The position numbers and the translations under genes were made by a program. From Pseudomonas alloputida (GTDB lineage: Bacteria > Pseudomonadota > Gammaproteobacteria > Pseudomonadales > Pseudomonadaceae), in NCBI RefSeq assembly GCF_021283545.2, contig NZ_CP128540.1:5678501-5742500 (forward strand): 64,000 bases of DNA. The letters are read 5' to 3'. The stretch's first letter is position 1, and each line of letters starts with the position of its first letter. The notes beneath the pieces are model-generated. The model had not been told where the DNA came from. It was given only the letters and a program-made list of their open reading frames with translations, and did not search any database. Of the stretch, positions 1 to 64,000 are shown piece after piece.

Positions 1-1
1 G

Positions 2-1066
2 CCTCTGCGCAGCGGCCTTACCACCGGCAGCTGCGCCACCGCCACCAGCCTGGCAGCGGCCAAGCTGCTGCTCACCGGGCAGCGTAACGATGCGGTGGAC
101 ATCACCCTGCCCAAAGGCAAGGTCGTGCAGATGCGCCTGGAATTCTGCCGCCTGATCGGCGAGTGCGCCGAAGCCGGCACCCTCAAGGATGCAGGTGACG
201 ACCCGGACGTGACCCACGGTGCCCTGGTCTATAGCCAGGTGCGCCTGCTGGTGGAACCTGGCATTGGTTTTGTCGCCGGCAGCGGCGTGGGCACGGTGAC
301 CCGGCCGGGGCTGGTGCTGGCTGTGGGTGAACCGGCCATCAACCCGGTGCCTCGGCGCATGATCAGTGAACACCTGCAACACCTGGCCGACGCGTGTGGC
401 TACCTTGGCGGCTTCGAGGTCACGGTCAATGTGCAAGGTGGCGAGCAGCTGGCCCTGAAAACCATGAACCCGCGTCTGGGCATTCTCGGTGGGCTGTCGA
501 TCCTCGGCACCAGCGGCATCGTGCGGCCGTTCTCCTGCGCGGCCTACATTGCCTCGATCCACCAAGGCATCGACGTGGCCCACACCAATGGCTACACGCA
601 CATAGCCGCGTGCACCGGCAATGCCAGCGAAGACACCATGCGCCGCGTCTACGGTCTGCCGGAAATCGCCCTGATCGAAATGGGCGATTTCGTCGGCGCG
701 GTGCTCAAGCACCTGCGCAAGGTACCGGTGCCGCGCCTGACCCTGTGCGGCGGCTTCGGCAAGATCAGCAAACTGGCCGCCGGGCACATGGACCTGCACA
801 GCCGTCACTCCAGCATCGACTTGCCGCAACTGGCAGGTTGGGCCGCAGACATTGGCGCTGACGAGGCGTTGCAGGCTGCCATCAGCGGCGCCAACACCAG
901 CCAGCAAGCGCTCGCCCTGGCTCATGCGGCCGGCATTGCCCTGGGTGACGCGGTGTGTGCCCACGCCCTGGCCTTCGCCCGTAGCGTCGTGCCGGCGCAG
1001 GTGCACGTGGAAGTGTTCGCCATCGACCGCCAAGGCGGCATCGTCGGCCAGGCGGGTGTGCAATGA
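2..1066 (+). CDS. cbiD: Cobalt-precorrin-5B C1-methyltransferase CbiD (5' end outside window)
   Basis: SAM-dependent C1 methyltransferase of corrin ring synthesis in the cytoplasm. The frame is open from base 2, and the visible N-terminal part contains the family signature [13 protein letters not shown], so only a few residues plus the start lie upstream of the window; about 354 codons are present. The internal glycine-rich stretch [17 protein letters not shown] is also typical of CbiD. Its stop overlaps the start of cobK by 4 bases (ATGA), showing translational coupling in a cobalamin operon. In pseudomonads CbiD is thought to stand in for CobF in an otherwise aerobic pathway (family knowledge). 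No cobalamin riboswitch is visible because the leader is outside the window. Confidence 0.93.
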
Positions 1067-1782
1067 CTGCGCGCATCCTGTTGCTGGGAGGGGTCACTGA
1101 AGCCCTGGCGATGGCCCGCCAACTCGGGCCTCGACATGTCTACAGCCTGGCCGGTATCGGCCGCGTGCCCCAGGGCTTGCAATGCCAGGTGCGGGTCGGG
1201 GGCTATGGCGGTGTCGAGGGCCTGACCCGTTACCTGCGCGAAGCGGGCATCACCCTGCTGATCGACGCCACCCACCCCTATGCCGCGCAAATCAGCCGCA
1301 ATGCCGCCAGCGCCGCACGCAACGCCGGCATCCCGTGCTGGGCCTTGCGTCGTCCCGCCTGGCAGGCGCAAGCAGGGGACGACTGGCGAGAAGTCGAGGA
1401 TTGGGCAGGGTTGATCGAAGCACTGAAGCCGTTCCGCAGGCCACTGTTCACGCTAGGACGCGAGCCGCTGCAGCACCTGGACGAGATTCCGCCGGAGCAG
1501 TTCTGGACCTTGCGTGCGCTGGAGGCGTGCCCTGGCAACGAGCGCTGTGAAGTGATTGGCGCACGTGGGCCGTTCCATATCGAGGATGAACGGGCGTTGT
1601 TCCAGCGCCGCCACATCGATGTGCTGATCAGCAAGAACAGCGGCAGTGTGGCGACCGAGCCGAAGCTGGAAGTGGCGCGGGAGCTTGGCGTGCCGGTGCT
1701 TGTCCTGAAACGTCCGACGCTGCCGGAGGTGGACAGGGCATTCGACTCACTGACGGATCTGGCCACAGCGCTCGCCCTTTAG
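1063..1782 (+). CDS. cobK: Precorrin-6A reductase CobK/CbiJ
   Basis: NADPH-dependent reduction of precorrin-6A in cobalamin synthesis. The 239-residue length fits the family. An N-terminal Rossmann-like motif ([10 protein letters not shown]) is followed by the [11 protein letters not shown] motif (about residues 68-78) and a C-terminal ISKNSGS...[21 protein letters not shown] segment, all CobK/CbiJ hallmarks. It starts inside the cbiD stop (ATGA overlap), so both are made from one transcript. It is the last gene of the operon seen here; the next gene begins after about 130 bases and belongs to an unrelated membrane pair. Confidence 0.93.
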
Positions 1783-1910
1783 GCGCTGCCCTTTCACAAC
1801 ACAAAGGCACTCCTACAAGGATTTCAGACTTTTCTTCCAACCAACCCAGTGGCCCGTTGCCGATCTGCTGCCTTAAACTCGACGCCCCTCCCCCGGAAGG
1901 TTTCACCCAT

Positions 1911-2348
1911 ATGGAAATGCAATGGTGGATCTGGCTGGTCTTCGGCATTGCGCTGATCCTGCTTGAACTGGTCCTCCCGACGTTCTTCATACTCTGGTTC
2001 GGCATCGGCGCCGTGCTGGTCTCGCTTATCTCGCTCGCCGCACCCAGCCTGCAACTGGACATGCAGGTCCTGCTGTGGGTACTGCTGTCGTCGGCCACCA
2101 CCGTGCTGTGGTTCAAAGTGTTCCGGCGCAAGCAGCCGGATGTGCGCTGGACCGCCGACAGCGTGATCGGCGAAGTGGGCCTGCTGACCGCTCCCGTGTC
2201 GGAGTTCCAGAAAGGCCGCGTACGCTTCCAGAAGCCGATCCTCGGCAACGAAGAGTGGACCTGCGTCGCCGATAGCCAGATCGCCGCCGGCGAGCGGGTA
2301 CGCCTGACCGCCATCGAGGGGAACACCGCCCGCGTTATCCGGGCCTGA
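1911..2348 (+). CDS. NfeD family membrane protein
   Basis: Short NfeD-type protein of 145 residues: two to three N-terminal hydrophobic segments (about residues 4-48 and 52-70) followed by a soluble C-terminal beta-rich OB-like domain ending in AGERVRLTAIEGNTARVIRA. The ATG at 1911 was preferred over an in-frame codon at 1857 because it has GGAAGG upstream and gives a hydrophobic N-terminus directly. NfeD proteins are normally encoded next to a stomatin-like SPFH protein and act with it in membrane organisation; here the partner follows after 26 bases. The precise role is not established. Confidence 0.85.
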   Translation: MEMQWWIWLVFGIALILLELVLPTFFILWFGIGAVLVSLISLAAPSLQLDMQVLLWVLLSSATTVLWFKVFRRKQPDVRWTADSVIGEVGLLTAPVSEFQKGRVRFQKPILGNEEWTCVADSQIAAGERVRLTAIEGNTARVIRA

Positions 2349-2374
2349 ATCCGCATTAAAAGGAATTTTGCAGC

Positions 2375-3229
2375 ATGACCAGCCTCATCGTCGTCGGCGC
2401 CATCGCCCTGTTCGTCCTGATCACCGTGTTCAAGGGGGTGCGCATCGTGCCCCAGGGCGAGGAGTGGATCGTCGAACGCCTGGGTCGCTACCACAGCACC
2501 CTCAAGCCGGGCCTGAACATTGTCATCCCCTACATGGACGTGGTCGCCTACCGCCTGCCGACCAAGGACATCATCCTCGATGTGCAGCAGCAGGAAATCA
2601 TCACCAAGGACAACGCGGTAATCGTCGCCAACGCCCTGTGTTTCGCCAAGGTAGTCGACCCGCAGAAAGCCTCGTATGGTGTGCAGGACTTCTCGTTCGC
2701 CGTCACCAGCCTGACCATGACCTCGCTGCGCGCCATCGTCGGTGCAATGGACCTCGACGAGGCGCTGTCCAGCCGCGAGCAGATCAAGGCCCGCCTGCGC
2801 GATGCAATGTCCGAGCAGACCGAAGACTGGGGCGTGACCGTGCGCTCGGTGGAGATTCAAGACATCAAACCCTCGGAAAACATGCAACTGGCCATGGAAC
2901 GCCAGGCCGCGGCCGAACGTGAGCGCAAGGCCGACGTTACCCGCGCCGAAGGGGCCAAGCAGGCGGCGATCCTCGAAGCAGAGGCGCGCCTGCAGGCGGC
3001 CAGGCTGGATGCCGAGGCACAGATCAGCCTGGCCGAGGCCTCGGCGCGCTCGATTTCGCTGGTGAAGGAAGCGGTGGGCAACGAGACCGTACCGGCCATG
3101 TACCTATTGGGCGAACGCTATGTGGGCGCGATGGAGAACCTCGCGGGGAGCAGCAATGCCAAGGTGGTGGTGTTGCCGGCTGACCTGCAAGAGACCGTGC
3201 GCGGGTTGATGGGCCGCAACAAGATTTGA
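2375..3229 (+). CDS. SPFH/stomatin-like paraslipin (QmcA-type)
   Basis: Membrane-anchored SPFH protein, 284 residues. One N-terminal TM segment (about residues 2-18) precedes the SPFH core (GVRIVPQGEEWIVERLGRYHSTLKPGLN and following), and the C-terminal third is a charged coiled coil (AAERERKADVTRAEGAKQAA) that drives oligomerisation in this family. An AAAAGGA Shine-Dalgarno precedes the ATG. It forms a two-gene unit with the preceding NfeD gene, the conserved slipin-NfeD pairing. The likely role is membrane microdomain scaffolding, possibly with a protease; this is inferred from family only. It is distinct from HflC, the other SPFH protein, at the end of the window. Confidence 0.9.
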   Translation: MTSLIVVGAIALFVLITVFKGVRIVPQGEEWIVERLGRYHSTLKPGLNIVIPYMDVVAYRLPTKDIILDVQQQEIITKDNAVIVANALCFAKVVDPQKASYGVQDFSFAVTSLTMTSLRAIVGAMDLDEALSSREQIKARLRDAMSEQTEDWGVTVRSVEIQDIKPSENMQLAMERQAAAERERKADVTRAEGAKQAAILEAEARLQAARLDAEAQISLAEASARSISLVKEAVGNETVPAMYLLGERYVGAMENLAGSSNAKVVVLPADLQETVRGLMGRNKI

Positions 3230-3237
3230 GAGTGTCG

Positions 3238-3353
3238 GGGGCGCTTTGCGCCCCTATCGCGACACAAGGCCCCACAGGACAGCGCAGTATTCGAGGCTGC
3301 CGCAATTCTGTGGGAGCGGCCTTGTGTCGCGATGGGCTGCACAGCAGCCCCCA
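3238..3353. repeat. REP pair (convergent, GCGACACAAGG type)
   Basis: Two inverted copies of the P. putida-type REP with core TCGCGACACAAGGCC and its reverse complement, separated by about 40 bases, each ending in a small GC palindrome (GCGCTTTGCGC; GCTGCACAGCAGC). It lies after the SPFH gene and could act as transcription attenuator or mRNA 3' stabiliser. Confidence 0.85.
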
Positions 3354-3447
3354 TTACCAGACCACCTGCGTCACTTCACCGCACCCCGGCATTTTTACCT
3401 ATACTCCGCCGTACAATAGCCACCACGATTCCTGACCGGATCTCTCC

Positions 3448-3837
3448 ATGCCCCCACGTCGGCACATTGCCTGGATAGCCTGCCTTGCAGTGCTGTTCAA
3501 CCTGCTGGCCATGCCGCTGTCTTCTGCTGCGCCCAAGGGCACGGCCGAGCAGCTGCTGTGGGGGGCTTTCTGTTCCAGCATGGCCAACAAGGCCAACGTC
3601 GACGTTCAGGCCCTGGCCAAGATCGACCTCGGCCCGCAAAGTGACGACAGCGTCGGCATGATGAACTGCTGGTGCTGCTCCGGTGCCGTGCCGCTGCTGG
3701 CCCTGCCCGGCTACCCGCCACAGTTGCACAACCCGCCGACACTGCTCAGCGGGCTGCTGCCGCCACCTGCCAAGTACACACCCACGCCCCGCCAGCTCTG
3801 GCCTGGGCTAAACCCTCGTGCCTCTCCACTAGCCTGA
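3448..3837 (+). CDS. DUF2946 family protein, copper-module member
   Basis: Secreted or membrane-tethered small protein of 129 residues with an N-terminal hydrophobic signal-like segment (IAWIACLAVLFNLLAMPL) and a central region containing the cysteine pair MNCWCCSGA. This size and pattern fit DUF2946, small proteins repeatedly found next to copper uptake genes. It is the first gene of a run leading to a PCu(A)C chaperone, a second DUF2946 protein and a TonB-dependent copper receptor, so a role in periplasmic copper handling is inferred. The cysteines could bind copper; no enzymatic motif is visible. Confidence 0.78.
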   Translation: MPPRRHIAWIACLAVLFNLLAMPLSSAAPKGTAEQLLWGAFCSSMANKANVDVQALAKIDLGPQSDDSVGMMNCWCCSGAVPLLALPGYPPQLHNPPTLLSGLLPPPAKYTPTPRQLWPGLNPRASPLA

Positions 3838-3884
3838 GTTCATCATGCTGTCTGCCTGAACCAGAACGGAAACGGAGATTCACC

Positions 3885-4370
3885 ATGCTCAAGCACGCCC
3901 TCGTCATGGCCGCCCTGCTGCTGCCTGGCGCCTTTGCCAATGCCCACGAATACAGCGTGGGTGACCTGCACATTGCCCACCCGTGGTCGCTGCAGTTGCC
4001 ACCCAACGCGCCTAACGTCGCCGCGTATTTCGTGGTGCACAACAATGGCCAGGCTGATGACCGCCTGCTCAGCGTCGACAGCCCCATCAGCGATGACGCG
4101 CAACTTCACGAGCATGCCATGAGCGCCACTGGCGCCATGAAGATGCAACAGGTGCCCAGCGTGGTAGTGCCTGCCGGCAAGGACCTGACCTTTGCCCCCG
4201 GTGCCTACCATGTGATGCTGATGCAGCCCAAGGACCGCAGCCTGCTCAGCGACGGCAAACGCTTCCCGTTGACCCTGCACTTCGAAAAGGCCGGCGACAT
4301 CACCGTCGAAGTGGCCGTACAGAAGCAGGCGCCTGCGGACCAACCGCAAGCCCACGAACACGCGCACTGA
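3885..4370 (+). CDS. Periplasmic copper chaperone PCu(A)C family
   Basis: 161-residue exported copper chaperone. Signal peptide MLKHALVMAALLLPGAFANA, then the PCu(A)C fold with ligand pattern H...M...HVMLM: HEHAM near residue 80, MKM soon after, and YHVMLMQP about 30 residues further on. PCu(A)C proteins hand Cu(I) to cytochrome oxidase assembly factors or take it from receptors. The C-terminus is histidine-rich (HEHAH), possibly an extra copper-binding tail. The ATG at 3885 has GGAGA upstream and gives the signal peptide directly; the longer in-frame extension runs through the preceding gene. It is followed after 22 bases by a second DUF2946 gene. Confidence 0.9.
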   Translation: MLKHALVMAALLLPGAFANAHEYSVGDLHIAHPWSLQLPPNAPNVAAYFVVHNNGQADDRLLSVDSPISDDAQLHEHAMSATGAMKMQQVPSVVVPAGKDLTFAPGAYHVMLMQPKDRSLLSDGKRFPLTLHFEKAGDITVEVAVQKQAPADQPQAHEHAH

Positions 4371-4392
4371 TACCTGCTGACAGGCACGCGCC

Positions 4393-4824
4393 ATGAGCCT
4401 GCCGCGCCACAGCATCGGCCGTACCACCCGCCCTGACCTCAGGCGCGCCGGTGGCGGATGGCTGAGCCTGTTCGCCATGTGGATGATCTTCATCGGCCCG
4501 CTGATATCCCAGTCGATGCCGATGGACCACCACGCGGGCATGAACATGCCGATGGACATGCCGATGGCGGCTGCCCATCAGCATGGCGGCGACGCCCATC
4601 ACGGCCACGGCGGCGATGGCCAGTTGCATGTGATGTGGGAAAAGTGCGGTTACTGCAGCCTGTTGTTCAACTGCCCGGCCCTGCCCCAGGCCCTCAGCCC
4701 GCTCAGCGCCGGCAGCATCGCCCCCACCACCCACCTGCTTGCGCCAACGCACCAGGGCCATGCCCGGCAGGCTGTATTCCCTGGTGCGCGCAGCCGCGCC
4801 CCGCCTTCTTCGATCAACGTCTGA
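4393..4824 (+). CDS. Met/His-rich DUF2946 family protein
   Basis: 143-residue protein with an N-terminal hydrophobic segment (WLSLFAMWMIFIGPLIS) followed by a dense methionine/histidine stretch (DHHAGMNMPMDMPM, HQHGGDAHHGHGG) that looks like a Cu(I)/Cu(II) reservoir, then a KCGYCSLLFNCP cysteine motif and a low-complexity tail. It is a second DUF2946-type member of the copper module, divergent from the one at 3448. Its position directly between the PCu(A)C chaperone and the copper receptor supports periplasmic copper delivery. No catalytic motif is seen; function is inferred from composition and neighbours. Confidence 0.78.
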   Translation: MSLPRHSIGRTTRPDLRRAGGGWLSLFAMWMIFIGPLISQSMPMDHHAGMNMPMDMPMAAAHQHGGDAHHGHGGDGQLHVMWEKCGYCSLLFNCPALPQALSPLSAGSIAPTTHLLAPTHQGHARQAVFPGARSRAPPSSINV

Positions 4825-4890
4825 AACAACATTTTGCGCACGAAGCCAGGAGGCTTCGCGCTAACTCATGACTGATCGACTGGAATCATT

Positions 4891-6957
4891 ATGTCCGGCT
4901 GCACCCCTGTTTTTGCCTTGTCCCTGCGTGGGACCATCGCCGCCCTGTGCGGCTCGCTGCTCGCGCCCATGGCCCTGGCCGCCGGCCCTGGCCATGAAGA
5001 CCATGTGCACGACGCACCCGAGTTGAGCCCGACGGTGATCACCGCCGTGGCCCCGAGTTCGCCGCTGACTGTGGTCACCAACCCGAAAGACCCGCGCCAG
5101 CCAGTGCCGGCCAGCGACGGCGCCGACTACCTGAAGACCATCCCCGGCTTCTCGGCAATCCGTGCTGGCGGTACCAACGGCGACCCGGTATTGCGCGGCA
5201 TGTTCGGCTCGCGCCTGAACATCCTCACCAACGGCGGCTTGATGCTTGGAGCCTGCCCCAATCGCATGGACGCACCCACGTCCTATATCTCGCCAGAAAC
5301 CTACGACCGCCTGACCGTGATCAAAGGCCCGCAGAGCGTCATCTGGGGGCCCGGCGGCTCGGCCGGCACCATCCTCTTCGAGCGCGAACCTGAGAAATTC
5401 GGCACCCTCGGCAGCCGCGTCAACGCAAGCCTGCTGGCCGGCTCCAACGGCCGCTTCGACAAGGTGCTGGATGCCGCGGCCGGCAACAGTCAGGGCTATG
5501 CCCGCTTCGTCGGCAACCAGTCACGCTCGGACGACTACCACGACGGCAACAAAGACACCGTGCCGTCGCGCTGGGAAAAGTGGAACGGCGATGTCGCCCT
5601 CGGCTGGACACCCGACCAGGACACCTTGCTGGAACTGACTGCCGGCAAGGGTGACGGCGAAGCCCGCTACGCCGGGCGCGGCATGGACGGCTCGCAGTTC
5701 AAGCGCGAAAGCCTGGGCCTGCGCTTTGAAAAGTCCAACCTCGGCGAGGTGCTCGACAAGGTCGAGGCGCAGGTCTACTACAACTACGCCGACCATGTGA
5801 TGGACAACTACAGCCTGCGCACGCCGTCGGGTAGCGGCATGATGGGCATGCCGATGGTCAGCAACGTCGACCGCCGCACCATGGGCGCACGCATCAAAGC
5901 CACCTGGCGCTGGGCCGACGTGCAACTGATCAGCGGCATCGACGCGCAAACCAACGAACATCGCCAGCGTGGCGGTATGGGTGTGGACGCACACAAGGGC
6001 AAGGCCTGGACCAAGGACGCCGACTTCCACAACTACGGCGCCTTCAGCGAACTGACCTGGTACGTCAGCGGTGAGGACCGCTTGATTACCGGCGCCCGCC
6101 TGGACCGCGCCTCGGCGCGTGACTTCCGCACAACCAGCGCCACCGAAGGCGACACCCGTGCCGACACCTTGCCGAGCGGTTTCATCCGCTACGAGCACGA
6201 CCTGGCAGCCATTCCGGCCACCACCTACATCGGTCTCGGCCATGCCCAGCGCTTCCCCGACTACTGGGAGCTGTTTTCACCCAAGCTGGCACCACCCGGG
6301 GCAGCCAATGCCTTCGACGGCATCAAGCCAGAGAAAACCACCCAGCTCGACTTCGGCATCCAGTACCGCACCGAGCGCCTGGAGGCCTGGGCTTCGGGCT
6401 ATGTCGGGCAGATTCGCGACTACATCCTGTTCGACTACCGCACCGGCATGATGGGCATGAGCACCTCCCAGGCGCAAAACATCGACGCCCGCATCATGGG
6501 TGGCGAACTGGGCGCCGCCTACCAGCTGACTGACAACTGGAAGGCCGACGCCACGCTTGCCTACGCTTGGGGCAAGAACAGCAGTGACGGCAAGGCGCTA
6601 CCTCAAATGCCTCCCCTGGAAAGCCGCCTGGGCCTGACCTACAGCCGCGACGTGTGGAGCGTCGGCGCACTGTGGCGGCTGGTGGCGGCGCAAAACCGCA
6701 TTGCCGAAAACCAAGGGAACGTCGTCGGCAAGGACTACGACAAGAGCGCCGGCTTCGGCGTGTTCTCCCTGAACGGCGCCTACAAGGTGAACAACAACCT
6801 CAAGCTCAGCGCAGGGGTCGACAACCTGTTCGACAAAACCTACGCCGAGCACTTGAACCTGGCCGGGAACGCCGGGTTCGGCTACCCGGCTACAGATCCA
6901 CAGCCGGTCAATGAGCCAGGCAGGACCTTCTGGACCAAGGTCGACTTCAGCTTCTGA
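4891..6957 (+). CDS. oprC: TonB-dependent copper receptor OprC/NosA type
   Basis: Outer-membrane, TonB-dependent channel, 688 residues, the usual size for OprC. Signal peptide ends near LAPMALAAG, followed by the metal-binding-looking GHEDHVHD and a plug domain (GADYLKTIPGFSAIRAGGTNGDPVLRG; RLTVIKGPQSVIWGPGGSAG). The rest is the 22-strand barrel ending in a terminal phenylalanine (TKVDFSF). Methionine clusters (GSGMMGMPMV; GMMGMSTS) match the methionine-based copper selectivity reported for OprC. Copper uptake at low copper is the expected role. It follows the chaperone genes on the same strand and is followed by a PepSY membrane protein. Confidence 0.93.
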   Translation: MSGCTPVFALSLRGTIAALCGSLLAPMALAAGPGHEDHVHDAPELSPTVITAVAPSSPLTVVTNPKDPRQPVPASDGADYLKTIPGFSAIRAGGTNGDPVLRGMFGSRLNILTNGGLMLGACPNRMDAPTSYISPETYDRLTVIKGPQSVIWGPGGSAGTILFEREPEKFGTLGSRVNASLLAGSNGRFDKVLDAAAGNSQGYARFVGNQSRSDDYHDGNKDTVPSRWEKWNGDVALGWTPDQDTLLELTAGKGDGEARYAGRGMDGSQFKRESLGLRFEKSNLGEVLDKVEAQVYYNYADHVMDNYSLRTPSGSGMMGMPMVSNVDRRTMGARIKATWRWADVQLISGIDAQTNEHRQRGGMGVDAHKGKAWTKDADFHNYGAFSELTWYVSGEDRLITGARLDRASARDFRTTSATEGDTRADTLPSGFIRYEHDLAAIPATTYIGLGHAQRFPDYWELFSPKLAPPGAANAFDGIKPEKTTQLDFGIQYRTERLEAWASGYVGQIRDYILFDYRTGMMGMSTSQAQNIDARIMGGELGAAYQLTDNWKADATLAYAWGKNSSDGKALPQMPPLESRLGLTYSRDVWSVGALWRLVAAQNRIAENQGNVVGKDYDKSAGFGVFSLNGAYKVNNNLKLSAGVDNLFDKTYAEHLNLAGNAGFGYPATDPQPVNEPGRTFWTKVDFSF

Positions 6958-7013
6958 CAACAACGGGCGCAGCTTCGGTTGCGCCTTTCAGCTGGTCAAA
7001 AAAGGAGGTTCCC

Positions 7014-8381
7014 ATGAGAGGAACACGCGTCTCTTTCTATAACCTGGCCTGGCGTTGGCATTTTTATGCGGGGCTGTTCGTGGCCCCGTTCATGATCCTG
7101 TTGGCAATCACCGGGATCATCTACTTGTTCAAGCCCCAGCTCGACCCGCTGCTGTACCGCGACCTGATGGTGGTCGAGGCCGGCCAGCACCGGCAGGGCG
7201 CAGACACGATGCTGGCTGAAGTGCGCCAAGCCTACCCAAAGGGCCACATCGCCCAGTACTTGCCGCCACTGAACGCCGCGCGCAGTGCGCAGTTCGTGGT
7301 GCATGACGGCGGGCGCGAACTGAACGTGTTCGTCGACCCATACAGCGGCAAGGTCCTCGGCGAACAGGACGGCAAGCAGAACCTGCAGGCCATCGCCCGC
7401 GCCCTGCATGGCGAGCTGATGGTCGGCACGGTCGGTGACCGGCTGGTGGAACTGGCTGCGGGCTGGGGCATCGTGCTGGTGGTATCGGGCCTGTACCTGT
7501 GGTGGCCGCGCGGGCGCAGTGGCGCTGGCGTGCTTTGGCCGCGGCTGTCGGCGCGCGGCCGGCTGTTCTGGCGAGACCTGCACGCGGTAACCGGTTTCTG
7601 GGGTTCGGCCTTGCTGTTGTTGATGCTGGTCAGCGGCATGACCTGGACCGGCTTGTGGGGCAAGCAGTACGCTGATTTGTGGAACCGCTTCCCGGCAGCC
7701 ATGTGGAACGACGTGCCCAAGTCGGACCAGCAGGCGCGTGAGCTGAACAGCGCACACCGCCAGACCGTGCCCTGGGCCATGGAAAACACGCCGATGCCAC
7801 AGTCCGGTGCACACGCCGAGCACGCCGGGCACCACATGATGTCGGACATGCCCGCAGCGCCCCAGGTGAGCGTGCAGCAAGTCGAAGACATTGCCACTTC
7901 GCGTCAGGTCGAGCTGGGCTACAGCATTACCCTGCCCACCACGGCAGACGGCGTGTTCACCATTGCCGTGTTCGCCGACGACCCGCGCAACGACGCCACC
8001 CTGCATGTCGACCAATACACCGGCAAGGTTCTGGCCGATGTGCGCTGGCACGACTACAGCCCGGTTGCCCGCGCCACCGAGCTGGGGGTGATGCTGCATG
8101 AGGGCAAGATGTTCGGGGCGCTGAACCAGATCATCATCCTGCTGGTGTGCCTGATGATTCTGCTGGGTTCGGTGAGCGGGCTGGTGATGTGGTGGAAGCG
8201 CCGTCCTGAAGGCGGCCTGGGCGTACCGCCTTTGCGTCATGACCTGCCACGCTGGAAGGCGGCAGTGGCCGTGATGCTGGTGCTGGGGGTGATGTTCCCG
8301 CTGGTGGGGGTGTCGATGGTGGTGATGTGGGGGGTGGATAGTTTGGTGGTGAGGCGCCGCCGGGTCTTGGCCAGCGCTTGA
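7014..8381 (+). CDS. PepSY-associated TM family protein of the copper module
   Basis: 455-residue inner-membrane protein with about five TM segments (near residues 19-41, 147-165, 192-212, 368-388, 415-438) and PepSY-like periplasmic domains between them; PepSY_TM proteins such as PiuB commonly sit beside TonB-dependent receptors and are thought to reduce or release the imported metal. A linker near residues 260-275 is rich in His and Met (HAEHAGHHMMSDMP), consistent with copper. A strong AGGAGG Shine-Dalgarno precedes the ATG. It is the last gene of the copper run and ends just before the REP carrying the IS110 element. Confidence 0.87.
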   Translation: MRGTRVSFYNLAWRWHFYAGLFVAPFMILLAITGIIYLFKPQLDPLLYRDLMVVEAGQHRQGADTMLAEVRQAYPKGHIAQYLPPLNAARSAQFVVHDGGRELNVFVDPYSGKVLGEQDGKQNLQAIARALHGELMVGTVGDRLVELAAGWGIVLVVSGLYLWWPRGRSGAGVLWPRLSARGRLFWRDLHAVTGFWGSALLLLMLVSGMTWTGLWGKQYADLWNRFPAAMWNDVPKSDQQARELNSAHRQTVPWAMENTPMPQSGAHAEHAGHHMMSDMPAAPQVSVQQVEDIATSRQVELGYSITLPTTADGVFTIAVFADDPRNDATLHVDQYTGKVLADVRWHDYSPVARATELGVMLHEGKMFGALNQIIILLVCLMILLGSVSGLVMWWKRRPEGGLGVPPLRHDLPRWKAAVAVMLVLGVMFPLVGVSMVVMWGVDSLVVRRRRVLASA

Positions 8382-8393
8382 GCCTTGTGTTGC

Positions 8394-8424
8394 CTGTGCT
8401 GGCCTCTTCGCGGGTAAACCCGCT
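8394..8424 (+). repeat. Left half of a REP split by the IS110 element
   Basis: CCTGTGCTGGCCTCTTCGCG GGTAAACCCGCT is the first part of a P. putida REP; the expected continuation CCTACGAGGGACCGCG appears at 9741, on the far side of the insertion sequence. The break is exactly at the CT dinucleotide. Confidence 0.88.
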
Positions 8425-8439
8425 TGTATGGTAGGACTT

Positions 8440-8590
8440 GAAGGGAGGAGGAGGGCCATAACTCGCTTCTGACTGTTCGCGCAGTACAGACCGTAGGAGA
8501 AATCACCCCTCCTCCTTTCAACACCCAAGCGCCGATAAGGAATGCCTCGCGAGCAAGCGACAATAGAAGCAAGCCTGCGCCAGGGTGTGC
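8440..8590 (+). ncRNA. Candidate IS110 bridge RNA (target- and donor-binding loops)
   Basis: By eye, 8440-8451 (GAAGGGAGGAGG) pairs with 8508-8519 (CCTCCTCCTTTC, 11 of 12). Inside this stem, 8460-8467 (AACTCGCT) equals the REP left flank plus core AACCCGCT apart from one position that keeps a G.U pair, and 8492-8499 (CGTAGGAG) is the exact complement of core plus right flank CTCCTACG. Between them TCTG/CAGA and ACTG/CAGT can form a small hairpin. A second stem-loop follows: ACACCC and GCGC (8521-8532) against GCGC and GGGTGT (8577-8588), a possible donor loop. The layout matches published IS110 bridge RNAs; transcription and folding are inferred. Confidence 0.6.
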
Positions 8591-8627
8591 CCTTCAAGTC
8601 ACACTACGCTACAAGGAGCAGCTATTC

Positions 8628-9593
8628 ATGGCAATGTCCGCAATCCCAATCGAAGCTGGCGTGGACACCTCCAAAGATGAACTGGTGATTCAAGCCGCTC
8701 CGAATACCAAATCCTTCGCCATCCCTAACACTCCGAAAGCAATCAAAGCCTGGCTCAAGACGCTGCCCAAAGGCTCAGCGCTGGCCATCGAAGCGACCAG
8801 TACCTATCACATGGAAATGGCGGAGCAAGCCCATGCTGCGGGCTTCGCGGTATACGTTATCGATGGGCTGAGGCTGAGTAAGTACCGGGAAAGTGTTGCT
8901 ATACGGGCAAAAACAGATGCCCATGATGCCGCTTTGCTCGCCCGCTTCCTGAGCAACGAGCGGGGCTCTTTGAAGGCTTGGACTCCGCCACCAGCCGGGC
9001 ATCGTGAGATCCAGGTGCTGCTGCGCCGCCGCGCCAAACTTGTAGCAGTGCGCGGCATGCTGCGGATGAGCTTGTCGGGCGACAAATTGTTTGCCTCAGA
9101 ACTCAAACGTGTTGAGGAAGTGCTCGAACGCATAGAGCTTTCGCTGGAAAAACAGCTGCGTGCGGTGATCAAGAAGGCGGGGCTTTCCGATCAGATGCGC
9201 CGTGTTCAGAGGCTTCCGGGTGTTGGTTTCTTAACGGCTGCCGGCCTGGTGATGTCCTTCATGCGCGGCGAGTTCAAGAACAGCGACGCCTTTGTCGCTT
9301 ATCTAGGCATGGATGTAACGGTTTCCCAATCCGGTAAATGGGCAGGCAGAGGGAAGTTGAGCAAGCGCGGAGACTCGGAGGTCCGTAGACTCCTGTACAA
9401 CGCCTCGATGAGCGGCAGTCGAACCGCGACCTGGAAGCAGTATTACGCCCATCACCAAGCCCGGGGGAAGAAAACCACTCAAGCCTTGGTGATCCTTGCA
9501 CGTCGCTTGGCTCGGCTGGCCTTCGGCCTGATGAGGCATCAGGCCGACTGGAAGCCCGAGATATATACCGGAGGTGCCAAGCCGGCCAGCTGA
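8628..9593 (+). CDS. IS110-family transposase (DEDD RuvC-like plus Tnp20 domain)
   Basis: 321 residues. The N-terminal DEDD domain shows the acidic residues in GVDTSKDEL (about residue 13), AIEATSTYH and KTDAHDAALLARF (about residues 99-103). The C-terminal transposase IS116/IS110/IS902 domain starts near RRVQRLPGVGFLTA, continues with YLGMDVTVSQSGKWAGRGKLSKRG and carries the serine-containing YNASMSGSRTA segment expected for the nucleophile. AAGGAG lies 9 bases before the ATG. The gene appears intact, so the element may be active. It is not related to the neighbouring copper or permease genes. Confidence 0.95.
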   Translation: MAMSAIPIEAGVDTSKDELVIQAAPNTKSFAIPNTPKAIKAWLKTLPKGSALAIEATSTYHMEMAEQAHAAGFAVYVIDGLRLSKYRESVAIRAKTDAHDAALLARFLSNERGSLKAWTPPPAGHREIQVLLRRRAKLVAVRGMLRMSLSGDKLFASELKRVEEVLERIELSLEKQLRAVIKKAGLSDQMRRVQRLPGVGFLTAAGLVMSFMRGEFKNSDAFVAYLGMDVTVSQSGKWAGRGKLSKRGDSEVRRLLYNASMSGSRTATWKQYYAHHQARGKKTTQALVILARRLARLAFGLMRHQADWKPEIYTGGAKPAS

Positions 9594-9740
9594 GGCTGGG
9601 GCTGCAACGCAGCCCGCCCAAACTGACGGGCAGTATCCAATGCTGGGGAGAAATTCTCTGGCACGCTGACTCGTACCTCGAGGTTGCTGAGAGAGGCCGA
9701 TGGCGTTTTTACTGAAAATTTGCCTCCGGCCATAGAATCT
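9594..9740. other. 3' non-coding end of the IS110 element
   Basis: About 145 bases without a gene. It holds a small hairpin (GCCCG...CGGGC around 9610-9633) and, close to the end, TTGCCT at 9720-9725. If the element is excised as a circle with one CT core, TTGCCT stands 17 bases before TATGGT at 8427-8432, giving a junction promoter pointing into the candidate bridge RNA. Confidence 0.55.
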
Positions 9741-9796
9741 CCTACGAGGGACCGCGTTGTAGGAGCGGGTTTACCCGCGAAGAGGCCGGTACAGGC
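9741..9796. repeat. Right remainder of split REP plus intact inverted REP
   Basis: CCTACGAGGGACCGCG completes the interrupted REP; it is followed by GTAGGAGCGGGTTTACCCGC GAAGAGGCCGGTACAGGC, an intact REP in the opposite orientation. Before insertion this was therefore an ordinary inverted REP pair between the copper module and cycA. Confidence 0.85.
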
Positions 9797-9895
9797 GAAA
9801 TGCTGAGCCGAAAATGCAGAGTCGATCTGTCGCGCCCCGATCTGGAACGCGCGTGTTAGCCTAGCCGGCTACCTCTGACAAGAAGACTGCAGCCT

Positions 9896-11302
9896 ATGAC
9901 GCAAACCTCACCCATAGCGACAGATGAACCGCACCTGCAACGCAACCTGACCAACCGCCACATCCAGCTGATCGCCATCGGCGGCGCGATCGGTACCGGT
10001 CTGTTCATGGGCTCAGGCAAGACCATCAGCCTGGCCGGGCCATCGATCATCTTCGTCTACATGATTATCGGCTTCATGCTGTTCTTCGTCATGCGCGCCA
10101 TGGGCGAACTGCTGCTGTCGAACCTGAACTACAAGTCGTTCATCGACTTTTCCGCCGACCTGCTCGGCCCCTGGGCCGGCTACTTTACTGGCTGGACCTA
10201 CTGGTTCTGCTGGGTGGTCACCGGCATTGCCGACGTGGTCGCGATCGCCGCCTACACCCAGTTCTGGTTCCCCGACCTGCCGCAGTGGATACCGGCGCTG
10301 ACCTGCGTAGGGCTGCTGCTGTCGCTGAACCTGGTCACCGTGAAAATGTTCGGCGAACTGGAGTTCTGGTTCGCCCTGGTCAAGATCGTTGCCATCCTCG
10401 GCCTGGTCGCTACCGGCCTGTACATGGTCATCACCGGCTTCACCTCGCCCAGCGGGCGCACCGCCCAGCTGGCCAACCTGTGGAATGACGGCGGCATGTT
10501 CCCCCATGGCCTGATGGGCTTCTTCGCCGGTTTCCAGATCGCCGTGTTCGCCTTCGTCGGCATCGAGCTGGTGGGTACCACCGCCGCCGAAGCGAAGAAC
10601 CCGGAACGCACCCTGCCGCGGGCGATCAACTCGATCCCGATCCGTATCATCGTGTTCTATGTGCTGGCGCTGATCGCGATCATGGCCGTGACCCCGTGGC
10701 GCGATGTGGTGCCCGGAAAAAGCCCGTTCGTTGAGTTGTTCGTGCTGGCAGGCTTGCCGGCGGCGGCAAGCATCATCAACTTCGTGGTGCTGACCTCGGC
10801 GGCTTCGTCGGCCAACAGCGGCGTGTTCTCCACCAGCCGCATGCTCTACGGCCTGTCGCAGGAAGGTGACGCGCCCAAGGCTTTCGAGAAGCTGTCGAGC
10901 CGTTCGGTGCCGGCCAACGGCCTGTATTTCTCGTGCACCTGCCTGTTGCTCGGTGCGGTGCTGATCTACCTGGTGCCGAACGTGGTCGAGGCATTCACCC
11001 TGGTCACCACCGTGTCGGCGGTACTGTTCATGTTCGTGTGGACGCTGATCCTGCTGTCATACCTGAAGTACCGCAAAGACCGCGCGGCGCTGCACCAGGC
11101 ATCGAACTACAAGATGCCGGGCGGGCGCTTCATGTGCTACGTGTGCCTGTCGTTCTTTGCGTTCATCCTGGTGTTGCTGAGCCTGGAGGCGGATACCCGT
11201 TCAGCACTGGTGGTGACACCGATCTGGTTTGTCGTGCTGGCGGTGACCTACCAGCTCGTACGCAGCAGGCGCCATCCCCGCACGGCCGTGCGTAACGGCT
11301 GA
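9896..11302 (+). CDS. cycA: D-serine/D-alanine/glycine permease CycA type
   Basis: Amino acid-polyamine-organocation superfamily proton symporter, 468 residues, about 12 TM segments. The N-terminal LQRNLTNRHIQLIAIGGAIG block and the GLFMGSG loop are the amino acid transporter signature; FVGIELVGTTAAEAKNPERT is the conserved segment after TM6. The overall sequence closely resembles CycA-type D-serine/D-alanine/glycine permeases; substrate choice within the family is inferred. It is monocistronic, with an REP after the stop. The ATG at 9896 follows a poor Shine-Dalgarno (AGAAGACTGCAGCCT). Confidence 0.87.
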   Translation: MTQTSPIATDEPHLQRNLTNRHIQLIAIGGAIGTGLFMGSGKTISLAGPSIIFVYMIIGFMLFFVMRAMGELLLSNLNYKSFIDFSADLLGPWAGYFTGWTYWFCWVVTGIADVVAIAAYTQFWFPDLPQWIPALTCVGLLLSLNLVTVKMFGELEFWFALVKIVAILGLVATGLYMVITGFTSPSGRTAQLANLWNDGGMFPHGLMGFFAGFQIAVFAFVGIELVGTTAAEAKNPERTLPRAINSIPIRIIVFYVLALIAIMAVTPWRDVVPGKSPFVELFVLAGLPAAASIINFVVLTSAASSANSGVFSTSRMLYGLSQEGDAPKAFEKLSSRSVPANGLYFSCTCLLLGAVLIYLVPNVVEAFTLVTTVSAVLFMFVWTLILLSYLKYRKDRAALHQASNYKMPGGRFMCYVCLSFFAFILVLLSLEADTRSALVVTPIWFVVLAVTYQLVRSRRHPRTAVRNG

Positions 11303-11345
11303 TGGCCTCGGGGGCTGTTCCCACGAAGGCACGGTGTACGCCGTC

Positions 11346-11391
11346 CGATGTGGGAGCGCCCTTGTGTCGCGATGGGCCGCACCGCGGCCCC
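11346..11391. repeat. Single REP
   Basis: GTGGGAGCGCCCTTGTGTCG CGATGGGCCGC followed by GCGGCCCC, one REP copy between cycA and the urea transporter promoter. Confidence 0.75.
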
Positions 11392-11485
11392 AATCCTGTG
11401 CACACAAATCCATCAGGCACCAACCTGGATCCAACCAACGCCCCAAGACCTCGCACAGCCCCTCTAAACCGTACCTTTCGCCACT

Positions 11486-11501
11486 AGGCACAGCCCTTGC
11501 A
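11486..11501 (+). promoter_or_regulatory. Sigma-54 (-24/-12) promoter of urtA
   Basis: AGGCACAGCCCTTGCA fits the sigma-54 consensus TGGCAC-N5-TTGCA with GG (11487-11488) and GC (11499-11500) exactly 10 bases apart. It lies about 50 bases before the urtA ATG. Urea transport under NtrC/sigma-54 nitrogen control is established in proteobacteria, so the context fits. No convincing NtrC dyad was found; a GCACCA half-site-like sequence lies near 11417. Confidence 0.75.
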
Positions 11502-11551
11502 ACGCCCTCCCCGCTTGCCCAACACCATAAAAAACTCAGCGGAGAGAGCAC

Positions 11552-12817
11552 ATGAAGCGTCGCAGTCTGATCAAGGCCCTTACCCTCAGCGCATCGATCG
11601 CGGCGATGGGCCTGAGCTGGAGTATCCAGGCCGCCGAGACCATCAAGGTCGGTATCCTGCATTCGCTTTCCGGGACCATGGCCATTTCCGAGACATCGCT
11701 CAAGGACATGGCGCTGATGACCATCGAGCAGATCAACGCCAAGGGTGGCGTGAACGGCAAGATGCTGGAACCGGTGGTGGTCGACCCGGCGTCCAACTGG
11801 CCGCTGTTCGCTGAAAAGAGCCGTCAACTGCTGACCCAGGACAAAGTGGCCGTGGTGTTCGGCTGCTGGACATCCGTGTCGCGCAAGTCTGTTCTGCCGG
11901 TGTTCGAAGAACTCAACGGCCTGCTGTTCTACCCGGTGCAGTATGAGGGCGAAGAGATGTCGCCGAACGTGTTCTACACAGGCGCCGCCCCGAACCAGCA
12001 AGCCATCCCGGCCGTGGAATACCTGATGAGCGAGGACGGCGGCAGCGCCAAGCGCTTCTTCCTGCTGGGCACCGACTACGTCTACCCACGCACCACCAAC
12101 AAGATCCTGCGCGCATTCCTGCACAGCAAAGGCGTGGCCGACAAGGACATCGAAGAGGTGTACACGCCGTTTGGCCACGCTGATTACCAGACCATTGTCG
12201 CCAGCATCAAAAAGTTCTCCGCCGGCGGCAAGACCGCGGTCATTTCCACAGTCAATGGTGACTCCAACGTGCCGTTCTACAAGGAACTGGCCAACCAGGG
12301 CCTGAAGGCCACCGACGTGCCGGTGGTGGCCTTCTCGGTGGGCGAGGAGGAACTGCGCGGCATCGACACCAAACCGCTGGTGGGCCACCTGGCGGCGTGG
12401 AACTACTTCGAATCGGTGGATAACCCGGTCAACCAGAAGTTTGTCGCCGACTGGAAGGCCTACGCCAAGGCCAAGGGCCTGCCAGGTGCCGACAAGGCCG
12501 TGACCAACGACCCCATGGAAGCCACCTACGTGGGCATCCACATGTGGGCCCAGGCTGTCGAGAAAGCCAAGTCCACTGACGTTGACAAGGTCCGCGAAGC
12601 ACTGGCCGGGCAGAGCTTCGAGGCGCCGTCGGGCTTCACCCTGACCATGGACAAGACCAACCACCACCTGCACAAGCCGGTGATGATCGGCGAGATTCAG
12701 GATGACGGCCAGTTCAGCGTGGTGTGGGAAACCGAGCAGCCGCTGCGGGCGCAGCCATGGAGCCCGTTCATTCCGGGCAATGACAAGCGGCCAGATTACG
12801 CCGTGAAAGGTAACTGA
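11552..12817 (+). CDS. urtA: Urea ABC transporter substrate-binding protein UrtA
   Basis: Periplasmic urea-binding component, 421 residues. A signal peptide (KALTLSASIAAMGLSWSIQA) is followed by ETIKVGILHSLSGTMAISE, the conserved start of mature UrtA, and the family segments FGCWTSVSRKSVLPVFEELNGLLFYPVQYEGEE and NYFESVDNPVNQKF. A good GGAGAGA Shine-Dalgarno precedes the ATG. It is first in the urtABCDE operon and sits behind a sigma-54-type promoter; a REP pair separates it from urtB, which could favour higher expression of the binding protein relative to membrane components. Confidence 0.95.
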   Translation: MKRRSLIKALTLSASIAAMGLSWSIQAAETIKVGILHSLSGTMAISETSLKDMALMTIEQINAKGGVNGKMLEPVVVDPASNWPLFAEKSRQLLTQDKVAVVFGCWTSVSRKSVLPVFEELNGLLFYPVQYEGEEMSPNVFYTGAAPNQQAIPAVEYLMSEDGGSAKRFFLLGTDYVYPRTTNKILRAFLHSKGVADKDIEEVYTPFGHADYQTIVASIKKFSAGGKTAVISTVNGDSNVPFYKELANQGLKATDVPVVAFSVGEEELRGIDTKPLVGHLAAWNYFESVDNPVNQKFVADWKAYAKAKGLPGADKAVTNDPMEATYVGIHMWAQAVEKAKSTDVDKVREALAGQSFEAPSGFTLTMDKTNHHLHKPVMIGEIQDDGQFSVVWETEQPLRAQPWSPFIPGNDKRPDYAVKGN

Positions 12818-12823
12818 GTGCAT

Positions 12824-12928
12824 GGGGCTGCTTTGCAGCCCATTCGCGGGTGAACCCGCTCCTACAAGGACCGCGCAGGTTTCAAACCTTGCACCGTCTC
12901 TGTGTAGGAGCGGGCTCACCCGCGAAGA
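12824..12928. repeat. REP pair between urtA and urtB
   Basis: TTCGCGGGTGAACCCGCTCC TACA and, about 35 bases later, its inverse GTAGGAGCGGGCTCACCCGC GAAG, preceded by the short palindrome GGGCTGCTTTGCAGCCC. The pair is inside an operon. Confidence 0.85.
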
Positions 12929-12957
12929 ATCCAACACCGATTTCCAGGATTGCCCGC

Positions 12958-14445
12958 ATGCTCAGACTCCTGCTCACCCTCCTGCTGCTAATCCCCCTGG
13001 CAACCCACGCCAGCGAGGGCGAATTCTTTCTCACCGCCAAGCCCGCCGAGCAGGCCGGCCTGCTCGAAGGCTGGGCAGCACAACCCGATGCCGCGCGCCT
13101 GCCGCTGCTGGAAAACCTGCGCCAAGGCCGCATCGCCACCAATGACAAGCGCAAGGTGCGCCTGAACAACCGCCTGCGCGGCCTGATCGACAACGCCCTG
13201 GCCAGCCACCAGTTGCTCAGCGACAACAGCGAAACCCGCCTGGCCGCAGCCCAGCAACTACAGAAAAGCGCACAACCCGCGCAAATGGCCTTCCTCGACC
13301 GGCGCTTCGCCGCCGAGCCGGACGCCGCCGTACAGGCCGCCCTCGGTCTGGCCCTGGCCAACCTGCAGCTGGGCGCCAGCGAGCCTGCGGTACGCCTGGC
13401 CGCCGTGCGCCTGCTGGGTGAAACCGGCGACCCGCTGGCCCGCACCCGCCTCGAAGCCCTGCTGCAGCCCGATGCAGAACTAGACCCGGGCGTGCGCACA
13501 GCCGCCGAAACGAGCCTGGCCCAGGTCAAGCGCAAACTGCTGCTAGGCGAACTGCTCGGCCAGGCCTTCAGCGGCCTGTCGCTGGGTTCGGTCCTGCTGC
13601 TGGCAGCGCTGGGCCTTGCGATCACCTTCGGCCTGCTCGGGGTGATCAACATGGCCCATGGCGAGATGTTGATGCTCGGCGCCTACAGCACCTACATGGT
13701 CCAGGTACTGCTGCAGCGCTTCGCCCCAGGCGCCATCGAGTTCTACCCGCTGATTGCCCTGCCGGTGGCCTTCGCCGTCAGTGCCGGGGTAGGCATGGCG
13801 CTGGAGCGCACGGTGATCCGCCACCTGTACGGCCGCCCACTGGAAACCCTGCTGGCCACCTGGGGCATCAGCCTGATCCTGATCCAGGCCATCCGCCTGC
13901 TGTTCGGCGCGCAGAACGTCGAGGTGAGCAACCCGGCCTGGCTGTCTGGCGGCATCCAGCTGCTACCCAACCTGGTGCTGCCGTACAACCGCCTGGTCAT
14001 CATCGGCTTCGCCCTGGCCGTGGTGCTGCTTACCTGGCTGCTGCTCAACCGTACCCGGTTGGGTCTGAACGTGCGCGCAGTCACCCAGAACCGCAACATG
14101 GCCGCCTGCTGCGGCGTGTCCACCGGGCGCGTCGACATGCTCGCCTTTGGCCTTGGCTCGGGCATCGCAGGGCTCGGTGGCGTGGCTTTAAGCCAGGTGG
14201 GCAACGTCGGCCCGGACCTGGGCCAGAGCTACATCATCGATTCGTTCCTGGTGGTGGTGCTCGGCGGCGTCGGGCAGCTGGCCGGTAGCCTCTGGGCCGC
14301 GTTCGGCCTGGGCATCGCCAACAAGCTGCTGGAGCCGCAGATCGGTGCCGTACTCGGCAAGATCCTCATCCTTGCGTTGATCATTCTGTTCATCCAGAAA
14401 CGCCCGCAAGGCCTGTTCGCCCTCAAGGGACGGGTAATCGACTGA
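12958..14445 (+). CDS. urtB: Urea ABC transporter permease UrtB
   Basis: 495-residue inner-membrane permease. Signal peptide (MLRLLLTLLLLIPLATHA), a roughly 170-residue periplasmic or helical-repeat extension (LAAAQQLQKS, ALGLALANLQLGASEPAVRLAAVRLLGETGD) typical of UrtB but absent from LivH, then the LivH-like permease core starting near LLGQAFSGLSLGSVLLLAALG with LLGVINMAHGEMLMLGAY. The ATG at 12958 was chosen because the longer frame runs back through the REP pair; 12958 gives the signal peptide. Its stop shares one base with the urtC start. Confidence 0.93.
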   Translation: MLRLLLTLLLLIPLATHASEGEFFLTAKPAEQAGLLEGWAAQPDAARLPLLENLRQGRIATNDKRKVRLNNRLRGLIDNALASHQLLSDNSETRLAAAQQLQKSAQPAQMAFLDRRFAAEPDAAVQAALGLALANLQLGASEPAVRLAAVRLLGETGDPLARTRLEALLQPDAELDPGVRTAAETSLAQVKRKLLLGELLGQAFSGLSLGSVLLLAALGLAITFGLLGVINMAHGEMLMLGAYSTYMVQVLLQRFAPGAIEFYPLIALPVAFAVSAGVGMALERTVIRHLYGRPLETLLATWGISLILIQAIRLLFGAQNVEVSNPAWLSGGIQLLPNLVLPYNRLVIIGFALAVVLLTWLLLNRTRLGLNVRAVTQNRNMAACCGVSTGRVDMLAFGLGSGIAGLGGVALSQVGNVGPDLGQSYIIDSFLVVVLGGVGQLAGSLWAAFGLGIANKLLEPQIGAVLGKILILALIILFIQKRPQGLFALKGRVID

Positions 14446-15520
14446 TGAACCAGCCACTGCTTGTCACTGCTACGCAAAAGGCCGGCCCACGCCTGACCCT
14501 TGCCATCGGTGCCGTCGTCGTCCTGCTGCTGGTGGCTTTGCCACTGTGCTCACTGCTGCCGGCAGATCATGCCCTGCACGTGTCGGCCTACACCCTGACC
14601 CTGGTCGGCAAGATTCTCTGTTACGCCATCGTCGCCCTGGCCCTGGACCTGGTCTGGGGCTATGCCGGGCTGCTGTCACTGGGCCATGGCCTGTTCTTCG
14701 CCCTGGGCGGCTATGCCATGGGCATGTACCTGATGCGACAGGCCGCCGGCGACGGCTTGCCTGGGTTCATGACCTTCCTGTCGTGGACCGAGCTGCCCTG
14801 GTACTGGGCCGGTACCCAGCATTTCGCCTGGGCCCTGTGCCTGGTGGTGCTGGCACCCGGGCTGCTGGCGCTGGTGTTCGGCTGGTTCGCCTTCCGCTCG
14901 CGGATCAAGGGCGTGTACTTCTCGATCATGACCCAGGCCCTGACCTTTGCCGGCATGCTGCTGTTCTTCCGCAACGAAACCGGCTTCGGCGGCAACAACG
15001 GCTTCACCAGCTTCCGCACCATCCTCGGCTTCGACATTGCAGCCCAGGGCACCCGCGCGGTGTTGTTCCTGCTGACCGTGGCCCTGCTGCTGGCCAGCCT
15101 GTACCTGTGCTGGCGCCTGACCCGCAGCAAGTTCGGCCGCCTGCTCACCGCCGTGCGTGACGCTGAAAACCGCATGATGTTCTGTGGCTACGACCCGCGC
15201 GGCTTCAAGCTGCTGGTGTGGGTACTGAGCGCCGTGCTGTGCGGCCTGGCCGGTGCCCTGTACGTGCCGCAGGTGGGCATCATCAACCCCAGCGAGATGT
15301 CGCCGACCAACTCGATCGAAGCCGCCGTCTGGGTAGCCTTGGGCGGGCGCGGCACGCTGATCGGTCCGCTGCTCGGTGCCGGCCTGGTCAACGGCATGAA
15401 AAGCTGGTTCACCGTGGCCTTCCCCGAGTTCTGGCTGTTCTTCCTCGGCGCGTTGTTCATCCTCGTTACCCTGTACCTGCCCAAGGGCGTGGTCGGCCTG
15501 TTGAAGAAAAGGAGCCAGCC

Positions 15521-15524
<4 letters not shown>
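14445..15524 (+). CDS. urtC: Urea ABC transporter permease UrtC
   Basis: 359-residue LivM-like permease, the second membrane subunit of the urea importer. About nine hydrophobic segments; conserved motifs DLVWGYAGLLSLGHGLFFALGGYAMGMYL and MTQALTFAGMLLFFRNETGFGGNNG. It starts on the last base of the urtB stop codon and ends with an ATGA overlap into urtD, so it is translationally coupled on both sides. Confidence 0.94.
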
Positions 15525-16378
<854 letters not shown>

Positions 16379-16397
16379 CCGGATTTGAATTTTTGGC

Positions 16398-16506
16398 GCC
16401 TGTGCCGGCCTCTTCGCGGGTAACCCCGTTCCTACAGTGGGCGTAATGCCATGGGGCGGTTCCCGTCGTAGGAGCGGGTTTACCCGCGAAGAGGCCGGCA
16501 CAGGCA
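16398..16506. repeat. REP pair between urtD and urtE
   Basis: GCCTGTGCCGGCCTCTTCGC GGGTAACCCCG... and its full inverse ...CGGGTTTACCCGCGAAGAGG CCGGCACAGGC, about 33 bases apart; the two arms can pair into one long hairpin inside the operon. Confidence 0.87.
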
Positions 16507-16531
16507 CAGCATCCCTTTCAGGAACTCTCAC

Positions 16532-17230
16532 ATGCTCAAGATCGACACCCTGCACCAGTACTACGGCGGCAGCCACATCCTGCGCGGCCTGTCCTTCGAA
16601 GCCAAGATCGGCGAAGTGACCTGCCTGCTGGGCCGCAACGGCGTGGGCAAGACCACCTTGCTGCGCTGCCTGATGGGCCTGGTGCCCGCCCGCGACGGCA
16701 GCATCGAATGGGAAGGCAAGCCGATCACCGCGCTCAAACCGCAGCAACGGGTGCAGGCCGGCATCGCCTACGTGCCCCAGGGCCGCGAGATCTTCCCGCG
16801 CCTGACCGTCGAGGAAAATCTGCTGATGGGCCTGTCGCGCTTCCCCGCCCGTGAAGCCCGCGAGGTCCCGGCCTTCATCTACGAACTGTTCCCTGTGCTG
16901 GAGCAGATGAAACAGCGCCGCGGTGGCGACCTGTCTGGCGGCCAGCAGCAACAGCTGGCCATCGGCCGCGCCCTCGCCAGCCGCCCGCGCCTGCTGATTC
17001 TCGACGAGCCGACCGAAGGCATCCAGCCCTCGGTGATCAAGGAAATCGGCGCGGTCATCCGCCGCCTGGCCGAGCGTGGCGACATGGCGATTTTGCTGGT
17101 GGAGCAGTTCTACGACTTTGCCGAGGCGCTGGCTGACCAGTACCTGGTCATGGCCCGTGGCGAAATCATCCAGCGCGGTCGCGGCGAAAACATGCAAGCC
17201 GAAGGTGTACGCGGGCTGGTAACCATTTAA
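16532..17230 (+). CDS. urtE: Urea ABC transporter ATP-binding protein UrtE
   Basis: 232-residue second ATPase of the urea importer. Walker A GRNGVGKTT at about residues 36-44, signature DLSGGQQQQLAIGRAL and Walker B LLILDEPTEGIQPSVI. The HQYYGGSHILRGLSFEA start is the UrtE hallmark. It is separated from urtD by a 153-base gap filled with a REP pair, unlike the tight overlaps upstream, so its translation is independent and its mRNA level may differ. Confidence 0.94.
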   Translation: MLKIDTLHQYYGGSHILRGLSFEAKIGEVTCLLGRNGVGKTTLLRCLMGLVPARDGSIEWEGKPITALKPQQRVQAGIAYVPQGREIFPRLTVEENLLMGLSRFPAREAREVPAFIYELFPVLEQMKQRRGGDLSGGQQQQLAIGRALASRPRLLILDEPTEGIQPSVIKEIGAVIRRLAERGDMAILLVEQFYDFAEALADQYLVMARGEIIQRGRGENMQAEGVRGLVTI

Positions 17231-17261
17231 TCTGCGAGCAACGACCTTGCGAGACGCTGTC

Positions 17262-17777
17262 ATGAGCTACGAAATTCGCGATGCCCTGCACACCGACGTG
17301 CCAGGCATACTCGACATCTACAACGACGCGGTGCTCAACACCACGGCGATCTGGAACGAAACCCCGGTGGACCTCGACAACCGCCAGGCCTGGTTTGAAG
17401 CGCGTGCGCAGCAGGGCTACCCGATTCTGGTGGCGGTCGATGAAACCGGCGTGCTGGGGTATGCCTCGTTTGGCGACTGGCGACCTTTCGAGGGCTTTCG
17501 CCTGACCGTTGAGCACTCGGTGTACGTGCGCAGCGACCAGCGTGGCAAAGGGCTCGGGCCGGTGTTGATGGCGGCGCTGGTCGAACGCGCGCGCGGATGT
17601 GGCAAGCATGTGATGGTGGCAGCGATCGAGCGTGGCAATGCAGCTTCGGTGCGCCTGCATGAGCGGCTGGGCTTCGTGGTGACCGGCCAGATGCCGCAGG
17701 TGGGGGTTAAGTTTGGCCGCTGGCTTGATCTGACCTTCATGCAACTGGTGCTGAACCCGGGCGCCGAACCGACCTGA
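17262..17777 (+). CDS. GNAT N-acetyltransferase (phosphinothricin/Met-sulfoximine type)
   Basis: 171-residue acetyl-CoA-dependent N-acetyltransferase. IRDALHTDVPGILDIYNDAVLNTTAIW at the start, VEHSVYVRSDQRGKGLGPVLM (acetyl-CoA P-loop RGKGLG) and ERGNAASVRLHERLGFVVTGQMPQVGVKFGRWLD are the hallmarks of the PITA/MddA group that acetylates methionine sulfone, sulfoximine or phosphinothricin. The ATG at 17262 was preferred to a TTG 15 bases upstream. It lies 31 bases after urtE on the same strand and may be co-transcribed; such genes also occur in urease loci, a mild link with nitrogen metabolism. Exact substrate unknown. Confidence 0.87.
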   Translation: MSYEIRDALHTDVPGILDIYNDAVLNTTAIWNETPVDLDNRQAWFEARAQQGYPILVAVDETGVLGYASFGDWRPFEGFRLTVEHSVYVRSDQRGKGLGPVLMAALVERARGCGKHVMVAAIERGNAASVRLHERLGFVVTGQMPQVGVKFGRWLDLTFMQLVLNPGAEPT

Positions 17778-17800
17778 AATGCGGTCCATCGTGTGAGCAT

Positions 17801-17899
17801 CGCGAAAGGGCTGCAAAGCAGCCCCGGCAATTTTGCGGTGGAGCAAAGATCTGGGGCTGCAAAGCAGCCCATCGCGACACAAGGCCGCTCCCACAGATG
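17801..17899. repeat. REP-derived palindromes
   Basis: CGCGAAAGGGCTGCAAAGCA GCCCC and GGGGCTGCAAAGCAGCCCAT CGCGACACAAGGCCGCTCCC ACA: a partial and a full REP in opposite orientation between convergent genes. Confidence 0.8.
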
Positions 17900-17913
17900 C
17901 CGGCACGGCCGGC

Positions 17914-18219
17914 CTACAACTGGATAAACCGGCCCAGCCGCTGCTTCAGCATGCTGTTCTCACTGCGCAACTGCTGCACTTCCTGCAACAGCTCCAGCGC
18001 CAGCGCCACCCCTTCCCACTCCAGTTCCAGCTCCTGGTGCAGCTTCACCGCTCGTTTGGTCACCAACGGCGCCTGATCGTCAAACAGCCAGTCCTCCGGC
18101 GTTCGCCCGGAAGGTTCGACAATGCCGTGCTCGACGATTTCGATCACGCATTCAGCCGTGACATCGGCTTCCTGACACAGGGTACGCATGTCCAGTTGAA
18201 CGATCAGGGTGCTGCTCAT
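17914..18219 (-). CDS. cbpM: Chaperone modulator CbpM
   Basis: 101 residues, the same length as E. coli CbpM, which binds the J domain of CbpA and blocks its co-chaperone and DNA-binding activity. The MerR-like helix-turn-helix start (MRTLCQEADVTAECVIEIVEHGIVEP) and the C-terminal coil (ALELLQEVQQLRSENSMLKQRLGRF) fit. The ATG at 18219 has GGAG 8 bases upstream and leaves 2 bases after the cbpA stop; a GTG at 18225 would overlap it. Co-translation with cbpA ensures paired levels. Confidence 0.9.
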   Translation of the reverse strand: MSSTLIVQLDMRTLCQEADVTAECVIEIVEHGIVEPSGRTPEDWLFDDQAPLVTKRAVKLHQELELEWEGVALALELLQEVQQLRSENSMLKQRLGRFIQL

Positions 18220-18221
18220 GA

Positions 18222-19181
18222 TCACTTACTCCATTGTGTCCTCGGGTTGAACGCAGCTTTCTCGGAAAGCTTGGTCCAGAGTTCGCGGGCAGATTCGTCC
18301 GACGCGGGCGGCATGACCACCTTGAGCTGCGCATAAAGGTTGCCGCGCTCTCCCTGTTTGTTCGCCAGGCCCTTGCCCGGTACACGCAGGCGCTGGCCGC
18401 TCTGGCTGTCAGGACGGATGGTCAGGTTGATCTTGCCATCCAGGGTCGGAACCGCCACCTTGGCGCCCAGGGCCGCCTCCCACGGTGCCAACGGCACAGT
18501 GATGATCAGGTCATGACCTTCGACATCGAACAGCGGGTGCGGTGCCATGCGGATGGTCAGGAACAGGTCACCGTTGGCCCCGCCACCGCTGCCGGGCGCG
18601 CCCTGGCCCTTGAGGCGGATGCGCTCGCCGTCGGTCACCCCAGCCGGAATCCTCACGTTCAAGGTTTTGGTGGTGAAGCCGGTGCGCTGGCCCATGGCAT
18701 TGGTTTGCGGCACCTGGAAGCTGATCTGCTTGGACTCCTTGCTCAGGGTCTCTTCAAGGAACACTGCCAGTTCAAGCTCCACGTCCTGCCCCCGCCTGCC
18801 AGCACTGCGTTGCTGCTGCCGGGCGCCACCGAAGGGGTTGCCACCCGCACTGCGCCCACCGAAGATCGAGCTGAAGAAGTCGGAGAAGTCGCCGCCTTCG
18901 AAGCCGCCGCCGCCACCGCGGCTTTCCCAACCCGGTGGTGCCTGGAACGGCCGGCCATGCTGGCCGCCGTACTTGCGGATTTCATCGAACTCGGCACGTT
19001 TCTGCGCGTCGCCCAGCACCTCATAGGCCTCGTTGGCCTCCTTGAATTTCTCCTCGGCGTCGCGCTCCTTACTGACATCGGGGTGATACTTGCGCGCCAG
19101 TTTGCGGTACGCGGCCTTGATCGCCTTTTCGTCCGCAGTGGGCTCTACGCCGAGTATCTTGTAATAGTCTTTGAAGTCCAT
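18222..19181 (-). CDS. cbpA: Curved DNA-binding DnaJ-like protein CbpA
   Basis: 319-residue class II J-domain co-chaperone. The J domain occupies the first 70 residues ([32 protein letters not shown] with the HPD tripeptide), then a G/F-rich linker ([21 protein letters not shown]) and the C-terminal substrate-binding domains ([18 protein letters not shown]). It stimulates Hsp70 ATPase and binds curved DNA in stationary phase (family knowledge). Transcribed with cbpM; divergent from a YegD-like Hsp70 at 19346. Confidence 0.93.
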
Positions 19182-19345
19182 TTATGGATCACCAATGTGA
19201 ATGTGCATGTTGCAACTGAAGATAGGGGTCAAGCATAGCCTTTCAAGACCGACTTGGGTTTGCCTCAAGGCAGACGACTGGTCTTGATTCTGTAGCCAAC
19301 TGGCATACACTGCGCGGCCGTTTTGCCTCCGGAAGCCCATTTCCC

Positions 19346-20617
19346 ATGTCTGACGTATCCCCGGCCCGCGCCCTGGGCATCGACTTTGGCACCTCCAACT
19401 CCACAGTCGGTTGGCATCGGCCTGGCGTCGAGTCGCTGATTGCCCTGGAAGACGGCAAGATCACCTTGCCCTCGGTGGTGTTCTTCAATATCGAAGAGCG
19501 GCGCCCGGTGTATGGCCGCCTGGCGCTGCACGAGTACCTGGAAGGCTACGAAGGCCGCCTGATGCGCTCGCTGAAAAGCCTGCTGGGCTCGAAGCTGATC
19601 AAGCACGACACCAGCGTGCTGGGCAGCGCCTTGCCGTTCAAGGACCTGCTGGGCATGTTCATCGGCGAGCTCAAGAAGCGCGCTGAGGCGGCCGCTGGCC
19701 GTGAATTCGACCAGGTGGTGCTGGGCCGCCCGGTGTTCTTCGTCGACGAAGACCCGGCTGCCGACCAGGAGGCCGAGGACACCTTGGCCGAAGTGGCGCG
19801 CAAAATCGGCTTCAAGGACGTGTCGTTCCAGTACGAGCCGATTGCCGCGGCCTTCGACTATGAGTCGAGCATCAGCCGCGAAGAGCTGGTACTGATCGTC
19901 GACATCGGCGGTGGTACCTCGGACTTCACCCTGATCCGCCTGTCGCCCGAGCGCCATCTGGTCGCCGAGCGCCAAAGCGACATCCTCGCCACCGGCGGTG
20001 TGCACATTGGCGGTACCGACTTCGACAAGCAACTGAGCCTTCAGGGCGTGATGCCGTTGTTTGGCTATGGCAGCCGCATGAAGAGCGGTGCGCTGATGCC
20101 GACCAGCTACCACCTCAACCTGGCCACCTGGCACACCATCAACGCCTTGTATTCGCAGAAGTCACAGTTGGCGCTGGGCAGCATGCGCTATGACATCGAG
20201 GACAGCTTCGGCATCGATCGCCTGTTCAAATTGATCGAACAGCGCGCCGGGCACTGGCTGGCGATGGAAGTGGAAGCCAGCAAGATCGAGCTGACCGAGC
20301 ATGACAGCCGCCACATCGACCTGCGCCGCGTCGAGCCCGAGCTGACTGCGGAACTGACCCGCACGCTGTTCGAAGAGGCGATCGAAGGCCTGCTGGAGCG
20401 CGTGCGCGGTAGCGTGACCGAACTGCTGGCCAAAGCTGGGGTAAGCGAAGGCCAGGTCGATACGGTGTTCTTCACCGGTGGCTCCAGCGGCATTCCGGCG
20501 CTGCGCAACAGTGTTTCGGCGATGCTGCCGAATGCACGGCATGTGGAAGGCAATATCTTTGGCAGCATTGGTAGCGGGCTGGCCATCGAGGCGCGCAAGC
20601 GTTACGGCGCGGCCTGA
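19346..20617 (+). CDS. YegD-like Hsp70 family chaperone
   Basis: 423-residue short Hsp70 without a full substrate-binding domain. Phosphate 1 motif LGIDFGTSNSTVGW at residues 10-23, phosphate 2 LVLIVDIGGGTSDFTLIRL around residue 185, adenosine motif VFFTGGSSGIPALRNSV near residue 377. E. coli YegD has the same architecture. It is divergent from the cbpA-cbpM operon with a 164-base shared control region, which suggests that CbpA may serve this unusual Hsp70; this pairing is inference. The client and role of YegD are not established. Confidence 0.9.
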   Translation: MSDVSPARALGIDFGTSNSTVGWHRPGVESLIALEDGKITLPSVVFFNIEERRPVYGRLALHEYLEGYEGRLMRSLKSLLGSKLIKHDTSVLGSALPFKDLLGMFIGELKKRAEAAAGREFDQVVLGRPVFFVDEDPAADQEAEDTLAEVARKIGFKDVSFQYEPIAAAFDYESSISREELVLIVDIGGGTSDFTLIRLSPERHLVAERQSDILATGGVHIGGTDFDKQLSLQGVMPLFGYGSRMKSGALMPTSYHLNLATWHTINALYSQKSQLALGSMRYDIEDSFGIDRLFKLIEQRAGHWLAMEVEASKIELTEHDSRHIDLRRVEPELTAELTRTLFEEAIEGLLERVRGSVTELLAKAGVSEGQVDTVFFTGGSSGIPALRNSVSAMLPNARHVEGNIFGSIGSGLAIEARKRYGAA

Positions 20618-20629
20618 TTTGTCGTTTAG

Positions 20630-20659
20630 CCTGTACCCGCGAAAGGGCCGGTACAGGCC
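20630..20659. repeat. Degenerate REP
   Basis: CCTGTACCCGCGAAAGGGCC GGTACAGGCC: a shortened REP palindrome between the convergent Hsp70 and transporter genes. Confidence 0.6.
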
Positions 20660-20668
20660 ACTACATGA

Positions 20669-21676
20669 TCAGACCAGCTCCGCCCGCTTCAGCTCACTCT
20701 TCAGATAGGCATAGTAGATGGGCCCCGCCACGACACCAGGCAGCCCGAACGCCGCCTCGAATACCAGCATCGCCAGCAGCAATTCCCACGCCTTGGCACT
20801 GATCTGCCCACCCACGATCCGCGCGTTGAGGAAGTACTCGATCTTGTGGATGACGACCAGGTAACCCAGCGCCGCTGCCGCCACCCAGATCGACAGCGAC
20901 AGGCCGACGATGGTGATCAAGGTGTTGGACATCAGGTTGCCGATCACCGGCAGCAAACCCAGCAGGAAGGTCAGCACGATCAGCGTCTTGGTCAGCGGCA
21001 GGTGTACGTCGAACAGTGGCATCACCACGGCCAGGAAAATGCCGGTGAAGATCGTGTTGAGCAGCGAGATCTTGATTTGCGCGAACACGATGTTGCGAAA
21101 CGCTTTCACCAGCAGGCTAAGACGTTCGAACAGCGCCGCCGCCAGGGGCTTGCGCCGGGAAATATCGGGAATGCGCTGCAAAGCGATGATGGCACCGAGG
21201 ATCATGCCGATGAGCATCGTCACGAACATGTGCGCCATACCCTTGCCCACCAGCTGCAAATCGCTCAGGTGGCTCTTGATCCAGTCGCCGATGGCCACCT
21301 TGAACTCTGCGGCACTGGCAGGCAGGTAGCCCTCGATGAAAGGGGGCAACTGGCTGCGGGCTCGCTCGACCAAGGCCATGAACTTGTCCAGCGAGGCGCC
21401 GGGGTTTTCCGCCTCGTGCAGCAGGAAGCTGAAGGCACCGGCAATCAGCAGTGTCAGGGTGCTGACCACCAGCGTGCCGAGCAACGCCACGGCCAGCCAG
21501 CGCGCGCGTTGGCCAGCAAGCAGCGGTTGCAGGCGCGGGGTCAGCATGTTGACCAGTTCGAACACCAGCAGACCGGCCAGCAGGCTGGGCAGCAACTTCA
21601 GGGGCAAAGCCAGCAGCAGCCCGGCCATGACGATGATCAGGCTGGCCAGGGTGATCTGACGGGGGGTAAAGGTCAT
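20669..21676 (-). CDS. AI-2E family transporter (PerM/YdiK-like)
   Basis: 335-residue inner-membrane protein with about eight TM segments: two near the N-terminus (ITLASLIIVMAGLLLALPL; LLASLLAGLLVFELV), a soluble middle section (NPGASLDKFMALVERARSQLPPFIEGYLP) and four or more in the C-terminal half (LLNTIFTGIFLAVVMPLF; LIVLTFLLGLLPVIGNLMSN; ELLLAMLVFEAAFGLPGVVAGP). The PVIGN and GLPG motifs are AI-2E family signatures. The ATG at 21676 was preferred over a codon 60 bases upstream that adds a cysteine-rich tail. Many members are efflux or sodium-proton exchangers rather than autoinducer exporters; substrate unknown. Confidence 0.85.
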   Translation of the reverse strand: MTFTPRQITLASLIIVMAGLLLALPLKLLPSLLAGLLVFELVNMLTPRLQPLLAGQRARWLAVALLGTLVVSTLTLLIAGAFSFLLHEAENPGASLDKFMALVERARSQLPPFIEGYLPASAAEFKVAIGDWIKSHLSDLQLVGKGMAHMFVTMLIGMILGAIIALQRIPDISRRKPLAAALFERLSLLVKAFRNIVFAQIKISLLNTIFTGIFLAVVMPLFDVHLPLTKTLIVLTFLLGLLPVIGNLMSNTLITIVGLSLSIWVAAAALGYLVVIHKIEYFLNARIVGGQISAKAWELLLAMLVFEAAFGLPGVVAGPIYYAYLKSELKRAELV

Positions 21677-21745
21677 ACAGCCTCGACGGCAGACAGCGGG
21701 AATGCCGCAGTCTGCCAGCCTTGGCGGCGCAGGCATAGGCGCAGG

Positions 21746-22033
21746 TCATTTCTTCTTCAGGCAATCGCTCATGAAGGCCTTGCGCTCATCCCCCTTCAGG
21801 GCTTTGGTGGTGGCGTCAGCATTGCAGGTCTTCATTTTTTCTTGCTGGGTTTGGGGCACATCCTTTTTCAGGCAGGTGCTCATGAACGCTTTGCGTTCAT
21901 CGCCCTTGAGGGCCTTGGCGGTGGCGTCGGCGTTGCAGGTTTTCATCTTTTCCTGCTGCGCGGTATTGGCAGCGAAACCTTGGGCACTGAACAACACCGC
22001 CAGCGCCAGTAACGGGATTTGCAGCACTTTCAT
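21746..22033 (-). CDS. PsiF repeat protein (phosphate starvation-inducible type)
   Basis: 95-residue exported protein: signal peptide (MKVLQIPLLALAVLFSAQGFA) followed by two near-identical PsiF repeats QQEKMKTCNADATAKALKGD...FMSTCLKK and QQEKMKTCNADATTKALKGD...FMSDCLKK, each with two cysteines. E. coli PsiF also has two repeats and is PhoB-controlled; no Pho box was identified here. The ATG at 22033 gives the signal peptide. The two repeats are also highly similar at DNA level, pointing to an internal duplication. Function unknown. Confidence 0.87.
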   Translation of the reverse strand: MKVLQIPLLALAVLFSAQGFAANTAQQEKMKTCNADATAKALKGDERKAFMSTCLKKDVPQTQQEKMKTCNADATTKALKGDERKAFMSDCLKKK

Positions 22034-22096
22034 GGAGTGGTCTCCTTGGCTCCGCGCCCGATGCACGGTGATCGAGCTGAGTGTAGCCAAGAATGT

Positions 22097-22885
22097 TCAG
22101 CGCCCCGTCCGCGCCTGCCGGCGGTACTGCTCGGGCGTACACCGGGCCTGGCGCTGGAACATGGCGATGAACGCCGAAGCGCTGCTGTAGCCAAGGTCGA
22201 AGGCAATGGCCTGAATCGGCAGGCCGGCTTCCAGCGCTTCGATGGCACGCAGAAAACGCAGGCGCAGGCGCCATTCGCCAAAGCTGATGCCCAGTTCGCG
22301 CAGAAACTGGCGGGCCAGGGTGCGTTCGCTGACGTGTACGCGTGCGGCCCAGTCGGCCAGCGGGCGGTTGTCCCCCGGCTCGGCGCTGAGCGCGTCGAGC
22401 ACCTGGCGCAAGCCATCGCTGTGGGCAAACGGCAGGTAGCAGGCCAGGGTGGGCGCCAGCAGCAACTGGTCAAGCAGTACCTGTACCAGGCGCTGGTCAC
22501 GCTCGTCCTCGGCCACCTTGAGATTGCGCCGGGCGAAGTCACCGAGGATGGCCTTGAGGATGTCACTGATCATCAGGCTGCACGGGTGCGGTGGCAGCGC
22601 TGCGCACAGGCTGCGGTCGAGATAGATAGAACGGTAGACGATGGCCTGGGGGTTGTAGCAGCCGTGCTCGGTGTCGGGCGGCACCCAGACGGCGTAGTGC
22701 GGCGGCGACAGGAAGCGCTGGCCGGCCACATCCAGTTGCATCACACCGTGGGCGGTGTAGTTCAGCTGGCCCCAGGCGTGTTGATGCACGGCGCTGTGGG
22801 TGTCGGCAACGAACTCGTCGTGGCGGAAGTACACCGGGGCCGGCAGTTGGGTGAACTGGGGGATATCGAGGTATTTACGCGGCAT
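22097..22885 (-). CDS. AraC family transcriptional regulator
   Basis: 262 residues: an N-terminal cupin-like sensory domain with the metal- or ligand-binding-looking HQHAWGQLNY near residue 35, and a C-terminal double helix-turn-helix (HVSERTLARQFLRELGISFGEWRLRLRF; IQAIAFDLGYSSASAFIAMFQRQARCTPEQYRR). It resembles the NimR/YpdC-like short AraC group. It is divergent from an EamA-type exporter (23111), which it may control; AraC-exporter divergent pairs are common, but a REP pair lies in the shared 225-base intergenic space and no operator was identified. Confidence 0.9.
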   Translation of the reverse strand: MPRKYLDIPQFTQLPAPVYFRHDEFVADTHSAVHQHAWGQLNYTAHGVMQLDVAGQRFLSPPHYAVWVPPDTEHGCYNPQAIVYRSIYLDRSLCAALPPHPCSLMISDILKAILGDFARRNLKVAEDERDQRLVQVLLDQLLLAPTLACYLPFAHSDGLRQVLDALSAEPGDNRPLADWAARVHVSERTLARQFLRELGISFGEWRLRLRFLRAIEALEAGLPIQAIAFDLGYSSASAFIAMFQRQARCTPEQYRRQARTGR

Positions 22886-22973
22886 GCTGTCTGCTTTGCA
22901 GGGTCGGTTGTCTGGATAGAAGTATAGGCTTGTAGACAGACACTCGATAATACAGGCCTATCGAGGACCTGCC

Positions 22974-23084
22974 TTGCAGGCCTTCGCGGGCTCCCCGCTC
23001 CCACAGGATCTGCGCCAGCCTCCAGGCCTGTGTATCCCCCGTAGGAGCGGGTTCACCCGCGAAGGGCTGCAAAGCAGCCCCATT
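22974..23084. repeat. REP pair in divergent intergenic region
   Basis: CTTCGCGGGCTCCCCGCTCC CACA and the inverse GTAGGAGCGGGTTCACCCGC GAAGGGCTGCAAAGCAGCCC C about 40 bases later, between the AraC regulator and the EamA gene. Confidence 0.82.
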
Positions 23085-23110
23085 CCAGCCCCCAGCGAGT
23101 ACCCTGCTGC

Positions 23111-23992
23111 ATGAACTACCTGTTCCCCCTCACCGCCATCCTCATCTGGGCCGGCAACACCGTGGTCACCAAGATGTCCGCCGGTGCCATCCACCCTGCG
23201 GAGATCGGCTTCTACCGCTGGTTGCTGGCCGCCTTGCTGTTCACGCCGTTCCTGCTGCCCGCCGTGTGGCGCAACCGTGCAGCCATCCGCCCGCACCTGG
23301 CCAAGGTGTTCGTGCTCGGCGTGCTGGGCATGGCGATGTACCAGAGCCTGGCCTACTTCGCCGCCGGCATCACCAGTGCCACCAACATGGGCATCATCCT
23401 CTCGCTGATGCCGCTGATGTCACTGGCGCTGTCCATCGCCTGGCTTGGCCAGCGCCTGAGCTACGGTGCCCTGCTGGGCGCGGTGGTGTCATTCTTCGGC
23501 GTGCTTGAAGTGGTCAGTGCCGGCCACCCCGCCAGCCTGCTGCAGCAAGGGCTGAACAGCGGCGACCTGTTGATGCTGGTGGCAACCTTGGCCTATGCGC
23601 TGTACAGCTTCCTGCTGAAGAAATGGCAGCTGCGCCTGCCGCCAATGCAGCTGCTGTACCTGCAGGTGCTGGTGGCCATCGTCGTGTTGCTGCCGCTGTT
23701 CCTGCTGTCAGACAAGACCGGCCTGAACAGCCACAACATCGGCCTGGTCCTGTATGCCTGCGTACTGGCTTCGATGATCGCGCCGCTGGTGTGGATGCAG
23801 GCCGTGCACCGCCTGGGGCCCAGCCGCACCACACTGTTCTTCAACTTGCTGCCGCTGGTCACCGCGCTGATCGCCGCCGTGGTGCTCGACGAACAACTGG
23901 CCAGTTACCACCTGGTCGGCGGCTTGCTGACCTTGGCCGGCGTAGTGCTGGCCGAACGCTGGACCACGCCGATCCGCCGCCAAGGCACTTGA
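23111..23992 (+). CDS. EamA/DMT-type exporter
   Basis: 293-residue drug/metabolite transporter with ten TM segments in two EamA repeats: residues 1-140 (LTAILIWAGNTVVTKMSAGAIHP; NMGIILSLMPLMSLALS) and 150-285 (LLMLVATLAYALYSFLLKKW; LFFNLLPLVTALIAAVVLDEQ, the EamA repeat signature). Such proteins export amino acids, purines or drugs; the substrate cannot be predicted. It is divergent from the AraC regulator at 22097. No clear Shine-Dalgarno; the ATG at 23111 is supported by its immediate TM1. Confidence 0.87.
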   Translation: MNYLFPLTAILIWAGNTVVTKMSAGAIHPAEIGFYRWLLAALLFTPFLLPAVWRNRAAIRPHLAKVFVLGVLGMAMYQSLAYFAAGITSATNMGIILSLMPLMSLALSIAWLGQRLSYGALLGAVVSFFGVLEVVSAGHPASLLQQGLNSGDLLMLVATLAYALYSFLLKKWQLRLPPMQLLYLQVLVAIVVLLPLFLLSDKTGLNSHNIGLVLYACVLASMIAPLVWMQAVHRLGPSRTTLFFNLLPLVTALIAAVVLDEQLASYHLVGGLLTLAGVVLAERWTTPIRRQGT

Positions 23993-23993
23993 G

Positions 23994-24884
23994 CTAAAGC
24001 CCCGCCGCCTTGAGCCGGGCTGCATGTTCGGTGAACAGCCGCACAGGCTCCGCGCCTTCGCCCACGGCACCGAGCGACTGGTTGACGATGTCCAGGTGAT
24101 CGAGCGGGTAATCGTCGCCGATCACCTGCCCCAGGTGCGAACTGAAACGCCCGACCATGCCGTCGCAATGGCCCTTTTCCTTGATGAAACTGCGTGCGAA
24201 CAGGCGGCAGAAGCGGCTGCTGCCGTCGAAGCGGTTGCGCCCCTGGTCTGTCAGGCCGGGCTGCAAGGTGCCGGACCAGGAGTAATAGCGTACGCCATTG
24301 ACCTCATAGGCCCCTTCCCCACCCCAGGTTTGCGGCAGGCCCTGTGGATAAGCCTGGTTGAACAGCGCCACCCCGGCGCTGGTCAGCGACTGGTGCGAGG
24401 CGTGCACATCTACCGGCAGCGGGTCACGACGCCAGCCGGTTTCCAGCCACACCAGCAGCACGGCAAACCCATGCAGCACAGCCTTGAGGATGCGCCCCTG
24501 GGGTGAATTGCCCGGTGCCGTGCGTTCCAGGTGGTCGGCCAGCTCAGAACCATGGTTGGGCCCCGCCACCGACGTGACCGATGCCACCCGCCCCGGCCGT
24601 TTGGCCGCTGCGTAACGCGCGCTCAGGGCGCCCTGGCTGTGGCCGATGAGGTTGACCTTGTCGACGCCAGTACGTTGGCAGATGTCGTCAATGATCGCCA
24701 GCAACTGCTCGCCACGTACCTCGCTGGAATGCAGCGGCGAAACCTGCACCGGAAACACCTGCGCCCCGCCCTTGCGCAAGGCCGGCACAATGCCGAACCA
24801 GTAGGGGTAGAGCACCATCCGGACAAACCCGAGCATGCCTGGCACCAGCACCAGCGGGTATCGCGTTGCCAAATCCTGCTGCAT
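23994..24884 (-). CDS. Triacylglycerol lipase-like alpha/beta hydrolase, apparently unexported
   Basis: 296-residue lipase of the bacterial family I type. YPLVLVPGMLGF forms the oxyanion region, GHSQGALSARY the nucleophile elbow (Ser near residue 85), and SFIKEKGHCDGMVGRFSSHLG with the later DHLDIVNQ the Asp/His part. AAAGGAG stands 8 bases before the ATG at 24884; the longer frame adds a short basic stretch, not a credible signal peptide. Family I lipases are normally secreted and sometimes need a foldase, but neither a signal peptide nor a foldase gene is seen, so an intracellular or differently exported esterase is possible. The stop nearly abuts the convergent EamA gene. Confidence 0.82.
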   Translation of the reverse strand: MQQDLATRYPLVLVPGMLGFVRMVLYPYWFGIVPALRKGGAQVFPVQVSPLHSSEVRGEQLLAIIDDICQRTGVDKVNLIGHSQGALSARYAAAKRPGRVASVTSVAGPNHGSELADHLERTAPGNSPQGRILKAVLHGFAVLLVWLETGWRRDPLPVDVHASHQSLTSAGVALFNQAYPQGLPQTWGGEGAYEVNGVRYYSWSGTLQPGLTDQGRNRFDGSSRFCRLFARSFIKEKGHCDGMVGRFSSHLGQVIGDDYPLDHLDIVNQSLGAVGEGAEPVRLFTEHAARLKAAGL

Positions 24885-25007
24885 TGCCGCAGCTCCTTTG
24901 CGTGTACGACGGGCCAACACTACAGCGGCCATCATGACCATCGCAATCGAACTCCTGGCGCGCGCTGTGGTTCAAAACCACACAGACCCTTTGCAAGGAG
25001 CGGGACC

Positions 25008-25349
25008 ATGTACAAGCAGACCCTGGCAATCCTTCTGGCAAGCGCCACCCTGGCCGCCTGCGGCAGCCGCCCGGAAAACCCGGTGGATTACGTCACCTAC
25101 CGCGATGAGCCGCTGGTCAAGCAGGTGGAGAACGGTATGACCATGCAGAAGGTCATCGCCATTGGCGGCAGCCCGTCGAGCGTGATCGACCTGCCACACG
25201 GGGGCACCTGCAACGACTACATCCTCAACCACGATGGCAAGCAGCAGCCCTATTACGTGCGCTTCGATGCCACCGGCCATGTGGATGCCAAAGGCTTCAA
25301 GACCTGCAAGCAACGCCAGGAGGACAGCGACGCCCTGCATGGCGCGTAA
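25008..25349 (+). CDS. osmE: Osmotically inducible lipoprotein OsmE
   Basis: 113-residue outer-membrane lipoprotein. Signal peptide with lipobox LAAC (MYKQTLAILLASATLAACGS), then a SmpA/OmlA-like fold (PLVKQVENGMTMQKVIAIGG; CNDYILNHDGKQQPYYVRFDATGHV). AAGGAG lies before the ATG at 25008; the longer reading runs through the lipase gene. OsmE is induced by osmotic stress in E. coli and DNA-binding activity has been suggested there. Divergent from the lipase, followed by a ferritin-like gene on the same strand. Confidence 0.88.
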   Translation: MYKQTLAILLASATLAACGSRPENPVDYVTYRDEPLVKQVENGMTMQKVIAIGGSPSSVIDLPHGGTCNDYILNHDGKQQPYYVRFDATGHVDAKGFKTCKQRQEDSDALHGA

Positions 25350-25391
25350 GCCTGTGTTCCGACCCGACCCTGACCCCTGCTGGAGATAACC

Positions 25392-25922
25392 ATGAGCAAT
25401 GTTGAACTGACCGATGTGAAAACCCTGCGCGAGCGTGCACGCCAGCATGTGGAGCAAGGCGCAGTGACCGAGGGTTACCACGCCGACCGTGAACAGATCC
25501 TGCGCCTGCTTAATGAATCGCTGGCCACCGAGCTGGTCTGTGTGCTGCGCTACAAGCGCCACTACTTCATGGCCAGCGGCATCAAAGCCAGTGTGGCTGC
25601 CGAGGAGTTTCTGGAACATGCCAACCAGGAAGCCGAACATGCCGACAAATTGGCCGAACGCATCGTGCAACTGGGCGGGGAGCCGGACTTCAACCCCGAC
25701 AACCTGACCAAGCACTCGCATGCCCAGTACGTGGCCGGCAATTCGCTCAAAGAGATGGTGCTGGAAGACCTGGTGGCAGAGCGCATTGCCATCGACAGCT
25801 ACCGCGAGATCATTCAATACATCGGGGATAAAGACCCGACTACCCGTCGTATCTTCGAAGACATCCTGGCGCAGGAAGAGGAGCACGCGGACGATATGTC
25901 CGACCTGTTGCAAGGCCTTTGA
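25392..25922 (+). CDS. Ferritin-like (bacterioferritin/Dps-like) protein
   Basis: 176-residue four-helix-bundle protein with diiron-type ligands: ESLATELVCVLRYKRHYF (helix A Glu), EEFLEHANQEAEHADKLAERI (ExxH), DLVAERIAIDSYREIIQY and DILAQEEEHADDMSDLL (EExH) matching the ferritin ExxH...ExxH layout. Likely iron storage or peroxide detoxification in the cytoplasm. GGAG precedes the ATG. It follows osmE by 42 bases and may be co-transcribed as a stress unit; a strong terminator hairpin follows directly. Confidence 0.85.
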   Translation: MSNVELTDVKTLRERARQHVEQGAVTEGYHADREQILRLLNESLATELVCVLRYKRHYFMASGIKASVAAEEFLEHANQEAEHADKLAERIVQLGGEPDFNPDNLTKHSHAQYVAGNSLKEMVLEDLVAERIAIDSYREIIQYIGDKDPTTRRIFEDILAQEEEHADDMSDLLQGL

Positions 25923-25936
25923 TTTCTGACACCCTC

Positions 25937-25960
25937 AAGGGGCCGCTTTTGCGGCCCCTT
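25937..25960. terminator. Bidirectional intrinsic terminator
   Basis: AAGGGGCCGC-TTTT-GCGGCCCCTT, a 10-bp perfect stem with a 4-base loop between the convergent ferritin-like and asmA genes; it abuts the asmA stop. Confidence 0.85.
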
Positions 25961-25961
25961 G

Positions 25962-28028
25962 CTATTTCCGTGCTTTCACCGCCGTCGGCGCCTTGCCTGC
26001 CTTCATCTGCTGCAACAACGGTGTGCACTGGTTCGGGTCATCCCCGCTGCTGGGCGCAATCAGCGCCAGCAACCCCGCCGCCGGCCCTGCCACCACCCCC
26101 AGCGCAACCATCCCTGCGCCACGCAACGCCAGCGGCAATGCCTGCACACCGGCGTTCGGCTTGGCGAACGGTCCGCGCACATACAGGGGGGAACGCAGCG
26201 AGAACAACCGCAGCCCTTTCGATTCAGGGGTGATGTTCAAATCCAGTTGCTCGGAAGCGAAGTTCGCCGTGCCGTCGATGTAGATGATCGCGTTCTCGGT
26301 ATCGAAGATGAACAGCCGCGTAGTCGCCAGGCCATCCTTGATGCCCACATCGGCCGCCGCACAGTTGATTTTCACGTCCTCATCACCAAACAGCTTGCCG
26401 ACCACATAGTTGCCCACGTTCAAGCCTGCAATTTCCATCAGGCTGCGGCTGATGGCGCCATCGTTGATCAGCATGCGCAAGTCGCCATTGGCTGTACCCA
26501 GCAAGGCGGCTACCGAGTTGCCACGGCCGCTGATGTCGGCGTCGCCATTGAGCTCACCAAAGCTGGTCTGCATTGGCGCGAAGGTAGGGAACAGTTGCTT
26601 GAGCTTGAAGCCACGCGCAGTCAACTTCGCGCGCCCCTGCAAGGGCACGCTGCGCCCGTCCAGGCGGATGTTGGAGGCCAGGCTGCCGCCGGCCACGCCA
26701 AAGCGCAGGGGCTCCAGGCGTAACAGGCCGTCTTCGAGCACCACATGGGCCGACAGGTCAGTGAACGGCAGTTGCGCGCTGTGCACGATGCGCTTGCCAG
26801 CAAAGGTGACATCAGCGTCCATTGCCCGCCAACGCTCGGTGCGAAACGCCTCCACTGGCAGCACCTTGCCTGCCGGCTGCTTGCTGGCACCGCCACGGGC
26901 CTTCTGTTCGGCATTGGAGTCGGCACCGATCAGCGGCGCCAGGTCCTTGAACAGCAACTGGTTCGATACCAGGTTGCCGGACAGTTTAGGCCGTGGCTGG
27001 CTGGCAACGAAGGCCAGGTCCCCATGTATATCGCTGTCGCCGATCTTGCCGTTGAAGCCCTGGTAATTGAACGACGCCCCTTGCGCCGCCTGCAGGTTGG
27101 CGCGTAGGTGGCCGTCGGTGGAATAGGCCGGGGTGTCAGGCAAGGTGACGCCGGTCAATGGGTAGAGGTTGCCCAGGCTGGCACCCGACAAACGCAGGCG
27201 CAGGTCGAGGGCACCAAGGTTGCGCGGGTCGGTGAGGGTGCCGGCGAGCACCACATGGGTGTCGGCGATGCGCACGTCGGCCTGCAGCGGGAACGGCTGG
27301 CTGGCGTCCTGCAGGGCCAGCAGGCCACCGATCTTGCCGGTGCCGGACACTGGCTGGCCTTTGTAGCGGCCCTGGGCCTTGAGGCCGAAGGCATAGTCCT
27401 GAGCACCGCCGGCCTTCTCGGCGCTGGCCTTGCCGACAATCTCACTGAACGGGATTGGCTTGCCAAGCGGGTCGATCTGCACCTTCATGCTGGTTTTCAG
27501 GGTCTGGTCGTCGAAGCTGACGTTGCCCTGGTCAAAGCCGATGGCGCCGATGTCCAGCTGCCATTTGGAAGGTTCGGCGTTTTCATCCTTGGGGCCGAAG
27601 TCGAAGACCCAGTTGGCGCGGCCATCGGCCAGGCGAGTGAGGCTGGCAGTGGGCTTGGTGAGGTTGATGCGGGGTATGCTGATCTGCTGGAACATCAGCG
27701 GCAGCGGCGCCAGGCGAAACTCCACACGCTCAAGGCCGACCATCTTCGGCTCCTTGAGCCACTCGGGGTTGCCCAGCGTCAGGTCTTCGGCAATGAAGTG
27801 CGGCCAAGGCACCCAGGCACGCCACCCGCCCTCTTCGGGCTCGGTACGCCAGTGCACGGCGAGGTTGCCGTTGATCGCGAAGGGCCGATGCAAGGCTTCA
27901 GAGACCTTCTCGTTGAGCAGTGGCTTGACGCGGTTCCAGTCGAAGGTGGCAATCACTACCACCAGGATCGCCAGCACGGTAAGCAGGCTGGCGAGGGTCC
28001 AGACGAGGATTCTGGCGGGACGCGTCAT
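25962..28028 (-). CDS. AsmA family protein
   Basis: 688-residue protein anchored by one N-terminal TM segment (ARILVWTLASLLTVLAILVVVIATFDWNRVKPLLNE) with a long periplasmic body. The AsmA N-terminal block (LLNEKVSEALHRPFAINGNLAVHW) and C-terminal conserved region (FGELNGDADISGRGNSVAALLGTANGDLRMLINDGAISR) are clear. AsmA-like proteins are bridge-type lipid transfer factors affecting outer membrane phospholipid balance (recent family knowledge). Monocistronic. Confidence 0.9.
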   Translation of the reverse strand: MTRPARILVWTLASLLTVLAILVVVIATFDWNRVKPLLNEKVSEALHRPFAINGNLAVHWRTEPEEGGWRAWVPWPHFIAEDLTLGNPEWLKEPKMVGLERVEFRLAPLPLMFQQISIPRINLTKPTASLTRLADGRANWVFDFGPKDENAEPSKWQLDIGAIGFDQGNVSFDDQTLKTSMKVQIDPLGKPIPFSEIVGKASAEKAGGAQDYAFGLKAQGRYKGQPVSGTGKIGGLLALQDASQPFPLQADVRIADTHVVLAGTLTDPRNLGALDLRLRLSGASLGNLYPLTGVTLPDTPAYSTDGHLRANLQAAQGASFNYQGFNGKIGDSDIHGDLAFVASQPRPKLSGNLVSNQLLFKDLAPLIGADSNAEQKARGGASKQPAGKVLPVEAFRTERWRAMDADVTFAGKRIVHSAQLPFTDLSAHVVLEDGLLRLEPLRFGVAGGSLASNIRLDGRSVPLQGRAKLTARGFKLKQLFPTFAPMQTSFGELNGDADISGRGNSVAALLGTANGDLRMLINDGAISRSLMEIAGLNVGNYVVGKLFGDEDVKINCAAADVGIKDGLATTRLFIFDTENAIIYIDGTANFASEQLDLNITPESKGLRLFSLRSPLYVRGPFAKPNAGVQALPLALRGAGMVALGVVAGPAAGLLALIAPSSGDDPNQCTPLLQQMKAGKAPTAVKARK

Positions 28029-28368
28029 TGCGTAATTCTCCTTGCGGCATGACAGAAAACAGGCGCTGCGATGGCCTCAATAACTCCGACTGATGAAAAC
28101 CCGTGAGGTTTTATCAATGGCGCCATGATAGCGAAGTTTTTCCTGGCCCTTTGCTCAGGAATGTGTCGCGCCAGACTGCACATGTTACCCACCGCCAACA
28201 GGGGCCGGTGGTTGCCTGCATGGCTGCAAGGTCCGGAATAGAGGCACTGCAATCCTCTATCAATATGGTCGATTGTTACCATTACCCGTATGAACTTCTC
28301 TCTGGCGTTACGCGGCGTAGCATTGGCTTCGTACCCACTTTCCAGCCCCCGAGAGGAGCACCGAAATC
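28029..28368. other. Intergenic region with dyads, no gene
   Basis: 340 bases between divergent asmA and the repeat-protein gene. It contains TGAAAACCCGTGAGGTTTTATCA-like near-palindrome at about 28093-28114, an operator-like dyad ATAGAGG-N9-CCTCTAT at 28238-28260, and ATGGT-N8-ACCAT at 28265-28282. One or more may control the repeat protein; a GAGAGGAG Shine-Dalgarno precedes its ATG. No gene seen. Confidence 0.5.
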
Positions 28369-28911
28369 ATGAAACTCCATCTGCTGACCCTGACCCTGTC
28401 CCTTCTGGCCGCCAACGCTTTCGCCCTGCCGGCGTCCGAGCAACACCTGACGTCAGAAGCGCGCTCCAGCGCTGCCGAAATCGCCCAGCCGCTGAACACC
28501 GTAGCTGAAGGCGGCTCCGATCGCCTGATCGAACGTTCTGGCCGTGTTGCCGAAGGTGGCTCCGATCGCCTGATCGAACGTTCTGGCCGCGTTGCTGAAG
28601 GTGGCTCCGATCGCCTGATCGAACGTTCTGGCCGCGTTGCTGAAGGTGGCTCCGATCGCCTGATCGAACGTTCTGGCCGTGTTGCTGAAGGTGGCTCCGA
28701 TCGTCTGATCGAACGTTCTGGCCGCGTTGCTGAAGGTGGCTCCGATCGTCTGATCGAACGTTCTGGCCGTGTTGCCGAAGGTGGCTCGGATCGTCTGATC
28801 GAACAAGCTGGCCGTGTTGCCGAAGGCGGCTCCGATCGTCTGATCGAACAAGCTGGCCGTGTCGCTGAAGGTGGCTCGGATCGCCTGGTTGAACTCAGCC
28901 GTGTGAGCTGA
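28369..28911 (+). CDS. Exported protein with nine 15-residue tandem repeats
   Basis: 180 residues: a signal peptide (MKLHLLTLTLSLLAANAFALPA) and a 22-residue linker, then from residue 45 to the end nine tandem copies of VAEGGSDRLIERSGR (the last two full copies have EQAGR and the ninth ends VELSRVS). There is no other domain. The repeat is acidic-basic balanced, without aromatic residues, and could form a solenoid or an extended periplasmic or secreted chain. The DNA repeats are 45 bases and nearly identical, so copy number probably varies between strains. I do not know a function. A strong terminator follows at 28963. Confidence 0.85.
   Translation: MKLHLLTLTLSLLAANAFALPASEQHLTSEARSSAAEIAQPLNTVAEGGSDRLIERSGRVAEGGSDRLIERSGRVAEGGSDRLIERSGRVAEGGSDRLIERSGRVAEGGSDRLIERSGRVAEGGSDRLIERSGRVAEGGSDRLIEQAGRVAEGGSDRLIEQAGRVAEGGSDRLVELSRVS
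28501..28905 (+). repeat. 45-bp tandem minisatellite, nine copies, in frame
   Basis: Nine head-to-tail 45-bp units starting GT(A/T/C)GC(T/C)GAAGG. Units differ mainly at third codon positions (GTTGCC/GTTGCT; CGCCTG/CGTCTG), so the array expanded recently or is homogenised, under purifying selection on the peptide. Confidence 0.95.
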
Positions 28912-28962
28912 TCGCCATGGCCGAAAAGAACAACTTCTGTCACAACGCTTGCTCCCCTCCAG

Positions 28963-28993
28963 GCCCGGTCCATTGACCGGGCTTTGTTTTTTT
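28963..28993 (+). terminator. Intrinsic terminator after the repeat protein
   Basis: GCCCGGTC-CATT-GACCGGGC followed by TTTGTTTTTTT; 8-bp perfect stem and a long T tract. Confidence 0.92.
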
Positions 28994-29033
28994 ATCTAGA
29001 GTGCCCAGCCTGACCGTTACAGAAGCCCGCATC

Positions 29034-29669
29034 ATGCTGCCGCGCGCCGAACAGAAGCTACAGACCCGCCAGGCCCTGCTCGATGCCGCCTGCCTGCTCA
29101 TGGAGAGTGGCCGTGGTTTCGGCAGTATCAGCCTGCGCGAAGTGGCGAAGACAGCTGGCATCGTGCCGACCGGCTTCTATCGGCATTTCTCCGACATGGA
29201 CGCTCTGGGCCTGGCCCTTGTCGCCGAAATCGACACCACCTTCCGCCAGACCATCCGCCTGGTGCGCCAGAACGAATTCGAACTGGGCGGCATCACCGAC
29301 GCCTCGGTGCGCATCTTCCTCGACGTGGTAGCCGCCCACCGCGCGCAGTTCCTGTTCCTGGCCCGCGAGCAGTACGGCGGTGCACAGGCCGTGCGCCAGG
29401 CCATTGCCCGCCTGCGCCAGGATATCAGCGACGACCTTGCCACCGACCTTGCACGGATGAAGCGCTGGCAACACCTGGACAGCGCCGCGCTTGCGGTGAT
29501 GGCCGACCTGGTGGTGAAGACCGTGTTCGCCACCCTGCCCGAGCTTATCGACAACCCGGAAGCGGGTTATCCACAGGCCCTGACGCCGCAGGAAAAGATC
29601 ACCCAGCAATTGCGCTTCATCTTTGTCGGGGCGCGGCATTGGCAGGGGCTCGGCAACCCAGGCTACTGA
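29034..29669 (+). CDS. TetR family repressor, FabR-like
   Basis: 211-residue regulator. The helix-turn-helix region (ISLREVAKTAGIVPTGFYRHFSDMDALGLALV, about residues 34-65) closely resembles FabR of enterobacteria ([20 protein letters not shown]) and the length matches. FabR represses unsaturated fatty acid synthesis genes; pseudomonads also have DesT, so the target (desaturase or other lipid genes) is inferred, and none lies nearby. The ATG at 29034 was preferred over a GTG at 29001, giving a FabR-like N-terminus. Note a perfect DnaA box inside the gene at 29567-29575. Confidence 0.82.
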   Translation: MLPRAEQKLQTRQALLDAACLLMESGRGFGSISLREVAKTAGIVPTGFYRHFSDMDALGLALVAEIDTTFRQTIRLVRQNEFELGGITDASVRIFLDVVAAHRAQFLFLAREQYGGAQAVRQAIARLRQDISDDLATDLARMKRWQHLDSAALAVMADLVVKTVFATLPELIDNPEAGYPQALTPQEKITQQLRFIFVGARHWQGLGNPGY

Positions 29670-29721
29670 AAACCCCACTTCTGCTACCATGGCGCCCTGC
29701 CCGACAGCGACGAGCGCCCAA

Positions 29722-30822
29722 ATGTCCGACCCCCGCCCCACCCTGCCCGAACTGGCCCGCTTCAACCAGCACTTCGCCGAACGCATCGTGCCGCTGTGGC
29801 AAGGCCCGGGCTGGAACGCCGACATGGCCCTGCCCTACGAAGCGCTGGACGCCCAGCACCAACCGTTGCCGGTGCAGCGCTACCGGGCCATGGCCTGTGC
29901 ACGCCAGCTGTACGTGTTCAGCAGCCGTATCGGCCAGCCGGGCGCCGCCGAACGCGCCGCAGCCCTGTTTCGCTCGCTGCAAAAGCACTTCCACGATGCC
30001 GAGCACGGGGGCTGGTTCTACAGCATCGACGCCCAAGGCAAGCCGCTGGACCGGCGCAAGGACCTGTATACCCACGCCTTCATCGTGTTCGCCTGCGCGC
30101 ACTACTGGGGCAAAGTGCGCGAAAACCTGGTGGAGTCCACGTTGAATGCCGCGCTGGACATCATCGACCAGCAGTTCGCCCGTGACGATGGCCTGTACGA
30201 AGCCTGCCTGGGCGAAGACTGGGCCGACCTCGGCAGTGGCCCGCTGCAGAATCCGCAGATGCACCTGGCCGAAGCGTTCCTGCAGGTACTGGCTGTGCGT
30301 GACGACGAACATGTCCGCCAGTCGCTGCTGCAATTGTGTCAGGCACTCGAGGCGCATTTCATTGAACCGGCCCATGGCCTGATGCTGGAAAAGCCACGCG
30401 GGGCTGTGGATAACTGGTTCGAGCCTGGGCACCAGTTCGAGTGGTTCTATCTGCTGCATACCTCCCCGCTGCTGCGTGACACCCCGCTGCATGCGTCAAT
30501 AGACCGGGCTTTCGCCTTTGCCGAGCAATTCGGGGTGAAGGATGCGGCCGTACTGGCCTTGCTGAATGTGGATGGCCGGGTGCTTGATGCCTCCCAGCGT
30601 ATCTGGGCGCAGGCCGAGTACCTGCGGGCGCTTACATTGCGTGAAGGCAGTGAAGCAAAGCTCGCGGGGCAGTTGGGCGCCCTTTCAGCGCGGTTCCTGC
30701 GTGACGCCGGCTGGTATGAGTGCCGAGGGGGTGACGGCGCGGTGAGCAGGGATGACATGCCATCGACCACGCCTTATCACTTGGCTACCTGCCTGGAAGG
30801 GCTGAATCAGGCGAACATCTAA
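29722..30822 (+). CDS. AGE family sugar epimerase/isomerase (mannose isomerase-like)
   Basis: 366-residue (alpha/alpha)6-barrel protein of the N-acylglucosamine 2-epimerase family. The family landmarks are HDAEHGGWFYSIDAQGKPLDRRKDLYTHAFIVFA, NPQMHLAEAFLQVL and WFEPGHQFEWFYLL with the paired histidines used in proton transfer. Members include D-mannose isomerase (YihS-like), cellobiose epimerase and GlcNAc 2-epimerase; the arginine/histidine pattern and size favour a free-sugar isomerase, but the substrate is inferred. The ATG at 29722 was chosen; the upstream extension overlaps the FabR-like gene. Confidence 0.83.
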   Translation: MSDPRPTLPELARFNQHFAERIVPLWQGPGWNADMALPYEALDAQHQPLPVQRYRAMACARQLYVFSSRIGQPGAAERAAALFRSLQKHFHDAEHGGWFYSIDAQGKPLDRRKDLYTHAFIVFACAHYWGKVRENLVESTLNAALDIIDQQFARDDGLYEACLGEDWADLGSGPLQNPQMHLAEAFLQVLAVRDDEHVRQSLLQLCQALEAHFIEPAHGLMLEKPRGAVDNWFEPGHQFEWFYLLHTSPLLRDTPLHASIDRAFAFAEQFGVKDAAVLALLNVDGRVLDASQRIWAQAEYLRALTLREGSEAKLAGQLGALSARFLRDAGWYECRGGDGAVSRDDMPSTTPYHLATCLEGLNQANI

Positions 30823-30924
30823 TCCATACAAGGAATCTGTCAGGGGTGAGCGTTTCCCTCTGCCGGAAGCATCTCCCCACCCCTATGTTGGTGCCCCTTT
30901 CTCGAACGTTCAGGAGTAACCAAC

Positions 30925-31173
30925 ATGGAAGCAGAAGCCTTCAAGGCATTTGTCGAAGAGCAGATCAACCGAGCGGCACAGAAGATAATCGATCACGGCC
31001 ACCGCTATGACGAGCACTCCCATGGCAAACTCAGCTACCTGCTAAGCCTGCGCCGTGTCATCAATTGCGAGGCAACGGCCGAGGACATGGGCCGGCATGA
31101 CGCCATCAACGATGTCCTTCAAGCGTTAGGCATCATCCCTGAAGGCAGAACCGGCTTTAGCTATATCAACTGA
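30925..31173 (+). CDS. Small conserved-looking protein of unknown function
   Basis: 82 residues, soluble, charged, with predicted helices (EAFKAFVEEQINRAAQKIIDHG; KLSYLLSLRRVINCEATAEDM). AGGAG stands 8 bases before the ATG and the gene has its own space of about 100 bases upstream, which supports a real gene. No motif, signal peptide or TM segment. It lies between the AGE gene and the convergent dehydrogenase; no functional clue from context. I do not recognise the family. Confidence 0.7.
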   Translation: MEAEAFKAFVEEQINRAAQKIIDHGHRYDEHSHGKLSYLLSLRRVINCEATAEDMGRHDAINDVLQALGIIPEGRTGFSYIN

Positions 31174-31222
31174 GCGATGCGGTTGTTTCGCGAACCGGGT
31201 CTTTCCGGTTCGCGGCGTATGC

Positions 31223-31987
31223 TTAGCCTTTTGATCGGTCGATCGAGAACCCTGCCCAGTCCTGGCTCACCGGCATCAGTTCCAGGCTGTTGATGTTGAT
31301 GTGCGCCGGCTGGTTGAGGATCCAGAAGATGGTCTCGGCAATATCCTGTGGCTGGATCGGCTCCGCACCCGCGTAGGTAGCATCGTACTTGGCCTGGTCA
31401 CCCCCGAAGCGCACCAGCGAGAACTCGCTCTCGCACAGGCCCGGCTCGATGTTGCTCACACGCACGCCGGTACCGCGCAGGTCGCAACGCAGGCTCAGCG
31501 AGAACTGGCCGACGAAGGCCTTGGTGCCGCCATACACGTTGCTGCCCGGGTACGGATAGTTGCCCGCCACCGACCCGACGTTCAGGATCGACGCGCCGCG
31601 GCCATGGGCGATGAGCCGTGGCAGCAGCAGGCGAGTGGTGTACATCAGGCCCTTGATGTTGGTGTCGACCATGGTTTCCCAGTCATCCAGGCTGCAGTTC
31701 TGCGCAGCATCCACACCCAGCGCCAAGCCGGCGTTGTTGACCAGACCGCGAATCTTTTCAAAGCCGGCCGGCAGATTGGCAATAGCCTGCTCCATGGCCT
31801 TGCGGTCACGCACGTCCAGCACCAGGCCATGCACTTCGGTCTTGGCCGACAGTTCAGCGCACAGGGCATCCAGGCGCTCTTTGCGGCGCCCAGTGAGTAC
31901 CAGCTTCCAGCCGGCTTCTGCGAAGCGGCGGGCGGTGGCCTCGCCGAAACCGGAAGTCGCGCCAGTGATGAATACGGTGGACGTCAT
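31223..31987 (-). CDS. Short-chain dehydrogenase, YdfG-like
   Basis: 254-residue classical SDR. NADP-binding TGATSGFGEATARRFAEAG (residues 7-25) with the basic residues GRRKERL after beta-2 suggesting NADP(H), NNAG motif (LVNNAGLALGV), catalytic Ser in NVGSVAGNYPYPG and YxxxK in NVYGGTKAFVGQ. YdfG-type enzymes oxidise L-allo-threonine, serine and 3-hydroxy acids. The ATG at 31987 with AGGA upstream was chosen; the longer frame adds 9 residues. Confidence 0.9.
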   Translation of the reverse strand: MTSTVFITGATSGFGEATARRFAEAGWKLVLTGRRKERLDALCAELSAKTEVHGLVLDVRDRKAMEQAIANLPAGFEKIRGLVNNAGLALGVDAAQNCSLDDWETMVDTNIKGLMYTTRLLLPRLIAHGRGASILNVGSVAGNYPYPGSNVYGGTKAFVGQFSLSLRCDLRGTGVRVSNIEPGLCESEFSLVRFGGDQAKYDATYAGAEPIQPQDIAETIFWILNQPAHININSLELMPVSQDWAGFSIDRSKG

Positions 31988-32580
31988 GCTGTGTTCCTCA
32001 CGGTAGGTTGTCATGGCAGCTTTGCAGCATGCCCGCGCACGGCGCAGGCAGCAAGCCGCTCAGGGGCTGTTCATTTTTTGTTCATACTCGCGAAACCCTT
32101 GCAGCAGAGGGCTCGCCGCCAGGTATGCGCATGTTATCCACAAGGCTTTCCCCACGGATTGGGGGCAACTTGTCCACTGTACGGAACCCTTTCAGCGGAT
32201 TGTGGTCTGTGGATATCTTGTCGGTGATGGCGCAAGGCTTTCAAACATGCCGCCTGCAGCGGTCTGTCCAAGGTTTTTACACAGAGTTATCCACAGGATT
32301 GGCACTGCACTTGAAGCACACGCAGAGATGTTGAAAGCTTGGGAAAATCATCCACAACGGGGATATGAACAAAAAATGATCAAATCGCTACAGGGCTTGA
32401 TACTCAAGGCCTTGAGCGATATGCCACCATGTTTTCCACAGGCGGCTCCACACTATCCGTGGAAAAGAGTTGGCCTGTGGAAACAATGGCTTGCGAAGGA
32501 ATATGGGTGTGTTTCGGGAGAAGGGAACGACAAGTTTTCCACATTGAGAAGGGGGCTGCACTGCAGCCCCTTAACACAAC
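31988..32580. other. 593-bp non-coding region with DnaA-box cluster
   Basis: No credible gene. DnaA-box-like 9-mers: TTATCCACA (perfect) at 32134-32142 and 32287-32295; TTGTCCACT 32170-32178; ATATCCACA (minus) 32208-32216; TCATCCACA 32348-32356; TTTTCCACA 32432-32440 and 32535-32543; TTTTCCACG (minus) 32458-32466; GTTTCCACA (minus) 32476-32484; weaker TTTCCCCAC near 32148. A perfect 14-bp palindrome CTCAAGGCCTTGAG lies at 32403-32416. A GC hairpin GGGGCTGCACTGCAGCCCC (32552-32570) follows livF. Base composition is more AT-rich than the flanks in the middle part. Confidence 0.75.
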
Positions 32581-33297
32581 TCAGTGCCCGCCCAGATAAG
32601 CGTTACGCACTTCCTCATTGACCAACAGTTCCTGCCCGGTCCCGGTCATGCGAATCTGCCCGTTGACCATCACATAGGCCCGGTCCGACAGTTTCAGCGC
32701 ATGGTTGGCGTTCTGCTCCACCAGGAAGATAGTCATCCCGGTCTTGGCCAGTTCTCGCAGGGTCGAGAAAATCTGCTTGACCACGATCGGTGCCAGACCC
32801 AGCGAGGGCTCGTCCAGCAACAGCAATTTCGGCCGGCTCATCAGCGCCCGGGCAATCGCCAGCATTTGCTGCTCGCCACCCGACATGGTCATGGCCCGCT
32901 GGTTACGCCGCTCCTTCAACCGCGGGAACAGCTCGTACATACGCTGCATGTCTTCGTCGGCATGCTTGTCGCCGATGGGGATGGTACCCATCATCAGGTT
33001 TTCCTCGACGGTCATGTCGGGAAACACCCGGCGCCCCTCCGGCGACTGGGCAATGCCGTTGGAGGCGATGTAGTGCGAGGATTTGCGGGTGATGTCGGTG
33101 CCGCGGTACACGATATGCCCGGATGCCGCCCGCGGCTGGCCGAAAATCGACATCAGCAGGGTCGACTTGCCGGCACCGTTGGCGCCGATCAGGCTTACCG
33201 TCTCGCCCTCGTTAATGTGCATCGAGACTTTCTTCAGTGCCTGGATCGGCCCATAGAACACGTCCAAGTCTTTCAGCTCGAGAATGGGTGCACTCAT
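32581..33297 (-). CDS. livF: Branched-chain amino acid ABC transporter ATPase LivF/BraG
   Basis: 238-residue ATPase. Walker A GANGAGKST at about residues 39-47, signature MSGGEQQMLAIARAL, Walker B LLLLDEPSLGL. With LivG it powers uptake of leucine, isoleucine and valine. It is the distal gene of livHMGF, overlapping livG by 4 bases. Downstream lies the DnaA-box-rich region. Confidence 0.94.
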   Translation of the reverse strand: MSAPILELKDLDVFYGPIQALKKVSMHINEGETVSLIGANGAGKSTLLMSIFGQPRAASGHIVYRGTDITRKSSHYIASNGIAQSPEGRRVFPDMTVEENLMMGTIPIGDKHADEDMQRMYELFPRLKERRNQRAMTMSGGEQQMLAIARALMSRPKLLLLDEPSLGLAPIVVKQIFSTLRELAKTGMTIFLVEQNANHALKLSDRAYVMVNGQIRMTGTGQELLVNEEVRNAYLGGH

Positions 33298-34169
33298 ACC
33301 AGTTCCTCTTCGTCTGCACCCAGGTAGGCGGCAATAACCGTCGGGTTGTGGCGGATGTCCTGCGGCGCACCTTCGGCAATCACGTTGCCGTGGTCCAGCA
33401 CCACGATATGGTCGGAGATGCTCATGACCATGCCCATGTCGTGCTCGATCAACACCACAGTGATGTCGTGCTCGTCACGCAGCACACGGATCATGCGGCT
33501 GAGTGCCTCGGTTTCCTGCGGGTTAAGGCCTGCCGCCGGTTCGTCCAGGCAGATGATCTTCGGCCGCGTGCACATGGCCCGGGCGATTTCCAGACGCCGC
33601 TGCTGGCCGTACGACAGCTCGCCGGCCAGGCGGTTGGCGCAATCGACCAGGTCCACTACTTCCAGCCAGTAGAAGGCGTGGTCCAGCGCATCGCTTTCGG
33701 CCTTGCGGTAGGCCTTGGTGTTGAGCACCCCGGCCAGCAAGTTGCGGTTGACCCACATGTGCTGGGCCACCAGCAGGTTCTCCACCACCGACATTTCCTT
33801 GAACAGGCGAATGTTCTGGAAGGTGCGCGCCAGGCCGGCGCGGTTGACCAGGTGGGTACCACCGAACATCTTGTAGTACATACGGTTGGCAAAGCGCGCA
33901 GGCGACACGAAGTCGGCCGCCTGGAAGCGCTCGCCGAGCAGCTGGATGACGTTGGTGTGGCTGCCGCGCACGTTCAGTTCGATACGTCCGCCACTGGCCT
34001 TGTAAAAGCCGGTCAGGCAGTTGAATACCGTGGTCTTGCCGGCGCCGTTGGGGCCGATCAGGGCAAATATCTGGTTGCGCCGGACCTTCAGGCTGACGTC
34101 GCTGAGCGCCTTGATGCCACCGAACTGCATCATCAGGTTGTCGACCGAGAGAATGATATCGTCGCTCAT
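33294..34169 (-). CDS. livG: Branched-chain amino acid ABC transporter ATPase LivG/BraF
   Basis: 291-residue ATPase. Walker A GPNGAGKTT at about residues 37-45, LivG-type insertion (NQ..LARTFQNIRLFKEMSVVENLLVAQH), signature LSYGQQRRLEIARAM and Walker B IICLDEPAAGLNPQE. ATGA overlaps with livM upstream and livF downstream show a tight operon. Confidence 0.94.
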   Translation of the reverse strand: MSDDIILSVDNLMMQFGGIKALSDVSLKVRRNQIFALIGPNGAGKTTVFNCLTGFYKASGGRIELNVRGSHTNVIQLLGERFQAADFVSPARFANRMYYKMFGGTHLVNRAGLARTFQNIRLFKEMSVVENLLVAQHMWVNRNLLAGVLNTKAYRKAESDALDHAFYWLEVVDLVDCANRLAGELSYGQQRRLEIARAMCTRPKIICLDEPAAGLNPQETEALSRMIRVLRDEHDITVVLIEHDMGMVMSISDHIVVLDHGNVIAEGAPQDIRHNPTVIAAYLGADEEELV

Positions 34170-35473
34170 GGCGCCACTCCTTTACGTGGGGTCACACCGG
34201 TACGGCTGATACGGATCAGCCCACGCGGTCGCCAGATCATCATCAGCACCATCAGCACGCCGAACAGCAGCACCCGGTACTCGGAGAAGCTGCGCAGCAG
34301 TTCCGGCGCCACGGTCAGCACGAACGCCGCGATGACCACACCCACGGTCGAGCCCATGCCACCCAGCACGACGATGGCGAGGATCAGCGCCGACTCGAAA
34401 AATGTGAACGACGACGGGTTGACGAAGCCCTGGTAGGTGGCGAAGAACACCCCGGCCAGACCGGCAGTCGAGGCGCCCAGGGTAAAGGCCGACAGCTTGA
34501 CCAGCACGTGGTTCAGGCCCATCGAACGGCAGGCAATCTCGTCTTCGCGCAGCGCTTCCCAGGCCCGGCCGACCGGCATGCGAGTCAGGCGATGCTTGAT
34601 GTACAGCACTGCCAGCACGACCATGAACAGCACCGCGTAGATGAACACGAACTTGAGGCTGGCGTTGTACTCGAAGCCGAAGAACTCGTGGATCGGCACC
34701 CCGCCATCCTTGGCCCGGCGGCCGAACTCAAGGCCGAAGAAGGTGGGTGAAGGTGCCGGCATGCCGTTGGGGCCACCGGTGAACGATAGCCAGTTGTTCA
34801 GCACCAGGCGAATGATCTCGCCAAAGCCCAGCGTCACGATCGCCAGGTAGTCACCGTGCATGCGCAACACCGGGAAGCCGAGGATGCACCCCGCCAGCGC
34901 CGCAGCGATGGCCGCCAGCGGCAGCACGCTCCAGAAGCCCAGCCCCAGGTACTGGTAACCCAGCGCCAGGCCGTAGGCACCGATGGCATAGAACGCCACG
35001 TAACCCAGGTCGAGCAGGCCGGCCAGGCCGACCACGATGTTCAGGCCAAGGCCCAGCAATACGTAGATCAGGCCGAGGATGACCACGGTCAGCAGGTACT
35101 TGTTGGCGAAGATCGGGAAAACGATGGCAATCACGATCAGCGCGGGGATGATGTAACGCAGGCGCGACTTGTAGTCCGGTGCGGTCACATGCACGCCCGA
35201 GCCACCGCTGTCGAAGCCCAGGAGCATGCGCTGCCCGGGGGCAGTCTGCAGGAACAGGCTGAGCAGGAAGCGCCCCACCATCACACCGCCGACCAGCCAG
35301 GCCACGCGGCGCGGCTCGGCATTGAAGGTGTAGCCGTCGAGCACCACACCAACGACCGGACCAAACACGATAAGTGCCAGCAGGCCAGCGACAATGGTCT
35401 CCAGCAGGCTGCGTTTAAGGTCGAAACCCTTGGTTTCGCTAATAGAGGCAGTTTTGGCAACGGACATGTTCAC
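34166..35473 (-). CDS. livM: Branched-chain amino acid ABC transporter permease LivM/BraE
   Basis: 435-residue inner-membrane permease with about ten TM segments; conserved LNIVVGLAGLLDLGYVAFYAIGAYGLAL and LALVTLGFGEIIRLVLNNW-type motifs (here YLAIVTLGFGEIIRLVLNNWLSFTGGPNG), and EDEIACRSMGLN. An N-terminal section of about 110 residues with two TM segments before the core is normal for pseudomonad LivM. Overlaps livH by 4 bases. Confidence 0.94.
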   Translation of the reverse strand: MNMSVAKTASISETKGFDLKRSLLETIVAGLLALIVFGPVVGVVLDGYTFNAEPRRVAWLVGGVMVGRFLLSLFLQTAPGQRMLLGFDSGGSGVHVTAPDYKSRLRYIIPALIVIAIVFPIFANKYLLTVVILGLIYVLLGLGLNIVVGLAGLLDLGYVAFYAIGAYGLALGYQYLGLGFWSVLPLAAIAAALAGCILGFPVLRMHGDYLAIVTLGFGEIIRLVLNNWLSFTGGPNGMPAPSPTFFGLEFGRRAKDGGVPIHEFFGFEYNASLKFVFIYAVLFMVVLAVLYIKHRLTRMPVGRAWEALREDEIACRSMGLNHVLVKLSAFTLGASTAGLAGVFFATYQGFVNPSSFTFFESALILAIVVLGGMGSTVGVVIAAFVLTVAPELLRSFSEYRVLLFGVLMVLMMIWRPRGLIRISRTGVTPRKGVAP

Positions 35474-36384
35474 ACCTTAGCCACGAGCGGGCGACCCAGC
35501 AGGCCTTGTGGGCGGAAGATAAGGATCATCACCAGCAGCGAGAAGCTGAACACATCCTTGTAGTCGGAGTTGATCAGGCCTGAGAACAGCGACTCGGAAA
35601 TTCCCAGGATGATCCCGCCGAGCATGGCACCCGGCAGCGAGCCGATACCCCCGAGCACTGCGGCAGTGAACGCCTTGATACCGATGATGAAGCCGGCGTA
35701 GAAGTCGAAGGTGCCGTAGTTCATGGTGATGAGCACGCCGGCCAGGGCGGCCATCACTGCACCGATGACGAACACGTAGGAGATTACCCGGTCGGTGTTG
35801 ATACCCAGGATCGAGGCCATCTTGCGGTCTTGCTGGGTAGCACGGCACATGCGGCCGAGCTTGGTGTACTTGATCACGTAGGTCAGCAGGCCCATGCCGA
35901 CAAAGGCCGCCACCAGGATGAAGATCTTGGTATAAGTCAGTTGCACGAAGCCGGACCCGACTTCGACACGCATGGCGCCTTCCAGCAGGGTTGGCACGCC
36001 TTGCTGGCGGGCGCCCTGGCTGATCTGTGCGTAGTTCTGCAGGATCAGCGAAATGCCGATGGCACTGATCAGCGGTGCCAGGCGGGTGGAGTTACGCAGC
36101 GGTTTGTAGGCGATGCGCTCGATGGTGAAACCATAAACGCCGGTGACGACGATGGTGAACAACAAGGTGCCCAGCATCAGCAGGGGGAACGATTCGACAC
36201 CGAAGTAAGCCAGCAATGCCAGGCTGATCGCCGCGAGGTAAGCGGAGATCATGTACACCTCGCCGTGCGCGAAGTTGATCATGCCGATAATGCCATAGAC
36301 CATTGTGTAGCCGATGGCGATCAGGCCATAGACCGACCCGAGGGTCAGGCCGTTGACCAGTTGCTGCAGGAAAATACCATCCAT
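35470..36384 (-). CDS. livH: Branched-chain amino acid ABC transporter permease LivH/BraD
   Basis: 304-residue permease, eight TM segments; LQQLVNGLTLGSVYGLIAIGYTMVYGIIGMINFAHGEVYM is the LivH signature. It is first of the livHMGF block; the separate binding-protein gene lies 154 bases upstream. Its Shine-Dalgarno (AGGTGAG) lies within a 9-bp perfect hairpin (see 36388-36411), a possible translational control. Confidence 0.95.
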   Translation of the reverse strand: MDGIFLQQLVNGLTLGSVYGLIAIGYTMVYGIIGMINFAHGEVYMISAYLAAISLALLAYFGVESFPLLMLGTLLFTIVVTGVYGFTIERIAYKPLRNSTRLAPLISAIGISLILQNYAQISQGARQQGVPTLLEGAMRVEVGSGFVQLTYTKIFILVAAFVGMGLLTYVIKYTKLGRMCRATQQDRKMASILGINTDRVISYVFVIGAVMAALAGVLITMNYGTFDFYAGFIIGIKAFTAAVLGGIGSLPGAMLGGIILGISESLFSGLINSDYKDVFSFSLLVMILIFRPQGLLGRPLVAKV

Positions 36385-36387
36385 AAC

Positions 36388-36411
36388 GCAATCTCACCTG
36401 ATTGAGATTGC
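36388..36411 (-). promoter_or_regulatory. Hairpin sequestering the livH Shine-Dalgarno
   Basis: On the minus strand GCAATCTCA-ATCAGG-TGAGATTGC is a 9-bp perfect stem with a 6-base loop; the Shine-Dalgarno AGGTGAG starts in the loop and continues into the 3' arm, 9 bases before the livH ATG. This could limit livHMGF translation relative to the binding protein. Confidence 0.6.
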
Positions 36412-36538
36412 ACGAGCGCCGACCACGGCGCGGGCCACCTGTGCGGGGCCCTCGCAGCGCAGAACTGTGCAGATCTACGAATAAAGACAGGTACCGCGGG
36501 GCTTGGGCCCGAGCAACCGCCCGGGCCGCGGGCCGTTG

Positions 36539-37675
36539 TTATTTTTGTTTTTCCAGCTGGTGGTATTTACCGGTCTTGTCCCACTGGTAGACCACGTAGT
36601 CGGAGACGGTCAGGTCGCCCTTGCTGTCCCACTTCTTCTCACCCATGACGGTCTGCACCGGGTTGGCCTTGAGCCACTTGGCAGCGTCCTCGCCCTTGTT
36701 CGACTTCGCGCCATTGAAAGCGGCAGCCAGAGCCTGCAGCGAAGCGTAGGCGTACAGGGTGTAGCCCTCAGGTTCGGTGCCGGCCTTGCGGAACTCCTCC
36801 ACCACCGCCTTGCTGTCTGGCAGCAGGCGCGGGTCGGCACCGAAGGTCATGTACACGCCGTCAACGTATTGCGCGCCGCCGGCGGTAGACACCAGTTCGT
36901 CGGTGACGATGCCATCATCGGACATGAACTTGACGTCCTTCAGGCCTTGCTCGCGCAGCTGGCGTACCAGCGGGCCGGCTTCCGGGTGCAGGCCGCCGAA
37001 GTAGACCACGTCGGCACCGGTAGAGCGGATCTTGGTGACCACCGCGCTGAAGTCTTTCTCGCCACGGGTCAGGCCTTCGTACAGCACAGGCTTCACGCCG
37101 CGTTTTTCCAGCTGCGCCTTGGTCGCGTCAGCCAGGCCCTGGCCGTAGGTGTCCTTGTCGTGCAACACCGCAACCTTCTTGCCCTTGAGCACGTCGACGA
37201 TGTAGTCGCCAGCGACGATACCCTGCTGGTCGTCACGGCCGCACATGCGGAACATGGCACTCAGGCCGCGCTCAGTGACCTGTGGGTTGGTGGAGCCTGG
37301 GGTGATGGCGATCACGCCCGCCTCGTCATATACCTCGGACGCCGGGATCGTGTTGGAGGAACAGAAGTGGCCCACCACGCCAATCACCTTGTCCTGATCG
37401 ACCAGGCGGTTGGCCACGGCCACGGCTTGCTTCGGTTCACAGGCGTCATCGCCTTTGACCAGGACGATTTTCTCGCCATTCACGCCACCAGCGGCGTTGA
37501 TCTTGTCAGCCGCTGCCTGCGCACCTTTCATGTACTGCTCGCCAAACGCTGCGTTTGCCCCAGTCATGGGGCCCGCTACACCGATCTTGACGTCGGCCTG
37601 AACATACGAAGAAACACCCAGTGCCGTAGCTACGGCCAGAGCCAGGAAACCTTTCTTGTAAAACGTCTGCGACAT
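36539..37675 (-). CDS. Branched-chain amino acid-binding protein LivK/BraC
   Basis: 378-residue periplasmic binding protein. Signal peptide (KGFLALAVATALGVSSYVQA) then DVKIGVAGPMTGANAAFGEQYMKGAQAAADKINAAGG, the LivJ/LivK start; the disulfide-type DDACEPKQAVAVANRLV is present. It delivers Leu/Ile/Val (and in P. aeruginosa also Ala/Thr) to LivHMGF. GC-rich inverted repeats in the 154-base gap to livH (for example GCCCG...CGGGC near 36510-36530) may attenuate read-through so the binding protein is made in excess. Confidence 0.93.
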   Translation of the reverse strand: MSQTFYKKGFLALAVATALGVSSYVQADVKIGVAGPMTGANAAFGEQYMKGAQAAADKINAAGGVNGEKIVLVKGDDACEPKQAVAVANRLVDQDKVIGVVGHFCSSNTIPASEVYDEAGVIAITPGSTNPQVTERGLSAMFRMCGRDDQQGIVAGDYIVDVLKGKKVAVLHDKDTYGQGLADATKAQLEKRGVKPVLYEGLTRGEKDFSAVVTKIRSTGADVVYFGGLHPEAGPLVRQLREQGLKDVKFMSDDGIVTDELVSTAGGAQYVDGVYMTFGADPRLLPDSKAVVEEFRKAGTEPEGYTLYAYASLQALAAAFNGAKSNKGEDAAKWLKANPVQTVMGEKKWDSKGDLTVSDYVVYQWDKTGKYHQLEKQK

Positions 37676-38187
37676 GAGGTGGTGCTCCTAGAGTTTTTTT
37701 GGTTGGCACTACAACTTCTCAGCCCGGTACTCAGAGCAAGGGCCGTGCCATCGGTTTTGTCTTCCGGGAAAACACACTGTGAAGGGTGCCGGTAGGCGAC
37801 GGGCGGCCTTTTCTTTATTGAGCGTGCAACCGTCTGCCACGCGGCAGGCGCCACCACACGTACAGACAAGGAGCAACCGTCGAGTGCCATCATTGCAACC
37901 CTGGCAAGTGTTTACGTGCAACCGCCCTGTAACAGCAGACGTCACCGAACTGCACACCGCTGGTGCGCGACTGCTACAGGCGGCACCGTTTCAAGGCTAG
38001 CTGGTGCACGGAAAAACACCTCTGTTTTGGCTGTTTCGGCCTCTTCACGGGTACGCCAGCTCCCACAATAGGAGCAAGTCCCCGCACCGTGTAGGAGCGG
38101 GCTTGCCCGCGAAGAGGCCGGAACAGCCACACAAGGTGGAAAAGGCTGGCACAATGTCCGCCAATCGCCGCTTCCGGAGCCCCCTTG
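37676..38187. other. Intergenic region upstream of livK and pncB
   Basis: 512 bases between divergent genes. The first 300 bases upstream of livK hold its leader and promoter but no motif I can name with confidence. From 38034 to 38131 there is a REP pair. The pncB Shine-Dalgarno GGAGC lies near 38175. No gene supported. Confidence 0.5.
38034..38131. repeat. REP pair
   Basis: TTTCGGCCTCTTCACGGGTA CGCCAGCTCCCACA and the inverse GTAGGAGCGGGCTTGCCCGC GAAGAGGCCGGAACAGCC, about 30 bases apart. The left copy is degenerate. Confidence 0.83.
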
Positions 38188-39393
38188 ATGAGCGAAAGCG
38201 CATTCGCCGAGCGCATCGTGCACAACCTGCTCGACACCGACTTCTACAAACTCACCATGATGCAGGGTGTGCTGCACAACTACCCGGACGCCGACGTCGA
38301 ATGGGAATTCCGCTGCCGCAACGGTGAGGACCTGCGCCCCTACCTCGGCGAAATTCGCAATCAGCTCGAACGGCTTGCCGACCTCACCCTGGACGATGGC
38401 CAGCTGGCCTTCCTCGAACGCATCAGCTTCCTCAAGCCCGACTTTTTACGCTTTCTGCGCCTGTTCCGCTTCAATCTGCGTTACGTGCACGTCGGCATCG
38501 AAAATGATCAGCTGTTCCTGCGCCTGAAAGGTCCGTGGCTGCATGTGATCCTGTTCGAAGTGCCGCTGCTGGCCATCATCAGCGAAGTACGCAACCGCAA
38601 TCTGCACCCGCACATGCGCCTGGCCGAGGCGCGGGACCAGTTGTACCGCAAGTTCGACTGGCTGCGTGCGCATGCCAGCGACGACGAGCTGGCCGAACTG
38701 CAGGTGGCCGACTTCGGCACCCGCCGGCGCTTTTCCAGCCGCGTGCAGGAGGAAGTGGCAAGGGTGCTGCGCGACGACTTCCCCGGCCGTTTTGTCGGCA
38801 CCAGCAACGTCGACCTGGCATGGAAACTGGATATCAAGCCGCTGGGCACCATGGCCCACGAGTGGATCATGGCCCACCAGCAGCTCGGCCCACGGCTGAT
38901 CGACAGCCAGATCGCTGCGCTGGACTGCTGGGTACGCGAGTACCGCGGCCTGCTCGGCATCGCCCTGACCGACTGCATCACCATGGATGCCTTCCTCGGC
39001 GATTTCGACCTGTACTTCGCCAAGCTGTTCGACGGCCTGCGCCATGATTCGGGCGAGCCGGTAGCCTGGGCGGAGAAGGCCATTGCCCATTACCAGAAAC
39101 TGGGTATCGACCCGATGACCAAGACGCTGGTGTTTTCCGACGGCCTCAACCTGACCCGCTCGCTGGAAATTTTCCGCGCCCTGCGCGGACGCATCAACGT
39201 CAGCTTTGGCATCGGCACCAACCTGACCTGCGACATCCCAGGTGTGGCCCCCATGAACATCGTGCTTAAAATGACCGACTGCAACGGCGCGCCGGTGGCC
39301 AAGATCTCTGACGAAGCCGCCAAGACCCAGTGCCGCGACGAGAACTTCGTCGCCTACATGCGTCACGTATTCAAAGTCCCCAGCAAGGAGTAA
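38188..39393 (+). CDS. pncB: Nicotinate phosphoribosyltransferase
   Basis: 401-residue cytoplasmic enzyme of NAD salvage (nicotinate plus PRPP plus ATP to NaMN). [30 protein letters not shown] is the family N-terminus; [32 protein letters not shown] and [19 protein letters not shown] (the active-site His/Ser region) follow. The ATG at 38188 was preferred to the adjacent TTG. nadE begins 3 bases after the stop, an NAD salvage operon. Confidence 0.95.
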
Positions 39394-39396
39394 CCC

Positions 39397-40224
39397 ATGC
39401 AAGCGGTTCAGCAAGAGATTGCCCAGGCGCTGAAGGTACAGCCGCCGTTCGCCGACGCGGCAGCGCTCGAGGCCGAAGTCGCCCGACGGGTGGCGTTCAT
39501 CAAGGACTGTCTGGCCAATGCTCGACTCAAGACCTTGGTGCTGGGCATCAGCGGTGGCGTCGACTCACTGACTGCCGCCCTGCTCGCCCAGCGCGCCATC
39601 AACGAGCTGCGCGCCGAGACCGGCGACAAGGCCTACACCTTCATTGCCGTGCGCCTGCCGTACCAGGTACAGCATGACGAGCATGACGCCCAGGCATGCC
39701 TGGAAGTTATCAAGGCAGATGAAGTTCACACGGTGGATATCGCCCCGGCAGTGCGTGCATTGGCAGCTGAAGTGGCGGCGTTGAAGAACGGCTCGCCGAC
39801 GTTGGTGGACTTCGTGGTGGGCAACGTCAAGGCACGCACCCGGATGGTCGCCCAGTACACCATCGCTGGCGCCCGCGCAGGTCTGGTGATCGGTACCGAC
39901 CACGCGGCCGAGGCAGTAATGGGCTTCTTTACCAAGTTTGGTGATGGTGCCTGCGACCTCGCGCCGTTGAGTGGGCTGGTGAAGAATCAGGTGCGGGCGA
40001 TTGCGCGCAGCTTCGGTGCGCCGGAGTCACTGGTGGAAAAGGTGCCAACGGCCGACCTGGAAGACCTGGAGCCGGGCAAGCCGGACGAGGCGTCACATGG
40101 CGTGACCTACGCGCAGATCGATGCCTTCCTGCATGGGCAGCCGGTTGACCAGGCAGCGTTCGACATCATCGTCGCCACCTACCGCAAGACCCAGCACAAG
40201 CGCGAACTGCCGTTCGCTCCTTGA
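39397..40224 (+). CDS. nadE: Ammonia-dependent NAD+ synthetase
   Basis: 275 residues, the same as E. coli NadE. ATP-pyrophosphatase P-loop [17 protein letters not shown] (SGGVDS at about residues 51-56), [42 protein letters not shown] and the C-terminal [17 protein letters not shown]. It lacks a glutaminase domain, so it uses ammonia directly. Adjacent to pncB: nicotinate to NaMN (PncB), then, after NadD elsewhere, NaAD to NAD. Confidence 0.95.
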
Positions 40225-40229
40225 TAAGT

Positions 40230-40313
40230 GGCCTGCAGGAGCGGGTTCACCCGCGAATACGAGGGTGAACCCACCGACGCATTCGCGGGTGAACCCGCTC
40301 CTGCAGGGTTCGC
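40230..40313. repeat. REP pair (divergent orientation)
   Basis: GCAGGAGCGGGTTCACCCGC GAATACG and CGCATTCGCGGGTGAACCCG CTCCTGCAGG flank GAGGGTGAACCCACCGA; arms are inverted relative to each other between convergent nadE and azurin. Confidence 0.84.
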
Positions 40314-40326
40314 CGTCAGCCTTTGA

Positions 40327-40779
40327 TTACTTGACGATGACCTTGCCTTTCATCATCGAGATGTGGCCCGGGAAGGTGCAGAAGAAGCTGTAGTCACCAC
40401 CGGCTTCCAGCTTGGAAGTGTCGAACTTCACTTCGGTTTCTTTCTCAGGCGCGCCGATCATCTTGGTGTGGGCGATGATCGCGGCGTTGTCAGCCTTCAG
40501 ATAGTCCTTATCCAGACCCTGACTCATGCCTTCGGTGGCAATGGCCTGCATGTCGGCAGTCTTGCTGATCACCAGGTTGTGGCCCATGACGTTCTTCGGC
40601 AGGTTGCCAGAGTGGGTCAGTTTGACGGTGAATTCCTTGCAGCTCTTGTCGACAGTGAATTCCTTGCTGGTGTAGGACATCTGGTCAGTCGAGTCGACAG
40701 TGACCGAGCACTCGGCGGCGAAGACAGAAGCGCTGGCGAGGGTCAGCAGGGATACCGCTACAGCTTTCGCAAACATCAT
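40327..40779 (-). CDS. azu: Azurin
   Basis: 150-residue precursor of the periplasmic blue copper electron carrier. Signal peptide ends VFAA; mature [20 protein letters not shown]. Copper ligands: His in VMGHNLVI (mature His46), Cys and His in [12 protein letters not shown] (Cys112, His117) and the axial Met121; the Cys3-Cys26 disulfide pair (AECS, DKSC) is present. GGAGATTC precedes the first of two adjacent ATGs. An ANR/FNR-type site lies upstream (40839-40852), matching low-oxygen control known in P. aeruginosa. Confidence 0.95.
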
Positions 40780-40838
40780 GAATCTCCTTGGCAGGGTTTT
40801 ATCAATTGCGAGACTGCCTGAAACCGTTCAGCCCCTTG

Positions 40839-40852
40839 CTGATATGGGTCAA
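40839..40852 (-). promoter_or_regulatory. ANR/FNR-type box upstream of azurin
   Basis: Minus-strand TTGACCCATATCAG fits TTGAY-N4-ATCAR. It is centred about 66 bases before the azurin ATG; an activator at -41.5 would put the start site near 40804. It is part of a wider CCCCTTG-N11-CAAGGGG dyad. ANR control of azurin is known in P. aeruginosa. Confidence 0.65.
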
Positions 40853-40892
40853 GGGGGCGTCAAGAGGCCAGCCAGTAGAATTGTTCAATGGA

Positions 40893-40902
40893 TTGTATAC
40901 AA
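40893..40902. promoter_or_regulatory. GntR-type operator-like palindrome
   Basis: TTGTATACAA is a perfect 10-bp palindrome of the kind bound by FadR/VanR-subfamily GntR repressors. No GntR gene is in the window. It precedes the hairpin at 40910 and the 29-residue reading frame at 40973. Confidence 0.35.
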
Positions 40903-40909
40903 CAAATCT

Positions 40910-40932
40910 AAGGGCACATCATGCCCTTTTAT
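40910..40932 (+). terminator. Terminator-like hairpin
   Basis: AAGGGCA-CATCA-TGCCCTT followed by TTATT. Perfect 7-bp stem. No + strand gene ends just before it, so it may end a short transcript or be a relic. Confidence 0.5.
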
Positions 40933-40972
40933 TGGACGATGAGACAACCTCTCATTTAGGAGCAATACCAAA

Positions 40973-41062
40973 TGCCCATCTCCAACTTCCTCAATAGCCT
41001 GCTCGCCGCCTACGCCCACGGGGCCACAGGAGCCATCTGCGAATTCTCCCGGCCAGAATGAA
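40973..41062 (+). CDS. Possible 29-residue small protein or gene remnant
   Basis: ATG preceded by TTAGGAGCAATACCAA (good Shine-Dalgarno, slightly long spacing); encodes MPISNFLNSLLAAYAHGATG followed by AICEFSRPE and a TGA. It is too short to judge by coding bias. Together with the upstream palindrome and hairpin it could be a small regulated gene or the start of a decayed one. Unknown function. Confidence 0.3.
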
Positions 41063-41124
41063 CCGGCCTTGGAAGTGACCGGCATGCGCCGTAACCTGTG
41101 CGCCTCAGTGACAGGAGATGAGCA

Positions 41125-41712
41125 ATGCCCGTACGTTCCGTTTGTGTGTTCTGCGGCGCCAGCATGGGCGCCAACCCTGCCTACCGTGAAGCAGCCGTCG
41201 CGCTGGGCCAGGCCATTGCCCGCCGCGGCTTGACCCTGGTGTATGGCGGTGGCGCGGTCGGCTTGATGGGTGTGGTGGCCGACGCGGCCATGGCGGCCGG
41301 TGGCGAAGTGGTCGGGATCATCCCGCAGAGCCTGCTGGACGCTGAAGTCGGCCACAAGGGCCTGACCCGCCTGGAAGTGGTGGATGGCATGCATGCGCGC
41401 AAGGCCCGCATGGCCGAGCTGAGCGATGCATTCATTGCCTTGCCGGGTGGGCTGGGTACGCTGGAGGAACTGTTCGAAGTGTGGACCTGGGGGCAGCTGG
41501 GCTATCACGCCAAGCCGCTCGGGCTACTGGATGTGAACGGTTTCTACGACAAGCTGGGCGGGTTCCTCGACCATATCGTCGAAGAAGGTTTCGTGCGCCC
41601 GCAACACCGGGCGATGTTGCTGCTGGGGCAGCAGCCGGACGAGCTGCTGGAAGGGATGGACAGCTTTGTGGCGCCGGTCGCGCCTAAGTGGGTCGACAAG
41701 CAGCCTGACTGA
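41125..41712 (+). CDS. LOG family cytokinin riboside 5'-monophosphate phosphoribohydrolase
   Basis: 195-residue Rossmann-fold nucleotide hydrolase. Signature [29 protein letters not shown] (PGGxGTxxE, about residues 109-117) and [26 protein letters not shown] proteins release the base from nucleoside monophosphates (cytokinin activation in plants; AMP hydrolysis in bacteria). GGAGATGAGCA precedes the ATG. Convergent with ygiQ across a REP pair. Confidence 0.9.
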
Positions 41713-41732
41713 AGCTGAGACTTTTGGGACCG

Positions 41733-41818
41733 CTTCGCGGTCCTTTCGCGACACAAGGCCGCTCCCACAAAGGCAATGGGGGAGCGGCCTTGTGTCGCGA
41801 TGGGCTGCAAAGCAGCCC
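41733..41818. repeat. REP pair
   Basis: TTTCGCGACACAAGGCCGCT CCCACA and its inverse GGGAGCGGCCTTGTGTCGCG ATGGGCTGCAAAGCAGCCCC, 12 bases apart, between convergent genes; preceded by GACCGCTTCGCGGTC. Confidence 0.86.
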
Positions 41819-41832
41819 CAATAGTCGATCAG

Positions 41833-44133
41833 TTAACGCGGAATGACAGGCTGACGCGGCTTCTTGTTGCCCTTGCCACCCTTGCTCGCCTCTTTGCGCT
41901 CCTTGGCAGCCTGCTGGTTACGCGCAAACGCCTCGGCCTTGGCCTTTTCGCGCTTGTCCCACGGCTTGCTGCCATCGCTGCCACGCGGCGGCAGGCCGGT
42001 GTGCTGGGTCAGGATCTTCTGGTCCTTGCCCACCTTGTGGCTCCCCGCCGGGGTCGAGTTCTTCCGGCGCGCGCTCTGATAAGTATCGGTCTGCGGCTGG
42101 TGCAGCGGGATCAGTTGGTGCTTGCCCGGCCCGATCAGGTCGGCTCGGCCCATACGCTGCAGCGCTTCACGCAGCATCGGCCAGCCCTTCGGGTCGTGGT
42201 AGCGCAAGAACGCCTTGTGCAGACGGCGTTGCTCGTCGCTCTTGACGATCTCCACCCCTTCGCTCTTGTAGGTCACCTTGCGCAGCGGGTTCTTGCCTGA
42301 GTGGTACATGGCCGTGGCCGAGGCCATTGGCGACGGGTAGAACGCCTGTACCTGGTCGGCGCGGAAGCCGTTGCCCTTCAGCCACAGGGCCAGGTTCATC
42401 ATGTCTTCGTCGGTGGTACCGGGGTGCGCGGCAATGAAGTACGGGATCAGGTACTGCTCCTTGCCCGCTTCTTTCGAGAACTTCTCGAACATGCGCTTGA
42501 AGCGGTCGTAGGTGCCGATACCCGGCTTCATCATCTTGTCCAGGGGGCCACGCTCGGTGTGCTCCGGGGCAATCTTCAGGTAGCCGCCAACGTGGTGGGT
42601 GACCAGTTCCTTGACGTACTCCGGCGATTCCACCGCCAGGTCGTAGCGCAGGCCGGAAGCAATCAGGATCTTTTTCACACCCGGCAAGGCACGGGCCTTG
42701 CGGTAAAGCTCGATCAACGAGCTGTGGTCGGTATTGAGGTTTTCGCAGATACCCGGGAATACGCACGACGGCTTGCGGCAGTACTTCTCGATTTCGGGGC
42801 TTTTGCAGGCGATGCGGTACATGTTGGCAGTCGGCCCGCCAAGGTCCGAGACCACGCCGGTGAAGCCCGGCACCTTGTCACGCATCTCTTCGATTTCGTG
42901 CAGGATCGACTCGTGCGAGCGGTTCTGGATGATGCGGCCTTCGTGCTCGGTGATCGAGCAGAAGGTACAGCCACCGAAGCAGCCACGCATGATGTTCACC
43001 GAGAAACGGATCATCTCGTAGGCCGGGATGCGCTCCTTGCCATAGGCCGGGTGCGGCACACGGGCGTATGGCATGCCGAACACGTAGTCCATTTCCTCGG
43101 TGCTCATGGGGATGGGTGGCGGGTTGAACCACACATCCACTTCACCGTGCTTCTGCACCAGCGCGCGAGCATTGCCCGGGTTGGTCTCCAGGTGCAGCAC
43201 GCGGTTGGCATGGGCATAGAGCACCGGGTCGTTACGCACCTTTTCGAACGATGGCAGGCGGATCACCGACTTTTCCCGGGTCACGGCCGGGCTGTCGAGA
43301 ATCTGCACCACCTTGGCTTCGTTCGGGTCTTCCTGGTCGCCCTTGGCCTGCTCGATGGCGCAGGCCTGGGTGTCCTGGGTGTTCACGTACGGGTTGATGA
43401 TCTTGTCAACGCGCCCCGGGCGGTCGATACGGGTGGAGTCGATCTCGTACCAGCCCTGCGGGGTATCGCGGCGCACGAAGGCGGTGCCGCGCACGTCGGT
43501 GATGGTCTCGATCTTCTCCCCGTTGGACAGGCGCTGGGCCACCTCGACCACCGCACGCTCGGCGTTGCCGAACAGCAGGATGTCGGCGCTGGCATCGATC
43601 AGGATCGAGTGACGAACCTTGTCCTGCCAGTAGTCGTAGTGGGCGATGCGGCGCAGCGAAGCCTCGATGCCGCCGAGCACGATCGGCACATGCTTGTAGG
43701 CCTCCTTGCAGCGCTGGCTATACACCAGGCTGGCACGGTCCGGACGGCTGCCGGCCAGGCCACCAGGGGTGTAGGCATCGTCGGAACGGATCTTCTTGTC
43801 CGCGGTGTAGCGGTTGATCATCGAGTCCATGTTGCCGGCGGCCACACCGAAGAACAGGTTCGGTTCGCCGAGCTTCATGAAGTCGTCTTTCGACTGCCAG
43901 TTCGGCTGGGCGATGATGCCCACGCGGAAGCCTTGGGCTTCCAGCAGACGGCCAATGATGGCCATGCCGAACGACGGATGGTCGACGTAGGCATCACCGG
44001 TCACGATGATGATGTCGCAGGAATCCCAGCCGAGCAGATCCATCTCCTCCCTGCTCATTGGCAGGAAAGGTGCTGGTCCGAAGCATTCGGCCCAGTACTT
44101 GGGATAGTCGTAGAGTGGTTTGGCTGCTTGCAT
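41833..44133 (-). CDS. YgiQ family radical SAM protein
   Basis: 766 residues. N-terminal YgiQ domain ([51 protein letters not shown]), then the radical SAM core with the 4Fe-4S motif CFGGCTFC (CX3CX2C) near residue 395 after FSVNIMRG. The C-terminal tail is lysine-rich ([21 protein letters not shown]). The ATG at 44133 was chosen because it matches the usual [18 protein letters not shown] start. The reaction is unknown in this family. Confidence 0.9.
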
Positions 44134-44502
44134 GTCAGTGACCGGTTCTGGTGTGCAGGGAAATCGCGGGCGCGGAATATAGCACAAATTTTGACCAAAT
44201 CCGACTGGATTCGTGGGGATTGGTGAGGAGAGCGACAGTTGGGGGGGGCGTCAGGTGGTTGGTTTGGTGGGCTTGGTGAGGGCGCCAGGTGTACGACACA
44301 GCAGTTTCAGCGCCTGTGAAATCGAGCGCCGCCCGCGCGGCGCATCGCGACGCAAGGCCGCTCCCACATTTGTTGCAACGTGCCAAAACTGCAAGGCCAT
44401 GGTTGCCCGTTGCCCGCCTTGGCCGAGTTGAAACGAATGTGGGCCTTGCGTCGCGATGGGCTGCAAAGCAGCCCCTACAAGGGCCCCTGCTAACGCAATT
44501 AG
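44134..44502. other. Intergenic region with two spaced REPs
   Basis: 369 bases upstream of ygiQ and downstream of dnaB. REP copies CGCGACGCAAGGCCGCTCCC ACA (44346-44370) and GTGGGCCTTGCGTCGCGATG GGCTGCAAAGCAGCCCC (44438-44476) face each other with about 70 bases between. TATATT on the minus strand near 44175-44180 may be the ygiQ -10. No gene. Confidence 0.6.
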
Positions 44503-45900
44503 TTATTCATCATCATCAAAGTTGTACATCCCCGGCGCCAAGTTCTCGAACCGGGTGTACTTGCCGATAAACGCCAAACGCACGAAGCCGATGGGGCCGT
44601 TACGCTGTTTGCCGATGATGATTTCCGCCACGCCCTTGTGCTCGGTCTCGGGGTGGTACACCTCGTCGCGGTACACGAACATGATCACGTCGGCGTCCTG
44701 CTCGATTGCACCGGATTCACGCAAGTCGGAGTTCACCGGGCGTTTGTTCGGGCGCTGTTCCAGCGAGCGGTTCAGCTGCGAAAGGGCAATGACCGGGCAG
44801 TTGAATTCTTTGGCCAGGGCCTTGAGCGAGCGGGAAATCTCGGAAATTTCGTTGGTACGGTTGTCACCGGCCGACCCCGGAATCTGCATCAGCTGCAGGT
44901 AGTCGACCATGATCATGGCGATTTCGCCATGCTCACGGGCCAGGCGGCGGGTACGCGCGCGCATTTCCGAGGGGCTGATACCCGCCGTATCGTCGATGAA
45001 CAATTTTCGGTCGTTGAGCAGGTTCACTGCCGAGGTCAGGCGCGGCCAGTCGTCGTCGTCCAGCTGGCCGGAACGGACCTTGGTCTGGTCGATACGCCCC
45101 AGGGACGAAAGCATACGCATGATCAGCGACTCACCTGGCATCTCGAGGGAGAACACCAGCACCGCCTTGTCGGTACGCAGAACGGCGTTTTCCACCAGGT
45201 TCATGGCGAAGGTGGTCTTACCCATCGACGGACGACCCGCGACGATGATCAGGTCGGCTGCCTGCAGCCCGCTGGTCTTCTCGTCCAGGTCGGTGTAACC
45301 GGTGGAGATACCGGTGATGTCACTGTCGGAGTTGAACAGCGTATCGATGCGGTCGATGGCCATGGTCAACAGCTCGTTGACGCCCACCGGGCCGCCGGTT
45401 TTAGGCCGCGCCTCGGCGATCTGGAAGATCTGCCGTTCGGCATCGTCGAGAATCTCGGCAGCGTTGCGCCCCTGCGGGTTGAACGCGTTGTCGGCGATGT
45501 CGGTACTGATGCTGATCAGCTGGCGCAACGTGGCCCGCTCACGAATGATCGCGGCGTAGGCCTTGATGTTGGCCACCGAAGGGGTGTTCTTGGCCAGCTC
45601 GGCCAGGTAAGCCAAGCCGCCGACTTGCGAGGACAGGCCTTCCTTGTCCAACTGCTCGTGCAGGGTCACCACGTCGAATGGCTGGTTGGCGTCGGCCAAC
45701 TTGTGCACAGCGCGGAAGATCAGCCGGTGGTCATGCCGGTAGAAGTCGCCGTCCGACACCTGGTCCAGCACCCGCTCCCAGGCATTGTTGTCCAGCATCA
45801 GGCCACCGAGCACGGCCTGTTCGGCCTCGATGGAATGCGGCGGTACCTTCAGGGCTGCGGTTTGCAGGTCAAGCTGTTCGGAGGTGGTGATCTCGTTCAT
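44503..45900 (-). CDS. dnaB: Replicative DNA helicase DnaB
   Basis: 465-residue hexameric 5'-3' helicase of the replisome. N-terminal domain (PPHSIEAEQAVLGGLMLDNNAWERV), linker, then the RecA-like domain: Walker A GRPSMGKTT at about residues 220-228 (AGRPSMGKTTFAMNL), Walker B MIMVDYLQLM and the arginine-finger region LNRSLEQRPNKRPVNSDLRESGAIEQDAD. The ATG at 45900 gives the usual MNEIT start; the longer frame adds a hydrophobic stretch not found in DnaB. No intein. Confidence 0.95.
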   Translation of the reverse strand: MNEITTSEQLDLQTAALKVPPHSIEAEQAVLGGLMLDNNAWERVLDQVSDGDFYRHDHRLIFRAVHKLADANQPFDVVTLHEQLDKEGLSSQVGGLAYLAELAKNTPSVANIKAYAAIIRERATLRQLISISTDIADNAFNPQGRNAAEILDDAERQIFQIAEARPKTGGPVGVNELLTMAIDRIDTLFNSDSDITGISTGYTDLDEKTSGLQAADLIIVAGRPSMGKTTFAMNLVENAVLRTDKAVLVFSLEMPGESLIMRMLSSLGRIDQTKVRSGQLDDDDWPRLTSAVNLLNDRKLFIDDTAGISPSEMRARTRRLAREHGEIAMIMVDYLQLMQIPGSAGDNRTNEISEISRSLKALAKEFNCPVIALSQLNRSLEQRPNKRPVNSDLRESGAIEQDADVIMFVYRDEVYHPETEHKGVAEIIIGKQRNGPIGFVRLAFIGKYTRFENLAPGMYNFDDDE

Positions 45901-45925
45901 GGCCACGAAAGAATTCTGGAGGATG

Positions 45926-45968
45926 AAAAAGACAAAGGGCACGGCCTGTCGAAAACAGGACCGTGCCC
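45926..45968 (-). terminator. Intrinsic terminator of the rpsF-rplI operon
   Basis: On the minus strand GGGCACGG (a) CCTGT...ACAGG CCGTGCCC pairs over 13 bases, followed by TTTGTCTTTTT, 46 bases after rplI and just before dnaB. Confidence 0.9.
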
Positions 45969-46013
45969 GATGTTAACCGCCTGACTCGCAAGGAGCCAGC
46001 CAGTTAGCGCAGC

Positions 46014-46460
46014 TTAGGCAGCTACGACGACCACGCGTACGGTGGCTTCAACGTCGCTGTGCAGGTGCACGGCTACGTCGTATTCGCCAACCTGACGGAT
46101 GGTGCCGTTCGGCAGACGAACTTCAGCCTTGGCCACTTCAACGCCGGAGGCGGTCAGGGCGTCAGCGATGTCGTGGGTGCCGATCGAACCGAACAGCTTG
46201 CCTTCGTCGCCAGCGGTGGCAGTGATGGTCACTTCCAGCTCGGCCAGTTGGGCAGCGCGGCTTTCAGCCGAAGCTTTCTTGTCAGCGGCTGCTTTTTCCA
46301 GCTCGGCACGACGCTCTTCGAACGCAGCCAGGTTGGCGGCGTTGGCAACGGTGGCCTTGCCGAATGGCAGCAGGAAGTTACGGCCGTAACCAGCCTTAAC
46401 TTTTACTTTGTCGCCCAGGTTGCCCAGGTTAGCGACTTTTTCCAGCAGGATCAGTTCCAT
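46014..46460 (-). CDS. rplI: 50S ribosomal protein L9
   Basis: 148 residues. N-terminal 23S rRNA-binding domain [36 protein letters not shown], long connecting helix ([21 protein letters not shown]) and C-terminal domain ending with valine-rich residues. Last gene of rpsF-rpsR-DUF2232-rplI, closed by a strong terminator. Confidence 0.97.
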
Positions 46461-46480
46461 TTGGTAAAACCTCTTAACTT

Positions 46481-47344
46481 TTAACCTTCACCGTTCGCGG
46501 AGTCTTTCCCCGGAGGGGACTTGCGACCGCGAAAATCAATCAGGCTGTCGACAATGGCCAAAACCATCAGCAACGGATAAATCAGCTGCATGATCAGCGG
46601 TAGCGTCACGTACATCCCCACCAGCCAGAAACCGGCCAGTCGGCCCTGTGCCACCAGCCCGTGCATCAAGGCGATGCCGGCCAGCACCAGTACCAGGCTG
46701 GAAGCCGATGCCAGGATGATGAACTGCGGGCCGATAAACGGCGCCACCACCATCACTGCCACCAAGACCGCCATGGTCTGTTTCGGCAACTTCAGTTCGC
46801 GAAACTCGCGACCGAAGCCTCCAGGGTTGTACAACGCTGCCTGCCAATAGCGCGCCAGCATCAACGCCAGCACACTGAACAATTGCACCGTCACTGCTGT
46901 GGAAGCGACCAGCACAGGGCGGATCAGCTCACCGGAGAGCACCGGTTGCCCTTCGATTTTCGGCATGGCTTCGGCAAACGCCTTGGCCAGCACATCGAAG
47001 GTTTGCGCCAGCGCCAGATCAAGCACGAGGCTGAAAGCCACGGCGAACACGGCACTGGCGAGCAACACCCGGCTCCAGGGGTGCTCGGCACGCAACATGG
47101 CGGCCAGGGCCAAGGCACCCGCAATCACCAGAAAGGTGATGGGATCACCCATGACCCACACGGCCAGCCCGGCCAGCAAGCCGCCGGCGATGACCGATGT
47201 AGCATCCTTGAACCCACGCCGCAGCAGCACGAGGCTGCCGGCAGCGGCACTCAACCAGAACAGCAGCGGCAGTACCGCGCTGATGACCACCACGAGGGTG
47301 GCCTGCACACGACCGCGCATGATGAAACTTGCTAACGCTCGCAT
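46481..47344 (-). CDS. DUF2232 multi-TM membrane protein
   Basis: 287 residues with about eight TM segments ([27 protein letters not shown] at the start; [40 protein letters not shown] near the end) matching DUF2232/YybS-like proteins, an S-component-like fold of unknown function. It lies between rpsR and rplI, a position conserved in pseudomonads, and its start is tied to the ribosomal operon. Why a membrane protein is encoded among ribosomal proteins is unknown. Confidence 0.82.
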
Positions 47345-47377
47345 GCTAATCCCTTACTGCTTGTCGACGACCCGGTC

Positions 47378-47608
47378 TCAGCGGCCGTGGCTGTCGGTGT
47401 AGGGCAGCAGGGCCAGGAAGCGGGCGCGCTTGATAGCGGTAGCCAGCTGACGCTGATAACGAGCTTTGGTACCGGTGATACGGCTTGGAACGATCTTGCC
47501 GGTTTCGGATACGTAAGCTTTCAGGGTGTTGAGATCTTTGAAGTCGATCTCTTTCACGTCTTCAGCAGTGAAGCGGCAGAATTTACGACGACGGAAGAAA
47601 CGTGCCAT
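47378..47608 (-). CDS. rpsR: 30S ribosomal protein S18
   Basis: 76 residues, [25 protein letters not shown]...[28 protein letters not shown]; the S18 core KYQRQLxxAIKRARxLALLPY is intact. Binds S6 (rpsF, directly upstream). The cysteine near position 11 is present. Confidence 0.97.
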
Positions 47609-47636
47609 TTAATAGGCTCCTCTAAAGGTCCGTGGA

Positions 47637-48062
47637 TTACTCGTCAGCGTTATCGCTGGAGTCGCTGTCATTGCTGTCGTCGCCTTCGGCGGAGTCAGCA
47701 TGCTCAGGACGCTCGCGACGCTCACGGCGCTCGCTGCGGTTCTCTTCAGCCTTCAGCATCTCGGACTGGCCGGTAACGGCTTCGTCGCGACGGATGACCA
47801 GGTTACGGATAACGGCATCGTTGTAGCGGAAGTTGTCTTCCAGCTCGGCCAGGGCCTTGCCGGTGCACTCAACGTTCAGCATCACGTAGTGAGCCTTGTG
47901 AACATTGTTGATTGCGTAGGCCAGTTGACGACGGCCCCAGTCTTCCAGGCGGTGGATCTTGCCACCATCTTCTTCGATCAGCTTGGTGTAACGCTCAACC
48001 ATGCCGCCGACTTGTTCGCTCTGGTCCGGGTGAACCAGGAAGATGATTTCGTAATGACGCAT
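47637..48062 (-). CDS. rpsF: 30S ribosomal protein S6
   Basis: 141 residues. [25 protein letters not shown] and [36 protein letters not shown] are conserved. The C-terminal tail is acidic ([16 protein letters not shown]), a glutamylation-prone or disordered tail; E. coli S6 is modified by RimK at its C-terminus. First gene of the operon. Confidence 0.97.
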
Positions 48063-48351
48063 GAATGCTCCTTACGGGTTAGTAGTCTGCCAGTGAATCT
48101 GGTCAGACAAGGAGTGAATGACACTGTATGTCTTGCACGGAGGGGAGGCACATGAGCGCCTGCCAGCTCGGCAAGGGGCGCAATTGTAGAGAAGCCGGGG
48201 CGCACAAGCAAGGTGATTGGTGAATATTTGAACAGCCTGAAACATATTTACAGGCTGCGGGCCCTTTCGCGGGTGAACCCGCTCCTACAGGGGAACGCAA
48301 TCACCCTGTAGGAGCGGGTTCACCCGCGAAGAGGCCGGAACAGGCTGAGAG
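48063..48351. other. Intergenic region: rpsF promoter region and REP pair
   Basis: 289 bases. The REP pair (48256-48347) reads CTTTCGCGGGTGAACCCGCT CCTACAGG and CCTGTAGGAGCGGGTTCACC CGCGAAGAGGCCGGAACAGG. The AT-richer 48200-48250 part probably carries the rpsF operon promoter; no box named with confidence. Confidence 0.65.
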
Positions 48352-49098
48352 TCAGCGCTTGACCTGCCGCTGACGCACGGCTTCGAACAGACAAACCCCG
48401 GTCGCCACCGACACGTTAAGGCTGCTGACGCTACCCGCCATCGGCAACTTGACCAGGAAGTCGCAATGCTCACGGGTGAGCCGGCGCATGCCCTTGCCTT
48501 CCGCCCCCATGATCATCACCAGTGGCCCGGTCAGGTCTTGCTGGTAGATCTCCTGCTCGGCCTCGCCAGCGGTACCCACTACCCACAGGCCACGCTGCTG
48601 CAACTTCTCAAGCGTACGCGCCAGGTTGGTCACAGCCACCAGCGGAATGACTTCGGCCGCCCCACAAGCCACCTTTCGCACAACCGGCGTCAACGTTGCG
48701 GATTTGTCCTTGGGCACGATCACTGCCGTGGCACCGGCCGCATCCGCGGTACGCAGACAAGCGCCGAGGTTGTGCGGGTCGGTCACGCCGTCCAGCACCA
48801 GGATCAGCGGCGGCGTTTCTGTGCGCTCAAGCAGCTCTTCGAGCATCAGCTCGCCCCACACCTGGCTCGGACTGACCTCGGCTACAACGCCTTGGTGCAC
48901 GCCTTCGACCCAGGCATCCATCTCACGGCGCTCGGCCTGGCCGACCGGCACGCGGTTTTCCGCGGCCAGCGCCAGCAAGGTTTCGAGGCGTGGCTCGCTG
49001 CGCCCTTCCGACAGCCAGATCTGCTTGACCCGCTTTGGATGGTGCTGCAGCAATGCCTGCACGGCGTGTACGCCGTAGATTTTTTCCAGCTGACTCAT
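48352..49098 (-). CDS. rlmB: 23S rRNA (Gm2251) 2'-O-methyltransferase RlmB
   Basis: 248-residue SpoU-class (SPOUT) methyltransferase. N-terminal EKIYGVHAVQALLQHHPKRVKQIWLSEG, SpoU motif 1 VLDGVTDPHNLGACLRTADAAGA, motif 2 LVMIMGAEGKGMRRLTREHCDFLVKLPM, motif 3 SLNVSVATGVCLFEAVRQR. Translationally coupled to rnr by a 4-base overlap; the rnr-rlmB order is conserved in gammaproteobacteria. Confidence 0.95.
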   Translation of the reverse strand: MSQLEKIYGVHAVQALLQHHPKRVKQIWLSEGRSEPRLETLLALAAENRVPVGQAERREMDAWVEGVHQGVVAEVSPSQVWGELMLEELLERTETPPLILVLDGVTDPHNLGACLRTADAAGATAVIVPKDKSATLTPVVRKVACGAAEVIPLVAVTNLARTLEKLQQRGLWVVGTAGEAEQEIYQQDLTGPLVMIMGAEGKGMRRLTREHCDFLVKLPMAGSVSSLNVSVATGVCLFEAVRQRQVKR

Positions 49099-51668
49099 GA
49101 ATTGCTCTTGTTTTTGCGTGGAGCGCCGGACTTCGGCGGGCCTTTACGGTGCTTGGTCGGTTTGCCGGACGGCTTGCCACCTTTCTCCGATTTGCTGCCA
49201 GCACTGCTGCGCGCGTCGGTCATCAGCGCTTTTTTCATCTCGCGGCTTTTACGCACTTCTGCGTTACGCTGCACAGCATCCTTGGGGAAGTACGCTTCGG
49301 ACGCTTCGCTTTTGCGGCTGCGCGGCTTGGGCGTGGCTTTCGCTTCGGTTGCCGGCTGCTGCTCGGCTTTTTCAGCAACCGGTGCGGCGCCACGCTGCTT
49401 GCGGCCGATCGGTGCGGCGAGGGTCTTTTCCGACACTTCGAAGTCGATCTTGCGCTCATCCAGATCAACACGCATGACCTTGACTTCGATGGTGTCGCCC
49501 AAGCGGAAGCTGCGACCGGTGCGCTCGCCGGCCAGGCGATGGTGTACCGGGTCGAAGTGGTAGTAGTCACCCGGCAACGCACTGACGTGCACCAAGCCCT
49601 CTACATAGATATCGGTCAGTTCGACGAACAGGCCGAAACCGGTCACCGCAGTGATCACACCCGGGAAGGTCTCGCCCACGCGGTCTTTCATGAACTCGCA
49701 CTTGAGCCAGTTGACCACGTCACGGGTGGCTTCGTCGGCCCGGCGCTCGGTCATCGAGCACTGCTCGCCGAGTTGCTCCAGGGTGTTCTCGTCGTACGGG
49801 TAGATACGCGCCTTGGGAATGCTCATGGCGCCGGCACGCTTGACGTGCGGGGTATCGACCTTGGAGCGGATGATGCTGCGGATGGCGCGATGCACCAGCA
49901 GGTCCGGGTAACGACGGATCGGCGAGGTGAAGTGGGTGTACGCCTCGTAGTTCAGGCCGAAGTGGCCGTTGTTCTCGGTGCTGTACACGGCCTGGCTCAG
50001 CGAGCGCAGCATCACCGTCTGGATCAGGTGGAAGTCCGGGCGACCGGCGATGCTCGCCAGCAGGGCCTGGTAGTCCTTCGGCGACGGGTCCTTGCCCTTG
50101 TGCAGGCTAAGGCCCAACTCGCCGAGGAAGGCGCGCAGTTTTTCCAGGCGCTCCGGCGGCGGGCCGTCGTGCACGCGGTACAGGGCCGGTACGCCGTGCT
50201 TCTGCAGGAACTCGGCGGTGGCCACGTTGGCCGCCAGCATGCATTCCTCGATCAGCTTGTGGGCGTCGTTGCGCACGGTCGGGCGGATTTCGGCGATCTT
50301 GCGCTCCTCGCCGAAGATGATGCGGGTTTCCTGGGTCTCGAAGTCGATGGCACCCCGGGTGTGGCGCGCCTCCACCAGCACCTTGTACAGGTTGTACAGG
50401 TTCTTCAGGTCCGGCACGACCTCCTTGTACTCTTCGCGCAGCGCCTTGCCCTCACGGGTACGCGAGTGCTCGAGCATGCTGCTGACCTTGTTGTAGGTCA
50501 GACGGGCATGGGAGTGGATCACGCCTTCGTAGAACTGATAGTCGACCATCTGGCCGGCTTTGTTCATGGTCATTTCACAGACCATGGCCAACCGGTCGAC
50601 ATGCGGGTTCAGCGAGCACAGGCCGTTGGACAGCTCTTCGGGGAGCATCGGCACCACGCGCTCGGGGAAGTACACCGAGTTACCGCGCTGCTGGGCTTCG
50701 ACATCCAGGGCAGAGCCCAGACGCACATAGCTGGAGACGTCAGCGATGGCCACGTACAGGCGCCAGCCACCGGAGAACAGACGCAGCTTGCCCAGCGGTT
50801 CGCAATAAACGGCATCGTCGAAGTCGCGGGCGTCTTCACCGTCGATGGTGACGAACGGCAGATGACGCAGGTCGACACGCTTCTCTTTGTCCTTCTCCTC
50901 GACTTCGGAGCGGAACTTGCGTGCTTCCTTGACCACATCATTGGGCCAGACGTGCGGAATGTCGTAGCTGCGCAGGGCAACGTCGATTTCCATGCCCGGC
51001 GCCATGTAGTTGCCGATGACTTCGACCACATCGCCTTGCGGCTGGAAGCGCGGAGTCGGCCAGTGGGTGATCTTGATCTCGACGAACTGGCCGATCTTGG
51101 CACCGCCGTTGCGCCCGGCGGTCACCAGCACTTCCTGCTGGATCTTCGGGTTGTCCGGGGTCACGTAGCCGATGCCGCCTTCTTCGAAATAGCGGCCGAC
51201 CACGCTTTCGTGGGCACGGGAGATGACTTCGACCAGCACGCCTTCACGGCGGCCACGGCGGTCGACACCGGAGACGCGGGCCAAGCCGCGGTCGCCGTCG
51301 AACACCAGTCGCATCTGCGACGGGCTGAGGAACAGGTCTTCGCTGCCGTCATCGGGAATAAGGAAGCCGAAGCCGTCGCGGTGGCCGGAGACGCGACCAC
51401 AGATCAGGTCCAGCTTGTCTACCGGGGCATAAGTGCCGCGCCGGGTATAGATAAGCTGGCCATCGCGCTCCATGGCACGCAGGCGGCGGCGCAGGGCTTC
51501 GATCTGGTCTTCTTCATACAGACCGAACTCTTTTGCCAGCTCCTCGCGGGCAGCAGGTTCGCCTCGGTCGGCGAGACGCTGCAGGATCAGCTCACGGCTG
51601 GGAATGGGGTTGTCGTATTTTTCCGCTTCGCGAGCGGCCTCGGGATCGAGGGATTGCCAATCGGCCAT
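49095..51668 (-). CDS. rnr: Ribonuclease R
   Basis: 857-residue processive 3'-5' exoribonuclease. N-terminal helix-turn-helix (ELILQRLADRGEPAAREELAKEFGL), two cold-shock domains (RGTYAPVDKLDLICGRVSGHRDGFGFLIPDDGSEDLFL), RNB catalytic domain with DGEDARDFDDAVYCE (catalytic aspartates), S1 domain (FPGVITAVTGFGLFVELTDIYVEGLVHVSALPGDYYHFDP) and a lysine-rich C-terminal tail. The start at 51668 (MADWQSLDPEA) is the family start; an in-frame codon 213 bases upstream lies in the tRNA promoter area and was rejected. Confidence 0.95.
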   Translation of the reverse strand: MADWQSLDPEAAREAEKYDNPIPSRELILQRLADRGEPAAREELAKEFGLYEEDQIEALRRRLRAMERDGQLIYTRRGTYAPVDKLDLICGRVSGHRDGFGFLIPDDGSEDLFLSPSQMRLVFDGDRGLARVSGVDRRGRREGVLVEVISRAHESVVGRYFEEGGIGYVTPDNPKIQQEVLVTAGRNGGAKIGQFVEIKITHWPTPRFQPQGDVVEVIGNYMAPGMEIDVALRSYDIPHVWPNDVVKEARKFRSEVEEKDKEKRVDLRHLPFVTIDGEDARDFDDAVYCEPLGKLRLFSGGWRLYVAIADVSSYVRLGSALDVEAQQRGNSVYFPERVVPMLPEELSNGLCSLNPHVDRLAMVCEMTMNKAGQMVDYQFYEGVIHSHARLTYNKVSSMLEHSRTREGKALREEYKEVVPDLKNLYNLYKVLVEARHTRGAIDFETQETRIIFGEERKIAEIRPTVRNDAHKLIEECMLAANVATAEFLQKHGVPALYRVHDGPPPERLEKLRAFLGELGLSLHKGKDPSPKDYQALLASIAGRPDFHLIQTVMLRSLSQAVYSTENNGHFGLNYEAYTHFTSPIRRYPDLLVHRAIRSIIRSKVDTPHVKRAGAMSIPKARIYPYDENTLEQLGEQCSMTERRADEATRDVVNWLKCEFMKDRVGETFPGVITAVTGFGLFVELTDIYVEGLVHVSALPGDYYHFDPVHHRLAGERTGRSFRLGDTIEVKVMRVDLDERKIDFEVSEKTLAAPIGRKQRGAAPVAEKAEQQPATEAKATPKPRSRKSEASEAYFPKDAVQRNAEVRKSREMKKALMTDARSSAGSKSEKGGKPSGKPTKHRKGPPKSGAPRKNKSNS

Positions 51669-51831
51669 CAGAAGGGGTTCACCTTGGGGTATATAGATAG
51701 GAATTCTGGCATAGGCGTATTGAAACCGGAAATGTCTGCCTTGGACAGCCCCCGCTGCAGTGCATAAACAGCAGAAATAGGCTTGTGGAATCAACAAGTT
51801 GAATTTTTTGAATTTTTTTTCGATTGGGGGC

Positions 51832-51860
51832 TTTACAGCCTTGGGGAGCGTCCGTATAGT
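51832..51860 (+). promoter_or_regulatory. Sigma-70 promoter of the tRNA-Leu genes
   Basis: TTTACA (51832-51837), 17 bases, TATAGT (51855-51860), then a GC-rich discriminator GCGCACCAC typical of stable RNA promoters under stringent control. Confidence 0.82.
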
Positions 51861-51940
51861 GCGCACCACAACGACGGACAACCCCGAAGTTGTAGTAGAG
51901 ATGAACGACGCTGTAAAGCATCAAGTAACCTCGAATGTGT

Positions 51941-52027
51941 GCCCAGGTGGCGGAATTGGTAGACGCGCTGGTTTCAGGTATCAGTGACCGCAAGGTCGTG
52001 GAAGTTCGAGTCTTCTCCTGGGCACCA
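51941..52027 (+). tRNA. tRNA-Leu (CAG), first copy
   Basis: 87 nt including encoded CCA. Acceptor GCCCAGG/CCTGGGC with A73 and CCA; D arm GGCGGAATTGGTAGACGC; anticodon stem CTGGT/ATCAG, loop TTCAGGT with anticodon CAG; long variable arm (TGACCGCAAGGTCGT) of class II; T loop GTTCGAGTC. Decodes CUG, the dominant Leu codon here. Confidence 0.97.
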
Positions 52028-52115
52028 AATATTTTCAAGTAACAGATGACCAAGGATCTGTTACTACTGTGTGAAAGCGAACGATAGTCGCCTTCTGCAG
52101 ATGATGTAAAGCTTT

Positions 52116-52202
52116 GCCCAGGTGGCGGAATTGGTAGACGCGCTGGTTTCAGGTATCAGTGACCGCAAGGTCGTGGAAGTTCGAGTCTTCTCCTGGGCAC
52201 CA
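52116..52202 (+). tRNA. tRNA-Leu (CAG), second identical copy
   Basis: Identical over 87 nt to the copy at 51941, after an 88-base spacer without an obvious promoter, so both are probably processed from one precursor. A terminator follows 8 bases later. Confidence 0.97.
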
Positions 52203-52210
52203 TACAAAAA

Positions 52211-52236
52211 CCCACTAGCTTGCTAGTGGGTTTTTT
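52211..52236 (+). terminator. Intrinsic terminator of the tRNA operon
   Basis: CCCACTAGC-TT-GCTAGTGGG followed by TTTTTT; 9-bp perfect stem. Confidence 0.94.
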
Positions 52237-52314
52237 CTTGCCTGCGATTTATGTGCCCCCTCCCCCCCTTGCACCATGGTCTGACCATGAATTTCTCGTC
52301 ACACGGCCACTTGA

Positions 52315-52340
52315 GAAACAATTTCGTTTACCATTGTTTC
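52315..52340. promoter_or_regulatory. Operator-like dyad upstream of the iron-binding protein gene
   Basis: GAAACAAT-N10-ATTGTTTC, 8-bp perfect inverted arms, ending 33 bases before the ATG. It does not match the Fur 19-mer well; possible binding site of Fur or another regulator. Confidence 0.45.
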
Positions 52341-52373
52341 CAAATATGTAGCCGTAAGCGAGGAAGTACCCGC

Positions 52374-53387
52374 ATGACGATCCGCCCGCAACCGCTGATG
52401 CGTACCCTGGCCGCCGCAGTGCTGAGCCTGGTCATCGGCGCTCCGGCCGCCATGGCAGACGCACCGGTCACGCTGACCATGTACAACGGTCAGCACAAGG
52501 AAATTGGCGAAGCCATTGCCAAGGCCTATGAGGCCAAGACCGGCATTCACATCGACATCCGCAAAGGCAGCAGCAACCAGCTGGCCAGCCAGATCATCGA
52601 GGAAGGTGATCGTTCGCCGGCCGACATCATCTACACCGAAGAGTCCCCGCCCCTGAACAACCTGGGCGAGCTGGGCCTGCTGGCCAATATTGACGACGCC
52701 ACGCTGAACATGATGCCCAAGGAGTACGTTGGCGCCAACGGCACCTGGATGGGTATCACCGCCCGTACGCGCATCGTGGTGTACAACCCGAAGAAAGTCG
52801 ACGAGAAAGACCTGCCGACCACGGTGATGGACTTCGCCAACCCTGAGTGGGAAGGGCGCGTCGGCTACGTCCCTACCAGCGGTGCGTTCCAGGAGCAGGC
52901 CGTGGCCATTCTGAAGATGCACGGGCGCGAAGCCACTGAAGAATGGTTGACCGGCCTGAAAGCCTTCGGCAAGACCTACACCAACAACATGGTCGCCCTC
53001 AAAGCTGTGGAAAAAGGTGAAGTGGCTGCAGTACTGGTTAACAACTACTACTGGTACGCACTTGAACGCGAACGCGGCAAGCTGGACACCAAGCTCTACT
53101 ACCTGGCCGACGGCGATGCTGGCAACCTGGTCACTATCTCCGGCGCAGGCGTGGTCAAGGCCAGCAAACACCCGAAAGAAGCCCAGGCCCTGCTCAACTG
53201 GATGGCCAGCGAAGAAGGCCAGCGCGTGATCACCCAGACCACCGCCGAGTACCCACTGCACAAGGGCATGGTTTCTGACCGCGGCCTGAAACCGTTCGAC
53301 GAGCTGCGCCCGCCGAAGATCTCGCCAGCTGACCTGGGCAATGCCGAGGAAGCCATCGAACTTGAGCGTGAGGTCGGCCTGCTCTGA
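52374..53387 (+). CDS. Iron(III) ABC transporter substrate-binding protein (FbpA/HitA type)
   Basis: 337-residue periplasmic ferric-binding protein. Signal peptide (TLAAAVLSLVIGAPAAMA), then VTLTMYNGQHKEIGEAIAKAYEAKTGIHIDIRKGSSNQLASQIIEEG; the double-tyrosine iron ligand region VLVNNYYWYALERER is present (two adjacent Tyr). Resembles HitA of P. aeruginosa. AGGAAG precedes the ATG at 52374; the longer frame is the tRNA-downstream leader. Its stop shares one base with the permease start. Confidence 0.9.
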   Translation: MTIRPQPLMRTLAAAVLSLVIGAPAAMADAPVTLTMYNGQHKEIGEAIAKAYEAKTGIHIDIRKGSSNQLASQIIEEGDRSPADIIYTEESPPLNNLGELGLLANIDDATLNMMPKEYVGANGTWMGITARTRIVVYNPKKVDEKDLPTTVMDFANPEWEGRVGYVPTSGAFQEQAVAILKMHGREATEEWLTGLKAFGKTYTNNMVALKAVEKGEVAAVLVNNYYWYALERERGKLDTKLYYLADGDAGNLVTISGAGVVKASKHPKEAQALLNWMASEEGQRVITQTTAEYPLHKGMVSDRGLKPFDELRPPKISPADLGNAEEAIELEREVGLL

Positions 53388-54952
53388 TGACTGCCGCCCT
53401 GTCCGAACCGGTGCCGGTACGCTTCGTACCGAGCCGCAAGCGCCCTTCCATCTGGGTAGTGCTGCCTGTGCTGTTCCTAGTGGCAATGAGCTTGCTGCCA
53501 CTGGCTTATGTCGCCATCAAAGCCTGGGAAGCCGGCTGGCGCGAAGCCTTGCACCTGCTGTGGCGGCCCTTTGTCTGGGGGCTGATGCGCAATACCCTGC
53601 TGCTGATGGTCGGGGTGACGCTGACCTGCATGGTGGTCGGCCTGGCACTGGCCTGGCTGCTGGAGCGCAGCAACCTGGCCGGCCGCCGGTTGTGGGGCGT
53701 GGTGCTGTGCCTGCCATTCGCCGTGCCGTCGTTCGTCAGCAGCTTCACCTGGGTGTCGCTAAGTTCGGACTTTGAAGGCCTGGGCGGCGCGATCATGGTC
53801 ATGGCCCTGTCCAAATACCCGCTGGTGTTCCTGCCCGTTGCCGCGACCCTGCGCAACCTCGACACCTCGCTGGAGGAGTCAGCACGCACCCTGGGTTGCA
53901 GCCGCTGGGGCGTGTTCAGCAAAGTCACCCTGCCGCTGCTGTGGCCGTCGATGCTCGGCGGTGCGCTACTGATTGCCCTGCATATGCTGGTGGAGTTTGG
54001 CGCATTGTCGATCCTCGGCCTGCAAACCTTTACCACGGCGATCTACCAGCAGTTCGAACTGGAGTTCAGCAACGCCAACGCGGCCATGCTGTCTGCCGTG
54101 CTGCTGGCGATGTGCCTGGCAATGCTGTGGCTGGAACTGCGGGTGCGCGGCAAAGCCCGCCATGTACGCATCGGCCAGGGCGTAGCGCGGCGTGCGCAAC
54201 CGGTGCGGCTGCGCGGCTGGGCGGTGCTGGCGCAACTGTTCTGCGTGGGCCTGGCGGTGCTGGGCAGCGGCATTCCGCTGGCGATGCTCGGTTACTGGCT
54301 GAGCGTGGGTTCGTCGGCGGCATTCCCGGTGGCGGCCATCTCGAAGGCGTTGTTCACCTCGCTGTCGGTGTCGCTGGGCGGTGCCGGCTTCTGTGTGCTG
54401 CTGGCTCTGCCTATCAGCTTCCTGGTGGTGCGCTACAAAGGCCGCCTGGCGATTTGGGCCGAGCGTCTGCCCTATCTGCTGCACGCCCTGCCCGGCCTGG
54501 TGATTGCCCTGACGTTGGTGTTCTTCGCCCTGCACTACGTGCCGGCGCTGTACCAGACCACGGCCTTGCTGCTGTTGGCCTATGCGCTGCTGTTCCTGCC
54601 GTTGGCGCAATCACCGGTGCGCACCGCGCTGAACAAGGCTTCGCCGACGCTGGAAGAAGCCGCGCGCACCCTTGGCGCGAGCAGCTTTGCCGCGTTCTGC
54701 CGGGTGACCTTGCCGATCATCTTCCCGGCCATGGCGGCAGCCTTTGCGCTGGTGTTCCTGGATGCCATGAAAGAGCTGACGGCTACCCTGCTGCTCAGCC
54801 CGACCGGCATGACCACCCTGGCCACCGAGGTGTGGGCACACACAGCCAACGTCGAGTTCGCGGCGGCGGCGCCGTATGCGGCGTTGTTGATTGTGGTGTC
54901 GGGGTTGCCGGTGTATTTGCTGACTACGCGGATGTATTTGAACAAGGCTTGA
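53387..54952 (+). CDS. Iron(III) ABC transporter permease (FbpB/HitB type)
   Basis: 521-residue fused double permease with about 12 TM segments and two EAA loops: TSLEESARTLGCSRWGVFSKVTLPLLWPSM (about residues 163-192) and PTLEEAARTLGASSFAAFCRVTLPIIFPAM (about residues 420-449). Translationally coupled to the binding protein. No ATPase gene follows; the next genes are on the other strand, so an ATPase must come from elsewhere, as also reported for hitAB in P. aeruginosa. Confidence 0.92.
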   Translation: MTAALSEPVPVRFVPSRKRPSIWVVLPVLFLVAMSLLPLAYVAIKAWEAGWREALHLLWRPFVWGLMRNTLLLMVGVTLTCMVVGLALAWLLERSNLAGRRLWGVVLCLPFAVPSFVSSFTWVSLSSDFEGLGGAIMVMALSKYPLVFLPVAATLRNLDTSLEESARTLGCSRWGVFSKVTLPLLWPSMLGGALLIALHMLVEFGALSILGLQTFTTAIYQQFELEFSNANAAMLSAVLLAMCLAMLWLELRVRGKARHVRIGQGVARRAQPVRLRGWAVLAQLFCVGLAVLGSGIPLAMLGYWLSVGSSAAFPVAAISKALFTSLSVSLGGAGFCVLLALPISFLVVRYKGRLAIWAERLPYLLHALPGLVIALTLVFFALHYVPALYQTTALLLLAYALLFLPLAQSPVRTALNKASPTLEEAARTLGASSFAAFCRVTLPIIFPAMAAAFALVFLDAMKELTATLLLSPTGMTTLATEVWAHTANVEFAAAAPYAALLIVVSGLPVYLLTTRMYLNKA

Positions 54953-54958
54953 AAGCTT

Positions 54959-54983
54959 GCCCAGGCCGCCATGTGGCCTGGGC
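54959..54983 (+). terminator. Hairpin after the iron permease gene
   Basis: GCCCAGGCC-N7-GGCCTGGGC, 9-bp perfect stem, no T tract. Could act as a weak or Rho-assisted terminator between convergent genes. Confidence 0.5.
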
Positions 54984-55015
54984 ACAAGCCTGAGTGCCTA
55001 GACTTCATCACAAGT

Positions 55016-55390
55016 TCACTTTAAAACTCTCACTAGCCAGTTGAAAGCAAAGAACAAGGTCGTAGATACTACAAGCCCCACCCAAGAGGGTAACAAAACT
55101 CTTTTCATAGACCTTGGGAAACCCTCGAGATCTGAAATATCTGCCACACCTTTTCGAATAAACAACCCTGGAATCATGAGCATATTTGCTGCCAGGCAAG
55201 TACGCATTAGTTTTCCAGCAAGGCCAGCCGCTGAAAAGTTTTCCCTATTATTCTGAATATACTTGCATTTCGCTAAAGCTTTTTCGATAGCTTCTATAGA
55301 TCGACAAGCTAAGTAAATCATCACACACACGCTGATTGCCATACAAGCGAGCAGGATAGATCCGATTATCGTCAATGCTTCGGTACTCAT
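55016..55390 (-). CDS. Two-TM protein, second immunity-like paralogue
   Basis: 124 residues, the same length as the gene at 55613 and clearly related: shared core (R)ENFSAAGLAGKLMRTCLAANMLM...IRKGVADISDLEGFP against REIYSHAGLLGKVMRLGSISAML..VRKGLLDRNDVAKAP, with TM segments at residues about 8-30 and 100-120 in both. The ATG at 55390 has GAGAGCG upstream. It is more AT-rich than neighbours. Interpreted as a duplicated or exchanged immunity gene of the T6SS effector module; no database family recognised. Confidence 0.7.
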   Translation of the reverse strand: MSTEALTIIGSILLACMAISVCVMIYLACRSIEAIEKALAKCKYIQNNRENFSAAGLAGKLMRTCLAANMLMIPGLFIRKGVADISDLEGFPRSMKRVLLPSWVGLVVSTTLFFAFNWLVRVLK

Positions 55391-55406
55391 TTTCGCGCTC
55401 TCATAA

Positions 55407-55571
55407 GTCACTGCGCATCAGTTGGTACGTCTGGTGTACAGCCGGTTCACCAAGAAGCAGGCTTATGCTGAACAAGGTCTTGAGGAATTCCGAACCAGAA
55501 GCCAAGACCGGCAGGTCCGGGCTTTGCTTCGCAAAGCCCGGAAACTGGGGTTTCAGCTGGTGGCTGCTTGA
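55407..55571 (+). pseudogene. Possible C-terminal remnant of a transposase-like gene
   Basis: Open frame without a start, reading LVRLVYSRFTKKQAYAEQGL followed by EEFRTRSQDRQVRALLRKAR and KLGFQLVAA, ending at TGA 55569-55571. The pattern Y...YxxQGxxxFExxxRxRQxxxLxxxAxxLGFxLV looks like the C-terminus of IS transposases. It is on the strand opposite to the immunity-like genes and more GC-rich than they are. It contains a perfect 12-bp hairpin TCCGGGCTTTGC-TTC-GCAAAGCCCGGA (55516-55542). Identity uncertain. Confidence 0.4.
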
Positions 55572-55612
55572 GTGTTTAGAAAACAATGGGTTGCATTCTG
55601 TTTGACCAGGGC

Positions 55613-55987
55613 TTACCTCAAGTACTCTATCCAAAGAAAAAAAAGAACAATCAGTGCAATCAGCAAAATTTGTACAGTCCACAAGCGCACTAACAGCCTT
55701 TGCAGGTCGGCGGGAGCCTTAGCAACATCATTGCGATCTAATAGGCCCTTTCGAACGCTAAAATATTTCATAGACAGCATTGCAGAAATTGATCCTAGCC
55801 GCATGACTTTCCCAAGCAGCCCAGCATGAGAATATATTTCTCTGTTCACAGCCACCATTCGGCTATTTGACAAGATTGATTCGATACGATCCAGATATCG
55901 ATACGCAACGAATACCCACACACCAAACATCAAAAACGGCGAGATAATTACAAACACACCAAGCACTGCCAGGTGCAAGTTACTCAT
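55613..55987 (-). CDS. Two-TM protein, candidate immunity protein
   Basis: 124 residues with TM segments at about residues 6-30 (LAVLGVFVIISPFLMFGVWVFVAYR) and 100-121 (VQILLIALIVLFFLWIEYL). Its ATG overlaps the stop of the glycine-zipper effector gene by 4 bases (ATGA), the typical coupling of toxin and immunity. Inner-membrane immunity fits a pore-forming toxin, as with Tsi4 against Tse4 in P. aeruginosa (analogy, not shown homology). Paralogous to 55016-55390. Confidence 0.72.
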   Translation of the reverse strand: MSNLHLAVLGVFVIISPFLMFGVWVFVAYRYLDRIESILSNSRMVAVNREIYSHAGLLGKVMRLGSISAMLSMKYFSVRKGLLDRNDVAKAPADLQRLLVRLWTVQILLIALIVLFFLWIEYLR

Positions 55988-56955
55988 CGCACTGCCTCAT
56001 ACAAAATCTCCCCCACGCTTTCTCCCAATACCTCACCAAACTCACCGCCAGCAATACCTCCAGCCGCTCCCCCCAATACCGCACATGCGAAAGTTGCCGT
56101 TCCACCGGTGGGAATACCTACAGCAACACATGCTATTGGCCCCAATAGGCCCCCGACATGTCCACCCATTCCTCCTAGCCCCAAGCTCGCAACTAGCGAA
56201 GTCCTCTCGACATACTCAGCCTTTCTGCACTCCTCCTCCCGCCCAAGCACGCAAGCGTTACGAATTGACAGTTCGGTTGACGCCACATCAAGCGCCATCC
56301 CTAAATACGTCCCTTTTTTTATCCAATTAGCCGCCTTCGCTACGCCAGATATTTTTTCTGCATACCCTTTAATCTCACCACCGTGAAGAAATCTTTTGGT
56401 GGATATATCCAGCGCATGCTTGATTTTACCCCCATTGCGCAGCCCCACCCCATACGTAGCCATACTATCAAGCTGCGCCTCCAACTTTAAAAACAGCGCT
56501 GTGCGCTTCGAGTAGAATTCATCACGAGCTTTCAACGTACCTTTAAGCAAATAATCTCGATGTAGCTGCTCTATCTCCTCTAACGTTTTCTTGATAGCTT
56601 CAAGATGCTTACTCCAAGCGTCACTAGCAGTACCAGCCCCGATGGAAGCACGGGCCAGTAAGCTCTGCAGCAGCTCAAAATTCTCCAGAAGGAAACCGTC
56701 AAACCCACCGCCGTTCAATTCGATGTCAAGGTGTATACCTAACGCCTTACCCATGAGAAATGCCTCATGAGCAGTACAGGACGGCGTGCTTGGGTCACCC
56801 ACAATTATCAGCTCGCCAGGGAATACAACAGTGTTGACGACATGCGCATTCAGCACATCAAACTTGGCCCGCTGATTCGCGTTCATGGGCGTATCGGCCT
56901 TCAGCGACTCATACGACTGCGCATGCGGATTAATGAAGCTGCGCGCCTCGGACAT
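55984..56955 (-). CDS. Candidate Hcp-linked T6SS effector with glycine-zipper C-terminus
   Basis: 323 residues. The N-terminal part (NANQRAKFDVLNAHVVNTVVFPGELIIVGD) looks like a small recognition domain; the middle (residues 100-215) is helical and charged. The C-terminal 72 residues hold two glycine-rich hydrophobic segments: SLVASLGLGGMGGHVGGLLG (about 253-272) extending into PIACVAVGI, and TATFACAVLGGAAGGIAGGE (about 286-305). Such GxxxG patterns form pores in membrane-targeting toxins (Tse4-like). No signal peptide. It follows hcp by 9 bases and is coupled to an immunity-like gene. GAGG precedes the ATG. Confidence 0.72.
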   Translation of the reverse strand: MSEARSFINPHAQSYESLKADTPMNANQRAKFDVLNAHVVNTVVFPGELIIVGDPSTPSCTAHEAFLMGKALGIHLDIELNGGGFDGFLLENFELLQSLLARASIGAGTASDAWSKHLEAIKKTLEEIEQLHRDYLLKGTLKARDEFYSKRTALFLKLEAQLDSMATYGVGLRNGGKIKHALDISTKRFLHGGEIKGYAEKISGVAKAANWIKKGTYLGMALDVASTELSIRNACVLGREEECRKAEYVERTSLVASLGLGGMGGHVGGLLGPIACVAVGIPTGGTATFACAVLGGAAGGIAGGEFGEVLGESVGEILYEAVR

Positions 56956-56964
56956 GGTAGTACC

Positions 56965-57453
56965 TCACGCATACTTCTTGTTGTTGATGCGGTCCCATCC
57001 GCCCGTGACGTTGCCGCCAGCGCTGCCGTCGAGGCGTTTCTGCCGCGTGTAGATTGTCTTGATGCGCCCGTAGTTCAGCTGCACGACTTCCACTGGCACC
57101 CCAGCGCTGGCGCTTTGGGCGTAATCGGCAATGATCACTTCTTCCAGGACGACTTCGTAGTACTTGAGCTTGTCGCCACCCGCACGACACAGCACGAGCT
57201 TCACTTCCTTCAGGTGCTGCCCGGCACAGCTCGCCTCCAGCAGCTTGCAGCTGGCACTGTCCAGGTACTTAGTGAAGGTGAAGTTGGTGAGTGTGGTGCG
57301 GCCTGATGATGCGCCGCCCGCGGAGCTTGCGGTGGCAGAGGTGCTCTGGTTGGCACCGAACTTGTAGCCGATGATTTCGATCCAGTTGGCGTACTGCTTA
57401 TCCAGTGCTTCGCCAGTGATTTCCGCGATATGAACATAAGCATCGAAAGCCAT
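56965..57453 (-). CDS. hcp: Hcp-family type VI secretion tube protein
   Basis: 162 residues. MAFDAYVHIAEITGEALDKQYANWIEIIGYKFGANQ, KYLDSASCKLLEASCAGQHLKEVKLVLCRAGGDKLKYYEVVLEEVIIADY and the C-terminal VVQLNYGRIKTIYTRQK are Hcp landmarks. GGGAGAGGTAAGC precedes the ATG at 57453. Hcp hexamers line the T6SS tube and carry small effectors in the lumen. It is an orphan copy: no Tss structural genes are in the window. Directly followed by an effector candidate. Confidence 0.92.
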   Translation of the reverse strand: MAFDAYVHIAEITGEALDKQYANWIEIIGYKFGANQSTSATASSAGGASSGRTTLTNFTFTKYLDSASCKLLEASCAGQHLKEVKLVLCRAGGDKLKYYEVVLEEVIIADYAQSASAGVPVEVVQLNYGRIKTIYTRQKRLDGSAGGNVTGGWDRINNKKYA

Positions 57454-57680
57454 GCTTACCTCTCCCTGGTAAAGGTTCGGCTGATAACGACGATGTTCAG
57501 ACATCGTCATCCTGAGGTTGCTCCCGAAGTAAAACGGCGGCCGGTACCGACCGCCTTCAGGCTCAATACAACACTAACCCCTATGTCAGCCCTTGCAACA
57601 GCAAACGCCCTATCAAGGAATATTTGGGAAATCTCCTACAGATTCGACGATGATGACGATTTGGTCAGTTTCGATGCTGC

Positions 57681-58133
57681 TTAAAGCTTCTCCAGCATTT
57701 TCCTTACGATCAGGCCATGCACCATGCCGACCGGCAGCATGTACAACCGGCCAAAAGTATTGAGGCACAGCACCGATGTGGTCACGCTTAAGCTTTGCCC
57801 GTACACATCCATGCAGACCATCACCGCCAAGTGCGTGTCGCGCGAAGTCAGCACCAGCTGCTGGTCGCTGATGGTCTCGACAGTGAAGAAGTCCAGGCGC
57901 TCACCGACGGCTGGCACATGCATTGGATCGCCGCGAGTGAAGCCGTGGATATCGGCGACATTGAAACGGCGTGAGATAAAGTCGCGAATGCGGAAGGCCC
58001 GGGCCAGCCAGCCGGGGACGTCCGAGGTCATGGCGCAGTAGGCTTGCAGGGCGGTCATCGGGTCAGTGAGCCGTACGCTGTCACTGTGCAGGAAATTCAG
58101 GTCGGCCTGGGCAGCGATTAGTCGGGCGGACAT
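57681..58133 (-). CDS. DUF2867 family protein
   Basis: 150 residues, soluble, with DFISRRFNVADIHGFTRGDPMHVPAVGERLDFFTVETISDQQLVLTSRDTHLAVMVCM, matching DUF2867 proteins of unknown function (polyketide cyclase-like fold suspected). AAGGAG lies 7 bases before the ATG at 58133; a TTG 6 bases upstream was rejected. It is transcribed in the same direction as hcp, 227 bases upstream, with no sign of a T6SS role. Confidence 0.75.
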   Translation of the reverse strand: MSARLIAAQADLNFLHSDSVRLTDPMTALQAYCAMTSDVPGWLARAFRIRDFISRRFNVADIHGFTRGDPMHVPAVGERLDFFTVETISDQQLVLTSRDTHLAVMVCMDVYGQSLSVTTSVLCLNTFGRLYMLPVGMVHGLIVRKMLEKL

Positions 58134-58183
58134 GAGCAACTCCTTTTGTCATGTGTCGCCGACAGCATAGCAACACCGCTCAG

Positions 58184-58296
58184 GTGTGGGAGCGGCCTTG
58201 TGTCGCGAAAGGGCCGCATAGCGGCCCCGGCAATTTCCGCGTGTATGCAACAAACCTGGGGCTGCTATGCAGCCCTTTCGCGACACAAGGCCCACA
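58184..58296. repeat. REP pair
   Basis: GTGGGAGCGGCCTTGTGTCG CGAAAGGGCCGCATAGCGGC CCC and GGGGCTGCTATGCAGCCCTT TCGCGACACAAGGCCCACA facing each other, between the DUF2867 and chemoreceptor genes. Confidence 0.85.
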
Positions 58297-58312
58297 AAGG
58301 ACCGCGCAGGCT

Positions 58313-60247
58313 TCAGGCCCGGAACTGGCCCAGGCTGGCGCGCAGCTGAGCCGCCAGATCATCCAGCACCTTGCTACTGGCCGTGGTCTGCATCACCACC
58401 TCAGCCGAGCGTTCGGCCTGGGCATGGATGTTCTCCACCCGCCCCCGCACCGCCTGAGCGCCATGGGCCTGCTGTTCGGCAGCGCGAGTCGCCAAACCAA
58501 TGGCCGCGTGCACCTGCTCCACCGCAGCCTGCACCGACTGCTGGCGACGCTCGTTGTCACGCAGCACCAACAACCCTTCACTCGCCTTGAGTCCAGCCTG
58601 ACTGATGGTGGCCACTGCTTCCTTGGCACCTTTTTGCAGCGCGGTAATGTGCGCCTGAATGTCGCCGGTAGAGCTTTGCGTCTTGCTCGCCAGCGCCCGC
58701 ACCTCATCGGCCACTACAGCGAATCCGCGGCCAGTTTCACCAGCGCGCGCGGCTTCGATTGCAGCGTTGAGGGCCAGCAGATTGGTCTGCTCGGCAATGC
58801 CATGGATGACAGTCAGCACCACTTCAATCTGTTCGCTCTGCTTGGCCAGGCGCTCGATCACCTGAGAGCCCGTTTCAACCTGCCCGGCAAGGTTCTCAAT
58901 CAGGCTCGCCAGTTGCGTCGAGGAACGGCTGTTCTCATCCGTCGCCTGGCGAATGTCCACCACCTGCTGCAACGCCGCCTGCATGGCATGGCTTTCAGCC
59001 TGAGCCTCGTCAGCCATGCTCGACAGGTCGCGCAGGCTGGCGGCCACTTCGTCACGCTGCAACGCCGCCGCGGCATCGGCACCGGCATTGCGCTGGGCCA
59101 TGGCGCCGATCTCGACGCCGGTACGCTGGGCCACCTCGCCGGCCTCGCGGACGATGGGCTGCAGCTTGTCGACAAAGCGATTGACCGCCGACGCCATGTC
59201 GCCGATCTCGTCGCGGCTGTCGAGGGTCACGCGCTTGGTCAGGTCGCCTTCGCCAGCGGCAAGGTCGTTGAGCGCTGCGATCAGCAGGCGCAGTTTGCTG
59301 AGCACCCGGCGGCCTAACACCAAAGCGACCACCAGCAGCACACCCAGGCCCACCACCACCAGGCCCAGGCCAATCCGCCAGCGCAGCTCGGCAGCCGCAT
59401 CGCGCACGGTCTGTGCAGTGTTGGCCTGCATCGCGGTGGCGCTGGCCTGCGCAACTTCCAGGCGCTCGCGCAGGGCCTTGCCACTGTCGGCAGCCGCCGC
59501 GCCCAGGCTATCGCCAACCAGTTGCTCGCCACTGGCGATCAGGGCACTGAAGCGCTGGTCGAGCGCCTTGAGCTCCTGGTCAATGCCGGCTGTAGAAACC
59601 CCCATCAGGACTTTGCCGATCTCGGCGCCATTGGGGTTGATAGAGGCTTCGACGAAGTACACCAACGGATCACGACGCGCGGCATCGAGCACCTTGTCCA
59701 GCGCTCGTTCGCCCTGGCCCTTCTCGATGAGCGTCTGGTTGATCGGGTTCTGCCGGTTCAGGTAGCGAGTCAGGTGCTGGCCCTGGGCATCGTCATAGAT
59801 CACGAACAGCACGTTCGGGTTGCGCTGAGCGCGTCGTGCGAAATCCGAGAGCACCGGCACGTCGTTGTCCCAGATCGCCCGCGGCGCAACCGAAGCCAGC
59901 AGCTCGGCCATGTCGTTGGCGGAATCCTTGAGGTTCTTTTCCAGGGTGCTGCGTAGTTGCTGCTGCTCGCTTTGCAGGCGCTCCGACAACCCTGCGCTCA
60001 GGCGCTGGCGGGTACTGCTGGACAGGCCGTCGAGCCCAGAGCGCACATCTTGCCCGGCTTGCTCCAGATCGCTTGCGAGTTGGCGGCTGTCATTACCCAG
60101 CCGTTCGCCAAGGTCGGCCTCCAGGGCGGTGACCGTGCTTCGGGTGAGCGCAACGGCAACCAGCACCTGCACCAAAAGAGCGATACCAAGGGCAACAAAC
60201 ACAGGCCGCAAGAGGCGGCTTCGTAACAGTGAGAGGATGGCAGACAC
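58313..60247 (-). CDS. Methyl-accepting chemotaxis protein
   Basis: 644-residue transmembrane chemoreceptor. TM1 at about residues 12-32 ([20 protein letters not shown]), a periplasmic region of about 255 residues with a Cache-like part ([37 protein letters not shown]), TM2 at about 290-311, HAMP, and the MA signalling domain with the hairpin tip [38 protein letters not shown] start at 60247 with GAGGG upstream; the longer frame adds a cysteine-rich stretch. Ligand unknown. No pentapeptide tether at the C-terminus. Confidence 0.9.
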
Positions 60248-60373
60248 GGTGTAACCCTCGTGTTTTCTGGCGCCACTATTTTGATGGCATCTACAGAAAC
60301 TTCTTACAGCAAGGGTTGTGCCGCAGGCAGCGGGGAAATGCGCCAAGGTCTAGCAATGGGGTTTCGTGTGCAG

Positions 60374-60463
60374 GCCCATTCGCGGGTAAACCCGCTCCTA
60401 CAACGGCCTGCGCCCAACCATCGTTGTGTGCCCACATAGGAGCGGGTTTACCCGCGAATACGG
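60374..60463. repeat. REP pair
   Basis: CCATTCGCGGGTAAACCCGC TCCTACA and TAGGAGCGGGTTTACCCGCG AATACGG about 40 bases apart, in the 330-base gap between the chemoreceptor and purA. Nothing else but the purA terminator is seen in this gap. Confidence 0.85.
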
Positions 60464-60523
60464 TAGCGGCGGCAACGGTGGATTACCGGTGGATATTGGC
60501 CAGCACAGACATGCCCACAAATG

Positions 60524-60555
60524 AAAACGCCGCGGCCCTTCTCAGGGCCGCGGCG
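60524..60555 (-). terminator. Intrinsic terminator of purA
   Basis: CGCCGCGGCCCT-TCTC-AGGGCCGCGGCG, a 12-bp perfect stem; on the minus strand followed by TTTT. Confidence 0.88.
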
Positions 60556-60577
60556 TCAGATCAGCCTGGAAGGCAGA

Positions 60578-61885
<1,308 letters not shown>

Positions 61886-61926
61886 TCACGCAAACTTGGT
61901 TGCCGGCCTGTTGCCGACGCAGAAAC

Positions 61927-63114
61927 TCACTGGGCCAGCGGCAGAACCTGCCAGCGCCCGTCTTGCTGAATCAATTGCCGATCACAATCCGCCTCGAGAG
62001 CAGCACTCAACGGCTGGCCAGGCAGAGCCTGAACCACACGCTGGCCCTCGTTGCGCAACTGGCAGACTTGCTGCCAGAGGGCCGCATCGCCACTGTCCGG
62101 CATCCAGATGCCGCCAGTTGGCAATACGACCTCCGCTCGCCCCAGTGTGACCAGGGTCTTCAAATCCGTGGAGAAACCAGTGGCCGGGCGCGCCCGGCCA
62201 AAGTCGGCGCCGATATCGTCGTAGCGACCGCCCTGGGCGATCGATTGGCCTTCGCCTGGCACGAACACGGCGAACACCACGCCCGTGTGGTAGTGGTAAC
62301 CACGCAGCTCGCCGAGGTCGAAGTACAGCGGCAGGTCCGGGTAGCGCGACGCCAGGCGATCAGCGATCGCCAGCAGGTCATCCAGCGCCGCCAGCACGCT
62401 GGCCGGGGCGCGACCGAGGCGCACGCGGGCTTCAGCCAGTACTTCCCGACCACCACACAGCTCGACCAGGGCGCGCAGCATGCTGCCCAGGTCTTTCGGC
62501 AGGTCGGCCGTCAGCGCCTGCACTTCATCGACAGCCTTGCGTTGCATGGCGTCGAACAGCTGCTGTTCGACCGCGCCGGACAGACCGGCGGCACGGGCCA
62601 GGCCGCGGTAGATGCCGACATGGCCCAGGTCCATGTGAACATCCGGCACATCGGCCAGTTGCAGCGTGGCGAGCATCAGGCTGATGACTTCGACATCGCT
62701 GGTAGGGCTGGCATCGCCGTACAGTTCGGCACCCAGCTGGATCGGGCTGCGCGAGGTGGACAAGGCACGTGGCTGAGCGTGCAGCACGCTGCCGGCATAG
62801 CACAGCCGGCTCGGGCCTTCACGGCGCAGTGTGTGCGCATCGATACGCGCTACCTGCGGGGTGAAGTCGGCGCGGAAGCCCATCAGGCGGCCGGACTGCG
62901 GGTCCACTACCTTGAAGGTGCGCTGATCCAGGTCCTGGCCGGCGCCGGTAAGCAGCGACTCCAGGTACTCGATATGCGGGGTGACGACCAGTTCGTAGCC
63001 CCAACTCTGGAACAGGTCCAACACCTGGCGGCGCGCGATCTCGATGCGCGCAGCCTCAGGTGGCAGTACTTCCTCGATGCCATCTGGCAGCAGCCAGCGG
63101 TCTACCGTTGCCAT
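61927..63114 (-). CDS. hisZ: ATP phosphoribosyltransferase regulatory subunit HisZ
   Basis: 395-residue paralogue of histidyl-tRNA synthetase that lacks aminoacylation and activates the short His[56 protein letters not shown] and [20 protein letters not shown] motif 2 (here [35 protein letters not shown]); the C-terminal [24 protein letters not shown] follows. The anticodon-binding domain is absent, as expected. Conserved with purA. Confidence 0.94.
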
Positions 63115-63415
63115 TACGCCATTTCCCCTCTGGTCCGGGCGGCTTGCCAGCAGGCAAACCGTCAGAAAAGCCGGTATCGCGCACAGCAGCGGGCAGCACT
63201 GATCCCAGCGCAGCCACCGTACCCGACACCCTCAAATTGCCTTGCGAGCTGACCAAACCGTCAACCGGCGCTGAGCCAATCAACCTTGCAGACGCAAAAA
63301 AGCCGGGAAATTTCCCGGCTGCCTCATCATACACCCCTTTTCATTCAGGATGCACCCCGCCTGGTGCATTAGCTGCCAGGCGGGGTGCCGCTGCATGAAA
63401 ATCAGGGCCTGAGCA
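63115..63415. other. Gap with two hairpins between hflC and hisZ
   Basis: 301 bases. Besides the terminator at 63296-63320 it holds GCACCCCGCCTGG-N11-CCAGGCGGGGTGC (63352-63388), a 13-bp perfect stem closer to hflC that may protect the hflC mRNA 3' end. The hisZ leader and promoter must lie at 63115-63290. No gene. Confidence 0.7.
63296..63320 (-). terminator. Intrinsic terminator after hflC
   Basis: AGCCGGGAAATTTCCCGGCT is a perfect 20-bp palindrome; on the minus strand it is followed by TTTTTT. Confidence 0.9.
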
Positions 63416-64000
63416 TCACGGTCTGCTCTTGTCCAGGTAACGGAAGAATTCGTTCTTCGGGTCCAGGACCATCACGTCGCTCTTGCTCGAGAAGCTCTCG
63501 CGGTATGCCTGCAGGCTACGGTGGAACGCATAGAAATCAGCGTCCTGGCTGTAAGCCTTGGCATAGATAGCGGCCGCTTGGGCATCGCCATCACCACGGG
63601 TTTCTTCTGCTTCGCGATAAGCCTCGGCCAGCAGCACACGGCGCTGACGGTCGGCATCGGCACGGATACCCTCAGCCAGCTCGTTACCCTTGGCACGGTG
63701 CTCGCGGGCTTCACGCTCACGCTCGGTGCTCATGCGGTCGAACACGCTGCGGTTGACTTCCTTCGGCAGGTCGATGGCCTTGACGCGCACGTCGACCACC
63801 TCGATGCCCAGTTCCTTGCTCGCCATGCGATTCAGCGATGCAGTGATGTCAGCCATCAGTGCATCACGTTCACCGGAAACCACTTCGTGCAGGGTACGTT
63901 TACCGAACTGGTCGCGCAGGCCACTTTCCAGACGACGCGACAGACGCTCGTCGGCGATCTGCTTCATGCCGGACGTGGCGGTGTAGAAGCGTTCAGCGTC
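63416..64000 (-). CDS. hflC: HflC, SPFH regulator of FtsH (5' end outside window)
   Basis: C-terminal 195 codons visible (the frame stays open to base 64000). KRTLHEVVSGERDALMADITASLNRMASKELGIEVVDVRVKAIDLPKEVNRSVFDRMSTERER is the conserved HflC SPFH core, with the coiled-coil AKGNELAEGIRADADRQRRVLLAEAYREAEETRGDGDAQAAAIYAKAYSQD. With HflK it forms the membrane cage around the FtsH protease. The end FRYLDKSRP is typical. An hflK gene is expected just beyond the window. Confidence 0.94.
   Translation of the reverse strand, partial: DAERFYTATSGMKQIADERLSRRLESGLRDQFGKRTLHEVVSGERDALMADITASLNRMASKELGIEVVDVRVKAIDLPKEVNRSVFDRMSTEREREAREHRAKGNELAEGIRADADRQRRVLLAEAYREAEETRGDGDAQAAAIYAKAYSQDADFYAFHRSLQAYRESFSSKSDVMVLDPKNEFFRYLDKSRP

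Follow-up and report, generated by a model that had tools for sequence, protein, structure and literature searches.

ISPpu10 is an insertion sequence of 1314 bp according to the available part of PMC3056050, and all of its copies (7/7) lie in REPs according to that of PMC1525189. In the accessible material of Durrant 2024, ISPpu10 appears in the legend of Extended Data Fig. 10c, together with a predicted left target guide (LTG), right target guide (RTG), left donor guide (LDG) and right donor guide (RDG). For IS621, the portion of PMC11208158 at our disposal describes a right donor guide made of AU, two flipped bases (UU) and GCAAG, followed by handshake bases, and the handshake-base rule comes from the same text. 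ISPpu9 and ISPpu10 are said, in the excerpt available, to be not highly similar. An RNA named Asr9 is antisense to the 5'-UTR of ISPpu9, and ssr9 also occurs as orphan copies with the end boxes of that element on either side (PMC8450116). The RNA opposite Asr9 may be a bridge RNA, and the ssr9 orphans may be bridge-RNA-only cassettes.

We analysed a stretch of 64,000 nucleotides from Pseudomonas alloputida (contig NZ_CP128540.1), hereafter the window, which carries an IS110-group element (features in Table 1). The source genome holds six identical copies with boundaries common to all, and every one of them (6/6) splits the same 13-mer, TTCGCGGGTAAACCCG-CT-CCTAC (AACCCG-CT-CCTAC); the wild-type target of the element is AACCCGCTCCTAC. 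In the window the flanks read AACCCG-CT on the left and CT-CCTACG on the right. Five loci were looked at for an orthologous site, and at one of them, in genome G057, the element is absent and the 13-mer is intact exactly at the end of the window's left flank. A search for near-identical copies of the element on plasmids gave no match; 1164 plasmid records match by protein, all of them below 60% identity.

The transposase scores above the cut-off for both PF01548 and PF02371 in Pfam, and its nearest solved relatives are those of IS621 (8wt6, E = 7.4e-23) and ISCro4 (9t56, E = 2.8e-22). In an alignment read by eye, residues D13, E55, D97, D100 and S235 stand opposite the corresponding catalytic residues of IS621, all of which are matched in an intact frame of 321 aa. 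The gene is preceded by 203 nt of non-coding sequence between the left core and the ATG, and the right end is also long (145 nt). A right non-coding end of 145-148 nt is common to the window element and to the relatives nearest to it (L008, L009, L038-L040); it measures 3-29 nt in most other relatives and 198 nt in L123 and L143. In L012, L013, L023, L061 and others, the terminal ATAGAATCT contains the TAG stop codon of the transposase gene, so that the gene ends within donor sequence. At the junction of a circular form, TTGCCT (9720-9725) and TATGGT (8427-8432) would sit 17 nt apart as a weak promoter-like pair, each hexamer scoring 4/6 in a check that had no null model; a junction pair of this kind is described for IS621 in the part of the literature available. 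A simple scan of positions 8350-9760 returned neither promoter nor terminator, and Rfam at gathering thresholds returned only two tRNAs over the whole window, a tandem pair of genes with equal scores, 84 nt each, at 51941-52199.

Does the 5' end of this element match the split REP beyond chance? The sequence-only reading had placed there a left guide equal to left flank plus core with one G.U-compatible change, a hairpin, and then a right guide given as the exact complement of core plus right flank. The letters and coordinates of the left guide were right, AACTCGCT fitting AACCCGCT with one wobble, and the three parts do follow each other in this order, the hairpin reading TCTGACTG..CAGTACAGA. 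For the right guide, complementarity to CTCCTAC stood over 7 nt (8493-8499) in 6/6 copies, whereas the eighth base turned out to be a coincidence of the window copy. The base opposite C8492 is A in four copies, C in one and G in one (the window), and the RTG is effectively 7 nt long because C8492 pairs only with this last G. Pairing of the CT core by both guides, as had been proposed, holds for the window copy. When we searched 20,000 dinucleotide shuffles of the 5' end for both guides in order, 15-60 nt apart and with G.U allowed, 27 contained them (p ~0.0014); the LTG alone was found in 3108 of these shuffles and the RTG alone in 911. With chance at about 0.14%, which is not negligible, the guide match in the window alone is modest, suggestive rather than decisive, and the comparison with relatives therefore carries the weight.

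The same reading had proposed folding of the 5' end to check its stem-enclosed loop, and the fold supports such a loop: the 203 nt fold at -82.1 kcal/mol in the MFE prediction (z = -5.5), 0/200 shuffles are as stable, and the structure co-varies in relatives; the 80-nt loop folded in isolation gives z = -3.9. The closing stem suggested for this loop, GAAGGGAGGAGG (8440-8451) with CCTCCTCCTTTC (8508-8519), has the right letters and forms its 12 pairs, one of them G.U, in the isolated 80 nt, but does not survive as such in the full-length fold, where 8440-8445 pairs with 8590-8595 and the target loop is closed by 8446-8455/8507-8516. The first 6 nt of the 12-bp stem (8440-8445) thus probably belong to the outer stem of the modelled RNA. 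Single folds of 37 relatives contain an outer stem of at least 5 bp in 34 cases and an inter-guide hairpin of at least 4 bp in 33. Over the 37, changes on both sides affect 15/28 pairs; shuffles give 6.9, and sliding the partners gives no more than 4. Many relatives lack the closing pairs of the outer stem (column 42 is unpaired in 13 of 37 and column 43 in 18), and RNAalifold did not recover the closing stem of the target loop on the MAFFT alignment, in which this stem is mis-aligned.

Table 1. Coordinates of the element, its insertion site and its predicted RNA in the window. Co-variation was scored on the window copy's own fold, so percentages of paired cells lean towards that fold.
Feature	Position	Strand	Basis or remark
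Split REP, left half: left target AACCCG at 8417-8422, core CT at its end (8423-8424)	8411..8424	+	13-mer uninterrupted at the orthologous site of G057
IS110-group insertion sequence, 1314 bp between two CT cores	8425..9738	+	ends set by comparing six copies whose flanks differ
Predicted bridge RNA body, target and donor loops inside outer stem 8435-8445/8590-8600	8435..8600	+	MFE fold; co-variation in 37 relatives
Target-binding loop (predicted), closing stem 8446-8455/8507-8516	8446..8516	+	closing stem of at least 6 bp in 34/37 folded relatives
Predicted LTG AACUCGCU (DNA AACTCGCT)	8460..8467	+	U8463 opposite bottom-strand G, a wobble
Hairpin separating the target guides	8468..8490	+	helix 2: 98.0% of cells paired, 4/7 pairs changed on both sides
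Predicted RTG GUAGGAG, pairing with CTCCTAC	8493..8499	+	8-nt form CGTAGGAG at 8492-8499
Candidate target-loop handshake base A, pairing with donor position 7 (T)	8500	+	A in 107/107 elements
Donor-binding loop (predicted), closing stem 8521-8532/8577-8588	8521..8588	+	helix 3: 87.4% of cells paired
Provisional LDG AAGGAAU, against left donor ATAGAAT	8537..8543	+	5 standard pairs, 1 G.U-type and 1 mismatch by eye; placed by analogy with IS621
Putative RDG AU(AGAA)GCAAG, pairing with CTTG and downstream donor AT	8563..8573	+	IS621 layout
Candidate donor-loop handshake base C, pairing with target position 7 (G8422)	8574	+	pairs in 103/107
IS110-family DEDD transposase, 321 aa	8628..9593	+	Pfam DEDD_Tnp_IS110 and Transposase_20
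Long 3' non-coding end; terminus CCATAGAAT is the left donor	9594..9738	+	
Split REP, right half: core CT (9739-9740), then right target CCTAC	9739..9745	+	

Protein and whole-genome searches yielded 146 loci, reduced to 140 transposase matches and 119 distinct entries; 109 of the latter were kept, having a whole frame and a left end, and 107 also had a right end, with 32 distinct guide pairs. Ends and RTG were located by the patterns [CT]TTGTA, AGAA[TC]CT and GT[AG][GA]GAG, and constancy inside these patterns is partly by construction. Over the 107 elements and their 32 guide pairs, the 6 non-core positions of the LTG scored 4.98 with the element's own target and 3.14 +/- 0.17 with permuted targets (maximum 3.88), with the LTG of L071 and L082 mis-anchored in this test and correctly anchored in the close-pair contrast and core count below. 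For the 5 non-core positions of the RTG, the corresponding scores were 4.95 and 4.71 +/- 0.05 (maximum 4.91). The own-target score was reached in 0/10,000 permutations for either guide.

Guide and target are shared by descent among relatives, and we therefore also compared 20 non-overlapping pairs of close relatives (transposase identity of 65% or more), which still depend on each other to some degree. The target had changed at 34/49 positions where the guide base had changed, and at 14/171 where it had not; 80/98 positions formed standard or G.U pairs with the element's own target, versus 44/98 with the targets swapped. The cleanest case opposes the window element to L008 (transposases 92% identical), in which GTAGGAG has become GTGGGAG in the RTG and CTCCTAC has become CTCCCAC in the target. 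Neither the permutations nor the pair contrasts eliminate shared ancestry completely. Whether guide changes track target changes among related elements was the test proposed with the sequence-only reading, and these counts agree with such tracking; since guide and target tend to change together, it is likely the RNA that chooses the insertion site, as the sequence-only reading had supposed in explaining REP targeting by RNA pairing.

The fit is poorer in L045, L047, L010, L018 and L019, which show one to three non-core mismatches. The left guide is shifted by one base in the group of L022 (11 elements); individual insertions, L031 and L048 among them, deviate from the guide. The left flank of L031 repeats the start of its own right flank (CTCCCACATTTGGT), as if two insertions lay side by side or a rearrangement had occurred.

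Pairing of the core differs between the two guides. The LTG ends in CT in 10 of the 32 guide pairs, in CA in 11, in AT in 10 and in AA in 1, leaving 22/32 without full core pairing in this guide; full pairing is a feature of the window copy and not of the lineage, because only 10/32 end in CT. The RTG ends in AG in 32/32, partly owing to the search pattern. One core base is left unpaired by the LTG (CA or AT) in 21/32 guide pairs, and the CA form resembles the donor guide of IS621. In the donor loop, the block GCCRATARRGAAT of the provisional LDG is present in 107/107 elements, and CAAG stands at the place of the RDG in 107/107 elements and in 37/37 aligned sequences. The base after the RDG and the target base left of the core are C with G in 101 elements, G with C in 2 and other combinations in 4 of the 107. 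Earlier placements had put the RDG at 8610-8615 (TACAAG, in overlap with the Shine-Dalgarno) and the LDG at 8563 (ATAGAA); they were dropped because they are not kept in relatives with a constant left donor; the IS621-like placement fits instead.

The REP variants of the hosts were counted in genomes G000, G390 and G009. The CTCCTAC-type 13-mer occurs 321, 5 and 0 times, respectively, and the CTCCCAC type 10, 92 and 66 times. The guides carried are GTAGGAG in G000 and GTGGGAG in G390 and G009, in each case a match to the commoner type. This fits guides that would follow the host's common REP variant, in three genomes where targeting and availability are not separable. Guides of the ISPpu10 lineage might then form an evolving address that follows the host, by single-base changes in a conserved RNA matched to the dominant REP variant, and the LTG that leaves one core base unpaired in most relatives (AT or CA), with an RTG that keeps both, could set the order of strand exchange. 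We advance this combined idea tentatively, and would lean slightly against it.

We propose that the 5' end of this IS110-group element is transcribed as a bridge RNA, whose LTG and RTG, in the target loop, would each fit one half of the REP that the element has split, and that pairing of these guides likely directs insertion there. Comparative sequence evidence leads us to give this reading a probability of about 0.93. Could the transposase protein instead recognise the REP, by its sequence or its hairpin, the 5' end being a structured leader and the guide match a coincidence or a trace of shared ancestry with REPs? Other families do have proteins that recognise REP palindromes. The leader is strongly folded near the start codon, chance produces both guides in 27/20,000 shuffles when the window is taken alone, and the folded 5'-UTR of ISPpu9 has been published as controlling translation (PMC8450116). 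However, between close relatives a change in the guide tends to come with one in the target (34/49 versus 14/171), and both guides are placed as those of IS621. Moreover, the upstream REP arm is missing from some insertions that retain the guide footprint (L040; L016 and L145 against L125), which speaks for the guide and against hairpin recognition. We consider protein recognition very unlikely.

It is more improbable still, in our view, that the bridge RNA exists while the region, as a leader, mainly regulates the transposase gene in cis, guide function having decayed in the window copy. Such a role would be consistent with the MFE fold, in which the 5'-most TGTA (8425-8428) pairs with TACA (8610-8613), adjoining a Shine-Dalgarno-like AAGGAG. 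Yet six identical copies in one target 13-mer suggest recent guided activity, and the catalytic residues of IS621 are all aligned in the intact frame.

Two other possibilities were set aside. An exchange of RNA and transposase modules was considered, 5' ends being up to 90% identical over their first 175 nt with transposases at 49%; the window pairs fall within the general spread, the 5' end being generally far better conserved than the protein over all pairs of 64 elements. As for orphan bridge RNAs, L126 has a full 5' end and contains a masked (N) stretch with transposase remnants on both sides, which provides no evidence, and no full 5' end was found in L132 or L133.

The finding is already known in kind, and very probably for this very element, because the Durrant 2024 legend names guides for ISPpu10 and the length of our element is that of ISPpu10. 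Open PMC papers yielded neither bench work on an ISPpu10 bridge RNA nor any account of guides that follow the REP variants of their hosts. What is added here is evidence that guides would follow the host's REP variant; the match to host REPs and the core asymmetry of the LTG can be tested, and extend a mechanism that has already been published. On sequence evidence alone, RNA pairing, and not recognition of the REP hairpin by the protein, would account for REP targeting; natural guide-target pairs such as the window element and L008, which differ by one base each, provide a minimal bench test.

How does the locus compare with known systems? It has the traits of the IS110 bridge-RNA group: a DEDD domain and a C-terminal Tnp domain with the catalytic serine, a long non-coding left end with a conserved fold, no terminal inverted repeats, and LTG and RTG that fit target and core. 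The element is very likely ISPpu10 itself, an identity drawn from the 1314 bp length, the IS110 family and the REP target; the available descriptions of ISPpu10 in Pseudomonas putida KT2440 also give no inverted repeats, and the differences are the host genome and the copy number, 7 in KT2440 against 6 here. ISPpu9, another IS110-family element, shares the insertion position in the REP and a long structured 5'-UTR, in the part of its description available, and is set apart by that description with its antisense Asr9 and sense Ssr9 RNAs. ISPa11 and the IS1111 seekRNA resemble our element in REP target and RNA-directed target choice, according to the accessible part of PMC11187229; unlike there, where the RNA lies 3' of the transposase gene, the guides here are upstream of it. 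The downstream RNA position of the IS1111 group, which is also marked by subterminal inverted repeats, is thus not found. With IS621 (8wt6), finally, the likeness extends to a predicted left-end RNA with target and donor loops, an LTG and RTG that include the CT core, the putative AU..GCAAG donor guide, the candidate handshake base A and the catalytic residues. However, the transposases are distant, the RTG would have 7 nt here versus 4 in IS621, and both loops sit inside a predicted outer stem, where descriptions of IS621 give a 5' stem-loop.
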